Both the position numbers and the translations under genes were made by a program. The notes below the pieces were generated by a model. That model saw nothing but the letters and a program-made list of their open reading frames with translations, made no database searches and was not told where the DNA came from. Below are positions 1-48,522 of a stretch of 48,522 bases of DNA, in pieces (the first letter of the stretch is position 1; each line of letters opens with the position of its first letter). Origin of the DNA: Candidatus Nitrosocosmicus sp. (lineage in GTDB: Archaea; Thermoproteota; Nitrososphaeria; Nitrososphaerales; Nitrososphaeraceae); assembly GCA_025934495.1 (NCBI GenBank), contig JAICXY010000013.1, positions 1 through 48,522 of the forward strand, in the 5' to 3' direction.

Positions 1-1
1 C

Positions 2-91
2 GTGTCTTCTGTAAAGTGGAACAGCATCGTAAATGAGCTGATGTTAAAGGCATCGATCTATAACTTGTTTATGGACAAGATGATGGCATGA
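2..91 (+). pseudogene. C-terminal remnant of an IS5-like (DDE_Tnp_1) transposase
   Basis: An open frame enters from the left edge and ends at TGA 89-91. Its tail, with NELMLKASIYN, is nearly the same as the tail encoded at 8107-8226. It also resembles the REMMLKAS tail of the better preserved transposase end at 13552-13740. DDE_Tnp_1 transposases of archaeal IS5-like elements end this way. The rest of the element lies outside the window or is lost. The family call is an inference from the match between copies inside this window. Confidence 0.55.
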
Positions 92-103
92 TGCAATACT
101 AGT

Positions 104-346
104 CTAATTGGTTGTATCCAAATTAGTTATTCGACAGAGCAGTTCTTTGGTTACCTTTACATTTTTAATATTGTGTGGCCTTTTTGATTGATTTTTTAAT
201 CCATCTATACCATATACATTATAACGTCTCTTCCATTTGTACCAAGTTTGTCTTGAAACTCCAAACGCAGTACAAATATCTGAAATGCTCTTATCTGAAC
301 GTTCTGATTCAATTATCAATTTATACCTATTTTCAATTATATCCAT
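104..346 (-). pseudogene. N-terminal HTH fragment of an IS481-like transposase
   Basis: This 80-residue frame carries a helix-turn-helix typical of IS481/IS3-type transposases: SISDICTAFGVSRQTWYKWKRRY followed by GIDGLKNQSKRPH. The complete protein would need about 250 more residues with an rve-type DDE domain. The frame stops at LDTTN, where the neighbouring IS5-like remnant begins, so it is truncated. A tandem repeat that looks like an IS481 terminus lies just upstream at 371-415. It is inactive as it stands. Confidence 0.7.
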
Positions 347-370
347 TATTATTACACTCTAAGACTAGAG

Positions 371-415
371 TGTCAACTATGTTAGGAAGCTAAAATGTCA
401 ACCATGTGTGGAAGC
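371..415. repeat. Two direct copies of a 20-bp unit, 25-bp period (IS481-type end)
   Basis: TGTCAACTATGTTAGGAAGC at 371-390 is followed by TGTCAACCATGTGTGGAAGC at 396-415 (17 of 20 identical). IS481 ends usually begin TGT(N)AAC, and transposases can bind repeated sites inside the end. The copies lie directly upstream of the truncated IS481-like transposase, so this is probably its left terminus. Confidence 0.5.
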
Positions 416-663
416 AGTACAATTATCCAATACAATAAAAATATTATCTTAAGTTAGCAGAGCCAAAAAAAGATCGCAAAGACATATTACTTATTATGAA
501 AATCAAATGATGATTTCTCTAATCAGTGATTATCCTCTTTTTGGCGCAACAGATAATAAAATTAATCAAATGATATCTGAAAAAATAGACAAGAAAGAAA
601 GGTTTCTTAATATTGCCTATTAGAGAAGAACTTAAACACTCATCAGATATTAACCAAACTAAT
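416..663. other. Spacer without a recognisable gene
   Basis: AT-rich sequence with no frame that looks coding. A stretch near 440-460 (ATCTTAAGTTAGCAG) recurs at about 42877-42892 beside another IS remnant, which suggests mobile-element debris. Confidence 0.4.
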
Positions 664-1179
664 TTAAAATAATTTTTTTTTCTTAGAATCAAATACGTTA
701 ATATATTTCATTATTAGGTTTATGACCAAATAAGAAAAAGATGAAGAAACAACAGATGATATTAAAGTAGCTTGTATGAGATTAAAATGATTTTTCAATA
801 ATTCAAGTAAAATAAAGAACCTAGACAAATTATTTACAATATCAAATACAGAGCTAGCCACTATCATTTTAATTAATATTTGTTTTAGAACATAAAGATT
901 TAGTTTGCCGGTTAACTTTTTAGTATATTTCTTCTTATTATCATGATGAAATAAAATGATAAAAACTACTTTATAGACTATAAATCCTGCCATTATTGTT
1001 AATACCGAAATTGAAATGTGGTCGTTAGAATATTTTGCAGATATAAATGCAACAAATAGGCTACTAATGAAACCAAAAGCCCCCGAGATTATCAAGTTTT
1101 TGTTGAGATAAATAGTAAAACGATATTTTATGAAATATTTTTCTAATAAATTTACAATTCCATTTTCATGTTTTATCAT
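664..1179 (-). CDS. Multi-pass membrane protein, function unknown
   Basis: This is a 171-residue protein with four likely membrane segments, at about residues 27-50, 56-78, 103-125 and 137-160. The N-terminus is short and polar (MIKHENGIVNLLEKYFIKYRF) and the C-terminus is lysine-rich (DSKKKKLF). I see no catalytic motif. Similar four-helix proteins without known function are common in Nitrososphaeria, and that comparison is from memory. It stands alone among IS remnants with no operon partner. The frame is intact, so it is probably a real gene, although the surroundings are decaying. Confidence 0.65.
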   Translation of the reverse strand: MIKHENGIVNLLEKYFIKYRFTIYLNKNLIISGAFGFISSLFVAFISAKYSNDHISISVLTIMAGFIVYKVVFIILFHHDNKKKYTKKLTGKLNLYVLKQILIKMIVASSVFDIVNNLSRFFILLELLKNHFNLIQATLISSVVSSSFSYLVINLIMKYINVFDSKKKKLF

Positions 1180-1474
1180 TCAGCCAATATTATATAAAGT
1201 AAAACTATTTATGGTTAATCAATGGTATAATGGCTCTTCACTTACACTTATTTCCTTATTGTGATAATCTACAACAAACAGTTTCAACCAATTCTTTACA
1301 TACTTTAGTTTACACACGTACTTTTGCATTGAAAATAGTCGTCAAAACATTCAATAGTTCTGTCCTATATGTATTGTATTGTATACATCTTTAATTGAAA
1401 ATCCTACTACTACAGCACCTATGCCATGATCAGAATCAAATCGTTAAACTAGATCTCTGGTGATATTTTATAAC

Positions 1475-1648
1475 TTAAACATTTCTTGGCTTATTAGCAC
1501 TAGTTGAAGCAAACGCTGCATTATGGTCCAGCATTCCTATTGCTGTTCCAATTACAAAGGTGATTGTCAGACCTATACCAAAAGTTACAAGTCTTGGATG
1601 AACTGCTACAATATTAATGATTTTGTCTTTTAATGACCTTACAACTTT
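1475..1648 (-). pseudogene. Small hydrophobic peptide remnant (HPRLVTFGIG copy 1)
   Basis: A 57-codon frame follows an in-frame TGA and has no ATG, GTG or TTG before its conserved part. It encodes VAVHPRLVTFGIGL, a hydrophobic helix (TITFVIGTAIGML) and a polar tail ending SANKPRNV. A second diverged copy lies at 2590-2724. The lack of a start suggests a decayed gene for a small single-span membrane protein. Function unknown. Confidence 0.45.
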
Positions 1649-2589
1649 TCAGAACTAAGAATAGATAAGCATGTTGTTATAGTTGGACATATACTTGAAT
1701 ATTTCCTTATTTTATAAAAGCACAAGATAACGAAAAGATTCATGGGATTCTAATATAAGAAAAGAAGAGATGGAAAAACATGTAATAATTACTACTCGGT
1801 TCGATAAATACATATAATATTTGAAGTTCATAGTGTCATACTTCTAGTTACAACAAGCAAAATTCGATAATAACAGGTGTAAGGATTTCATATCAATTAA
1901 AATTATTTGCCATATCCATATCACTAAATACCATTATATCAACAATAGATGTATTACTAATAATAGCTAAAATATGGGAAAATGCTATAAAATTCAGTAA
2001 GATACAAAGGTTGCCATTACTCGAACTTGACTATTGATACTTAGATTCAGCATTGATATGTTTTATTTACTGTTAGCGCCACTGTTGTTGTGGTGCATTG
2101 CCTCAATCCCCTTAAATAATGGTAGGATAGAGCAATAGCAGCAAAACAGTAGCACATCAACAACAGCAGGATAGACTAACAGTTTACTTTTCAGAAAAAA
2201 CCTGACGACAGAATGATTGTATATTTTCTTTCTTGATAAAAAGTGATTATATGGATCATATATTTTATATTATTTTAGATAAGCACATGGTTGCAACAAT
2301 AACTTTTGTTTTTTGAGTATTTCTATCTTATTATATTCCATTATTCCTATTTTAATCGCAATTGTTATCCTCAAGGCTAACCAATGTTGAAAGTTAGGAT
2401 AAACGGCACAGGAATAAGTATGAACATTCAATTAGGAAAAACAACTAAAAAATTATAATAATAAATTAACAGTACTCTGAATGGCAATGGTCTGCTATAA
2501 TGTAAGCATGTGCTTATTGTGTTTCTATACCAATTAACATAAATATCCAAACTATGAATTTCTAAAATAAACAGAAAAATTTTCGATAA
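1649..2589. other. Long stretch without a recognisable gene
   Basis: About 940 bases of AT-rich sequence whose frames are short and show no family I recognise. It lies between the two copies of the small HPxLxFGIG peptide. The region is best read as decayed DNA. The start of a small gene could be missed here. Confidence 0.4.
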
Positions 2590-2724
2590 GATTTGAATAC
2601 ATAATCTAAATGATATACCATCCCTATTGCTGTTCCTATTACAAACATTATCGCTAAATCTATACCCAATTCCAAATGTAAGTTTTGGATGAGCTGCCAT
2701 GATTATCATAACTTGTTTCAACAC
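2590..2724 (-). pseudogene. Small hydrophobic peptide remnant (HPKLTFGIG copy 2), frameshifted
   Basis: The frame begins MLKQVMIIMAAHPKLTFGIG. It then needs a frame change after GIG to read GIDLAIMFVIGTAIGMVYH, which matches copy 1 at 1475-1648. The uninterrupted 98-codon frame at 2428-2724 is therefore probably not the real protein beyond the first 20 codons. This copy keeps an ATG start that copy 1 lacks. Function unknown. Confidence 0.45.
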
Positions 2725-2736
2725 ATTTCATTACAT

Positions 2737-2841
2737 CTATTTATAGAAACAACCAGTGGTAATCAAGAAGATAAAGAAGAAGATAACAATGTCGTTAGCA
2801 ATTTAGCGGCGGTAACACCGCTAAATCCAGAAGATGAATAA
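2737..2841 (+). pseudogene. Acidic C-terminal tail of an unidentified protein
   Basis: The plus frame reads an acidic tail (GNQEDKEEDNNVVSN, then NPEDE) to a TAA at 2839-2841. There is no start codon in front. It looks like the 3' end of a gene whose body is gone. The family is not recognisable. A hairpin lies inside it. Confidence 0.25.
2802..2825. repeat. GC-rich hairpin plus a nearby inverted arm
   Basis: TTTAGCGG (2802-2809) and CCGCTAAA (2818-2825) form a perfect 8-bp stem with an 8-nt loop. GCGGCGGTAA at 2806-2815 is also the reverse complement of TTACCGCCGC at 2866-2875, so two alternative pairings share one arm. Such GC content is rare in this region. It could be the trace of an element end or a structured RNA. 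No function is shown. Confidence 0.4.
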
Positions 2842-2979
2842 AATATCAGTGGCAAGTTAGCGGAATTACCGCCGCAACCTAGTATATATAGTATATCTAG
2901 TCAAGAGATAAAAGAATCATGACCAAGTCTTGGATATATAATAAAAAATATCGATTAATCTGGACATTAAGTGGTAGCA

Positions 2980-3138
2980 TCAAGATGTAAATGGCAAATT
3001 ATAGTTTAAACTAGCTGAACTATCGTGTCCTTCTCCAGCAGGACATTTGACGTCAGTACCATTACCTGAATAAAATAATCCTTGGAACTTTTCACACCAT
3101 TTCCAACTAGGTTCATTATCATTTTCTACATCATTTCT
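2980..3138 (-). pseudogene. Fragment of a W-x-W-C / CPAG repeat protein
   Basis: The fragment ends at the TGA on 2980-2982 and carries SWKWCEKFQGLFYSG, then KCPAGEGHDSSASLNYNL. This matches the short module with WRWC, a second C normally at CxxC, GLFF, CPAGGxH and NYxL, found in secreted bacterial and some archaeal proteins. The second cysteine of the CxxC is replaced (CEKF). There is no start codon and only one module, so it is a gene remnant, probably acquired by transfer. Confidence 0.45.
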
Positions 3139-3441
3139 TAATGATTATGTGGATATATCAATATTGCGTTTTATTTCAAATATTTTGATATGTCATAAAT
3201 TAATATAATACAATCTGCATGATGATCATTTTGACATTGCCACTCAAGACATCATTATAACAATACTATTAACGCAGGAAAAATAAATGCCATTGAACAT
3301 CCACTTATGTGAAGTGAGACTAGTTACGCATATCGATCTTAGGTAAGCAAGGTTCCTCATATGACTTGGCAAAAACAGTGACCATGTATTTTCAGAGGTT
3401 TTACTAGAGCTATCAACATGTATTTTTTAATATAGTAAATG

Positions 3442-3579
3442 TGCTTTGTTGCATGATTATTTTAATCGTTTTTTGTTAACGTTTTATTGATATACGTATA
3501 ACGGTAACAGCATAAATTAGATTATCAATATACTAACAGAAGTATAGTTTTAATCGTTTTCGAGTCATGCAACAAAGCA
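3442..3579. mobile_element. 138-bp miniature inverted-repeat element
   Basis: The ends are perfect 15-bp inverted repeats, TGCTTTGTTGCATGA (3442-3456) and TCATGCAACAAAGCA (3565-3579). The interior has no gene. The same terminal motif occurs beside the N-terminal part of the IS5-like transposase (12162 onward, and reversed near 4253-4266). A diverged form occurs beyond its C-terminal part (near 13490 and 47450). The element is therefore probably a non-autonomous derivative of that family. I see no clear target duplication. Confidence 0.65.
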
Positions 3580-3725
3580 GGTGTTTGGCTAACAAATAAC
3601 TGTTGTTGTAGAATAATTTGTCATTATTTCTTTAATGAATTACATTCAATTCTGCAAAGGTTTTGGATGGACATAAATTTCTATAACTACTATGGTTTAA
3701 ATAGTATCCTGGATAACGTTTATTA

Positions 3726-3893
3726 ATGTCAATTAACATAGAATCATTATCTAATAATGCCACTGATCAAAACAATAGCAATGATTTCAAAGAATCGGTT
3801 AACAGATCACTTGATAAATCAAATAACCAAATATTACTCTATGCTGTAGATATTGATTCAGAAAATACAAATCTAGTAACCATTCCATTGTAG
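3726..3893 (+). CDS. Small hypothetical protein (55 residues), possibly a fragment
   Basis: ATG at 3726 opens a 55-codon frame ending at TAG 3891-3893. It is rich in Asn, Ser and Asp and then reads NQILLYAVDIDSENTNLVTIPL. It has no membrane segment or known motif. It sits between a miniature element and a transposase fragment and may be the front of a truncated gene. Weak support. Confidence 0.25.
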   Translation: MSINIESLSNNATDQNNSNDFKESVNRSLDKSNNQILLYAVDIDSENTNLVTIPL

Positions 3894-3963
3894 ATTTTTT
3901 TATAAGGTTTCCATGCTGATTAAAGAAAATTGAAGATTGGTTAAATAAAATATCATTATTTAA

Positions 3964-4187
3964 TTAAGCGGAGTATATAGTAGGCAGGCCCTGTGCAATG
4001 CCGTCTGTTTGTCTGTATGGCAAATGAAAGTATATCTTGGCATATCCAAGCAGAAGGAGGAAGGTATTAAATATGAAATGGTTCCTAATCCAACCTTGGC
4101 TTTATTCATCTCTTTTAGCTCTGAATCCCAGTTATCAATAACATCAAAGCCTAGTAAGATTTCACCTCGTCTAACTAGAGATTGGTT
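3964..4187 (-). pseudogene. N-terminal fragment of the IS5-like (DDE_Tnp_1) transposase, frameshifted
   Basis: Reading from 4187 downward gives NQSLVRRGEILLGFDVID, then NWDSELKEMNK. After two frame changes it gives LLGYAKIYFHLPYRQTDG, the conserved front of archaeal DDE_Tnp_1 transposases. The same front is encoded on the plus strand at 12241-12396. The DDE catalytic part is missing. The 60-codon plus-strand frame that overlaps it is an antisense shadow. Confidence 0.7.
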
Positions 4188-4263
4188 ATAGGAGGATCAA
4201 TTCATACAATTTGTTGGTTGATGCTAGCTAAATGTATTTGGGAATGAGGAATCGTGCAACAAA

Positions 4264-4393
4264 GTAGATGGATTCCTTTAATCTATCAAGAGCTAATCTT
4301 TGGGACAGTTTTAATCAAAATCATATCTCAAGGGTTAGCTTTAAGCTATATGGCATGTATTAAAAAATAGATTTGAATTATGACCAAGCCTCA
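4264..4393 (+). repeat. About 125-bp dispersed repeat, copy 1
   Basis: This segment recurs inverted at 12037-12163 and directly at 21044-21162. Shared blocks include TCTATCAAGAGCTA, GGTTAGCTTTAAGCT and TTTGAATTATG. The copy at 21044 lies directly upstream of an IS4-like transposase remnant, so the repeat may be that element's left end. Here the repeat runs 14 bases into the polyphosphate kinase frame and supplies its ATG. Confidence 0.65.
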
Positions 4394-5158
4394 GTTAAGT
4401 AGCCGGGATCCTGACTATACAGGTGGTATATCCAAAACATATGCTGAAGATCTATTGTATAATGAATTTGTTAATAAATTGTCTAATCTCCATTACACAC
4501 TATTTGCAGATAAAACTCAATCTTTGCTTATAGTTCTTCATGGGGTTGATACATCGGGAAAGGACGGCACTATTAGGCATGCAATGAAAGCATTTAACCC
4601 ACAAAGTTGCAAAGCTTTTTCATTTAAAAAACCTAACAAGGAAGAATTGTCTAATGATTATCTATGGAGAATTCATAAAAAAATTCCTGCCAAAGGTGAA
4701 ATTATTATATTCAATCGATCTCATTATGAATCTGTTATAGAGGAAAGAGTTCGTAAATTGACACCAGAGGATGTTTGGTCAAAAAGATATAATCAAATTA
4801 ACGAATTTGAGAAATATCTATTTGAAAATAATGTAAGATTAATTAAATTCTTTTTACATATCAGCAAAGATAAACAAAAGAAAAGACTAAAGGAACGAAT
4901 GGATGATCCAAACCAACATTGGAAGTTTTCAGAAAGTGACATAAAGGGCCGTAAATCATGGAATGAATATATTTTAGCATATGAAGAAATGCTGGAAAAT
5001 GCAGTACTGAAAATATTCCATGGCATATAATTCACTCCAATAATAAATTGTTTAGAAATTTTACAGTGGCAAAGATCATTATTGATACTCTAGATAATAT
5101 GAATTTGAAATTTCCTAAACCTAAAATTGATCCATCAGAAATATTCTTGTATGACTAA
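4380..5158 (+). pseudogene. ppk2: Polyphosphate kinase 2 family, frameshifted near its C-terminus
   Basis: PPK2 enzymes transfer phosphate between polyphosphate and nucleotides. The Walker A-like loop GVDTSGKDGT is at about residues 55-64. The FNRSHYE motif (about 117-123), FFLHISKDKQKKRL and DDPNQHWKFSESD follow, all diagnostic. The uninterrupted frame stops at 5030 after 216 residues with KIFHGI. Reading the other frame from about 5000 gives CSTENIPWHII, then NFTVAKIIIDTLDNMNLKFP, the normal PPK2 end, up to TAA 5156-5158. One A lost from the run at 4996-4999 explains the break. A truncated 216-residue product could be made, but it would lack the last family segment. The start lies inside a dispersed repeat. 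Confidence 0.85.
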
Positions 5159-5418
5159 CCATTTCTCTATAGAGTTGCAATGATATATAATAGAGATCCT
5201 TTTTATAAAGTAAACCATTGTTGTTGCTTTTGAGTTTGATTTTGCTGTAAATATTTTATGCTAACAGTAATTCAGAAAAGGTAAGGATGTCTTTATACTT
5301 TAAGAATTATACTGTCATTTTCCATTACAGTATATATCTAATAACAATGAACAGAAGAAAATGATTGACATCTTTGTAAAATCTACTGAAATCAGAACTC
5401 AATTTGTCTATATAAGTT

Positions 5419-6127
5419 TCACTTTATCAAAGGACATTTTTCTGTTGCATTTATGATAAATTGTGAAATCTCATTTGGGTGGGATATAGGTGACAAATGA
5501 CTTGACTGTAGAGAAAGGGTAGTAACAACATTAATTTGTCTAGCAAACATTTTTTCAAGATCTGAAGATATAACTTGATCGTTTTCTGATATTTGATACC
5601 AGCTAGGTATATTCTTCCATGCAGGTGGTCCGGATTTTGCATATGGAATTGATTTACTTGTTGGTTTCTGAACTGCTGATAAAATTTTTGCTTCATCTGG
5701 GTCAATGTCTTGTATAATAATTTGGTGAAACATATCTTGATTGACAAAGAAAAATCCTCCATCATCAAATACAAAAAAATCTTTAGGAAACGTGGAAGAA
5801 TCAACAAAATCACTCATTGATTGGCCTTCGTCTGGTGCAAAAGCTGCAAGATAAACAAGGCCATTTATCTTGGGATTTTCAAAAGCTGCATTAGTTATTA
5901 CAAATCTGCCATAAGAATGTCCTACAAGAATTACAGGTCCGTTCATCAAATCAACTCCACGCTTTACTGTAGCAACATCATCTTCAAGTGAATAGAGCGA
6001 AAGTTGAACTGCCATAACTTTATATCCATATCTCTGAAGAATTGGAATTTACTTTATTCCATGAAGATCCATCGACCCATGTGCCATGGACTAGAACTAT
6101 ATTTTATATGTTAGACTCTGTTGACAT
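5419..6127 (-). pseudogene. Alpha/beta hydrolase, disrupted near the N-terminus
   Basis: The main frame (5419-6015, 198 codons) has the nucleophile elbow GHSYG, a cap region and a late SSHLSPISHP histidine region. It resembles esterase/EstC-like hydrolases. The usual front is still present upstream but broken. VLVHGTWVDGSSW, the oxyanion-hole HG motif, is in another frame and is preceded by an in-frame TAA near the ATG at 6125-6127. In addition GRFV replaces the usual GG(M/A)V after GHSY. A product from the internal ATG would lack the first strand and the oxyanion loop, so it is probably inactive. The substrate is unknown. Confidence 0.75.
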
Positions 6128-6367
6128 AGAATATGATTTCATGATAATGATTTTAGTTTATCTTATCAAAAAAGGAAGTGAACTTCTATCTTTTTAAATT
6201 GATATTCTATACCTTAGGATCGTTTACAATATAGAAATTTGAGCGTATATCATTTTCATATTAAAAATCTAAAAATCTTCTGTTATATCAATAATAGAGA
6301 ACATATTACATTATAAATAAAATACAATATATATTCAAATAATAGATAGGGATATATTACTTTATAT

Positions 6368-6553
6368 TTAAATTGAAATTAGTTTTTGAAATTTTTGTAT
6401 TACCTCCGAATATAAAGGTGGATCATAACCTTCATGCTTTAGCCTGTTTATCATATCTTTTTGCTCCTTTGAGGCCTGATGAGGATCTCTAGGATGTAGA
6501 GCAACTCTTATTATATGAGGCACCTGTTTAATTAAAGCCTGAAATTGTATCAC
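6368..6553 (-). pseudogene. Possible C-terminal fragment of a polysaccharide-deacetylase-like protein
   Basis: This 61-codon frame with a GTG start reads IIRVALHPRDPHQ, then DMINRLKHEGYDPPLYSE. It resembles the last segment of DUF2334/NodB-like deacetylases (HPxDP near the end, then a helix with GY and YSE). The catalytic N-terminal domain is absent. It diverges from the next gene with 11 bases between the starts. The family call is from memory of the motif and is tentative. Confidence 0.35.
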
Positions 6554-6564
6554 AAAATGGTACA

Positions 6565-7023
6565 GTGATGATATCAGTAGAATGTACTACAAATCAATAC
6601 AAACTTCGTACATATGAAGGAATAGCAGAGTTGTTTGTATCATGCGGCCAGGTTATGGACATACTGCAGCAAGAAGCAAATAACCGATTAAACGTTGTTC
6701 CTCATCCAATTGATTGGAGGATTGTCCAGTTTGATAATGACAAGACTATTTCCATAGAAGAATTAACAAAATGGTATCGTCAGATCAACTGGCATTCAAA
6801 GACAGGCCTCACAATGAGATCTGTCAGTGTAGCCTTTAGGATGTATGCGACGGAGATGCCAAAGCATGGTCCATGTTTGAGGGCTGAGGTGAACAATAGT
6901 TTCAAAGACTCAAAGACCCTTTCTTACAAGATAAAAGAAATTGCAAAAGGAGGTGATGCAGAATATACTCCTGATGATTTTACAGATAAATTAAGTAAAA
7001 GCAGTATTATTTATCATGAATAG
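6565..7023 (+). CDS. Hypothetical protein, 152 residues
   Basis: The start is GTG at 6565 or ATG at 6568. The product is soluble, with no signal or membrane segment. The middle has IEELTKWYRQINWHSKTGL, then RMYATEMPKHGPCLRAEV. I do not recognise the family. Codon use is slightly less AT-rich than in neighbouring debris and the frame is intact, so it is probably a real gene. It has no operon partner. Confidence 0.5.
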   Translation: MMISVECTTNQYKLRTYEGIAELFVSCGQVMDILQQEANNRLNVVPHPIDWRIVQFDNDKTISIEELTKWYRQINWHSKTGLTMRSVSVAFRMYATEMPKHGPCLRAEVNNSFKDSKTLSYKIKEIAKGGDAEYTPDDFTDKLSKSSIIYHE

Positions 7024-7379
7024 GGTAGTAGACAATAAAATTGAAAACTATAAATAAATAAACTAATTTTTATTGCTTATGATCATCAAACTCAAATCCT
7101 TTGACTTAAAATTCAATTACTGACTTTCTATAACGGATATTTGTATCTTTACCGTTTAGATGTAGATTAGTTTAATCTGTTGATTCAATTTTATTTAATA
7201 CTAGTGCATTTATTTTATACGATCTAATATATCTAATAAGATTTATGAGGTCATTTTGCTGGATATTGGTTTTAATTTCAAATAGTTAAAAAAGTTATAT
7301 ATTTGATGCTTTGATTGGTTATAATGGAAGAAAAGCATGTATATCTTATAATTGAAAAAATAGAAAATTATAACCCTGT
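7024..7379. other. Spacer without a recognisable gene
   Basis: AT-rich sequence after the hypothetical gene. A plus frame from 7324 (MEEKHVYLIIEKIEN) runs into the antisense of a transposase fragment and is not convincing. Confidence 0.4.
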
Positions 7380-7556
7380 TGAGCCAGAACCATCTAACAA
7401 TATTTGTAGCCATTTCCAAATGGAAACAAGATGACTTATCTTTATTATTTTTAAAAATGATAATGCTTTAGCAGTGCTTCTTAATGATAAACCTAAAAAG
7501 TACAAGTATAAACCATATCCAATTATTTTTGACGATGTTCTGTTTTTAGTAAACAT
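7380..7556 (-). pseudogene. N-terminal fragment of an IS6/IS240-like transposase
   Basis: It encodes SSKIIGYGLYLYFLGLSLRS, then AKALSFLKIIK and SIWKWLQ. This is the front of the IS6/IS240-like archaeal transposases (IIGYGLYLYFLGLSFRN, SHVSIWKWIQ). The DDE domain is missing and the frame ends in unrelated sequence (LLDGSGSTGL). Two more remnants of this family lie at 37063-37590 and 41725-42340. Confidence 0.6.
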
Positions 7557-8106
7557 ATAATTTATGGTTGTTTTAAAGCCAAAGGTTTTTTAGCATTGGC
7601 CCCCTTGTTAAAACCATCAATTATGACTCACTTAATTTCTTTTTCAGTTAAAGTTGTGGTAAAATGATTAAATCTTATCAGACTTATTGATAATAAGAAG
7701 ATGTTCTTGGCTACTTATGGCCAAATTCAGTATTTCAGAAGATGGGATATAACGAATAAAGATGCAAATCTGATTACGGTCTTTTTCTGAAAAATCGATA
7801 TGTTGTATTATTCTTCAACCTTATTAATATATTCATATTTGTGGTTGTTATGTTTGGTTATAATTAGAAATAATGACCATTTTATCGCTTTTCATTCCAT
7901 GTATGGGAGCCAATGATTCAAAAGACAAATTCAAGTCTTAATGAATCAAAATAACACCTGTTATAACAGTAAGAAATAATTATCCATTAAAAAATAATAT
8001 CGATTTAAACCAAGAAAACTACTATCTATATCAGAACAGATAAAAGATAAAACGATGGAAGAAGAAAAACCAAAGATAAGGTATTGCATTGGATAACCGA
8101 ACCCCA
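7557..8106. other. Decayed DNA, no recognisable gene
   Basis: 550 bases with short frames only. The last part runs into the remnant at 8107 and may hold further decayed transposase sequence (WITEP just before the FSSIK motif). Nothing else is recognisable. Confidence 0.4.
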
Positions 8107-8226
8107 TTCTCATCTATAAAGAATATTTGGTAATATGTATCATCTGTAAAATGTAACAACATTGTAAATGAATTGATGTTAAAAGCATATATCTATAACA
8201 CATTTGTAGACAAGAGAAGGAAATAA
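8107..8226 (+). pseudogene. C-terminal remnant of an IS5-like (DDE_Tnp_1) transposase, copy 2
   Basis: The frame reads FSSIKNIW, then an internal TAA, then SSVKCNNIVNELMLKAYIYN and ends at TAA 8224-8226. FSSIK(R)xFGEYVxSVK is the conserved end of DDE_Tnp_1 transposases. Homology with the first 142 bases of the window continues past both stops to a shared TTAGTTATTCGACAGAGCAG (123-142 and 8261-8280), so element sequence extends into the 3' flank. Confidence 0.6.
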
Positions 8227-8337
8227 AACAATACAAAATATTATCATTATTCTATAAATTAGTTATTCGACAGAGCAGCAGTATTAATCTGTAATTTTAT
8301 ATATAAAGATGATTTAATCCAAAAAAGATTGAAAAGA

Positions 8338-9513
8338 TTACCTCAATAGTACGGGCTGAGCATCGACACGGATGCGAAATAAAGTGTAGGGTTTACGACG
8401 TAAATCTCTGCCTTTATTATATCTAGCTTGACGATGTAATTGGTTAGCAGTGACATAGAGATATCCATCCATTGCAAGAGATAGAGTATCTGGCCATAGT
8501 AGACGTGAATCATGTACAATTGTTTCCCATAACATATCAGAATTTCGACGGCATATAATCGCGTTGTGTTCATAGTTAGTCGAATAAATATTTCCTTCAG
8601 AATCTGATTCTAGTCCATCCGATGCACCACCTCTATCTCCCTCGTCTTTCACAGTATCTGCAACATCTTGTTCATCTATTTCTCGGCTGGCAAGTGAACT
8701 AGTGGCAACACTGTAAAGTCTACGACTTCCCAATGGACAGTAGTATAGCCGAGATCCATCTGCATTAATTGCAATTCCATCGGCACCCATACTAGATCCG
8801 TGTTTTATAGAACCGTCTGGTTGCTGTTGCAGGAATGGCCGTCCTTCAACGATCGGAAGAAATGTTTGCAATTCTTCAGGTATAGTTGATGGATGATCGT
8901 TCAATCGACGCCAGCTTTCGCCTGATGCGAGATCTACCGTTATAATTCCATTCGGTCCATTTTGAGAGGAATCTGTGATGAAAGCCATACCCTCTCGACC
9001 ACGACGGAGATCAAATCTTACATCGTTAAGGTAAGTTGTGGGTAAAGCCACAGATTGTGGAAAGAGAATCTTTTTTGTTACATTATTGGTATTCAAATCA
9101 ACACATAATAATTTTGGTCCTCCGTATTCAGTAGGTTTAAACAATGGGCTACCCGTGTCTAAAATCCATAATCGATCCACAGGATCAACGACAACTGATT
9201 GTACTGATACCAATGAAGATGCCAAATCGCTTTCATTGGCTTTATTTAATAATTCATTAGGATATGCTACCATTTTACCCCCTTCTCGAAGCTCAACTAC
9301 TGTAAACTTGACATCGTCACCCCATTTAGGAAAGTTAACGAATATGCGTCCGCTATGTGAAACTGTAACACCAGTTGGCATTGCATCATTGAAAAAAGCA
9401 ACAGGCTCTAATGAGCCAATAGATTCATCAACTGGCAATTCTTGAGCGGGTATACCTTTAGTAAATGATGATAAGTCTTTTCTATTACTTGTTGACATGA
9501 TTTTTATATGCAT
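8338..9513 (-). CDS. Major royal jelly protein/yellow-like beta-propeller protein
   Basis: The 391 residues match the MRJP/yellow family, related in fold to SMP-30/gluconolactonase propellers. Seen in order: MPTGVTVSHSGRIFVNFPKW, VVDPVDRLWILDTG, TYLNDVRFDL, GMAFITDSS, MGADGIAINADGSRLYYCPL, DGLESDSEGNIYSTNYEHN and PDTLSLAMDGYLYVTANQL. Bacterial homologues are mostly secreted or cytosolic proteins of unknown substrate. No signal peptide is visible here. ATG at 9513 and ATG at 9498 are both possible starts. The gene is clearly less AT-rich than its surroundings and sits alone among IS debris, which suggests transfer from bacteria. Confidence 0.85.
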   Translation of the reverse strand: MHIKIMSTSNRKDLSSFTKGIPAQELPVDESIGSLEPVAFFNDAMPTGVTVSHSGRIFVNFPKWGDDVKFTVVELREGGKMVAYPNELLNKANESDLASSLVSVQSVVVDPVDRLWILDTGSPLFKPTEYGGPKLLCVDLNTNNVTKKILFPQSVALPTTYLNDVRFDLRRGREGMAFITDSSQNGPNGIITVDLASGESWRRLNDHPSTIPEELQTFLPIVEGRPFLQQQPDGSIKHGSSMGADGIAINADGSRLYYCPLGSRRLYSVATSSLASREIDEQDVADTVKDEGDRGGASDGLESDSEGNIYSTNYEHNAIICRRNSDMLWETIVHDSRLLWPDTLSLAMDGYLYVTANQLHRQARYNKGRDLRRKPYTLFRIRVDAQPVLLR

Positions 9514-9831
9514 CTATATACTACATAAGCTATTAATTGGAGTTTTATCATTGATACATATCAATATATTATATGATAGATATCAAGTTTTAATTCAACA
9601 ATTTCATGATTACTCGTTAAAATATCCCTTCAAATAATTTTGGATTTAGGATTTAGTGATCATCGCTTTCCTTAAATTCAACTCAATAACAAGTTTTTCT
9701 TCTAAATGCGACAATGCAACAGCAAAAGGATATTCGTTTGCAGCGCATAGGTTCTTTTATATGGTGTTGTATACTCTTGTTGAAGACTTGCGTCTTCATT
9801 GTATACTACATTATAAGAAGAAAGATGAGGA
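9514..9831. other. Intergenic region between two minus-strand genes
   Basis: 318 bases holding the upstream region of the yellow-like gene (left part) and the 3' flank of the histidine kinase (right part). An AT-rich TATA-like stretch is present around 9560-9580. No gene is convincing. Confidence 0.35.
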
Positions 9832-11655
9832 TCATGGTTTTGTTGTTGATAATGGCGTTGATGATAATATCGATAGTTCAAAGTAAAATATAGCTCCTGC
9901 TGTATCAGGATTATTTTCAGCCCAGATGGTTCCATTATGAGCCTCTATAATACTTTTTGAAATAAATAGTCCTAAACCAATACCTGCTTCGGATTTTGTA
10001 GCAAATTTTGTAAATAATCTTGGCTTTATATCGGGATCTACGCCGGTTCCATTATCTTTTACACTAACAAGGACTTTTTTATCACTTTCAATGATGTTTC
10101 GATTTTGTTGTACTTTAGTATCAATAGATATAATTCCTCCATTTTTTTTGCTAAATTTAACTGCATTACTTAATATATTGGACATAACCTGTACGATTCT
10201 TCCTTTATCTGCTTCTAATACAATGTCGCATTCGGGTTTATATAACAACTTAATGTTGTTTCCTTTCTTTTGGATATCATTTTTGAAATCCTCTACGATA
10301 GTATGTATTAGATTAGTTAAATTGAATTGTTCTTTATCCATTTTTAAGGTCTGACTTTCAATTTTTGTAACATCTAATATATCATTGGTAAGTCTCTGCA
10401 ATCTGATAGCGTTTCTAAAGATTCCATCACATATTTGTTCACTTTTTTCTGGATGTCTTTGTAATAGCTCAGAATAACCAAGAAGTGCTTGAGTTGGAGT
10501 CTTTATTTCGTGGCTGGCGATGTTAATAAATTCTTTTTGCATTTTATCATGTATTTTTAATTGTTCATTTACTGTCTTAAGTTCAGCAGTCCTTTTATCT
10601 ACAGTGGTTTCTAATCTCTTATTCCACAAAAATACCAAACATGCAATACCGAATCCTACCGCTGCAATTACAATTATAATAATAGTACTAAAGTTCTTTT
10701 GTTGATTAATTAACCCTGTAACACTGCTTGTAAGATAATGTGGAGCAATAATATACAATGTTAAAAAGTACTTGCCATTAATGTTTACAGGCTCATAAGA
10801 TATAGTACTTGATTTTCCGTGTACAGAAATGTCACCTGATCCCCTGCCTCCATCCAATGAGCTGTTTATTATTTTATTTAAAGAGTCTTTAGCTTCTTTA
10901 GGAAGTAAGGATGAAAGCGTAGATTGTATCTCTTTTCCGAAAACGTTTTTACCAATGAATGAGGGGGTACTTGAATATAATACCATACCTTTTCTATCTA
11001 GCAATCCCACTGTACTATTAAATTGAGGAAATAATTGATGTTGTAACACATGTCCTAAAGTGGTAGCTCTCATTGATGAGACTACAACACCTGTAAATAC
11101 TTTCGATAATCCTTTTGCTGTTGTATTAATTACAGGATAAGAAATGTATAATCTAGGAACGTGGTCGTTTGATTCTAATAGAGTGCTATAATAGGCTATA
11201 TGGTTATCTCTGGGAACAGTAAAATAAGATCTGTAGCTTAAATCTGTGCCTTTATACTTGTCGTATGTACTTTGGTTGATATTGCTCAACCAATTCATTT
11301 TACCATTTTTATCAAGCCACATATAAAAATCTGTAAGTTGATTTGAATATTGTTGTCTAGTATTGATAATAGTATATGCCCTTTTATACTCGTTATTATG
11401 GATAGCTGGTGAATCTGCAAGCGTTTGTAAGAGATTATTTAAACTTTCAAATTTATTTGATAATATTTGCGAAAGGTCATGTACTTGAATTTGAGCATTT
11501 GTTTCTACTTCGTGTGAAGCAATATCTGAGATTTTAGTTGAAGTAAAAGTGTAGTATTGATATGAAAATACTGATAGTATTGTCGCAACAATTGCTATCG
11601 AAACTAATATAATAAAATTAGTCTTTGATAGTGAAGATCTAACATTCTTTAACAA
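9832..11655 (-). CDS. Membrane-bound sensor histidine kinase with extracellular sensor domain
   Basis: The 607 residues have a membrane segment at about 13-33. A dCache-like outer domain follows at about 35-305, with FYMWLDKNGKMNWLSNIN and SYRSYFTVPRDNH. A second membrane segment lies near 320-345 and a coiled linker near 350-370. The kinase core has the H-box ASHEIKTPTQAL (His near 380), N-box NILSNAVKFS, G1 DNGTGVD and G2 GIGLGLFISKS. It should autophosphorylate on the H-box His and pass phosphate to a response regulator. No regulator gene is nearby, so it is an orphan. The start is TTG at 11655. The ligand is unknown. Confidence 0.92.
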   Translation of the reverse strand: MLKNVRSSLSKTNFIILVSIAIVATILSVFSYQYYTFTSTKISDIASHEVETNAQIQVHDLSQILSNKFESLNNLLQTLADSPAIHNNEYKRAYTIINTRQQYSNQLTDFYMWLDKNGKMNWLSNINQSTYDKYKGTDLSYRSYFTVPRDNHIAYYSTLLESNDHVPRLYISYPVINTTAKGLSKVFTGVVVSSMRATTLGHVLQHQLFPQFNSTVGLLDRKGMVLYSSTPSFIGKNVFGKEIQSTLSSLLPKEAKDSLNKIINSSLDGGRGSGDISVHGKSSTISYEPVNINGKYFLTLYIIAPHYLTSSVTGLINQQKNFSTIIIIVIAAVGFGIACLVFLWNKRLETTVDKRTAELKTVNEQLKIHDKMQKEFINIASHEIKTPTQALLGYSELLQRHPEKSEQICDGIFRNAIRLQRLTNDILDVTKIESQTLKMDKEQFNLTNLIHTIVEDFKNDIQKKGNNIKLLYKPECDIVLEADKGRIVQVMSNILSNAVKFSKKNGGIISIDTKVQQNRNIIESDKKVLVSVKDNGTGVDPDIKPRLFTKFATKSEAGIGLGLFISKSIIEAHNGTIWAENNPDTAGAIFYFELSILSSTPLSTTKP

Positions 11656-11703
11656 AAGAGGTTAACTAATTTTCTATTCCTCTGCCTCTACATAAGCTTT
11701 AAG

Positions 11704-11715
11704 GGTTTATATAGA
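11704..11715 (-). promoter_or_regulatory. Probable TATA box of the histidine kinase
   Basis: On the minus strand this reads CTATATAAACCC, about 50-60 bases upstream of the TTG start at 11655. An archaeal TATA box would place transcription start near 11680. The call rests on motif and position only. Confidence 0.35.
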
Positions 11716-12036
11716 TTGTATAATTACGACATTAGAAGCCAATTACAAATAATATATTTATAAATTTAATAACATTTAAAAAAAGACTTGAAATAACAAT
11801 TACTTTGGGTTAATATGCCAAGAACAACCATTCTATATTAGATACCTACTGGTTGATTTAGGTAAACGATTTTTTTCAACTGGATTTCATTTCTATTTGC
11901 TTCATTTTTATTAAATACAAAAATATTGTGATATTATTTTTTGGTCAAATTATGCACCTTTTACTTGATATAATAAATGTTGTGCATTGGGTTATCCACA
12001 AACAAATGCTTTGTTGCATAACTAAACCTATTTAGA

Positions 12037-12163
12037 TGAGGCTTGATCATAATTCAAATTATCTTTGATATGTTTACAATAGCTTAAAGCTAACCTCTGG
12101 AATATAGTTTTGATAAAAACTGTCCCAAAGATTAGCTCTTGATAGAATAAAGGAATCCATCTG
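12037..12163 (-). repeat. About 125-bp dispersed repeat, copy 2 (inverted)
   Basis: This is the reverse complement of the repeats at 4264-4393 and 21044-21162, with the same internal blocks. The terminal motif TGCTTTGTTGCAT occurs on both sides in the same orientation (12007 and 12162), so the repeat lies between two ends of the IS5-like family. Confidence 0.65.
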
Positions 12164-12240
12164 CTTTGTTGCATGATTCCTCATTTCTAAATACATTTAG
12201 CTAACATCTTTTAAGAAAACATGTGAAATGGTCCGTCTAC

Positions 12241-12396
12241 AACCAATCTCTAGTTAGACGAGGTGAAATCTTACTAGGCTTTGATGTTATTGATAACTGG
12301 GATACTGAATTAAAAGAGATGAACAAAGACAAGGTTGGTGAGCCCTTTCATTATCCTATACCAATTAGCATATGTTTTCTAAATTGTATTTCGTAA
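12241..12396 (+). pseudogene. N-terminal fragment of the IS5-like (DDE_Tnp_1) transposase
   Basis: An open frame reads NQSLVRRGEILLGFDVID, then NWDTELKEMNKDKVGEPFHYP and ends at TAA 12394-12396. The following catalytic part is missing. The terminal motif TGCTTTGTTGCATGATTCC at 12162-12180 lies at the distance expected for the left end of the element. The fragment ends just before the IS630 remnant, which may have inserted here. Confidence 0.7.
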
Positions 12397-12407
12397 CAAA
12401 TAGTTCC

Positions 12408-13377
12408 TCATATCAAGATTAAATCTTTTTGTTCTGAAATATCAGATATCTTGTTTTTAAAATCTGTAAATGATTGATAATATTTTAGGATAAATAGATC
12501 TCGTTTTGCAATATTCCATATCTCCTCCATTACCATAAATTCGGGTGATGCCGTTGGAAGATATACAGGTATCAAAGAATCCTTTTTTTCTTCAAGATAC
12601 TTTAACACATTCTTTGATTTATAATGAGGAGGCGATGCTTTATCCATGAACAAATAGCATTCTGGGAATTTATCATGTATTAGTTTAGATAATCAAGAAG
12701 AAATGTATCGCCATTAAATTTGTCATACTGCCTGAATAGTTGCTTACCTCCAAGACAGAGGGCGCCAAAAATACATGAATGTTTATGTGAACCTGTTACT
12801 CTAACTATAGATCTTTTATCTTGCTTAATCCAAACGCATCTTACAAGAGAATCATAAAAAAAGATTGATTCATCCAGTGATACTATGGCAAATCCATCTT
12901 GCTGCTGCTGCTGCTGCTGCTGCTGCATATCCACAAATATCTGTTCTGTCTTTTTTTGAATGCCTTTTTTTCCTCTGGAGATGCAGTATTAACATGTACC
13001 TTTCTTGGCACCTTCTTCTGTTTGAATCCCCATTTTCGAAGAATACGGTATATGTGAGTATAATGATATTTTATTCCACTTTTCTTTACAATTAACTCTT
13101 GTACCTGTTTTGTGGTCCAGCCTTGGCTGTTTTCTTTTAGTTCTTTCTTAATTTGGTAACTTGTCTCTTCTGATAGTTCGGACGGTCTGCCAGATTTTGC
13201 TTTATCCTTTAGTCCTTCCAAGCCGTCTATATCAAATCTTTTTAACCAATCAAAAGCCCACGGATTGCTTCGATGCATTTCTTTTACAATGCGAAAAGGA
13301 ATTTGTCCGTCTTCTCGTACTTTGATGATCAGTAGCAGTCTTTCCTTTACCTTTGGATCATTTTCTTTTTTATACAA
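12408..13377 (-). pseudogene. IS630-family transposase split by two frameshifts
   Basis: Three consecutive frames make up one protein. 13377-12883 holds the HTH region (FDWLKRFDIDGLEGLKDKAK, GRPSELSEE, then GWTTKQVQELI, IYRILRKWGFKQKK). 12934-12680 holds the first catalytic Asp (IVSLDESIFFYDSLVRCVW). 12653-12408 holds the second Asp and the Glu (FMDKASPPHY, MVMEEIWNIAKRDL). The DDE triad is therefore still readable. One A missing from the run at 12951-12957 and one from the CTAAAC stretch near 12690 would each restore the frame. The start is TTG at 13377. Confidence 0.85.
12902..12925. repeat. (CTG)8 trinucleotide run coding polyglutamine in the IS630 transposase
   Basis: Eight perfect CTG units on the plus strand are CAG codons on the minus strand. 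With the following CAA they encode nine glutamines just before DGFAIVSLDES. The run sits between the HTH part and the DDE core, a linker position where length change is tolerable. Confidence 0.9.
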
Positions 13378-13551
13378 CTACCAATTTGGATTTGGTCGGA
13401 GGCATTGAGAACAAATAGAATAATACAAGGATATAGATAGCTTTTGTGTTTTATGATGAAAACTACGGTAAACTGTTTAGTATATTTGTGCTGTTTTGCT
13501 GCATAATTCCTATAATCTTTGATTTTACTATTTGTTTTGCCTAAATAGATA

Positions 13552-13740
13552 TCATATTATCATATAAGATGCTTTCAGCATCATTTCTCGTATTATATTT
13601 TTCAGTCTAACTGAATAAACATACTCTCCAAACATTCGCTTTATAGAAGAAAACACTGTTTCTACAATCCATCTCTTTCCATCGCTTACAATATAATCCT
13701 TCTTCCACCCTTGTGGCAACTCATTTTTCTTCTTATTGCA
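13552..13740 (-). pseudogene. C-terminal fragment of the IS5-like (DDE_Tnp_1) transposase
   Basis: It reads NELPQGWKKDYIVSDGKRW, then IVETVFSSIKRMFGEYVYS and REMMLKAS, ending at the TGA on 13552-13554. RWxVExxFSSxKRxFGE contains the third catalytic residue (Glu) of DDE_Tnp_1. The terminal-repeat variant TGCTGTTTTGCTGCATAATTCC near 13490 marks the right end of the element. The rest of the gene is lost. Confidence 0.75.
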
Positions 13741-13766
13741 TTGCAGATAGATTTCCCACTATCGAA

Positions 13767-14435
13767 TCACTTAAATTTTTTTTGAATGTTTTTAAATAAT
13801 CTCATAATTTCTTCAGTTAGTTGTGACTCTCTTCTATATGTTCTTAGTATTACGCCTTGTTTATCCAAAATTTCAAGGGCCATAGTAGATAAATCAAATC
13901 CTTCTCTTTTCAAGAAAAATATTTTTTCTGGGTTTAATTTATCTAACAAATAAACTAATTCTACATATTCCCCACCCCTTGTGAGTTCTCTATGTCTTAT
14001 AAAAAAAATAGATGTTGAAGTGGATCCTATGAATTCTAATTTTTCTAATATTCCCAATTTTACAAAATCTATTACATTATATTCTTTTCTTAGATGATTT
14101 ATTATTTGGTTATCGATGCTATCTTGTTCTGATATATGAATATCTATTACATCTCCTATCGATAACTCTTCCAATTTATATAATGTCGTCTTATTTTCTC
14201 TATATCTTTCAACTATTAATGTAAATTTTTTTGCTTCATTTTTATTATCCACGTGATCAACTACATAGATTTCGACATTATTTAGTAATAGAACTAAAAC
14301 TACATTATCCAAACCCATATAACACTCGGAGATATTTTCTCTAAGATAATACAAAACTTGTTCTGTTTTAGGATCATAACTTCCCAAAAGCAATATAATC
14401 CAATAACTAGAATCAGGATATCGATCTTCTGTCAT
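13767..14435 (-). CDS. Unrecognised 222-residue protein, last gene of the winged-helix cassette
   Basis: The protein is soluble and alpha/beta by pattern. It starts with a hydrophobic strand (YWIILLLGSYDP), then LYYLRENISE, VVLVLLLNNVEIYVVD, and a late segment GGEYVELVYLLDKLNPEKIF, FLKREGFDLSTMALEILDK. Strand-helix alternation and the GGEYVEL-type segment recall Rossmann-like or nucleoside-deoxyribosyltransferase/TIR-like folds, but I cannot assign one. It begins 6 bases after the stop of the 88-residue gene and is surely co-transcribed with it. Base composition is as AT-rich as its partners. Confidence 0.75.
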   Translation of the reverse strand: MTEDRYPDSSYWIILLLGSYDPKTEQVLYYLRENISECYMGLDNVVLVLLLNNVEIYVVDHVDNKNEAKKFTLIVERYRENKTTLYKLEELSIGDVIDIHISEQDSIDNQIINHLRKEYNVIDFVKLGILEKLEFIGSTSTSIFFIRHRELTRGGEYVELVYLLDKLNPEKIFFLKREGFDLSTMALEILDKQGVILRTYRRESQLTEEIMRLFKNIQKKFK

Positions 14436-14441
14436 AGAAAG

Positions 14442-14708
14442 TTATGTATTTGATTCGGGTGTGATTTTGACTTTAATTGGTTTCAAGTTTTTATCGATTG
14501 ATATTGTAAAGACGCCTTTTTCCGATTTATCGTTTTTATACATAGTTTTATAATTATACTCCCCTGATACTTCGTATACATCATTGATGGATTTGTTTAA
14601 CTCATTGATTATAACATCAGAATCTGTAATTAACCCAAGGGAGCGAAATACTTTTATTATTTCGATGATTTTCCTTTTAATTTGGCCTTCATCAATAGTG
14701 GCATACAT
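14442..14708 (-). CDS. Unrecognised 88-residue protein, middle gene of the cassette
   Basis: This is a small soluble protein with a helical N-terminal half (EGQIKRKIIEIIKVFRSLGL) and a strand-rich C-terminal half (KGVFTISIDKNLKPIKVKI). No motif is recognised. It lies 7 bases downstream of the winged-helix gene and 6 bases upstream of the 222-residue gene, which implies one transcript. Its size next to a regulator would fit an adaptor or antitoxin-like partner, but this is only a possibility. Confidence 0.7.
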   Translation of the reverse strand: MYATIDEGQIKRKIIEIIKVFRSLGLITDSDVIINELNKSINDVYEVSGEYNYKTMYKNDKSEKGVFTISIDKNLKPIKVKITPESNT

Positions 14709-14715
14709 ATTACTA

Positions 14716-15015
14716 TCACTCAGTTATTTCTTTAAATTCAGATAAAAGATCTTCATTTAACTGGTTAGTCATATATACAAATTTTTCGCCTTCATTGATA
14801 CGTTTGATATATTTTGATTCTAAAAGTGCTTTCAAATGAAAATGTAATGTATTGGGATTTATCTTTCCTAATTTCGATTCCATAAAATCCTTTATTTCAG
14901 TCCATGTTGCTTGTTTGTTTTTCCAAATTATAAATATAATCATTATTCGATAAGGATTAGATAATGTAGAATGCTTGTCTGTAATGAATTTTATCTTTTC
15001 TAATAATTCTACCAT
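14716..15015 (-). CDS. ArsR-like winged-helix transcriptional regulator
   Basis: The 99 residues have a wHTH layout: STLSNPYRIMIIFIIWKN, a recognition-helix region GKINPNTLHFHLKALLESKY, and a wing KRINEGEKFVYMTNQL. The TLxFHLKxL pattern is that of ArsR/archaeal HTH_20-type regulators. No metal-binding cysteines are present. It is the first gene of a three-gene cassette. A perfect palindrome lies 35 bases upstream over the expected transcription start, so it probably represses its own operon. The ATG at 15015 follows the TATA box by a normal distance for a short leader. Confidence 0.85.
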   Translation of the reverse strand: MVELLEKIKFITDKHSTLSNPYRIMIIFIIWKNKQATWTEIKDFMESKLGKINPNTLHFHLKALLESKYIKRINEGEKFVYMTNQLNEDLLSEFKEITE

Positions 15016-15049
15016 TTCATATCCTAATATCTAACAAATTACACAAATA

Positions 15050-15073
15050 TTAACTTAATTGTAATTAAGTTAA
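15050..15073. promoter_or_regulatory. Perfect 24-bp palindromic operator candidate
   Basis: Two 11-bp arms, TTAACTTAATT and AATTAAGTTAA, flank a central GT. It lies between the TATA box (15087-15095) and the ATG (15015), over the likely transcription start. That is the place for an archaeal repressor to block RNA polymerase. The downstream gene is a dimer-type winged-helix regulator, so autoregulation is the simplest reading. Confidence 0.7.
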
Positions 15074-15086
15074 CTGCAATTAATGG

Positions 15087-15095
15087 ATTATATAT
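15087..15095 (-). promoter_or_regulatory. Probable TATA box of the winged-helix cassette
   Basis: On the minus strand the site reads CATATATAA. Transcription would begin about 25 bases downstream, near 15065, inside the palindrome. Confidence 0.5.
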
Positions 15096-15277
15096 GAATA
15101 TAAACATTTTTTTAATTCAACTATAATAGATATTATTCGATTAACAATATATTCAATTTTTTCTCTTAATGATGGTAAATTATTTGTATGTCTTTTATCT
15201 ATACTTCAATTGCGGTAGAAAAACATAAGTATAAAAGAATTCGTTGTAGCTATATCTTTTATTTTCTTTAATTCTGA

Positions 15278-15420
15278 TTAAAAAACGAATAACTCACAGA
15301 TCTGTAAATATTTCCACCGAACCCGCGTCAAATTTGCAAGTTCAACAACTGCTATAATCACTATAGCATCTACCACCATCAGTCCAACATCAAAATTGAA
15401 TTGGAACTGATCATATCTAA
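15278..15420 (-). pseudogene. Membrane-segment remnant
   Basis: The frame follows an in-frame TAA and encodes FNFDVGLMVVDAIVIIAVVE, then LANLTRVRW to a stop at 15278-15280. There is one hydrophobic helix with an internal Asp. No start codon precedes the helix apart from an internal ATG. It is likely the end of a decayed membrane protein and the family is unknown. Confidence 0.3.
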
Positions 15421-15782
15421 ATAAATTTATTTATTCAATAATGCAGTTCATTATAATAGGTAAGCAAGATCTTAGATTCATAGTGTATTTCATGACATCC
15501 TTATTCATATACTATATCATACATATACTATGATGTTAATGAATTTGCTGATTGTATATGCTCAAGATATAAAATCATCATCTCAGCTCATCTTCCAAGA
15601 CAAATTCCAAATTTAAATTTTAGATTCCATTCATTTTTGAATTATATCCCTCCGGGCCCGTAATAAATTTGACTATATTTTTGGGTTCACATTTACAAGT
15701 AATATTGTAATATGTTCAGCTTGGATTTATACTCCTAATTCTGCTGGTAAATACTTGGATAACTATATCCACTAGGATTATT
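15421..15782. other. Spacer without a recognisable gene
   Basis: 360 bases. A GC-rich palindromic CGGGCCCG at about 15652-15659 is unusual in this AT-rich context. No coding frame is convincing. Confidence 0.35.
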
Positions 15783-16834
15783 AGATCTCTTGCATAATTA
15801 CTTGCAAACAGCTTTATGACCAACAGATCACCATAAGCCTGTTCTCTCTTTGCTTTCATATGAGAGGTTATCCACAAAACCACTACTGCTTTTTAAATCA
15901 TTCACTGATGGCCTAATACTGCAAGAGTTTGATGATATTTATGATAAAAAGATGGCAAAAAAATATACCAAACATGAATTAAAGCGTTATCTAAAAGACT
16001 AAATAGAGAACGATCTATTGGTGCTGGCAGACTTTTCAAACTAGATATAAGAGATAGATTTGTAATGCTACTTGTATACTATCGACTTTACATTACTTAC
16101 ACTTTAGTTGGTTTCTTATTTGATTTGGATCAGAAAAGCAACGTCTGCAGAGATATCCAAAAGATAGATAGTTTGATAAGAGAATGTATGCCAATTCCAC
16201 AAAAGATATACCCAATAACAAAGAGGCTGAAAACTCCAGAGGAAGTGGAGAAATATTTTCCGGGTTTTCTTGCTTTCATAGATTCTACTGAACAGCAAAT
16301 ACCAAGACCTGTTGATAAGAATAGAAGAAAGACGTTCTATTCAGGCAAAAAGAAAAGACACACTGTGAAGAACCAGATTACGGTTAACAATCATGGATTT
16401 ATCCTTCATAAGATAGGCCATAAAAAAGGAAGAAAACATGACTATGATGTTTACAAGAAGAATCATCCAGTTACTCCAAAACAGGTTGTTAATGTTATTG
16501 ACTTGGGATATGTGGGCGTAGAAACTGATTTCCCAGAGCAACTGCTATCCGCCTTACCGTGCAAAAGGAAAAGAAAATGTGAATTATCCCAGGAAGAAAA
16601 AGAATACAACAGAATTCATTCTAAAAAGAGGATAATAGCGGAACATACTATCTGCAGATTGAAAAAGTACAGAATAATGAGCGATATCTTTAGGAACAAA
16701 TTGAGAAAGTACGACATGGTATTGGATATAGTAGCAGGTTTGGTAAACTATAGAATAACGAGCCAGTGTTTATAGAAACTAGACACAATATAATACAGCA
16801 AGATATAGATTATTTCTAATTATGCAAGAGATCT
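15783..16834. mobile_element. HARBI1-like IS5-group insertion sequence, about 1,052 bp
   Basis: The ends are inverted repeats: AGATCTCTTGCATAATTA at 15783-15800 and its complement ending at 16834. Inside is one transposase, with a frameshift near 15993. Upstream of it the frame reads FTDGLILQEFDDIYDKKMAK, YTKHELKRY; downstream RLNRERSIGAGRLFKLDIRD continues into the 16065 frame. It is the most complete element in the window. Two 140-bp miniature elements (19063, 42343) and two remnants (42485, 48131) share its ends. Confidence 0.85.
16065..16775 (+). CDS. Transposase of the HARBI1-like IS5-group element (C-terminal 236 residues intact)
   Basis: DDE_Tnp_4-type catalytic domain. The first Asp is in FLAFIDSTEQQIPRP, the second in VVNVIDLGYVGVE, and the Glu in RIIAEHTICRLKKYR. 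The basic stretch RRKTFYSGKKKRHTVKNQ is typical. The DNA-binding N-terminus is encoded upstream of the ATG, from about 15850, but is separated by a one-base frameshift near 15993. The full protein is therefore not made unless ribosomes shift there. I see no slippery A-run at the site. Confidence 0.85.
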   Translation: MLLVYYRLYITYTLVGFLFDLDQKSNVCRDIQKIDSLIRECMPIPQKIYPITKRLKTPEEVEKYFPGFLAFIDSTEQQIPRPVDKNRRKTFYSGKKKRHTVKNQITVNNHGFILHKIGHKKGRKHDYDVYKKNHPVTPKQVVNVIDLGYVGVETDFPEQLLSALPCKRKRKCELSQEEKEYNRIHSKKRIIAEHTICRLKKYRIMSDIFRNKLRKYDMVLDIVAGLVNYRITSQCL

Positions 16835-16919
16835 AATAAATAAAATGATTGAGCATATCTAAATAATAAAGACAATAATTTTATGTTATATTGTGTTTAT
16901 TCTAAAGAATAAATAAAAA

Positions 16920-16997
16920 ATGACGTCTTTTTTGACGGAGTTGACGAGGAAAATGACGGAAATGACGGATAATTTGACGGCGTTGATTTACTTATAA
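16920..16997 (+). repeat. TGACG array with alternating 12/9-bp spacing; also a 25-codon heptad micro-ORF
   Basis: TGACG starts at 16921, 16933, 16942, 16954, 16963 and 16975, so spacings run 12, 9, 12, 9, 12 (a 21-bp period, two helical turns). All spacings are multiples of three. ATG at 16920 opens a 25-codon frame to TAA 16995-16997 in which each unit reads (M/L)-T and hydrophobic residues fall 4,3,4,3 apart, a coiled-coil heptad. The array lies directly upstream of a TATA-like CTTATAAAG (16991-16999) and the HTH gene at 17030. It could be an iteron-type operator or a fossil of coding repeats. Confidence 0.6.
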
Positions 16998-17029
16998 AGC
17001 TTTTTGCTCAATATATTCTGTACATAAGG

Positions 17030-18844
17030 TTGGTAATATCTGAATCGATCAAATCACAGGTAATACAAAAATATCTTGATGGCAAATCAAGAGATCAAAT
17101 ATCTAGAGAAACTGGAATATCAACAGGCAAGATATCCAATCTAATCAAAGATTGGAAAGATGGTATAGATATACCCAATATAGAAGAAGTTAGGGAATTT
17201 GCAATTTCAGTTAAAAAATCAGGTATGTCTATGGGACAGTGTGCCAGAGGTTACAGAATGGCACAATTGATGGAAAATCTAGGAATTGCAGATGATACTG
17301 GCGATAATGAAGATGAAGATGGTGATAGTAGTATAACTATGGACTCAAAATATATCGAGTTTTCCTCTTTTGTACAGGATATTTATCTTGGTTGCAAAAA
17401 ACTAAAGATACTTCCATCTAGCATATTTTCATGGATTAAAGATTTACTTGATTGTCAGTTTCAATCGGACTACGATAACTCAATTCCTTTTATTGATCAA
17501 CAGCAGCAACAGCAACAGCAAAATGAGAAAGAGAATGAATTACCTATATTCAGTTCAAAACTAAAAAAAGATGATACATTAGCATCGGAAATCAAAATAA
17601 TACCATTTATATCGCAAATATCCTACTATATCACTCAAAAGAAAAAAGAATATGGTAAATTAGAAAATTATCAAAAAAACCTAAAAGACGATTTAAAAAA
17701 ATTAGAGATACAGAAAAATAAAGTAACATATAATCTTAACCAACTAAATCAAAATGAAAAGTTTGTACTGTCTTATATAGAGTGGTTTTATGATCTAGAA
17801 AGCACACTATGGGAAACTTTTTCTATTAAATTAAAAGATGATATATTCAGTTTTTGTCAACTTATCAAAGATTTCAAAGAGAAAGGATATGATGCTCATA
17901 AAATAATAAAAGAGTATTTAAAATCATTATCCATTAAACTAGAAATAAAAACATGTGAAGCTGATATTGCAACGCTCTCAAACCAAAGAGCATCTTTGAA
18001 TAATTCTGTATTATCTTTGGAATCTCGTGTTAACATGCACAAACAAACTCTTGATATTTATTCTAGGCTTGAAGCAATGAGTTTTGGACTAAAAGAACTA
18101 AATCAATTATGGCTTACTATTTTGGAAATAGCTGGCGAAAATAATATTCCAATGTATGAAGCAGTTTACAAATTTCTCAAAGATGTGGATGAACAATACA
18201 ACAACAAACTTGGATTTGAATCCAAAGTACAGGAAAAAAAGAATGAACTATTTAGTTTAAAAAACCAGTTAAATTCTGATAGATTGGCAATGCAGTTTAT
18301 ACCATATGTAGTACCAACTTTGCAGCATCTTTTTCAAAATGGAGTTACAGAAGAAGATATAATTAATATGAATCATCTAGTTACAAAATTTGCAAAAAAT
18401 AGTTTTCATTTAAATCAAAGTGATAATCATAATATCAATAAAGATAGCAGTTCAATTAGTAATAATAGTAATAATATAGATAGAACAAAGTATTGGAAGT
18501 TATTCATAGATCATTTGGAAAAATTACAAGATATCGCATTAGAGATAAGAAAACAAATAGACAATCGAGATAAAATACAAAAAGAGGTTAACGATATAAA
18601 TAGACAAAAACAAGAGATTTATGCTCAATACCAAAATGCAATTTCTTTTATAGGCACACTAAATAATAAAATTTCCTATATCAATGGGTTTATCGATTAT
18701 TTTAACAAAGATATAAATAATAAAATTAAATTATCTTCCGGATTTTTATCTTTGCCTGTTTTCATTATAGTATATAAAAATATAGGAAAAGGAAAAGGAA
18801 AAAAAGATGATGAAGATAAAGACATAGAAACAAATAAGAAATAA
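17030..18844 (+). CDS. HTH / long coiled-coil protein, 604 residues
   Basis: The start is TTG at 17030, with no ATG in frame before the HTH. Residues 1-45 are a resolvase-like helix-turn-helix (IKSQVIQKYLDGKSRDQISR, TGISTGKISNLIKDW). Then come a conserved-looking segment to about 90 (EFAISVKKSGMSMGQCARGY) and an acidic linker (DDTGDNEDEDGD). Eight glutamines lie near 159-166, in mixed CAA/CAG codons. A long coiled-coil region covers about 205-565, with a weakly hydrophobic LSLPVFIIVYKN and a charged tail at the end. There is no nuclease or ATPase motif. The next gene overlaps by one base. A DNA-binding structural or segregation-like role is an inference. Related proteins seem common in Nitrososphaeria (recollection). 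Confidence 0.8.
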   Translation: MVISESIKSQVIQKYLDGKSRDQISRETGISTGKISNLIKDWKDGIDIPNIEEVREFAISVKKSGMSMGQCARGYRMAQLMENLGIADDTGDNEDEDGDSSITMDSKYIEFSSFVQDIYLGCKKLKILPSSIFSWIKDLLDCQFQSDYDNSIPFIDQQQQQQQQNEKENELPIFSSKLKKDDTLASEIKIIPFISQISYYITQKKKEYGKLENYQKNLKDDLKKLEIQKNKVTYNLNQLNQNEKFVLSYIEWFYDLESTLWETFSIKLKDDIFSFCQLIKDFKEKGYDAHKIIKEYLKSLSIKLEIKTCEADIATLSNQRASLNNSVLSLESRVNMHKQTLDIYSRLEAMSFGLKELNQLWLTILEIAGENNIPMYEAVYKFLKDVDEQYNNKLGFESKVQEKKNELFSLKNQLNSDRLAMQFIPYVVPTLQHLFQNGVTEEDIINMNHLVTKFAKNSFHLNQSDNHNINKDSSSISNNSNNIDRTKYWKLFIDHLEKLQDIALEIRKQIDNRDKIQKEVNDINRQKQEIYAQYQNAISFIGTLNNKISYINGFIDYFNKDINNKIKLSSGFLSLPVFIIVYKNIGKGKGKKDDEDKDIETNKK

Positions 18845-19077
18845 TGCTTAAATCGTTGTTATATTTGATCGTTTCATGGTTCAGATTTATGCTACTACTA
18901 CTAATGGAATTTGCATCTGGTATAGCACAAACATGGTTTTTGGCTGAATTACAGGCATCTGATCAGGTATTAATGATATATTTGGAACTATTTTGTTATA
19001 TTTTTGTCCATAAAAGGATAAGTACGTATGAGTTACAAATAAAAACATTATTCATATACAATAGATCTCTTGCATAA
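18844..19077 (+). CDS. Small membrane protein overlapping the HTH/coiled-coil gene
   Basis: ATG overlaps the previous stop (TAATG), so translation is probably coupled. The 77 residues begin with a hydrophobic segment (LLYLIVSWFRFMLLLLMEF) and a second weaker one (VLMIYLELFCYIFV). The last residues, RSLA and the stop, are read from the terminal repeat of the miniature element at 19063, so the original C-terminus has been replaced or cut off. Function unknown. Confidence 0.55.
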   Translation: MLKSLLYLIVSWFRFMLLLLMEFASGIAQTWFLAELQASDQVLMIYLELFCYIFVHKRISTYELQIKTLFIYNRSLA

Positions 19078-19201
19078 CTAGTATCATCGGAAAATTTCTA
19101 AAAAGTCGATAATTAATTTTAACTTAAATTAAAATGTAAATATTGCAAAATTTATGGATAATTTATATAATTATGATATATGTCTAATTATGCGAAAATC
19201 T
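19063..19201. mobile_element. 139-bp miniature element with HARBI1-like IS ends, copy 1
   Basis: The left end is AGATCTCTTGCATAACTAG and the right end CTAATTATGCGAAAATCT, imperfect inverted repeats. The left end matches the 15783-16834 element. Its relative at 42343-42484 shares the ends and internal blocks such as GGAAAATTTCTAA and ATTAAAATGTAA. It has no coding content. Confidence 0.7.
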
Positions 19202-19584
19202 ATTATAAACTATGTGATGAACGTGATGTTGATAATAAAAAATACAGAGTCATTTTATAATGAACATTAAATTTCAAAAAATGTTGTAGATGTTGATAAT
19301 GGATATTATTATACTACTTTTGATAAATATATTGAAAAAATGTATAAATTGATTTTTGAGATTTCTCCATGGAAGTATCGAATAATAAAAGAGTAACAAA
19401 TAGTTAACACGTTCTTAAGTTGTTAATATAGGAAATTAATGAGAGTTAGGCTAAACGAAACAATCCCCAACTAAAGACTTCATTAATAGAAGAATTCAAT
19501 AGGGATGGAAAAGATTGTTTGAATATTCTTATTATCTTCATTTTTGCTATATAGTTTAATATAAAAGGAAATGGAAGATAACTA
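19202..19584. other. Spacer with the probable promoter of the CBS gene
   Basis: No gene is seen. A TATA-like GCTATATAGTTT at about 19546-19557 lies some 30 bases before the ATG at 19585. Confidence 0.4.
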
Positions 19585-20085
19585 ATGGGTTTAGAATCGA
19601 TTGGTATTTCTAAGATAGTTAATAAAGATGTTAAAGTAATTGATCAAGAACAGAATATTTTTGATACTTCCAAGGTTATGATAGACAACAATGTGGGGTC
19701 CGTTGTTATTATTGACAATAATGACAGCAAGAATCCGGTAGGCATTATCACAGAGAGGGATATAGTTAGGATAGTAAGCACATTTTCATTATCAGACTTA
19801 CAAGTTCCTATCCGAAAACTTATGAGTTATCCATTAATTACGTTATCGCAAAATGTATCCGTTTTGGATGCAATGAAATTAATGTATGAACGACAGATTA
19901 GGAGGGTAATTGTTCTGGAAGGAAACGCCCTTATAGGCATTGTTACTGAACATGATATATTTAAACTACTCATGAGTAATAAGGAATTAGTTACTACCGT
20001 TATAGCTGGTGATTTTCCAATACCTCAGAAAGATTTATACGAAGATTTTTCACATTTTTGGTTTAGTAATTCTTTTTATAAATAG
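19585..20085 (+). CDS. CBS-domain pair protein
   Basis: The 166 residues hold two CBS domains. The first (about 8-65) ends with GSVVIIDNN, GIITERDIVRI. The second (about 75-130) has MSYPLITLSQNVSVLDAMKL, RRVIVLEGNALIGIVTEHDI. Each has the G(I/V)(I/V)TExDI signature seen in adenosyl-ligand binding CBS pairs. A 30-residue tail without motif follows. Stand-alone CBS pairs are numerous in ammonia-oxidising archaea and are thought to sense nucleotides and control partner proteins. No partner is adjacent. The frame and start are clean. Confidence 0.9.
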   Translation: MGLESIGISKIVNKDVKVIDQEQNIFDTSKVMIDNNVGSVVIIDNNDSKNPVGIITERDIVRIVSTFSLSDLQVPIRKLMSYPLITLSQNVSVLDAMKLMYERQIRRVIVLEGNALIGIVTEHDIFKLLMSNKELVTTVIAGDFPIPQKDLYEDFSHFWFSNSFYK

Positions 20086-20379
20086 CAATAACGATTGGTT
20101 TAAAGTACTTTTAAAGGAGATGAAAGAATTAGGCGAAAAAAAACTATTCAATCCATAGATAATAAATTTCAGATAGGATTTTGGATAGTAACACATTGGA
20201 AAAATTATGAAATCATAGAAGAGAATCTTTTTTATGTTTTAGTGATTATATACGTAAAAGAGCATCTGACTAGGGTCATTTTAGTACGGATTTATCTTAT
20301 GCATTATATAGTGATACTTCTAATGGAAATACACTACCGAAATAGTAATTCCATCTGGTTTAATAAAAGTAGACGAGAT
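20086..20379. other. Spacer, possibly the lost 3' part of the IS4-like transposase
   Basis: No open frame of note. It lies where the C-terminal part of the minus-strand IS4-like transposase would be expected, but no conserved motif is readable. Confidence 0.3.
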
Positions 20380-21040
20380 ATTTCATTTATGTATAGATAT
20401 TGTGTACAATACAGATGATAGAGAATACCAAAGTAGATGAAGATGTTAAAGGAACATACATCTTGTCATCTAGAACATTGCAGTAGTAGTTACGTCTGCT
20501 GTCAATGGTAATATAAGACCCTCTATTGCAGTTGTACATGTAAGATGTAGTTTGTATCCAAATATTCATCCCTTTGTATGACTATGGCCCCATCTAGCAT
20601 CAGTATCAATGCCAGAACGTGGTACCACTCCTTTTATCCGGGATGAATTGTGCCAGATGTGACCTTTTGCTTTTAGGAGCGTGCTGTCTATTGTTGTTAT
20701 AGAAGAGTCAACCAAGCCTTCTGTAACAAACAGGTATCCCATTGTTGATATCCTTTGTTTAATATCGGTAGACATAGTCTTCAATCGCCTATCAAACGTA
20801 CGTTTACTGCATGGAATGGATACAAGACCACAGGCTATTGCTAGTTTATGGTTATACTGATAATCAATAATAAGAAAAGCATGTAATGCATTGTTGGAAT
20901 CCAGTCTAAATCATCATATCCTTACGATAAAGCATCTTAGAATTACGGTTGATGGAGAATATCCATACATATGGTCTGTCAAGTTTCCTCCTTGACATAG
21001 TGGTCTGGTATACAACCTATCAAACACAGAATGTTAAAAA
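20380..21040 (-). pseudogene. IS4-like transposase with several stops and frameshifts
   Basis: Pieces in order on the minus strand: RLYTRPLCQGGNLTD; LDSNNALHAFLIIDYQYNHK, LAIACGLVSIP; RRLKTMSTDIKQRI; SITTIDSTLLKAKGHIWHNS; GIDTDARWGHSHTKG. Then a TGA (20566-20568) stands where Trp is expected, followed by IFGYKLHLTCTTAIEGLILP. DSTL holds the first catalytic Asp of DDE_Tnp_1/IS4 transposases, and TDARWGxSxTKGWxxGYK is the conserved segment after it. The C-terminal Glu region is not readable. The repeat at 21044-21162 probably belongs to its upstream end. Confidence 0.75.
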
Positions 21041-21043
21041 GTA

Positions 21044-21162
21044 TTCCTTTATTCTATCAAGAGCTACTTTGGGATAGGTATAATCAAAATATTAGTCCAG
21101 AGGTTAGCTTTAAGCTGTTATGAAAGATATTAAAAAATAATTTGAATTATGGCCATGCCTCA
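21044..21162 (+). repeat. About 120-bp dispersed repeat, copy 3
   Basis: Direct relative of 4264-4393 and inverted relative of 12037-12163. It lies between the IS4-like remnant and the YHS gene and includes the first 14 bases of the YHS frame. Confidence 0.65.
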
Positions 21163-21343
21163 AATAATTAAAATTAAATATCTAGCCAATTTTTTTCTAA
21201 TTGTGCCAGTAGATCCAGTTTGCGGAATTGAACTAGATAAAGATCTAGCAACTACTTTTGAACACAATAACAAGACATTTTTCTTTTGTTGCGAAGGTTG
21301 TAAAAAACTATTTGAAAAGAAACCGAGAAAATATACAAAATAA
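21149..21343 (+). CDS. YHS-domain protein with a repeat-derived N-terminus
   Basis: The 64 residues end in a typical YHS/TRASH-like metal-binding domain: VDPVCGIELDKDLATTFEHN, then KTFFFCCEGCKKLFEKKP. The Cys of DPVCG and the CxxxC near FCCEGC are the metal ligands expected in this family (copper or heavy metals). The first 20 or so residues (MAMPQIIKIKYLANFFLIVP) come from the end of the 21044 repeat and the junction behind it, not from the family. The domain may once have belonged to a longer protein such as a metal ATPase or oxygenase subunit. Confidence 0.75.
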   Translation: MAMPQIIKIKYLANFFLIVPVDPVCGIELDKDLATTFEHNNKTFFFCCEGCKKLFEKKPRKYTK

Positions 21344-21379
21344 AAATACCTCAATACAAAGATAACAAGATAACGATAA

Positions 21380-22423
21380 ATGAAAACAGCTGTAGTTGAT
21401 AATAAAAGTGTAAAAATAATAAATAGAGATATCCCCAAAGTAAATCAAAATGATGTATTAGTTAAGATGAAGACATGTGGAATATGTGGATCGGATTTAG
21501 AAAAAGTATTTGGTAAATATGGCATGAAATCGACTAGGATTGGTCATGAACCTGCCGGCGAGATAATAGAAATTGGAGAAAATGTAAAGGATTTTAACAC
21601 AAAAGACAGAGTTTTCATCCATCACCATGTGCCTTGTTATTCCTGTCATTATTGTTATAATGAAGATTTTACAATGTGTGGAAAATATCAAACAAGCAAT
21701 ATTGAACCCTCAGGGCTGTCAGAGTATATACTAGTGCCAGAATGGAATGTTTTAAGGGGAGGCCTTGTAAAACTACCCGACAATATCAATTTCAATCAAG
21801 CTGCCCTAATTGAGCCTATTGCATGCTGTATTCGATCTTTAAATAAACTTGATATGAAAAAAGCAGATAAAGTTGCAATTTTTGGTGCTGGTCCGACAGG
21901 TTTAATCCATATGATCTTAGCCAAATACTATGGGGCATCCCAAATAATTTTAGTAGATATAAATAATTTTAGATTAAATTTTGCAAAAAATATTGATCCA
22001 ACAATCACAACAATAAATATGACTAATAACGATAATAATAATTTAGATTCTTTGGTATTTTCAAAAGTTGGAAATATAGGTGTAGATATTTCAATAATTG
22101 CTACAAGTAATTTAGATGCGTTAGTTCAATCACTAAAAATTACCCGAAGAGGTGGGATTATATCTCTTTTTGGTGTTCCATCTAAGGATTCTGATTTTAA
22201 AATAGATTTTAATTTAATATATTCAAAAGAGTTGAAAATTGTACCAAGTTATGCCACTTCTGAAAAAGAGATCCATCAAACAATAACATTATTAAAAAAT
22301 AATATAATAGATTTTGAACCACTAATCACTCATAAATTTCCTTTAGATAATTCATTTGATGCTTTAAAATATGCCCATAAAGCTAAAGATGCAATGAAAA
22401 TTATTATAACATCATCAGGCTAA
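21380..22423 (+). CDS. Zinc-dependent medium-chain alcohol/polyol dehydrogenase
   Basis: The 347 residues include the catalytic zinc site GICGSDLEK with GHEPAGEI (Cys36-region and His/Glu pair). The structural zinc loop is CYSCHYCYNEDFTMC with four cysteines. The Rossmann motif GAGPTGLIH lies near residue 172, followed by the acidic VDINN that favours NAD. It belongs with threonine/sorbitol dehydrogenase-like enzymes. The substrate is not evident. An LsrF-like aldolase follows 48 bases downstream on the same strand, so the pair may act on one sugar or ketose derivative. Confidence 0.88.
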   Translation: MKTAVVDNKSVKIINRDIPKVNQNDVLVKMKTCGICGSDLEKVFGKYGMKSTRIGHEPAGEIIEIGENVKDFNTKDRVFIHHHVPCYSCHYCYNEDFTMCGKYQTSNIEPSGLSEYILVPEWNVLRGGLVKLPDNINFNQAALIEPIACCIRSLNKLDMKKADKVAIFGAGPTGLIHMILAKYYGASQIILVDINNFRLNFAKNIDPTITTINMTNNDNNNLDSLVFSKVGNIGVDISIIATSNLDALVQSLKITRRGGIISLFGVPSKDSDFKIDFNLIYSKELKIVPSYATSEKEIHQTITLLKNNIIDFEPLITHKFPLDNSFDALKYAHKAKDAMKIIITSSG

Positions 22424-22471
22424 TTCTCAAAGTTTTATAATATCCAAATAAAGACAATATAAGTGAAATAA

Positions 22472-23275
22472 ATGGATTGGGGAATGAAAAATCGGTTTTC
22501 GAAAATAATTAGACCAGAAGATGGACGTTGCGTTATGTTGGCCATAGATCATGGCTATTTTCTTGGGCCCACTGAAAAGCTTGAAAATCCGAAGGAGACC
22601 ATAAAGCCTTTGTTACCTCATGCCGATTCGATAATGCTTACAAGAGGTATTTTACGAACATCAGTTTCTCCAGAGATCAATGTTCCCATTGTTTTAAGAG
22701 TTTCAGGAGGCTCCAGTATTATTGGCGAAGATTTATCCAAGGAGGCAATAGTTACATCGATAGAGGAAGCAATCAAATTGAATGCTTCATGTTTGGCATT
22801 ATCCATATTTATAGGAAGCAAGTATGAATCTCAAACGCTAGGTAACCTATCTAAATTAGTAGATGATGGAGAAAGGTATGGTATTCCTATTTTAGCCGTA
22901 ACAGCTGTTGGGAAAGAAATGGCTAGGGATGCGAGATATTTAGGATTGGCCTGTAGAATCGCATCCGAGCTAGGGGCACATGTTGTAAAAACATACTATT
23001 GCAAAGATTTTACAAAGGTGGTTGAAAGCTGTCCTATTCCAATAATTATTGCAGGAGGTAAAAAAATATCTGAAAGAGAGGCTTTGCAACTTACATTTGA
23101 CGCAATAAACGATGGTGCATCAGGGGTAGATATGGGAAGAAATATCTGGCAATCAGATTATCCTATCGCAATGATTAAAGCAGTCAAATCAATTGTGCAT
23201 GAAAATTATAATTTTGCAGAAGCATATGATTTATTTTTAACAGAATCTAAAGCAAAAATACAAAATGCGTTTTGA
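22472..23275 (+). CDS. LsrF-like class I aldolase (DeoC/FbaB family)
   Basis: The 267 residues closely follow E. coli LsrF by recollection: DWGMKNRFSKI, MLAIDHGYFLGPTEKL, LTRGILRTSVSP, VLRVSGGSSI, IFIGSKYESQ, AVGKEMARD, HVVKTYYCKDF (Schiff-base Lys), PIIIAGGKKISEREAL and GVDMGRNIWQSDYP. LsrF itself is an acyl-transferring thiolase of AI-2 breakdown. In archaea relatives make aldol intermediates, including those of the alternative shikimate route. The presence of a dehydrogenase instead of lsr genes argues against AI-2 use. Substrate open. Confidence 0.85.
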   Translation: MDWGMKNRFSKIIRPEDGRCVMLAIDHGYFLGPTEKLENPKETIKPLLPHADSIMLTRGILRTSVSPEINVPIVLRVSGGSSIIGEDLSKEAIVTSIEEAIKLNASCLALSIFIGSKYESQTLGNLSKLVDDGERYGIPILAVTAVGKEMARDARYLGLACRIASELGAHVVKTYYCKDFTKVVESCPIPIIIAGGKKISEREALQLTFDAINDGASGVDMGRNIWQSDYPIAMIKAVKSIVHENYNFAEAYDLFLTESKAKIQNAF

Positions 23276-23456
23276 AATCAAAATCAAATGCATTTAACTG
23301 AATAAAATTTTATATTCAGTTATCTATAATTGATTTTTTTTAATAAGATTTATAAATTAAATAGAATGTATTTAAAGAGTGAAGTTGAATTACAACATTA
23401 ATTGTTATGGAGCGTATATTATCCCTTTTTTACATGAAAGCTTTTTACTATTATAG

Positions 23457-23471
23457 ATTTTTAAATATTTT
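23457..23471 (+). promoter_or_regulatory. Probable TATA box of the ilvB operon
   Basis: The AT-rich box TTTTTAAATATTTTA lies about 30 bases before the ATG at 23496, in a 220-base gene-free gap. The motif CAGGAG at 23475-23480 follows, a little far from the start for a ribosome site. Confidence 0.4.
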
Positions 23472-23495
23472 AATCAGGAGTTGTTTTGATAAATA

Positions 23496-25187
23496 ATGAG
23501 TGAAATATCCGGCGCAACTGCATTGTTAACAGCCTTAGAAAAAGAAAAGGTAGAATTTATCTTTGGTCTTCCAGGAGGAGCTAATCTCCCAATTTATGAT
23601 GCTTTGGTTGATTCCAAAATTAGACATATTTTGGTTAGGCATGAACAATCTGCGGCTCACATGGCGGATGGATATGCAAGAATAAAAAGAAAAGCAGGCG
23701 TATGTTTTGCTACTTCAGGTCCTGGAGCCACCAATCTGGTAACAGGAATTGCTACAGCCTATTCAGATTCATCTCCAATTGTAGCGGTAACAGGCCAGGT
23801 AGCGATACCAATGATTGGAAAAGATGCATTCCAGGAAATTGATATAGTTGGAATAACTAATCCATGTACAAAATACGCTTTTCAACCAAGACATGCATCG
23901 GAAATCCCCATCGCAGTAAAAAAATCTTTTTACATAGCCGAAAGTGGTAGACCAGGCCCTGTATTAATAGATATTCCTAAAGATGTTCAACAACAAGTAT
24001 CAAAAATAGACTATCCCGATTACATAAAGGTTAGAGGATATAATCCAACAGTGGATCCAGACTTGTCAGAAATAAATAAAGCATGTGAAATGTTACTAAA
24101 GGCCGAAAGACCAATAATTATGGCAGGAGGAGGGGTAATTCTTTCTGGAGCTTTTTCTGAATTGCAAACCTTGGCAGAATTATTATCAATACCGGTAGTT
24201 TCAACATTCAAAGGTAAGGGGGCATTCCCTGAAAACCATCAGCTTGCTTTAGGACCTATTGGTATGCACGGACATGCCGAAGCAAATAGGATGATACTAG
24301 AAGCAGATTGTATCATAGCGATTGGAGCAAGGTTTTCCGATAGAACAGTAGGAAGATTTGATGAATTTGGTAAAGATATTAATGTGATTCATTTTGATAT
24401 AGATCCAGCTGAAATAGGTAAAAATAAATCCGTGAATGCGGCAGTTATAGGTGATGTAAAATCATCATTGAGAACATTAATTAAAATGATACCAAAGACA
24501 TTTAAATCAAATGAAGAAATTACCAAACAATGGTTAAATAGAAAGAAAGAATTAGTATCTTATTATGAGGATAATCTTAAGGATTATTCAAGGGAAATTA
24601 CAGCTAAGAAATCTTTAAAAAAATTAAGAGAAATATTGCCACCAAATAGCATAGTAACAACAGAAGTAGGCCAATGTCAAATGTGGGCTTCATTACATTT
24701 TGACGTTATATCGCCAGGAACGTTCTTTAGCTCAACAGGATTAGGAACTATGGGTTTTGGCTTTCCTGCATCTATTGGTGCAAAAGCGGCCCGTACAAGC
24801 GTTCCAGTTGTAGACATTGCAGGAGATGGTTCATTTAATATGACCGAGAATTCACTTGCAGTTTCAGTTCTAGAAGATCTCCCAGTTATCGTTTTTGTGC
24901 TCAACAACTTTATGTTAGGAATGGTTGCACAATGGCAACGTACTTTTTATAATAGAAGATATAGCGGAGTTCACTTAAAAAACTGTCCAGATTATTGTAA
25001 AATAGCAGAAGCTTACGGTGCTCAAGGCTTTCGTGCCCAATCAATGGAAGAATTAGAAAAGGCGATAAAATATGCAGTAAAGTCCGAGGTAGCAACTGTG
25101 ATTGATATTCCAATTGATCCCAATGAAGATGTGTATCCATTCGTTGCTCCAGGCACTGGGTTAAAAGATATGGTCACAGGAGCTTGA
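23496..25187 (+). CDS. ilvB: Acetolactate synthase large (catalytic) subunit
   Basis: This 563-residue ThDP enzyme of valine/leucine/isoleucine synthesis condenses pyruvate with pyruvate or 2-oxobutyrate. The N-terminal ThDP Pyr domain has GLPGGANLPIYDAL and the catalytic Glu in RHEQSAAHMADGYAR. The middle FAD-binding domain has GGGVILSGAF and GARFSDRTVGRFDEF. The C-terminal PP domain has GDGSFNMTENSLAV and NNFMLGMVAQWQ. Length is normal. The small subunit starts 6 bases after the stop, so both form one operon and one enzyme. Confidence 0.96.
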   Translation: MSEISGATALLTALEKEKVEFIFGLPGGANLPIYDALVDSKIRHILVRHEQSAAHMADGYARIKRKAGVCFATSGPGATNLVTGIATAYSDSSPIVAVTGQVAIPMIGKDAFQEIDIVGITNPCTKYAFQPRHASEIPIAVKKSFYIAESGRPGPVLIDIPKDVQQQVSKIDYPDYIKVRGYNPTVDPDLSEINKACEMLLKAERPIIMAGGGVILSGAFSELQTLAELLSIPVVSTFKGKGAFPENHQLALGPIGMHGHAEANRMILEADCIIAIGARFSDRTVGRFDEFGKDINVIHFDIDPAEIGKNKSVNAAVIGDVKSSLRTLIKMIPKTFKSNEEITKQWLNRKKELVSYYEDNLKDYSREITAKKSLKKLREILPPNSIVTTEVGQCQMWASLHFDVISPGTFFSSTGLGTMGFGFPASIGAKAARTSVPVVDIAGDGSFNMTENSLAVSVLEDLPVIVFVLNNFMLGMVAQWQRTFYNRRYSGVHLKNCPDYCKIAEAYGAQGFRAQSMEELEKAIKYAVKSEVATVIDIPIDPNEDVYPFVAPGTGLKDMVTGA

Positions 25188-25193
25188 TTTTAG

Positions 25194-25733
25194 TTGGATA
25201 CTAATAAATCAATTTTCATGAATAGCAGCAATCATTCTAGCTTATATATTTTATCTGTTATTGTAGAAAATAAACCAGGAGTATTATTTAGGATTACCAA
25301 TTTATTTAGATCTCGAGGATTTAACATTGAAAGTATTACGGTCGGGATAACTGAAAAACCTGATTTATCCAGAATGACAATAACAACTAAATCAGATGTA
25401 AAAATTCTAGAGCAATTAGTAAAACAATTACGGAAAACCATAGACGTAATTCAAGTTAATGTGCTTGACAAAGAAAATACGGTCTATAGAGAATTGGCCT
25501 TGATAAAAATGAATGCAAAAGATCCTACAACTAGGATCGAAATAGCAAACTTTGCATCTATATATAGAGGTAATATAATGGATATAAGTAACGAAACTAT
25601 TACAGTTGAATTAATAGGAACTCCAGATAAAATCGATGCTTTCAAAAATTTGGTATCAAGTTATGGTATAATACAAGTTGCACGTACTGGAGTATCAGCA
25701 TTACCAAGAGGCGGAATAAGCGACGAGCTTTAA
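25194..25733 (+). CDS. ilvN: Acetolactate synthase small (regulatory) subunit
   Basis: The 179 residues begin with an ACT domain at about 15-85 (YILSVIVENKPGVLFRITNL, FNIESITVGITEKPDLSRMT), then the ALS_ss_C domain (YRELALIKMNAKD, ARTGVSALPRGG). It binds IlvB and confers feedback control by branched-chain amino acids. The start is TTG at 25194 or ATG at 25218. The ATG leaves the ACT domain whole and may be the true one. leuA follows at once. Confidence 0.95.
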   Translation: MDTNKSIFMNSSNHSSLYILSVIVENKPGVLFRITNLFRSRGFNIESITVGITEKPDLSRMTITTKSDVKILEQLVKQLRKTIDVIQVNVLDKENTVYRELALIKMNAKDPTTRIEIANFASIYRGNIMDISNETITVELIGTPDKIDAFKNLVSSYGIIQVARTGVSALPRGGISDEL

Positions 25734-25743
25734 TAGTAGGAAA

Positions 25744-27237
25744 ATCAGGATTTTTGATACTACTCTAAGAGATGGAGAACAAACCCCTGGAGTTGATGTG
25801 TCCCCTGATCAGAAAATAGAGATTGCGGTAAAGCTTGATGAACTTGGAGTTGACGTTATTGAAGCAGGATTTCCAGTAGTATCTCTTGGAGAGGCAGAAG
25901 CGATAAAAAAAATAACTAAACTAGGGCTCAAAGCTGACATCTGTGGCTTAGCTCGAACCGTAAAAAGTGATATAGATAGAGCAATCGATTGTGATTTAAA
26001 ATATGTTCATACCTTTATTGCGACATCCGATATACATTTGCAATACAAATTAAAAATGACTAGGGACCAAGTTCTGGATAAAGCAATATTTGCAGTAGAA
26101 TATGCAAAAAAACATGGCCTGAAGGTAGAATTTTCTGCAGAAGATGCAACAAGATCCGACAGACAGTTTTTAAATCAAGTATTTAAATCAGTAGCTGAAG
26201 CAGGTGCAGATAGAATTGATATCCCCGATACAGTAGGATATTCAACTCCAAAATATATTTCTGAGCTAGTAGCCGATGTAATAAACGTAACCAAATTACC
26301 AATTAGTGTGCATTGTCATGATGATTTTGGGCTTGCAGTTGCAAATTCTATTGCAGGATTTGAAGCAGGAGCATCATGTGCTCATGTTACGATAAATGGG
26401 CTTGGCGAAAGAGCAGGCAATGCATCTCTTGAGGAGGTAGTAATGGCTTTGCAATGTCTTTATAATTATCAACATAATATCAATCCTTCTATTTTGTACG
26501 ATGTTTCGAGATTTGTTTCGAATACAATGGGAATTATTGTTCAACCCAATAAAGCTATTATTGGTGAAAATGCATTTGGCCATGAATCAGGTATTCATAC
26601 TCATGGAATAATAAACAACCCTCTTACTTACGAACCCATAAGCCCAGAATTAGTAGGAAGAAAAAGATGGTTACAAGCGGGAAAACATGCAGGTGCTCAT
26701 GGGATTAAGGCAATATTAGAAGAATTTGCAATAGACATAACAGAAGACCAATTAAAACAAATAGTTAATAAGCAAAAGGCAATAGCAGATTCAGGGCAGC
26801 CGATAACTACATCAGATTTACTATCAATAGCTTCCGAGGTGATTAAAAATAAAAAATTTGATGAGAAATTTAAACTAAATGAATTTCACATTGTCACTGG
26901 CATTCATATAATTCCTACAGCCGTTGTAAAGTTAAATATCCATGGTAAAGATTTTATTGCCTCAGAAACTGGTGTTGGACCAGTTGATGCAGCATTAAAA
27001 GCAATTCAAATTATTGCAAATGAAATAGCAAGTATAAAAATAAGAGAATACAAATTGGATTCAATTACAGGAGGGTCCGCTGCTTCTGCAGAAGTCTCTG
27101 TTAAAGTTGAAGATAAAGAAGGCAATATAATTTCATCAAGAAAATCCGGAAAAGATATAGTAGTCACTTCTGTTCAAGCTGTGATCGATGCGATAAATAC
27201 AAGTATGTTAAAAAAACTGATTCAAAGCGGTAAATAA
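25744..27237 (+). CDS. leuA: 2-isopropylmalate synthase / homocitrate synthase family
   Basis: The enzyme condenses acetyl-CoA with a 2-oxoacid. The catalytic front RIFDTTLRDGEQTPGVDV is encoded at 25747-25800 but has no ATG, GTG or TTG behind the in-frame TAA at 25717. The first canonical codon is the GTG at 25798, which would drop the metal-binding Asp and catalytic Arg. Start here is set at ATC 25744 as a placeholder. Further motifs are VIEAGFPVVS, HCHDDFGLAVANS, NGLGERAGNASLEEV, HESGIHTHG and a C-terminal LeuA dimer domain from about 390 on (TGIHIIPTAVV, GVGPVDAALKAI). By position between ilvN and a leuB-like gene it is LeuA, though citramalate synthase is not excluded. Confidence 0.9.
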   Translation: MRIFDTTLRDGEQTPGVDVSPDQKIEIAVKLDELGVDVIEAGFPVVSLGEAEAIKKITKLGLKADICGLARTVKSDIDRAIDCDLKYVHTFIATSDIHLQYKLKMTRDQVLDKAIFAVEYAKKHGLKVEFSAEDATRSDRQFLNQVFKSVAEAGADRIDIPDTVGYSTPKYISELVADVINVTKLPISVHCHDDFGLAVANSIAGFEAGASCAHVTINGLGERAGNASLEEVVMALQCLYNYQHNINPSILYDVSRFVSNTMGIIVQPNKAIIGENAFGHESGIHTHGIINNPLTYEPISPELVGRKRWLQAGKHAGAHGIKAILEEFAIDITEDQLKQIVNKQKAIADSGQPITTSDLLSIASEVIKNKKFDEKFKLNEFHIVTGIHIIPTAVVKLNIHGKDFIASETGVGPVDAALKAIQIIANEIASIKIREYKLDSITGGSAASAEVSVKVEDKEGNIISSRKSGKDIVVTSVQAVIDAINTSMLKKLIQSGK

Positions 27238-27273
27238 TTTAAATTAGTAGTATTTTTTTGCAGTATTATTATA

Positions 27274-28314
27274 ATGACTAGGTACAAAATTTCCTTACTC
27301 GTTGGTGATGGCATTGGACCTGAACTATCAGAATGCATAACCAAAATATTAGAGAAGATACATGATAAATCAGCCTCTTTAAAATTTGATATAATTAAAG
27401 TAGAAGCAGGAGATAATGCATTATTAAAATATAATTCAGCTTTACCAGAAGAATCATTTAAACAAATAAAAAATTCTCAAGCTTGTTTAAAGTCACCTGT
27501 AGGGGAATCTGCAGCTGATGTAATATTGGTTTTACGAAGATACTTTGAATTATTTGCAAATATACGACCTTCAAAAAATTATCCAAATATAGATTCGATA
27601 TCAGAGGATGTAGATTTGATAACTGTTAGAGAAAATACAGAGGATCTATATGTTGGGTGGGAATTTTTTTCGGATGACAATACGATAATTTCGCTAAGGA
27701 AAACAAGTAGAGAAGCATGTAATAAAATATCAGAATACGGATTTAATTTAGCAAGTAAAAGAACAAAGAAAAAAGTAACAATAGTACATAAATCCAATGT
27801 TTTAAGAAAAAGTGATAGGCTTTTTATTGAAACAGCGAGAGAAATATCTAAAAAGTACCCTGAAGTTCAGATTGAGGAAATGTATGTGGACGCTTGTTCT
27901 ATGGAACTGATAAGAAATCCTAACCGATTTGATATAATTTTAACAACCAATCTATTTGGAGACATTATATCTGATGAATCTGCTCAAGTTACTGGAAGTA
28001 TAGGATTAGCCCCTGCTGCAAATATAGGGGAAAAATTTGCTTTATTTGAGCCGGTTCACGGAGCTGCTTTTGATATTGCAGGAAAAAATATAGCTAATCC
28101 TACAGCTTTTATTTTGGCATTAAAAATGATGTTTGAATGGGTTGGATACAAATACAATGATATCAACATAATAGATCAATCAATAAAAATTGAAAAAGCC
28201 GTGAACAAACTTTTTATCAACAACATAAAAACTAAAGATATAGGAGGGCAGCTATCTACTTTTGAATTTAATAAAAAATTTTTACAACTATTGGATAAAG
28301 AAGGGTATAATTGA
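27274..28314 (+). CDS. leuB: 3-isopropylmalate dehydrogenase-like decarboxylating dehydrogenase
   Basis: The 346 residues fit the isocitrate/isopropylmalate dehydrogenase family: LVGDGIGPELSECI, NIRPSKNYP, LITVRENTEDLYVGWE, VTIVHKSNVLRKSD, MYVDACSMEL, TTNLFGDIISDESAQVTGS, GLAPAANIG and EPVHGAAFDIAGKNIANPTA. It follows leuA by 36 bases on the same strand, so leucine synthesis is the likeliest role. The family also holds isocitrate and homoisocitrate dehydrogenases, which cannot be excluded from sequence alone. leuC/leuD are not in the window. Confidence 0.85.
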   Translation: MTRYKISLLVGDGIGPELSECITKILEKIHDKSASLKFDIIKVEAGDNALLKYNSALPEESFKQIKNSQACLKSPVGESAADVILVLRRYFELFANIRPSKNYPNIDSISEDVDLITVRENTEDLYVGWEFFSDDNTIISLRKTSREACNKISEYGFNLASKRTKKKVTIVHKSNVLRKSDRLFIETAREISKKYPEVQIEEMYVDACSMELIRNPNRFDIILTTNLFGDIISDESAQVTGSIGLAPAANIGEKFALFEPVHGAAFDIAGKNIANPTAFILALKMMFEWVGYKYNDINIIDQSIKIEKAVNKLFINNIKTKDIGGQLSTFEFNKKFLQLLDKEGYN

Positions 28315-28328
28315 ACCAAACACATGTA

Positions 28329-28907
28329 TTAAGGTATTAATTTATCAAGAAGATCTTTTAAAATTCGTGCAGTAGCTCCCCAAATAGTATGACCATCTAT
28401 TATAAATTTGTACATTTTAAAGTTTTTATTTGAATGATTTTCATCTACAGATAAACAGGCCTTTATTTTTTCAATAGGCAAACTAACAATTTGTTCTACT
28501 TCTGGATTTGGTTGAAGTTTATCCGAAATTTTTCCTGCTAAAGCAATAAAAGGATATATTAGAATTTTAGAAGTGTATGTATATGTAGGGTTAAGATAGC
28601 CAATTATTTGTTTTTTATTTATTTTAATGCCTATCTCCTCATATGTTTCCCTTATTGCAGTATCTAAAAATGAGGTATCTGAGGGAAAGAATTTACCACC
28701 CGGAAATGATATTTCCCCTGCATGATTTTTTAAATAACGACTACGCTTTGTAAATAAAATATATGGCATATTATTTGGAAAATGAATAATAACTAAAATA
28801 CTGGAATAAATTTTATCAGAATGAATAAATCGGATATTTTGATCATCAGGTATTTTTAAACTTTTATTATTTAAGAGTAGATCATAAAATTGTTTTTGAG
28901 ATATCAA
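28329..28907 (-). CDS. Nudix hydrolase, CoA pyrophosphatase-like
   Basis: The 192 residues include an N-terminal region VLVIIHFPNNMPYILFTKRS and then KNHAGEISFPGGKFFPSD, TAIRETYEEIGI. This is a Nudix box of the NudL/CoA-diphosphatase type (SFPGGxxxPxD, TAxREtxEEiGi). The usual Glu after GG(K/R)x is Phe here. The enzyme should cleave CoA or its derivatives into phosphopantetheine and 3',5'-ADP. The start is TTG at 28907. It converges with the leuB-like gene and diverges from the MetF-like gene. Confidence 0.85.
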   Translation of the reverse strand: MISQKQFYDLLLNNKSLKIPDDQNIRFIHSDKIYSSILVIIHFPNNMPYILFTKRSRYLKNHAGEISFPGGKFFPSDTSFLDTAIRETYEEIGIKINKKQIIGYLNPTYTYTSKILIYPFIALAGKISDKLQPNPEVEQIVSLPIEKIKACLSVDENHSNKNFKMYKFIIDGHTIWGATARILKDLLDKLIP

Positions 28908-28984
28908 TAATACAAATAGATTAATTATAGAATATTTAAAAAACTTTTTTTAGATAGAATAAACTCTATGCTAATAAATAAAAG

Positions 28985-29764
28985 ATGAAAGTTACTTACG
29001 AACTAAACCCACCCAAAATCTTTAATGATTTAACCATCAATATCAATACATTAAATGATGAAATTGACAAATTTGTTTACAGATCACAGATAATATTAAA
29101 ATATGTAAATGCATTACATATTACAGATTCGGTACTTGGTGTACCAAGAATTTCGAGTATTCATGGAGCTTCAATAATTTTGAAGAATATTAAAAATGAA
29201 AAAATAATACTAAGCTGTAGTATAAGAACAAGAGACAGGAACATCAACTCAATAATACAATCTGTAACTCAGGCAATTTTTTTAAAAATAAACGACATTT
29301 TATTTGTAATGGGAGATAAGCCTCTATTATACAATAACATCACTCCAGAAAAACTTTCAAAACCAACAGACACTATAAGTACACTCAATTCTTTAGGTTA
29401 TAATAAATTGATAAATTTAAATTTATCAATACCAAATAAAATATTAAATTCTAGCATAATTACCAATAAAATTCAATCCAATCCATATGGATTTATCACA
29501 CAATCAATTAATTCTTTGGAAGAAGTAAAAAAATTAAAAAGTTTATTAAATCCTCATCAAATAAAATTGATTCCTTGTATAATGATCCCTTCTGAGAAAA
29601 ATACCAAGGCAGCAAAAATGATAGGACTAAACTGGGAAGAATACAAAGATGATGTATTAGAATTTATTTTTGAAATTGGAAAACTTGTTGATCATATTCT
29701 AATTTCATCACCAAATGATTTTAATGAGGGAGTCAATATATTAAAAAAGATAAAAAACAGTTGA
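28985..29764 (+). CDS. Methylenetetrahydrofolate reductase-like (MetF family) protein
   Basis: The 259 residues look like a compact FAD/TIM-barrel MetF-like protein. YELNPPKIF at the start recalls the SxExFPP motif with the catalytic Glu. ALHITDSVLGVPRISS, ILSCSIRTRDRNINSI and DILFVMGDKP match the cofactor-binding strands (usually LALxGD). The late part (GFITQSINSLEEV, LIPCIMIPSEKN) matches the barrel's end. It probably reduces a C1 carrier for methionine synthesis. Length is short compared with bacterial MetF (about 290). Confidence 0.75.
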   Translation: MKVTYELNPPKIFNDLTININTLNDEIDKFVYRSQIILKYVNALHITDSVLGVPRISSIHGASIILKNIKNEKIILSCSIRTRDRNINSIIQSVTQAIFLKINDILFVMGDKPLLYNNITPEKLSKPTDTISTLNSLGYNKLINLNLSIPNKILNSSIITNKIQSNPYGFITQSINSLEEVKKLKSLLNPHQIKLIPCIMIPSEKNTKAAKMIGLNWEEYKDDVLEFIFEIGKLVDHILISSPNDFNEGVNILKKIKNS

Positions 29765-29768
29765 TCTT

Positions 29769-30554
29769 TTAATATTTTTTTTTGGTTTGGATTATTTCAG
29801 TTTTTAATTCATCCAAAACTAACCTAGTATATTCAAACAAATTAGAATCTTCAGATAATCTAGGTCTTCTATAATCAATCATTATTTCTTTTTTTACGGA
29901 TGCAGGCCTTTTAGTAAAAACAACAACTTTGTCTCCAAGGCATATTGATTCAGAGATGTTATGGGTTACAAATATTATTGTTTTTCTAGTCTTTGCCCAT
30001 ATTAACTGAAGTTCAACTAATAATAGATCTCGTGTTTGAGAATCCAATGCAGCAAATGGTTCATCCATTAGTAAAATATCAGGATCCATTGATAAAGCCC
30101 TTGATATAGCAACCCTCTGTTTCATACCTCCCGATAGTTGATATGTATATGATTTAGCAAATTTGCCCAGATCCATCATATCAAGATAATGCATGGCGAT
30201 TTTTTGTCTTTTTTCCTTTTCAACACCGACCATTTTCAATCCAAATTCAACATTATCGATAACGCTTAACCATGGAAATAATGCATTTTCTTGAAATACC
30301 ATTATTCTATCAGGCCCGGTTTCAAAAACTGGCCTCCCATTTAAAACTAATTCGCCACTAGAGGGCCTTTCCAATCCGGCAATTATATTAAGAAGTGTTG
30401 ATTTACCGCATCCGGAAGGGCCAACAAAGCAAACAAATTGACCTTCTTCAATTGACAAATTCACATTATTAACAGCTAAAACTTTATTTTTTTCACCTTT
30501 ATCACCATTGAGTGAGAACATTTTAGATATGTTTTTAATTTCTAATTTACTCAA
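29769..30554 (-). CDS. ABC transporter ATP-binding protein, nitrate/sulfonate/taurine type
   Basis: The 261 residues have Walker A GPSGCGKST, Q-loop FQENALFPWLSV, signature LSGGMKQR, Walker B ILLMDEPFAALD and switch His (FVTHNISES). The sequence is of the TauB/SsuB/NrtD class. The permease and binding protein genes that usually sit beside it are absent, so it must work with subunits encoded elsewhere. It converges with the MetF-like gene (4 bases apart) and diverges from the PIN-ATPase gene. Confidence 0.92.
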   Translation of the reverse strand: MSKLEIKNISKMFSLNGDKGEKNKVLAVNNVNLSIEEGQFVCFVGPSGCGKSTLLNIIAGLERPSSGELVLNGRPVFETGPDRIMVFQENALFPWLSVIDNVEFGLKMVGVEKEKRQKIAMHYLDMMDLGKFAKSYTYQLSGGMKQRVAISRALSMDPDILLMDEPFAALDSQTRDLLLVELQLIWAKTRKTIIFVTHNISESICLGDKVVVFTKRPASVKKEIMIDYRRPRLSEDSNLFEYTRLVLDELKTEIIQTKKKY

Positions 30555-30727
30555 TTAAATAATTGTAATACTTTACCTCAATAATATAACTCATTCATAG
30601 GATTGAAGACCATTAAAAGATTTAAAAATTTTAATAAATTTACAAAATCTATAAACTTTTAATTTTTTTAATTCTTTTGTGTAGTAACCTTTTTTAACAA
30701 TTTGATTGCTAATTAATTTATAGAAAG
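30555..30727. promoter_or_regulatory. Divergent promoter region
   Basis: 173 bases between the divergent ABC ATPase and PIN-ATPase starts. AT-rich blocks near 30610-30640 and 30655-30675 could serve as TATA boxes. No clear operator is seen. Confidence 0.3.
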
Positions 30728-32566
30728 TTGAAGACCAAAATTGTTTTGGATACTAGTATTATAATAGATGGTGAAATCAGTAAAAAAATCGAGAATAACG
30801 AGATTAATGAAAATCATGAAATATTAATTCCTCGAGCAGTAATTGATGAATTGCAATCGCAGGCTTGTAAACAAAAAGAACATGGCATAATAGGACTATT
30901 AGAATTAAAAAAAATTAGAGAAAAAAGCATTGAGAAAAAAATCGAAATAAATCATATAGGTGAAAAACCTACTTTAGCCGAAATAAAATTAGCAAAAAAT
31001 GGAAGGATAGATTCCATTATAAACGATATAGCTAAGAATGAAAATGCTACATTATTTACTTCGGATTATATCCAACACCTTGTCGCAGATGCTATAGGTA
31101 TTATAAATATTCATAAAAAATCAGAGATTTCGGAAGAATATAACATTGAGAATTATTTTGATGAATCAACAATGAGCATACATTTGATTGAAGGAATTGA
31201 ACCATTAGCTAAAAAAGGCTCGCCAGGAAATGTCTCACTTGAAAAAATCAAGGATAAAAAATTGGATAAAACCACACTAATTAAAATAGTTAATTTTTTA
31301 TTTTCTGTAAAAGATAATAAAAAAATTTCCACAATAGAAATTGCTTTTGAAGGATGTTTTGTTTTAATGTATAAGAATCTTAGAATTGTGATAACCCAGC
31401 CACCAATTTCAAATAAAATAGAGATCACTGCTGTAAGGCCAATAAAAAAACTATCATTAAGTGATTATGAAATTAATGATAATCTAATAAAAAGAATATC
31501 AGATGAGGCAGAGGGAATTTTAATTGCAGGACCGCCGGGTTCAGGAAAGAGTACTTTTGCAAGTAGTATCGCAGAACATTATGTTCTTAATAACAAGTTG
31601 GTCAAAACATTAGAATCCCCTAGAGATTTACAAGTTCCCGAGAGTGTCATTCAATACGGGTCTTTTAAAAATGGATATGAAAGAGTATCGGATCTTCTTT
31701 TGCTAGTTAGACCTGATTTTACTATTTTCGATGAGGTGAGAAAAATTAAAGATTTTGAAATATTTGCAGATCTGAGGTTAACCGGTATAGGAATGATTGG
31801 AGTTATTCATGCAAGTAAAGCATTAGATGCAATTCAAAGATTTATTGGTAAAATAGAGCTGGGCATGATTCCTCATATAATAGACACAGTAATTTTTATT
31901 CAGGAAGGAAAGATTGGGAAGATCTATGAATTAAATTTAACAGTAAAAGTTCCTTCCGGTATGACAGAACAAGATTTAGCAAGGCCTGTAGTAGAAATTA
32001 AGGACTTCTTTACCAAAGAAACTGAATATGAAATTTACTCATATGGAGAAGAGAATATCATAATTCCCTTAGAAAATATAAACACAAAATTAGAAAATAA
32101 TAATAATAATAATAGAATAAACAAGTTAGCAGAATCAAAAATAAAAGAAGTTATTAAAAGATTTGATCCACATGCAGAAATTAACATTATTTCAAAAGAT
32201 AGGGTAAAAATCTTTGTAAATAAAGAAGTTATTCCTAAAATAATAGGCAGAGGTGGAAGTACAATTTCTGAAATAGAAAAAATATTGGGATTAAAAATAG
32301 ACGTAGAAGCGAAAATTTCAGCGATAGGTGATCAAATGCAATTTAGTGTAACCGAATCAGGAGCACATATTTATCTAATAGTTGATGAAAATTTAGTTGG
32401 AAAAAAAGTAAATCTATTTTTAAATGATGAATTGCTTTTAAGCAATTTGATAGGTAAAAAGGCAAGGCTAAAAATAGATAAAAAATCAGAACAAGGAAGA
32501 AAAATTTTGAATACGATTTTAAGCGATAATCTTGAAGAAATTAAACTTTTTGAAATTAAAGAATAA
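30728..32566 (+). CDS. PIN domain - ATPase - KH domain protein
   Basis: The 612-residue protein starts at TTG 30728. Residues 1-130 are a PIN nuclease domain (VLDTSIIIDGEIS with acidic residues, LIPRAVIDELQSQA, TLFTSDYIQHLVA). The middle is a PilT/VirB11-like ATPase with Walker A GPPGSGKSTF at about 267 and a Walker-B-like LLLVRPDFTIFDEVRK. A KH domain follows near 495-560 (IPKIIGRGGSTISEIEKILG). This architecture is widely conserved in archaea and is linked to RNA binding and processing. The exact role is not established. The gene is a solid lineage marker. Confidence 0.9.
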   Translation: MKTKIVLDTSIIIDGEISKKIENNEINENHEILIPRAVIDELQSQACKQKEHGIIGLLELKKIREKSIEKKIEINHIGEKPTLAEIKLAKNGRIDSIINDIAKNENATLFTSDYIQHLVADAIGIINIHKKSEISEEYNIENYFDESTMSIHLIEGIEPLAKKGSPGNVSLEKIKDKKLDKTTLIKIVNFLFSVKDNKKISTIEIAFEGCFVLMYKNLRIVITQPPISNKIEITAVRPIKKLSLSDYEINDNLIKRISDEAEGILIAGPPGSGKSTFASSIAEHYVLNNKLVKTLESPRDLQVPESVIQYGSFKNGYERVSDLLLLVRPDFTIFDEVRKIKDFEIFADLRLTGIGMIGVIHASKALDAIQRFIGKIELGMIPHIIDTVIFIQEGKIGKIYELNLTVKVPSGMTEQDLARPVVEIKDFFTKETEYEIYSYGEENIIIPLENINTKLENNNNNNRINKLAESKIKEVIKRFDPHAEINIISKDRVKIFVNKEVIPKIIGRGGSTISEIEKILGLKIDVEAKISAIGDQMQFSVTESGAHIYLIVDENLVGKKVNLFLNDELLLSNLIGKKARLKIDKKSEQGRKILNTILSDNLEEIKLFEIKE

Positions 32567-32574
32567 AAAATAAA

Positions 32575-34155
32575 TTAGAATGAGATTTTTGGGGAATAAA
32601 AACCAAATACTTCTTTAAATGCATTACTTATCTCGCCCAGTGTTACTCTATTTTTAACCGCATCTATAATAAATGGCATTAGATTAACTTCCGGTTTTTC
32701 TGCATAAGAGACAAGATCAGAAATACATTGTTGTACTTTTATATTATCACGAGATCTTTTAAAATCTTTCAATTTATCTATTTGTTTTTTTTCAAGAAGA
32801 TGATCTATAACATTTAGATTGGGTTCAACATCTTTAGAATCTCTAAATTTGTTCACCCCTACGATAACTCTTTTATTTTCATCTATCTCTTTTTTTAATT
32901 CATATGCATTTTTTCTAATTTCTTCTTGAAAATAGTTACTTTCAATAGCTATCAATGATCCACCTAATTTTTCGATCTTATCAAGGTAAGTCTGTACTCT
33001 TTCAATTATCTGTTGGGTTAAATATTCCAGATAATAAGAACCTGCTAATGGATCGACAGTTTTAGTAACGCCTGTTTCAGAAGCAAGAATTTGTTGTGTT
33101 CGTAATGCGATTTTAACAGATTCTTCAGTTGGTAATGCCAAGGCTTCGTCTCTAGAATTCGTATGAAGAGATTGACAGCCACCTAAAACAGCAGCTAATG
33201 CCTCGGTAGTAACTCTAACAATATTATTATCAACCTGCTGAGCAGTCAAGGATTCACCACTTGTTTGAACATGAAATCTTAAATGCAGAGATTTTGGATC
33301 TTTGGCACCAAATTTTTCTTTAAGTATTGTCGAATAAATTATTCTTGCTGCTCTGAATTTTGCAATTTCTTCAAAAAATTCCATTGTACAACAGAAGAAA
33401 AATGAAAGTCTAGGAGCAAAATCATCTATTTTAAGTCCTCTGCTAATACAAGTATTTATGTATTCTATTGCATTTGCAAAAGTAAATGCAAGTTCTTGGA
33501 CTGCATTTGATCCAGCTTCTCTAATATGATATCCCGAAATACTTATCGGATACCATTGTGGAACTTTTAAGGAACAATATTGTATCATATCACCAATAAG
33601 TCTCAAGGACGGTTTTGGAGGATAAATATATGTATTTCTTGCAATATATTCTTTTAAAATGTCATTCTGAGTTGTCCCTCTTAATTGAGATGGGGATATA
33701 CCTTGAGACTCGGCAGTAGATACATATAAGGAAAGAAGTATAGATGCGGTTGAATTTATTGTCATTGAAGTACTTACTTGATCCAACGGAATATCTTTAA
33801 AACATGTAAGCATATCGGCAATAGAACTTATTGGAACACCTGTTCTGCCAACTTCACCTTCAGATTGAAGATTATCAGAATCCCTACCTGTCTGAGTAGG
33901 CAAATCAAATGCCAATGATAATCCGGTTTGACCATGTTCTAATAAAAATTTAAATCTATTGTTGGTTTCTTCTGCGCTACCAAATCCGCTATATTGTCTC
34001 ATGGTCCAAAGGCGTTCTCTATACATATTTGGATAAATTCCTCTAAGAAAAGGATAGGTACCCGGTTCAGATTCATTTTCATCCAGTATATCTTTTTTAG
34101 AATAGAATTGTTTTACAGGAATACCAGAATCAGTTTTAAATGTATTTTTGCTCAT
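32575..34155 (-). CDS. mcmA: Methylmalonyl-CoA mutase, large catalytic subunit
   Basis: The 526 residues cover the TIM-barrel substrate domain without the B12-binding domain, as in archaeal two-part mutases. Seen: GTYPFLRGIYPNMYRERLWT, MRQYSGFGSAEETN, LSLAFDLPTQTGRDSD, SMTINSTASI, RGTTQNDILKEYIARNTYI, FHVQTSGESLTAQQ, LGGCQSLHTNSRDEALALPT and VDPLAGSYYLE. It isomerises methylmalonyl-CoA and succinyl-CoA, a step of the 3-hydroxypropionate/4-hydroxybutyrate cycle in Thaumarchaeota. Its GTPase chaperone lies 3 bases upstream in the same transcript. The B12-binding small subunit is not in the window. Confidence 0.95.
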   Translation of the reverse strand: MSKNTFKTDSGIPVKQFYSKKDILDENESEPGTYPFLRGIYPNMYRERLWTMRQYSGFGSAEETNNRFKFLLEHGQTGLSLAFDLPTQTGRDSDNLQSEGEVGRTGVPISSIADMLTCFKDIPLDQVSTSMTINSTASILLSLYVSTAESQGISPSQLRGTTQNDILKEYIARNTYIYPPKPSLRLIGDMIQYCSLKVPQWYPISISGYHIREAGSNAVQELAFTFANAIEYINTCISRGLKIDDFAPRLSFFFCCTMEFFEEIAKFRAARIIYSTILKEKFGAKDPKSLHLRFHVQTSGESLTAQQVDNNIVRVTTEALAAVLGGCQSLHTNSRDEALALPTEESVKIALRTQQILASETGVTKTVDPLAGSYYLEYLTQQIIERVQTYLDKIEKLGGSLIAIESNYFQEEIRKNAYELKKEIDENKRVIVGVNKFRDSKDVEPNLNVIDHLLEKKQIDKLKDFKRSRDNIKVQQCISDLVSYAEKPEVNLMPFIIDAVKNRVTLGEISNAFKEVFGFYSPKISF

Positions 34156-34158
34156 GTT

Positions 34159-35100
34159 TTACATATTATTATTTGGAAATATTAATAAAGATAATTCTTC
34201 TGAAACTGTATAGGGATCACTAGTTTTATTTAACAAGGACTCCAGCAAAGCATTGATCGCCTCACTTTTTATTTTGAAAACTTTTAATGTTCTTTGTTTG
34301 ACTTTTTCTAAAACCATTTCCTTGAGTTCATCATCCAAGACTTGCTTTTGTTTTTGTTTTTGTTTTTGAATCCATTGATTGCTTTTAACAATAGTATTAA
34401 CATTTAAACAAAATTCTTGTAGTCCTTCAGTAGTTTTAGATGAAGTTTTGACAATCAAGGGTTTTCTAGGGGTCTCACCTATTAATTCCAGTAGAGAGTA
34501 GTATAGAATCCCAGCACCTTCTATATCAGATTTATTTGCGATATATATATCACCTATTTCCGTCAAACCGGCTTTTACTGCTTGAATACTATCACCAGTA
34601 TTTGGTGAAAAGACGACCACTGTCATATTAACTACTTTTGATATTTCAATCTCTAATTGACCTGCTCCTACACTTTCAACTAAAATAAGATTATATCCAG
34701 CAGAATCTAAAATCCTAATCGCATTCCTTAATGATTTTGAGATACCTCCCACCGTACCTCTTGAACCAAAGCTTCTCATAAAAACATCTTCGTCATCCAT
34801 TGTTGATTGCATTCTAACTCTATCTCCTAGTATAGCACCTCCCGTAAGTGGACTAGTGGGATCAACTGCCAAAATAGCAACTTTATAACCTAACTTTTTA
34901 AAAAAAGGGATCAAATTGCCAATTAAAGTACTTTTACCAGCACCTCCAGGCCCAGTAAATCCGATAGTTATAGCATTTCCTGTTCTGTTATAAATTTTTT
35001 TCAAGATTTCATGAGATTGCGGATCATCATCATCAATTAAAGAGATGGAACGAGCTATTGCCCTTTTATCGCCTTGAATTAGACTATCAACAATATCCAT
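34159..35100 (-). CDS. meaB: MeaB/ArgK-type GTPase, mutase chaperone
   Basis: The 313 residues are a G3E-family GTPase: Walker A GFTGPGGAGKSTL (about 50-62), VAILAVDPTSPLTGGAILGD, RGTVGGISKS, VESVGAGQLEIEIS and NKSDIEG. It loads and protects the cobalamin of methylmalonyl-CoA mutase. An odd QKQKQKQKQ stretch lies near 245-255, coded by a short repeat, probably a surface linker. It is co-transcribed ahead of the mutase gene. Confidence 0.94.
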   Translation of the reverse strand: MDIVDSLIQGDKRAIARSISLIDDDDPQSHEILKKIYNRTGNAITIGFTGPGGAGKSTLIGNLIPFFKKLGYKVAILAVDPTSPLTGGAILGDRVRMQSTMDDEDVFMRSFGSRGTVGGISKSLRNAIRILDSAGYNLILVESVGAGQLEIEISKVVNMTVVVFSPNTGDSIQAVKAGLTEIGDIYIANKSDIEGAGILYYSLLELIGETPRKPLIVKTSSKTTEGLQEFCLNVNTIVKSNQWIQKQKQKQKQVLDDELKEMVLEKVKQRTLKVFKIKSEAINALLESLLNKTSDPYTVSEELSLLIFPNNNM

Positions 35101-35159
35101 TCATATCTATCAAAAAAATATAGAAATAAATTATTTTGCAATATTACAAAAATTTATGG

Positions 35160-35948
35160 TTAGATTCTAAATAAATCTTGATTTTTCTCTCTAAAAATGG
35201 TTTTGATAGAAAAATTTACAAATTCATCTTCTGAATATAATTTTTGAGATTCGTGTTCGTATCCTCGGATAATAGCAACTGGGACTCCCAAAGTTTTCCC
35301 CATTACGAGTTCAGCAGCAGATGCTAATTCATCGACTATAGCTATTTCAGTTACTTTTAAAATCTTACCAAATGAATCTTTTAAACCAATATAACTTTTC
35401 AAAGGAGTGATACCTGCAATCCCTATTGCAACATTTGTTTGACCTTTTCTAAATGGCCGTCCAAATGTATCAGAAATTATAATAGAAACGTTTTTTTTTA
35501 TTTTATTATAGATAAATTTTCTGATTTTATTTGCCGATTCATCAGGATTCTCAGGCAATAATAGAACTCCTTCTGTATCAGAGGAAACATTACTTTGATC
35601 TATACCAGCATTTGCACATATAAATCCATATTTAGTTTCCACGATCAAAGTTTTATTGGTTACCTTTATAATATCGGACGATTCCCTAAGAATTAACTCT
35701 ATCAAACGAGGGTCTTTTTCATGAATGGAAAATATCTCAAGTGCTTTTTTAGATGGAATAACATCTTTTAGGTTAAAAAATTGGTTTTCAGATTTAGAAA
35801 TTATTTTTTGAGCTATTACAATAATGTCATTATTATAAATTTCCAAATTATTAGAGTATAAAGATTCAAGAAGTAATTCCGAAATATTATCACTTTCTAT
35901 AATATTTTTATTTATCTTTACAGGAATAATTGTTATAGGTAAAGAAAT
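35160..35948 (-). CDS. cofE: Coenzyme F420-0:L-glutamate ligase
   Basis: CofE adds glutamates to F420-0 in F420 synthesis. Motifs are DIIVIAQKIISKSEN, VETKYGFICANAGIDQSNV, LLPENPDESANKIR, ISDTFGRPFRKGQTNVAIG, VDELASAAELVMGK and PVAIIRGYE. The first canonical start, TTG at 35846, gives 228 residues but omits the conserved first strand. That strand (ITIIPVKINKNIIESDNISE) is encoded in frame upstream, where no ATG, GTG or TTG exists before the TGA at 35976-35978. ATT 35948 or ATA 35936 are candidates, and the first is used here. The extension slightly approaches or overlaps the end of the HAD gene upstream. Confidence 0.9.
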   Translation of the reverse strand: MSLPITIIPVKINKNIIESDNISELLLESLYSNNLEIYNNDIIVIAQKIISKSENQFFNLKDVIPSKKALEIFSIHEKDPRLIELILRESSDIIKVTNKTLIVETKYGFICANAGIDQSNVSSDTEGVLLLPENPDESANKIRKFIYNKIKKNVSIIISDTFGRPFRKGQTNVAIGIAGITPLKSYIGLKDSFGKILKVTEIAIVDELASAAELVMGKTLGVPVAIIRGYEHESQKLYSEDEFVNFSIKTIFREKNQDLFRI

Positions 35949-35961
35949 AGCACTCCTAACC

Positions 35962-36612
35962 CTAGCTCGCTGATATCAATTTGTTTCCAAATTTTTCCAT
36001 AAATATCGGAATTAGATCTGCAAGGTTTTTACGCTCTATAACGACATCGGCTTTCTTTTTTACAAGTTCAACTGCACAAAAACCCACAGTAAAAGAAGAC
36101 AAATTAAAAAGTTTTAAATCATTTGCTCCATCCACTACAACTATTACTTCATCTTTAGTATAACCATTTTCTTCTATAAATGATTTTACAGAGAGAGACT
36201 TATCAGAGGTAACAGAAATATCAACATCATCAAGTTTATTATTTTTAAAAATAAGTTTGTTAGAAAATATTTTATCTATATATAACTCTTTGATTAGTCT
36301 ATCGGTAATAATCGTAAATCCTCCTGATACAGCAACTATTTTCCAACCAGATTTCTTTAAAAATGAGCAAAGTTGTATTGCGCCAGGCATAATCTCTAAA
36401 CTTTGAGCTATTTCATATGCTCTATTATAATCTATACCTCTCAAAGCATAAACTCTTTCCTTTAACCCTTCTTCCCAATTAATCTCTCCACTAATACCTT
36501 TAATAGTAATATCCCAGATTTCTTTTTCTTTTTCTGGTCCCATTAACTTAGCTAATACTGGAAGATATTCTGCATTTAATAAAACTCCTTCTACATCAAA
36601 TATAACAAGCAT
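35962..36612 (-). CDS. HAD-family phosphatase, SerB-like
   Basis: The 216 residues have motif I FDVEGVLLNAE (nucleophile Asp, but the usual second Asp is Glu), motif II VAVSGGF, a motif III Lys near DKSLSVKSF and motif IV VVVDGANDLKLF. This matches the phosphoserine-phosphatase branch. Phosphoserine to serine is the likely reaction but the DxE change makes the substrate uncertain. cofE follows closely on the same strand, so they share a transcript. Confidence 0.85.
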   Translation of the reverse strand: MLVIFDVEGVLLNAEYLPVLAKLMGPEKEKEIWDITIKGISGEINWEEGLKERVYALRGIDYNRAYEIAQSLEIMPGAIQLCSFLKKSGWKIVAVSGGFTIITDRLIKELYIDKIFSNKLIFKNNKLDDVDISVTSDKSLSVKSFIEENGYTKDEVIVVVDGANDLKLFNLSSFTVGFCAVELVKKKADVVIERKNLADLIPIFMEKFGNKLISAS

Positions 36613-37062
36613 AGGACAAACTGTTCTCCTTTGTTATACATAATATTAAGTTATTGCAGGATAAAAAATTTAAAGCCCAATAAATACAATACTTAAATTA
36701 GAGGGCTATTAATATGGATTAATACCTATCTATTGAAGATCGATGAAATTATTACAAATTATTATTGCTATTAAAAATGTTAAACCATTACAATATATTT
36801 ATATGTTTACAATGGATATGAAAATACTATTATGTATTGGTTCTTATCAATTAAAATATAAATATATATAGCCAGCTCTCTAAATTTAGGAAAAAACTAG
36901 GCATTATATTGCTTGTTTTGTAAGATATATTAAATAAAAAAGAGAACAGAACTCAAATGAGTGCTTAACTTGAAAAACCTGATATTGAATATATCCTATT
37001 ATTTTTCTTCTGTTGTACGATGGAATTTCTTTTATGATCCAAGAAATAGAATACCTTTACAA
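36613..37062. other. Gene-free stretch
   Basis: Holds the upstream region of the HAD-cofE transcript (AT-rich near 36630-36680). No gene is recognised. Confidence 0.35.
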
Positions 37063-37590
37063 TATATTGGATATAGCATATATTGTACTTTTTAGGTATA
37101 TCATTTAGAAACGCTGCAAAAACTTTGAATGATTGTTTTTTAAAATAAGAAGTTTCTATCTGCTCAAAGAGGATACAAAAGTACAAACTTCGAAAACTAT
37201 CTTCAACTCAAAGAAGGATTAAGGAATTTATCGTATCCAAAAGATGAATCTATGGTCAAACTTGTTTCCGAATACATTTGGCTTTGAGGATTTGCTTGCT
37301 ACGATTTAACCTGAAAGGAAAAAGATCCTCATATTAAGTATATCCAAAGAACGAATAAAAATATGTTGTTGTAGAACATTCTCTATTACATATTATGGAA
37401 GAATATGAGAAACATTTAACATCTAGAGATGATGGCATTGGTAGGTATCCACCGCAAGCATATAAATTCCTAAAGATAGGACATTATATATTAATTTTTT
37501 GTATTATTGGAATGTAGAACGTATACTATATCATGAATTTTGGTTCTCCATCTTATTTGGACATAATAAATAACAAATAAGAAAAAAGTT
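37063..37590 (+). pseudogene. Degenerate IS6/IS240-like transposase
   Basis: Readable pieces in changing frames on the plus strand: YIGYSIYCTFLGISFRNAAK, then SKRIQKYKLRKL, LSISKERIK, and GIGRYPPQAYKFLK near 37440-37475. They follow the order of IS6/IS240-like transposases (IIGYGLYLYFLGLSFRN, WIQKYKPKK, ISKERN, GTWYPQAxxFLKL). Many frameshifts mean no product. Confidence 0.55.
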
Positions 37591-37671
37591 TACATCTTTT
37601 TCCATATCAATACAGAGCCAAATTACTCTCATAACACATTAATAAATGAAAATAAAATAATAAAATAAATA

Positions 37672-38658
37672 ATGTTACATGTGCCTGTTGGATCGAGAGA
37701 AAAAGGTGATGATTTCTCGTCTGATGATAGTTTAATTGAACATTTTGATGTTATCATAGTTGGATCAGGACCAGCTGGTTATACAGCTTCTATTTACACT
37801 TCTCGAGCAAAATTAAAAACACTAATTATTACAGGTAGTTTACCAGGTGGCCAGTTGATGACCACAAGTGAAGTTGAAAATTACCCGGGATTTCCAAATG
37901 GCATATTTGGCCCTGAATTAATGATAAACATGAAACAACAATCAGAACGATTTGGCACAACGATGATAACTGATGAAGTTACCAAGGTTGATTTTAAGAA
38001 TATGCCATTTAAAATTTATACTGAATCCTCCATCTATACCGCAGAAAGTGTTTTAATTAGTACTGGTGCAACTCCACGAAAGCTTGGCATAGAACCTGAA
38101 CAAGCATTTTCTGGACGTGGTATTTCTTATTGTGCTACTTGTGATGGTCCCTTCTTTAAGGATCAACATATTGTGGTTGTTGGTGGTGGAGATACGGCTT
38201 TAGAAGAAGCAAATTTCTTAACCAAATTCGGAAAATCTGTAAAAATAATTCATAGAAGAGACAATTTGAGGGCTAGTAAAATTCTTCAAGAAAGAGCATT
38301 TGAAAATCCGAAAATAGAATTCATATGGAATTCAACAGTAGTAGATATAAAGGGTGATGGTAAAATTTCATCAATTATAATTAAAAACAATAAAACTGGT
38401 GTTGAAACAAAATTAAATGTAGGTGGTTTATTTGTTGCAATAGGTCATGAACCAAATACGTCTATTTTTAAAGATCAAATAGATATGGATGATCGGGGTT
38501 ATGTTATAGTTAAAAACCATACAAATACAAATATTGATGGAGTTTTCGCTTCGGGGGATGTGCATGATTATAGATATAGACAAGCTATAACAGCAGCAGG
38601 ATTTGGATGTATGGCTGCGTTAGATATTGAAAAATGGCTAGCCGAAAGAAAACAATAG
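37672..38658 (+). CDS. trxB: Thioredoxin reductase
   Basis: The 328 residues have an FAD-binding GSGPAGYTASIYTSRA, GGQLMTTSEVENYPGFP, redox-active CATCDGPFF (two Cys), NAD(P) site VVGGGDTALEEANFL, and FAD motif GVFASGDVHDYRYRQAITA. It reduces thioredoxin-like proteins. A 20-residue N-terminal extension precedes the Rossmann fold. The ATG is preceded by an A/T-rich TATA-like tract. The domains are complete. Confidence 0.95.
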   Translation: MLHVPVGSREKGDDFSSDDSLIEHFDVIIVGSGPAGYTASIYTSRAKLKTLIITGSLPGGQLMTTSEVENYPGFPNGIFGPELMINMKQQSERFGTTMITDEVTKVDFKNMPFKIYTESSIYTAESVLISTGATPRKLGIEPEQAFSGRGISYCATCDGPFFKDQHIVVVGGGDTALEEANFLTKFGKSVKIIHRRDNLRASKILQERAFENPKIEFIWNSTVVDIKGDGKISSIIIKNNKTGVETKLNVGGLFVAIGHEPNTSIFKDQIDMDDRGYVIVKNHTNTNIDGVFASGDVHDYRYRQAITAAGFGCMAALDIEKWLAERKQ

Positions 38659-38695
38659 AATGAATCCCTTATTTAAATAAAGAAAAAAACAAAAC

Positions 38696-39709
38696 CTATT
38701 GATAAATCAAAGAGGGTAACAATCTACAATTGGTCAAATACTTATTATATTCTTCCGCAGAAAATAGATTTTGTTGAAGATAGAGGCTTTGAAATTTTCG
38801 GCCATCATCTGCAAAAATACCTACAAAAATACCTTCATTATGGTTTTTTATATGATCATACATTGATGCCATAACCGAGCCTGATGATGGACCCACCAAA
38901 ATATTTTCCTTTTCTGCAAGAGTTTTTACCATCTCAAATGATTTTTCATTTGTTGCAGTATACCATTCATCAACTACTTTTTCGCGTCGTAAAAAAAGAT
39001 CAGGCTTTGCAGATTCCTCAAAATTCCTTAATCCTTGTAATAGATGGTTTTTTTGAGCTTGAATAGCGACAACTTGAATGTTATCATCTTTTTCTTTTAG
39101 ATAAGTACCAGTACCAGTAATTGTACCTCCTGTACCACATCCAGTAAAGAAATGTGTTACTTTACCATGAGTTTGTTTCCATATTTCTGGTCCTGTGCTT
39201 TGATAATGAGCAAGATAATTAGAATCATTATCATATTGATTAGGCATGTAATATGTATCGGGACGGGGTTTTGAAATTGCATATGCAAGTGCAATACTTT
39301 GATCTGTTCCAGCACCTACCCGTGGACATAAATCATCACTTGTTTCATGGAGTGTTGCACCTAATTTTCTTAGTATATTTTTTGTTTCCTCGCTTACTTT
39401 TTCTGGAATAACTATCTCTACCTTGTAACCTAAATGAGATGCTATACCGGTTAATGCAATTCCAGTATTTCCAGATGTTGGTTCGATGATTATGCTCTTA
39501 TCTTTCTTTAATATTTTTCTTTCTTCTGCGTCTTTAATCATCCATAATGCTGCTCTATCTTTTACAGATCCAAAAGGATTGAACCATTCCAGTTTTGCAA
39601 AGATCTTGACTTTATCTGTTGAAAAACTTTTTAATTCTATTAAAGGAGTATTACCAATTCCTTCTATTATGTTATTGTTGTTAGATTGAACAAAAGTTGT
39701 TGAAGTCAT
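38696..39709 (-). CDS. cysM: Cysteine synthase / PLP-dependent beta-replacement enzyme
   Basis: The 337 residues follow the CysK/CysM fold: NTPLIELKSF, NPFGSVKDRAALWMI (Schiff-base Lys), IIEPTSGNTGIALTGIA, GTDQSIALAY, GCGTGGTITGTG and GPSSGSVMAS. It makes cysteine from an activated serine (O-acetyl- or O-phosphoserine) and sulfide or a sulfur carrier. A TusA-like sulfur carrier gene lies 4 bases upstream in the same transcript, which suggests a carrier-delivered sulfur route. CysM is a best guess; CysK or O-phosphoserine sulfhydrylase are alternatives. Confidence 0.88.
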   Translation of the reverse strand: MTSTTFVQSNNNNIIEGIGNTPLIELKSFSTDKVKIFAKLEWFNPFGSVKDRAALWMIKDAEERKILKKDKSIIIEPTSGNTGIALTGIASHLGYKVEIVIPEKVSEETKNILRKLGATLHETSDDLCPRVGAGTDQSIALAYAISKPRPDTYYMPNQYDNDSNYLAHYQSTGPEIWKQTHGKVTHFFTGCGTGGTITGTGTYLKEKDDNIQVVAIQAQKNHLLQGLRNFEESAKPDLFLRREKVVDEWYTATNEKSFEMVKTLAEKENILVGPSSGSVMASMYDHIKNHNEGIFVGIFADDGRKFQSLYLQQNLFSAEEYNKYLTNCRLLPSLIYQ

Positions 39710-39713
39710 TTAA

Positions 39714-39971
39714 CTATTTGGCCTTTTTAATTGTGAATTCTAGATCTTTATTAGTTTTATTCAATGAAACGAGTTCATGTCCACTACGACTAACCCATCT
39801 TGATATATCTTCTTCTGAATCCGGGTCATCAGATAGTATTTTCAGAGTTTCTCCTTTTGTCATTCTTTCTATTTCTATTTTTGTTCTAAAAACTGGCTCA
39901 GGACAATATAGCCCCCGAACGTCAATCGTTTTAACATCTAGTTTATTATTATCATTTGAACCAGTAGACAT
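39714..39971 (-). CDS. tusA: TusA-like sulfur carrier protein
   Basis: The 85 residues are a SirA/TusA fold: TIDVRGLYCPEPVFRTKIEI with the CPxP motif whose Cys carries persulfide, then LKILSDDPDSEEDISRWVSR and a last strand. It is the first gene of the pair with the cysteine synthase. It probably hands sulfur to that enzyme or to tRNA/cofactor thiolation. Confidence 0.9.
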   Translation of the reverse strand: MSTGSNDNNKLDVKTIDVRGLYCPEPVFRTKIEIERMTKGETLKILSDDPDSEEDISRWVSRSGHELVSLNKTNKDLEFTIKKAK

Positions 39972-40054
39972 ATTAATATAAAATCTATTTTAATGTATTT
40001 AATGTTTTTGTTAAAATTTTTATTGATATTTCTAATACAAATTATATAATTTCA

Positions 40055-40233
40055 GGCCCTGTTAACAATTGTGTATAGAATGCCATATGTTTTGTAAACT
40101 AATACTGATTGTTTTCATCGGCAAAAATATTGTTGTATTTTTTACTATATCTTCATTTTTAAAAGTAACAAATCTAAACAAGCACATTCTCTTTACATTA
40201 AAGATTATAAGTATTTACATGATTGTTAACTGG
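40055..40233. mobile_element. About 180-bp miniature element with GGCCCTGTTAAC-type ends, copy 1
   Basis: The left end GGCCCTGTTAACAATTGTG (40055) and the right end CATGATTGTTAAC (40218-40230) are inverted repeats. The core 40121-40220 differs from 43206-43305 at one base in 100. It is open for translation in both copies (KNIVVFFTISS), but the flanks differ and no start is shared, so the 83-codon frames are doubtful. A related end occurs at 41725 before an IS6-like remnant. Confidence 0.65.
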
Positions 40234-40671
40234 ATAATTTTAGTAACCGTTTTTAATTCATCGACTATTTTTTTTCTCTATTATTTATGTAAATCCGAAC
40301 TACAACTGAAAATCAGGTAAACAATTATAGAATAACTATAAATCCAATATTTAAAATAAAATATTTTTCCCAAGTCAATAGAGCCGGCGGTACCTGATAT
40401 TCATTACAAAAATGTATATCGCTAAAGTTCTATTTTCTAATTCATTTTATTATGAGAATGAGAAAAGCATTATTGAAAGAACAACGAGACAGAAGAAATG
40501 TAAACTAACCCTTTTTCAACAATGGTTAAATATATTTGCCGATTATTACAATAAAGAATAATTTCTTATCTTTAGCAAGATAGGGTCTACAAGGAAGTAA
40601 TAATACAATAAATGATTTAATACAAATTTTATTATATTCACCGTTTATAAAAAAATAATAGGGCAAAATTA
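40234..40671. other. Gene-free stretch with the promoter of homoserine dehydrogenase
   Basis: No gene is recognised. A TATA-like GTTTATAAAAAAAT at 40643-40656 lies about 22 bases before the ATG at 40672, suggesting a leaderless or short-leader transcript. Confidence 0.45.
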
Positions 40672-41679
40672 ATGAGATTAATTATCTGCGGAATGGGAGT
40701 TGTTGGTCAGAGCTTTATTAAATTATTAATTAATAGTTCAGACTCTTTATATAAAAAATATGGCATTAGACCGAGGGTTGTTGCTTGTATCGATAGCAAT
40801 GGAATGGCCTTTTCACAGACAGGTTTAGATCTTGAAAAATTATTGTCAGTTAAAGAGAAATTTAGAACTGTTGCAAAATATTCCGATGAAAAACCAAATT
40901 TTGAAAATTATATAGAGAATATTGATGCGGAAGTATTTCTAGAACTTACTCCTACTAATTTAATTTCTGGAGAACCAGGACTATCTAATATAATTTCAGC
41001 ATTGAGGACACAAAAAAATGTGATAACTGTAAATAAAGGACCACTAGCTCTATCATTTCCTTCATTAATGGAATTGTCCGAATATAACAATGTAATGTTA
41101 AGATTCAGTGGAACTGTCGGTGGAGGAACACCTGTGTTAGAATTTGCCAAACATTGCTTAAAAGGCGATAAAATTACATCATTTATAGGAATTTTAAATG
41201 GTACTACTAATTACATTTTAACCAAAATGTCCGAAGGTTTGACATTTGAAGATGCTTTAAAAGTTGCAAAAATGAAGGGATATGCAGAAGCAAATGTCTC
41301 TCTGGATGTAAACGGTGATGACGCAGCCGCTAAACTAGTCATAATGGCAAATTGGATAATGGGTTACAAAGTAACAATAAAAGATGTTTATAAAAGGGGA
41401 ATTACAGATATTAAACTTGAAGATATCAATGAAGCATTAAAAAAAAGAAAATACATAAAGCTTATTGCTATGTGTGATAATAGGAATCTTTCTGTTCAAC
41501 CATCCATAGTATCTAAAGATGACCCTATATGTGTAAATGGAACGCTAAATGCAGTTACCTTTAAATCAGAACATTCAGGGGATCAAACAATTATTGGGAA
41601 GGGGGCAGGCGGTATGGAAACAGCAAGTTCTATATTAAGAGATCTTATAGAAATTAAGGAAAACTTCTCAATGCCTTGA
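40672..41679 (+). CDS. hom: Homoserine dehydrogenase
   Basis: The 335 residues start with the NAD(P) fold (IICGMGVVGQSFI). Then come VFLELTPTNL, NVITVNKGPLAL, MLRFSGTVGGGTPVLEF, the family signature GILNGTTNYILTKMSEG, AEANVSLDVNGDDAAAKL and GKGAGGMETASSILRDL. It reduces aspartate semialdehyde to homoserine for threonine and methionine. No ACT domain is present, so feedback control by that route is unlikely. It is a single gene with its own TATA box. Confidence 0.95.
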   Translation: MRLIICGMGVVGQSFIKLLINSSDSLYKKYGIRPRVVACIDSNGMAFSQTGLDLEKLLSVKEKFRTVAKYSDEKPNFENYIENIDAEVFLELTPTNLISGEPGLSNIISALRTQKNVITVNKGPLALSFPSLMELSEYNNVMLRFSGTVGGGTPVLEFAKHCLKGDKITSFIGILNGTTNYILTKMSEGLTFEDALKVAKMKGYAEANVSLDVNGDDAAAKLVIMANWIMGYKVTIKDVYKRGITDIKLEDINEALKKRKYIKLIAMCDNRNLSVQPSIVSKDDPICVNGTLNAVTFKSEHSGDQTIIGKGAGGMETASSILRDLIEIKENFSMP

Positions 41680-41724
41680 CGAATAAAGAAATACAATAAA
41701 TTTAAAATGCGTTATGATTTAATG

Positions 41725-42340
41725 TGACCTTGTTAACTTTAGGAAAAACATATAGATTGAAAATGACTATTTCAATTACAAGTTCTAGAAACAGTAGAAC
41801 GCCTTCACAAATTATAGGTTATGGATTGTACTTGTACTTTCTTGAACTATTATTTAGAAATGCTGCCAAAGCATTATCTTTGTTTTACTTTTAGTAAAGA
41901 TAAGCCATCGTGTTTCAATATTGAACTTGATTCAATAATACAAACCACAAAAATTAAAAAAAAGAAAAATATTTATGAATATATCATCTACATATGCTAT
42001 AAAAAGCAGGCTCATTTAATACGGCTTTAATGTTTCCATCTAACCAAAAGATAAAGATATTCTTTCGGTCAAGGTATCAAAAGAATGAAAAATATGTTTG
42101 TTCCAGAGTGTTTTCTGTCGAGAATTGTAAATTAATAAGTGGTCACCCAGTTTCTATAAACGGTAATGGTATATGTATCCACTTCAAGCCTATCGTTTCT
42201 TAAAATCAGATCATCATATTTATTCTTTTGTATATAAGAATGAAAAAGCATCATAGAGAAAACAATGCAATATATAAAGAATATAATCTAAAACCTTGAC
42301 TATTTTCTTGCATCAAAAAGAACAAGTGCAAATTAAAACA
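41725..42340 (+). pseudogene. Degenerate IS6/IS240-like transposase
   Basis: After an end-like GACCTTGTTAAC (41725) an ATG at 41763 opens SSRNSRTPSQIIGYGLYLYF, then FRNAAKALSLFYF and stops. Later pieces in other frames are HRVSILNLIQ, SKERKICLFQSVF-like sequence near 42080-42120, SGHPVSINGNG near 42140 and HHRENNAIYK near 42255. The order fits an IS6/IS240-like transposase. The DDE core is broken in several places. Confidence 0.6.
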
Positions 42341-42342
42341 TA

Positions 42343-42484
42343 AGATCTCTTGCATAATTAGGACCATTAGGAAAATTTCTAATGATAGATACATCTTATC
42401 GTAATCAGCTAATTAAAATGTAATATTGTACAATATAATCGATAGGCTGTAAAATTTTGATAGGCGTCTAATTATGCGAGATCT
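42343..42484. mobile_element. 142-bp miniature element with HARBI1-like IS ends, copy 2
   Basis: The left end AGATCTCTTGCATAATTAG and the right end CTAATTATGCGAGATCT are inverted repeats apart from a 2-base gap. Internal blocks are shared with 19063-19201. It abuts directly a truncated copy of the related full-length element. Confidence 0.75.
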
Positions 42485-42874
42485 GGTATATAAAGAAAAT
42501 CATCCTCCATTCCTAAAACAATCTGTAAATGTGTTTGACCTTGGAACTTTAGGAGAAGAAAGGACTTTCCAGAACAACTGCTATCATCATTACCATACAG
42601 AAAGAAGAGAAAGCTAAAGATATCCAAAGGAGAAAGATATTATAACAAAGACCATGCTAAAATAAGAATTGTCATAGAGCACATCATCATTTGCAGATTA
42701 AAAAAATATAGGATATTATATTAACAGATGTATTTAGAAACAAATTGAGAAAATATAATCAGTCATCAGTCATAGTATCAGGCTTGGTAAACTATATGAT
42801 AATGAAACATCATAACTAGAACCAACATAATCCATATCAAAGGTGTAAAAAGTTTCTAATTATGCAAGAGATCT
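42485..42874 (+). pseudogene. C-terminal remnant of the HARBI1-like IS5-group transposase
   Basis: It corresponds to about the last 380 bases of the 15783-16834 element. KENHPPFLKQSVNVFDLG, QNNCYHH, RIVIEHIIICRLKKYR and NKLRKYNQ are seen in shifted frames, followed by the right terminal repeat ending at 42874. The front of the gene is missing and the miniature element sits in its place. Confidence 0.75.
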
Positions 42875-43133
42875 AATATCTTAAGTTAGCAGGCCTTCGA
42901 ATCATTGATCGTTCATATATGATAGTTTTAAAAATTAATATGTTCAATCATAATATACATTTCTCTTCCTATCTAATTTAGAAATGTTCTAATAATTTTA
43001 TATATAGGTGATTTAAAATCTTTATTTTGTTAGGATATCAATAAATCCTTATATTATAAATTAAATTCATAATAGAATGTTTTCAATAATTCCCTTTTCT
43101 TTCTTTTGATATAAGTGGATATAAGTTTGTCAA
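42875..43133. other. Spacer without a recognisable gene
   Basis: AT-rich DNA. The first bases (ATCTTAAGTTAGCAG) match a stretch near 440-460. Confidence 0.35.
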
Positions 43134-43315
43134 GGCTCTGTTAAAAGTTATGTAAAGAAGGTTGTATGTTCTTCTGTAAACTGATAATACTGCTTGTTTT
43201 CATTGGCAAAAATATTGTTGTATTTTTTACTATATCTTCATTATTAAAAGTAACAAATCTAAACAAGCACATTCTCTTTACATTAAAGATTATAAGTATT
43301 TACATAACTGTTACC
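43134..43315. mobile_element. About 180-bp miniature element with GGCTCTGTTAA-type ends, copy 2
   Basis: The left end GGCTCTGTTAAAAGTTATGTAAA (43134-43156) and the right end TTTACATAACTGTTACC (43299-43315) pair as inverted repeats over about 16 bases. The core is 99/100 identical to copy 1. A third end-like GGCTCTGTTAACATCTGTG begins near 43362 in the same orientation as the left end. Confidence 0.65.
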
Positions 43316-43622
43316 TTAAGATATCACACTCCATTATATTGGTCAACGAATAAATTAAACGGCTCTGTTAACATCTGTGTAAACATAAAGATATATTCTA
43401 TTGTAAAATATTTGTGATTGCTTTGCCATGATTTTTATTAGATACAATCGTCCACTTGCTGATTGCTTGTCATAGTTGAGTGGTAAGTTAAAGATGTTAT
43501 GACAGTAAACAAACACCACATCATTTTACAGTTAACATTTTCAATGCCGATAAGGAAATGAATTTATGTAAAACATTTATTAACAAACTTTTAATTCATA
43601 TATAATTCACGTTAAGTATTTA
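43316..43622. other. Gene-free stretch with the promoter of the tRNA endonuclease gene
   Basis: It contains an extra element-like end near 43362 and, close to the ATG at 43623, a TATA-like CATATATAATTC (43598-43609). Confidence 0.4.
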
Positions 43623-44174
43623 ATGACTAAATATTCAGGACAATTAATCGAAAATAGAATACTCATTCATGATATATTAGAATCAAGGAGTTTATTTAGT
43701 GAAGGATATTATGGTAAACCATTAGGAATTTCAAAACCAAAAAACTTTGATTTTGATTCACAGCTAGTTCTCGACTTAATTGAAGGATATTATCTATTTG
43801 TTAAAGATAGATTAGACATATTCAAGCCAGATGGAAAAATTATTTCTTTAAAAGAAATAACAAACCTTTGTAAAAAACAATATACCGACTTTGAAGTTAA
43901 ATATATGGTTTTTGAAAATCTTCGAAATAAGGGATATGTTGTTTCACCAGGAATTAAATTTGGATGTGATTTTGCTGTATACATACATGGACCAGGCATT
44001 GATCATGCGCCTTTTTTGGTAAAAGTTTTAAAACCTTCTCAAAATATTTCTGGTGTGGACATAGTTTTAGCTGGAAGACTTGCCACTACCGTAAAAAAAC
44101 AGTTTATTTTAGCAATTGTTTATGCAGACGGAAAAACCATAAAATTTGTTGGCTTTGATTGGTGGAGAGCATGA
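43623..44174 (+). CDS. endA: tRNA-splicing endonuclease
   Basis: The 183 residues match the archaeal EndA catalytic subunit. The C-terminal domain carries the catalytic triad: Tyr in GCDFAVYIHG, His in IDHAPFLVKV and Lys in TVKKQFILA. NKGYVVSPGIKFG precedes them and the N-terminal domain has GYYGKPLG. The enzyme removes introns at bulge-helix-bulge sites in pre-tRNA. Length fits the short one-domain-pair subunit. A TATA box lies about 15-25 bases upstream. Confidence 0.93.
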   Translation: MTKYSGQLIENRILIHDILESRSLFSEGYYGKPLGISKPKNFDFDSQLVLDLIEGYYLFVKDRLDIFKPDGKIISLKEITNLCKKQYTDFEVKYMVFENLRNKGYVVSPGIKFGCDFAVYIHGPGIDHAPFLVKVLKPSQNISGVDIVLAGRLATTVKKQFILAIVYADGKTIKFVGFDWWRA

Positions 44175-44270
44175 TAAAATACAGAAATAATATTTGCCAA
44201 GTTAATAATAAAAAAATTGTTTTTGCATGAGTGGTTTTAAAGAATATCTGATAATAAAATTCGCATTAAA

Positions 44271-45776
44271 TTATAAATATTCAAAATCATCTTTTTCATG
44301 CCAATAATTAAAGCGCTGATGTAGCCAAGGAAAAAAATTATTTTCACTATTTTCAAATTCTTTTTTGAGTATTTTTACAATTTTTTTTGAGACCTCTCCG
44401 GGTTTTCCATAAATCTGTTTTTTTTTACCAAAATCAAATCCATAATCTTCTCTTTTTTCATAAATCATACTAACAATTTTGGGCATCCAGTTTCGGTTTA
44501 CTGGAGGAATTAACAAATTTCCTTTTGCATTAAAAATTGTTTCGGGTCTATCAGAATTTAATCGCATTGTAAAAGAACAAATTTTAGGGAAATACAATAG
44601 TTCTTCTTGCATAGATCCAGAATCAGTAATTTCAGCCCAGCATTTTCCACTATCTAAAAATTCTACAACATTTCCATATTCTTTCCACAAGTTTGAAATT
44701 ATAAATTTTTCACTGTATTGCTCCTCTAATTTTTTTAATTTTGTATATAGATCGAATTTATGTAATGCGGAAACGGTGGCATTCAATAAAATCAATATAA
44801 TTTTAAAATCTGTTTTGGTTATCAAGTCTATTAATCCTCCAATGATCGCATTAAATCGATTATAGGTTAAATTTTCCCTTCTATGAATATCCATTCTAAT
44901 CCATTCACCTGATTCTAATTTAGGACATATATCAAAGATACTTCTTTTGGGTTTAGTGATTCTCTTTAAATTTATTGCATCTACAACTGAATTTCCTACA
45001 TTAAAAATATCTTCTTCGGGATAACCCTCTCTTATTAGATTTTCTTCATTTAATTTTGAGGGAACAAAAAAGAACTTTGTACCAGCGGAACAAACCCATG
45101 TATCAATTTGCTCAGGAAAAGGTTCTTCGCGAGTTAAAAACCAATCGGTGGATAATTGATCCACTAAAAATTTTTCTAAAAATCTTTTATCTGGGATTTG
45201 ATTTATCTTGATTTTTTTTATTATTTTTGGGCTCATTGAACGAAGCCCTGCCTCATTCTGTCCTACCTTTTGACCCAATCCAAAAACCCAAGACAAAGTT
45301 GCCATTCCAGCAACTAATGTATCACCATGTACTATTGGTAAAACAGGATGGTTAGAATAATGTTCTTTTAGATATCTGCCGAAATAACCAAATTTTAATA
45401 CCAAATCACTAGATTTTGTCATCAAATCTCCTCGTATATTTAAATCACAAACTATTGAATCAGTTAGATTGAATTCTTTAATCCCATAACTTAAAAGGTC
45501 ATCATAATGCTGACCAGTAGAGACTATGAATGCAGGTAATCCTTCTCTTTGGGCTTCCAACAATAACGGAGCTTGTTTATAAAAGTCAGGTTTGGTACCA
45601 ATAACTATAGCTAGAACTTTTTTGAAATCATGGATATGAGAAAAAGCAATATTTAGATTTTTTTGGTTTATTGTAATTGGTAAAAAAAAATTGTTTACTT
45701 TTATCTTTATTTTATCACGGATATCTTTTTTTCTTGGATAATTAATTATTTTACTATTCAAAATAAATAACTCCAA
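44271..45776 (-). CDS. UDP-N-acetylglucosamine 2-epimerase-like protein, extended
   Basis: The 501 residues are of the WecB/Epimerase_2 type: IGTKPDFYKQAPLLLEAQ, VSTGQHYDDLLSYG, VHGDTLVAGMATLSW, NEAGLRSMSP, DIHRRENLTYNRF and DSGSMQEELLYF. Catalytic His (HRREN) and Glu (EAGLR) remain. The usual HVEAGLR reads QNEAGLR. It is about 120 residues longer than bacterial WecB, with a 50-residue N-terminal extension and a longer C-terminus. It probably epimerises UDP-GlcNAc or a related sugar for surface glycans. It lies in a minus-strand run with a small membrane protein and a GalT-like gene. Confidence 0.8.
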   Translation of the reverse strand: MELFILNSKIINYPRKKDIRDKIKIKVNNFFLPITINQKNLNIAFSHIHDFKKVLAIVIGTKPDFYKQAPLLLEAQREGLPAFIVSTGQHYDDLLSYGIKEFNLTDSIVCDLNIRGDLMTKSSDLVLKFGYFGRYLKEHYSNHPVLPIVHGDTLVAGMATLSWVFGLGQKVGQNEAGLRSMSPKIIKKIKINQIPDKRFLEKFLVDQLSTDWFLTREEPFPEQIDTWVCSAGTKFFFVPSKLNEENLIREGYPEEDIFNVGNSVVDAINLKRITKPKRSIFDICPKLESGEWIRMDIHRRENLTYNRFNAIIGGLIDLITKTDFKIILILLNATVSALHKFDLYTKLKKLEEQYSEKFIISNLWKEYGNVVEFLDSGKCWAEITDSGSMQEELLYFPKICSFTMRLNSDRPETIFNAKGNLLIPPVNRNWMPKIVSMIYEKREDYGFDFGKKKQIYGKPGEVSKKIVKILKKEFENSENNFFPWLHQRFNYWHEKDDFEYL

Positions 45777-45787
45777 CTAAATTGGGA

Positions 45788-46234
45788 TTAATCAAGGTCG
45801 AAAGTTTTTTTTTGCTCTTGTTTATAGTTCTTTTTATAGCTAATCAAGCCAATTAAAAACAATAAAATTCCGAATCCTATGAATATCAAAGGTATATTAG
45901 AGATCCAAATAGGTAAATCGATATTTTGTACTTGAGGTACAAGGAAATAAACATATATCATACCTATTATTAGGATTACACCTGAAAATAATACTAGTAA
46001 AGACGAGACTTTTGAAATATCTTTTGATAAAACATTCGTGAAAAAGGAGAGAACAATAGCAGGTCCTATCGAAATGAATATAATTTGAATAAAAGAACTT
46101 GATGGCTCGATATTAGTTTTGGGGCCTGTTGAATTAGGTCCGATTAAAAAGGAAAAAAAAGAAATTGTCAAGAAGATAAATAAAACAACTAAACCTATAA
46201 CTGTAAGAGATAACCATTCATCAGTTTTTAACAT
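45788..46234 (-). CDS. Four-helix membrane protein, function unknown
   Basis: The 148 residues hold four membrane segments, at about 11-32, 48-66, 74-96 and 108-130 (LSLTVIGLVVLFIFLTISFF, LVLFSGVILIIGMIYVYFLV, IPLIFIGFGILLFLIGLISY). The cytoplasmic end is polar (KKNYKQEQKK). No motif is recognised. It lies 41 bases downstream of galT and 11 bases upstream of the epimerase gene, so it is probably co-transcribed and may be linked to envelope glycan work. Confidence 0.7.
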   Translation of the reverse strand: MLKTDEWLSLTVIGLVVLFIFLTISFFSFLIGPNSTGPKTNIEPSSSFIQIIFISIGPAIVLSFFTNVLSKDISKVSSLLVLFSGVILIIGMIYVYFLVPQVQNIDLPIWISNIPLIFIGFGILLFLIGLISYKKNYKQEQKKTFDLD

Positions 46235-46275
46235 TGCTTTATTTTTTATAAAAAAGGTTGATTATTTTAATTTTG

Positions 46276-47343
46276 TTAAATTATCCCCATCAACCTAGCC
46301 AATTCCTTCCTAGATGCAGCCCCCAATAGTTCAGCTGAATATTCGGGGTTAGGCACATTTACAAATATTCCAAAACCCCTTTCAAGACCTGACCATGATG
46401 ATATTAGAGGATATATTTCAATATGCCAATGAATCTGTCTACTGTTTTTCTTTTCTGGAGAAATATGAAAGGCCATACTAAAATCAGTTTTTCCTAAAAC
46501 ATTATCCATTCCTCGCATTGAAGAACATATAACCAAAGATAAATCTGAAATTTCTTTTTGATTTATTTTAGAAAAGAAAGTGGAATGTTTTCTTGGACAA
46601 ATCCAGAATTCGCAATTATATGTAGGTGCCCATGGAACCATTGCAATGAAATGGGCGGTTGAAAAAAGCTGTCTTGGGCCATTTATCTCAGACTCGATCA
46701 TATTACAAGATGGACAACTGCCAGTCTCGTTCATTAATTGATGAAAAGTTTTGGCTTCTTTTTCAATAACCGGAGGTATTGATGAAAAAGTAGTAATATG
46801 AAAGTGAGGGTGTGTAATGATATTGCCGCCATTAGAACCCCGACCAGCATATATAGCTACATAGGTGACTCCACGTTGACTATATAGCCAACGTACTCTA
46901 TCTTGTAAAACTAGTAGCAAGTTAGTCCATTGTTCAATAGATAGATCCGTTAAAGATACATCATGCTCTGGAGTAGGTATTATTATAAAATCATAGCCAT
47001 AAGCTGGTTCTCTGTAATATGGTTTATCAGAATATTCATGGGTAGGTGTTGTTGAAACTATGGGATTTTTACACTCAAATACCCTTATTGTCCAGTTTTC
47101 GTTTACTGTATCTTGAGAGTCGTATAGCCTTTGAAGCATTCCATCTTTAAATACAAATGATAAAATCAATTGATCAGAAATTTGTTTGTTGCCGGGGCAA
47201 TAGGGGCAATTATTATTATCAGGTAGACTTTCTGGTTTGTTTTTTTGTTGAATAATCTTCAAAAGATCTTCATCCTTATTCACATGATTAGGAATTAATA
47301 CAAATTTATCTTGAACATAACAATCTTTTCTCATTTCCGACAA
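46276..47343 (-). CDS. galT: Galactose-1-phosphate uridylyltransferase-like (HIT superfamily)
   Basis: The 355 residues contain a zinc-type CPYCPGN near 47, HPHFHIT near 180 (catalytic HPH), a second CPSC pair near 212, and HWHIEIYPLISSWSGLERG near 305-320 as in GalT C-terminal halves. The family swaps UMP between UDP-sugars and sugar 1-phosphates. ADP-sugar or related specificities occur in archaeal members. It heads a run with a membrane protein and a UDP-sugar epimerase. Confidence 0.85.
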   Translation of the reverse strand: MSEMRKDCYVQDKFVLIPNHVNKDEDLLKIIQQKNKPESLPDNNNCPYCPGNKQISDQLILSFVFKDGMLQRLYDSQDTVNENWTIRVFECKNPIVSTTPTHEYSDKPYYREPAYGYDFIIIPTPEHDVSLTDLSIEQWTNLLLVLQDRVRWLYSQRGVTYVAIYAGRGSNGGNIITHPHFHITTFSSIPPVIEKEAKTFHQLMNETGSCPSCNMIESEINGPRQLFSTAHFIAMVPWAPTYNCEFWICPRKHSTFFSKINQKEISDLSLVICSSMRGMDNVLGKTDFSMAFHISPEKKNSRQIHWHIEIYPLISSWSGLERGFGIFVNVPNPEYSAELLGAASRKELARLMGII

Positions 47344-47447
47344 TTTTTCTATCTAAAAAGTTCACTAAATTCTTTTAATTAAATATTATGTATTTAATTT
47401 AACAAAGGTTTTAATGTCAATAATAAGAATTTGATTAAAAGAAAAAA

Positions 47448-48120
47448 TTGCTTTGCTGTATGATTTTTAAAATCTATAATTTTATTACATATCTTATAAA
47501 TAAATATATTATCTATTAGGTTCTGCCTTAATCATTTCCTGAATCATATTTTTTAGTCTAACAGAATAAATATACTCTCCTCAAACATTCGATTTATGCG
47601 GAAATAGTCTGTATGCAATCATTTATATCCATAGATTATAATACTTTTCTACCTTTTCAAATCTTATTTCTTGATATAGCTGTCAGATACCTTAGACTGT
47701 ACCCTTTTACAATCGAACGTAAGCATCCTCGCCTCCTTTAATAAAAACCGAAATTCCATTGTCTTCCAAACATCTAAAAATTATTTACCATGATAGACAC
47801 CATCATCAGCAAATAGTTTGCCAATAGTTATTTTTTTATCCATCTATAATATCATATACCAATTCTGGTAATGCTTTGCTATCATCATGAATATGCTCAT
47901 CAGTAATTACTTTCATTGAGAATTTCTTTGGTCTTGACGTTTACTGCTACTAGATGTGGTTTCAAATATTTTTTCTATCTTACTTTCAATTTATTCCTCT
48001 CATCCACTGGCCTACATTTGTTACTTTAATATCGGAGATATCTATTGCAATGAAGAGACATTCATGTTCTGAATTATTACTTTGGTTATATCGTATTTGT
48101 ATATTTATCATGTTTATCCT
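47448..48120 (-). pseudogene. Degenerate IS5-like (DDE_Tnp_1) transposase
   Basis: Readable pieces on the minus strand: SIAIDISDIKVTNVGQWMRG, MKVITDEHIHDDSKALPELV, KLFADDGVYHG (frame change), FRCLEDNGISVFIKGGEDAY, and near the end FRINRMFEESIFILLD-like sequence matching 13552-13740. DEHxHDSKALPELV and DGAYDGNxxFRYL are DDE_Tnp_1 hallmarks. The right end is the variant TTGCTTTGCTGTATGATTTT near 47448. Many stops; inactive. Confidence 0.7.
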
Positions 48121-48130
48121 TCTACTTATT

Positions 48131-48522
48131 AGACCTATTGCATGATTAGAAATAACCCATATTTTCCCATGATTTTGTATTTTGACGATGATAATGGTTC
48201 ATTATTCTGTAGTTACAGACCAAATAATATTTGAGATATTCTATACACTTTCTTAATCTATTCCTAGACATTATTCTATATCCCGTACTTTTTTAATTTG
48301 TAAATGATGAGGTATATGCTATATCACAATTGTACTCTTTTCTTTTGGAATGATTTTTGTTGTGCTCTTTTCTTTTTTTTATGACAGTTCTTGATTTTTC
48401 TTCTTTTTATTTGGTATGGATGACATTTGTTCTGGGAAGTCCTATTCTATTGCCATATATCCAAGGTCATAAACATTTACGACTTCTTTGAGATGGACAT
48501 AGTGATTCTTTTTATATATGTC
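48131..48522 (-). pseudogene. Degenerate HARBI1-like IS5-group transposase, cut by the window end
   Basis: The right terminal repeat (AGACCTATTGCATGATTAGAAA) starts at 48131. Further in, the minus strand reads YKKNHYVHLKEVVNVYDLGY, then DFPEQMSSIPNKKKKN. These line up with YKKNHPVTPKQVVNVIDLGY and DFPEQLLSALPCKRKRK of the 16065 transposase. Stops and frame changes are frequent. The element continues past base 48522. Confidence 0.7.

What the first reader, a model, noticed from the sequence alone, without database searches (positions are those of the whole stretch)
13767..15073. Three-gene cassette of a winged-helix regulator and two unknown proteins behind a perfect palindrome
Genes of 99, 88 and 222 residues are separated by only 7 and 6 bases. 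A perfect 24-bp palindrome (11-bp arms around GT) covers the expected transcription start, between a TATA box and the regulator's ATG. The two downstream proteins match no family I know. The 222-residue one has strand-helix alternation recalling Rossmann or TIR-like folds. The cassette lies in an IS graveyard yet has intact frames while nearly everything around is broken, which suggests selection. A self-regulated stress, defence or toxin-antitoxin-like module is a reasonable but unproven idea.
Basis: partly seen in the sequence, partly recalled or inferred. Interest (0 to 1): 0.8.

Follow-up and report, generated by a model that had tools for sequence, protein, structure and literature searches.

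The report
Self-regulated archaeal three-gene stress or defence operon
In a soil ammonia-oxidising archaeon, three small genes form a real, patchily distributed operon found in distant archaea with the same gene order and almost the same repressor-binding site; the largest protein resembles enzymes that cut nucleotides, so the operon may be an unrecognised stress or defence module, though no activity has been shown.

Summary
In detail: intact genes of 99, 88 and 222 codons (minus strand, 13767-15015) and a 24-bp palindrome (15050-15073). The trio recurs in the same order in six other archaeal genomes, three of them from other classes of the phylum (222-aa protein 33-44% identical to the window's); distribution is patchy (5 of 70 family genomes). 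Upstream of the regulator in all seven loci where that DNA is available (one with one mismatch) lies AASTTAA-N6-TTAASTT, 27-38 bp before the start codon. It occurs once in the host's 3.56-Mb genome; two of the seven sites were found after the motif was written down. In most loci it abuts a TATA-like box, so autorepression is the best reading. The 222-aa protein matches no sequence family. Its model (pLDDT 85) is Rossmann-like, with conserved SYDxxT after strand 1 and TRGGExxE after strand 3, as in the TIR/deoxyribosyltransferase/SLOG class; deoxyribosyltransferases, DNPH1 and MilB are among its structural matches, but GTPases and VWA domains score similarly. I propose an autorepressed accessory operon whose effector binds or cleaves a nucleotide. 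Decayed copies and nearby integrase or toxin-antitoxin genes fit a conflict or stress role. Catalysis, substrate and the 88-aa protein's role are unproven.

The parts
15050..15073 (.). Operator: 24-bp palindrome TTAACTTAATT-GT-AATTAAGTTAA; conserved core AACTTAA-N6-TTAAGTT at 15052-15071
   Evidence: conserved upstream of the regulator in 7 of 7 homologous loci with that DNA available
15046..15053 (-). Weak TATA-like box (TTAATATT, 6 of 8 to YTTAWAWA) abutting the operator; a stronger AT box TATATAAT lies upstream at about 15087-15094
   Evidence: clearer TATA boxes at the equivalent place in homologues, inferred
14716..15015 (-). 99-aa winged-helix regulator; PF03965 Penicillinase_R above cut-off, HTH_20 just below; conserved NPNTLxFHL element; no cysteines
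14442..14708 (-). 88-aa small protein, predicted helix plus four-stranded beta meander (pLDDT 82); no known family
13767..14435 (-). 222-aa Rossmann-like protein, predicted TIR/NDT/SLOG-type nucleotide-binding domain or N-glycosidase with a beta-meander insert; motifs SYDxxT (residues 19-24) and TRGGExxE (152-159)
   Evidence: PMC9503650
13550..13765 (-). Transposase C-terminal remnant immediately 3' of the operon (not part of the module; the 222-aa gene is full length beside it)

Best explanation
An autorepressed accessory operon of TACK archaea. Best-supported step (comparative evidence): the winged-helix protein binds AASTTAA-N6-TTAASTT at its own promoter, next to or over the TATA/BRE region, and keeps the operon off. 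Inferred: an unknown signal, or the 88-aa partner, releases the repressor. The 222-aa effector, a Rossmann-like protein of the TIR/deoxyribosyltransferase/SLOG type, then binds and probably cleaves the N-glycosidic bond of a nucleotide (NAD+, NMP or dNMP), with an invariant Glu of TRGGExxE as candidate catalytic residue. The 88-aa protein probably restrains the effector or couples it to the repressor. Use in stress or anti-virus conflict is the most likely biological role. Separate confidences: operon plus autoregulation 0.85; nucleotide-binding TDS-type fold 0.6; catalytic N-glycosidase 0.4; conflict or stress module 0.45.
For: Same-order trios in G209, G248, G072, G384, G373 (regulator cut by the contig end) and G523 (regulator with an in-frame TAG, effector cut by the contig end). 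Operator in 7 of 7 loci with upstream DNA, 27-38 bp before the start codon; shuffles give an equal or better match 0 of 2000 times in six loci and 2 of 2000 in the seventh; G523 and G532 were found after the motif had been written down. One operator in the whole host genome. TATA-like box at the operator's edge in most homologues. Regulator element NPNT..FHL..L invariant in all seven. Fold model pLDDT 85; best viral-library match is a nucleoside 2-deoxyribosyltransferase (E 3.7e-4), and DNPH1 and MilB N-glycosidase match with probability 1.00. Motif positions fit the TIR-DrHyd-SLOG class as described in PMC9503650. Purifying selection: dN/dS 0.21. Patchy distribution, decayed copies in G100 and G223, an integrase or HEPN/nucleotidyltransferase pair next to some copies.
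Against: No sequence profile links the 222-aa protein to NDT, TIR or SLOG (hhalign against archaeal NDTs probability 1.2%). In PDB, GTPases and VWA domains score as well as NDTs. The effector is missing from the G532 locus although regulator, small protein and operator are there. No defence-family match. Few homologues (about 10 loci).
Confidence: 0.5

Rival explanations
1. Autoregulated toxin-antitoxin module: the 222-aa protein is the toxin, and the regulator and/or the 88-aa protein the antitoxin that also represses the operon.
For: Compact autoregulated operon, patchy presence, decay in relatives, neighbouring TA genes in L023 and L050; G532 keeps regulator and small protein without the effector, like an orphan antitoxin.
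Against: Three genes instead of two; no match to TA or defence libraries; toxicity untested.
Confidence: 0.3
2. Nucleotide housekeeping or salvage operon: a DNPH1-like hydrolase for damaged or excess nucleotides, induced by its substrate through the winged-helix repressor.
For: Structural matches to DNPH1 and MilB and phage NDTs.
Against: Patchy presence, decay and strong divergence even between members of one genus (37-48% identity) are unusual for housekeeping; no linked salvage genes.
Confidence: 0.2
3. The 222-aa protein is a catalytically inactive nucleotide sensor that, with the small protein, controls the repressor; the output lies elsewhere.
For: Inactive members of the TIR-DrHyd-SLOG class act as sensors (PMC9503650). 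The operator is unique in the host genome, so any output must be through this operon or protein contact.
Against: Invariant acidic residues in TRGGExxE across classes look catalytic; no further operator-controlled gene in the host.
Confidence: 0.25
4. Chance cassette of leftover genes in an IS-rich region without a shared function.
For: Transposase remnants on both sides; decayed copies elsewhere.
Against: Conserved order, operator and invariant residues across classes; purifying selection.
Confidence: 0.03

Closest known systems
Nucleoside 2-deoxyribosyltransferase / DNPH1 / MilB N-glycosidases (Pfam PF05014 and relatives; DrHyd superfamily)
   Same: [quoted passage not shown] Foldseek probability 1.00 with several members.
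   Different: No detectable sequence profile similarity; an extra beta-meander of about 55 residues between helix 1 and strand 2; always in the operon with a small protein, and with a winged-helix regulator where that DNA is held.
Haloarchaeal DUF7509 (PF24349)
   Same: Weak, below-threshold matches of two family members over the C-terminal third (E 0.03 and 0.12).
   Different: Cut-off not met; no DUF7509 hit in relatives of the host; haloarchaeal gene neighbourhoods could not be inspected.
BlaI/MecI/CopY-type repressors (PF03965) and ArsR-like HTH_20
   Same: Window regulator exceeds the PF03965 cut-off; consensus exceeds HTH_20; palindromic operator at its own promoter.
   Different: No BlaR1-type sensor protease nearby; different operator sequence (from general knowledge); archaeal promoter context.
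Regulated prokaryotic immune operons, e.g. CBASS with a WYL-domain repressor (PMC9122588)
   Same: General logic, taken from the abstract: a transcription factor associated with an immune system is proposed to control it.
   Different: Different regulator and effector families; immunity not shown here.

Membership tests
TIR-DrHyd-SLOG (TDS) class of Rossmannoid domains | Three-layer alpha/beta sandwich with central five-stranded sheet | tested here: met
   AF2 model pLDDT 84.7: strands 11-18, 121-126, 142-147, 172-177, 196-200 with alternating helices, plus a beta-meander insert. Sheet order was not inspected.
[quoted passage not shown]
   S19, Y20, D21 and T24 invariant in 7 of 7; feature defined in PMC9503650
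[quoted passage not shown]
   TRGGExxE (152-159) invariant, directly after strand 142-147; correspondence of the Glu to known catalytic Glu inferred, no superposition done
TIR-DrHyd-SLOG (TDS) class of Rossmannoid domains | N-glycosidic bond hydrolysis/transfer or nucleotide binding | not testable with these tools
   needs biochemistry
Nucleoside 2-deoxyribosyltransferase family PF05014 | Profile match above cut-off | tested here: not met
   no PF05014 match for any member or consensus; hhalign probability 1.2%
Nucleoside 2-deoxyribosyltransferase family PF05014 | Same fold | tested here: inconclusive
   NDT is the top viral-library hit and DNPH1/MilB reach probability 1.00, but small GTPases and VWA domains score similarly in PDB
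DUF7509 (PF24349) | Profile match above 27 bits | tested here: not met
   14.2 and 12.3 bits for two members
BlaI/MecI repressor-sensor system | PF03965 repressor | tested here: met
   31.4 bits against cut-off 22.6; homologue L004 only 17.8 bits
BlaI/MecI repressor-sensor system | Linked BlaR1-type sensor protease | tested here: not met
   none recognised among neighbouring ORFs in window or homologous loci
Type II toxin-antitoxin system | Autoregulated compact operon | tested here: met
   (inferred from conservation; binding not measured)
Type II toxin-antitoxin system | Toxic protein neutralised by a partner protein | not testable with these tools
   needs expression experiments
Known anti-phage defence systems | Match to a PADLOC model for the effector | tested here: not met
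   no effector match in 4 members or the consensus

The most novel reading that the evidence does not exclude
A previously undescribed archaeal immunity or dormancy module, spread across TACK archaea, in which a winged-helix repressor at a conserved TATA-adjacent operator holds down a TDS-type NAD+/nucleotide-cleaving effector with a dedicated small partner protein.
Probability: 0.3. Interest if true: 0.75.

Novelty: new variant of a known kind. Interest (0 to 1): 0.55.

Why it matters
Few small regulated effector operons are described for ammonia-oxidising archaea, whose defence and stress genes are poorly known. This one comes with a sharp, cheaply testable prediction (a 20-bp operator shared across archaeal classes) and a concrete effector hypothesis (a nucleotide-cleaving Rossmann protein missed by the family libraries used here). 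If active, it would add a divergent branch to the TIR/deoxyribosyltransferase/SLOG enzymes used in conflicts.

Tried and rejected
GTPase or VWA reading of the top PDB hits: rejected, since the 222-aa protein lacks a P-loop (GxxxxGK[ST]) and a DxSxS MIDAS motif by inspection. Direct sequence homology to archaeal NDTs: hhalign negative. DUF7509 neighbourhoods in five haloarchaeal plasmids: no hit. Viral and plasmid carriers: none in viral contigs or plasmids (one divergent member as query). PHROGs: only weak generic matches for the winged-helix protein, nothing convincing for the effector. Structural relatives of the 88-aa protein: only weak NTF2/cystatin-like matches, E above 0.07. RNA hairpin role of the palindrome: not more stable than shuffles (z -0.48). 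Metal sensing by cysteines: the regulator has none. Remaining E 0.003-0.01 profile hits look like chance (e.g. L011 lies in a histidine kinase), and G300 at 1.4e-4 is a short match with stops. The dN/dS comparison of the G100 remnant was out of frame and is ignored, as is the 4-codon small-protein comparison with L005.

Full report
What is there. The window is one contig of a 3.56-Mb genome (G000) whose relatives include Candidatus Nitrosocosmicus and other Nitrososphaeraceae. On the minus strand lie a 99-aa winged-helix gene (14716-15015), an 88-aa gene (14442-14708) and a 222-aa gene (13767-14435), spaced by 7 and 6 bases. A 24-bp palindrome sits at 15050-15073. The immediate flanks are transposase remnants, but the 222-aa gene is full length compared with its homologues.

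The trio is conserved. A protein search over 300 genomes of the class found the 222-aa family in 5 including the host, and profile searches added other classes. Neighbourhoods show the same order, winged helix, small protein, Rossmann protein, in G209/L019 (Ca. Nitrosocosmicus), G248/L021, G072/L020 and G384/L023 (Methanomethylicota). In G373/L024 the regulator is cut by the contig end. In G523/L022 (Ca. Caldarchaeum) the regulator reading frame holds one TAG and the effector is cut by the contig end. G223 keeps the tail of the small protein and a truncated effector. G100, a single-contig genome, holds a decayed remnant of all three genes. G532 keeps regulator and small protein but no effector. 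Presence is sparse: five of 70 family genomes including the host and the truncated G223 copy (the other listed hits are weak), and 1 of 40, 1 of 7 and 1 of 44 in the other classes. Identities between two members of one genus (window and G209, 37-48%) are about as low as between genera, which suggests horizontal movement (inference; core-gene identity was not measured). An integrase lies beside the trio in L021 (Pfam) and probably in L020 (by eye, no Pfam match); a HEPN/nucleotidyltransferase pair precedes it in L023 and a PIN/AF2212-like pair follows in L050.

The operator. Reading the upstream DNA of five loci side by side gave AASTTAA-N6-TTAASTT. The search for it then found an exact copy upstream of the G523 regulator, and a copy with one mismatch upstream of the G532 regulator, neither of which had been used to write the motif. 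In all seven loci the best site ends 27-38 bp before the start codon; an equal or better match in shuffles of the 150-bp upstream stretch occurred 0 of 2000 times in six loci and 2 of 2000 in G532. For the five loci that defined the motif these counts are not independent evidence. G384 has two copies. The motif occurs once in the host genome, here. In most loci a TATA-like box starts at the operator's downstream edge (-28 to -40 from the start codon), so a bound repressor would block TBP/TFB (inference). In the window that box is weak and an upstream TATATAAT is an alternative. The winged-helix element NPNT..FHL is invariant across classes, in keeping with a constant operator.

The 222-aa protein. 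No Pfam, NCBIfam, PADLOC or PHROGs family matches it convincingly; two members show sub-threshold DUF7509 matches. The AlphaFold2 model (pLDDT 84.7, pTM 0.82) is a Rossmann-like alpha/beta domain with a beta-meander insert. In the viral library the first hit is a nucleoside 2-deoxyribosyltransferase (E 3.7e-4); in PDB, DNPH1 and MilB hit with probability 1.00 though with modest TM-scores and behind GTPases and other Rossmann-like folds. The invariant residues S19-Y20-D21-x-x-T24 follow strand 1, and T152-R-G-G-E-x-x-E159 follows the strand that corresponds to strand 3, the two places that define the nucleotide-processing TIR-DrHyd-SLOG class (PMC9503650). This is a fold-and-motif argument; sequence profiles do not confirm it.

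The small protein is predicted as a helix followed by four antiparallel strands (pLDDT 82), with only weak NTF2/cystatin-like matches. Its constant place between repressor and effector suggests a binding partner, which is inference.

Selection. For the 222-aa gene, window against its nearest relative (G223; itself truncated) gives dN 0.26, dS 1.22, ratio 0.21; most other pairs are saturated at synonymous sites.

Reading. Strongly supported: a conserved, autorepressed operon. Moderately supported: a nucleotide-binding or N-glycosidase-like effector. Plausible: a stress or conflict role, from patchiness, decay and neighbours. Unknown: inducing signal, substrate, role of the small protein.

Noticed in passing
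L050 / L056 (G532): Regulator plus small protein with a one-mismatch operator but no 222-aa gene, followed by a DUF5678/retropepsin-like pair and an AF2212-like/PIN toxin-antitoxin-like pair.
   Followed up: partly
L055 3850-4330 (G100): Decayed copy of the trio (regulator N-terminus missing, TGA in the small protein, effector cut after about 20 residues); a transposase tail similar to the one at window 13550-13765 lies about 0.8 kb upstream (L047 251-595).
   Followed up: partly
L051 1483-1743 (G627): An 86-aa protein weakly similar to the small protein (E 3.4e-4) encoded inside a ribosomal-protein gene cluster.
   Followed up: no
window 12898-12927 and 17498-17521: Trinucleotide repeat runs: (CTG)n inside an IS630-type transposase fragment and a CAG/CAA run coding polyglutamine in the 604-aa ORF 17030-18844.
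   Followed up: no
window 29407-29430: A second perfect AT-rich palindrome (arms of 11 or more) inside the ORF 28985-29764; probably chance.
   Followed up: no
L022 4449-4769: The Caldarchaeum regulator frame contains one TAG stop; could be a real nonsense mutation or an assembly error.
   Followed up: no
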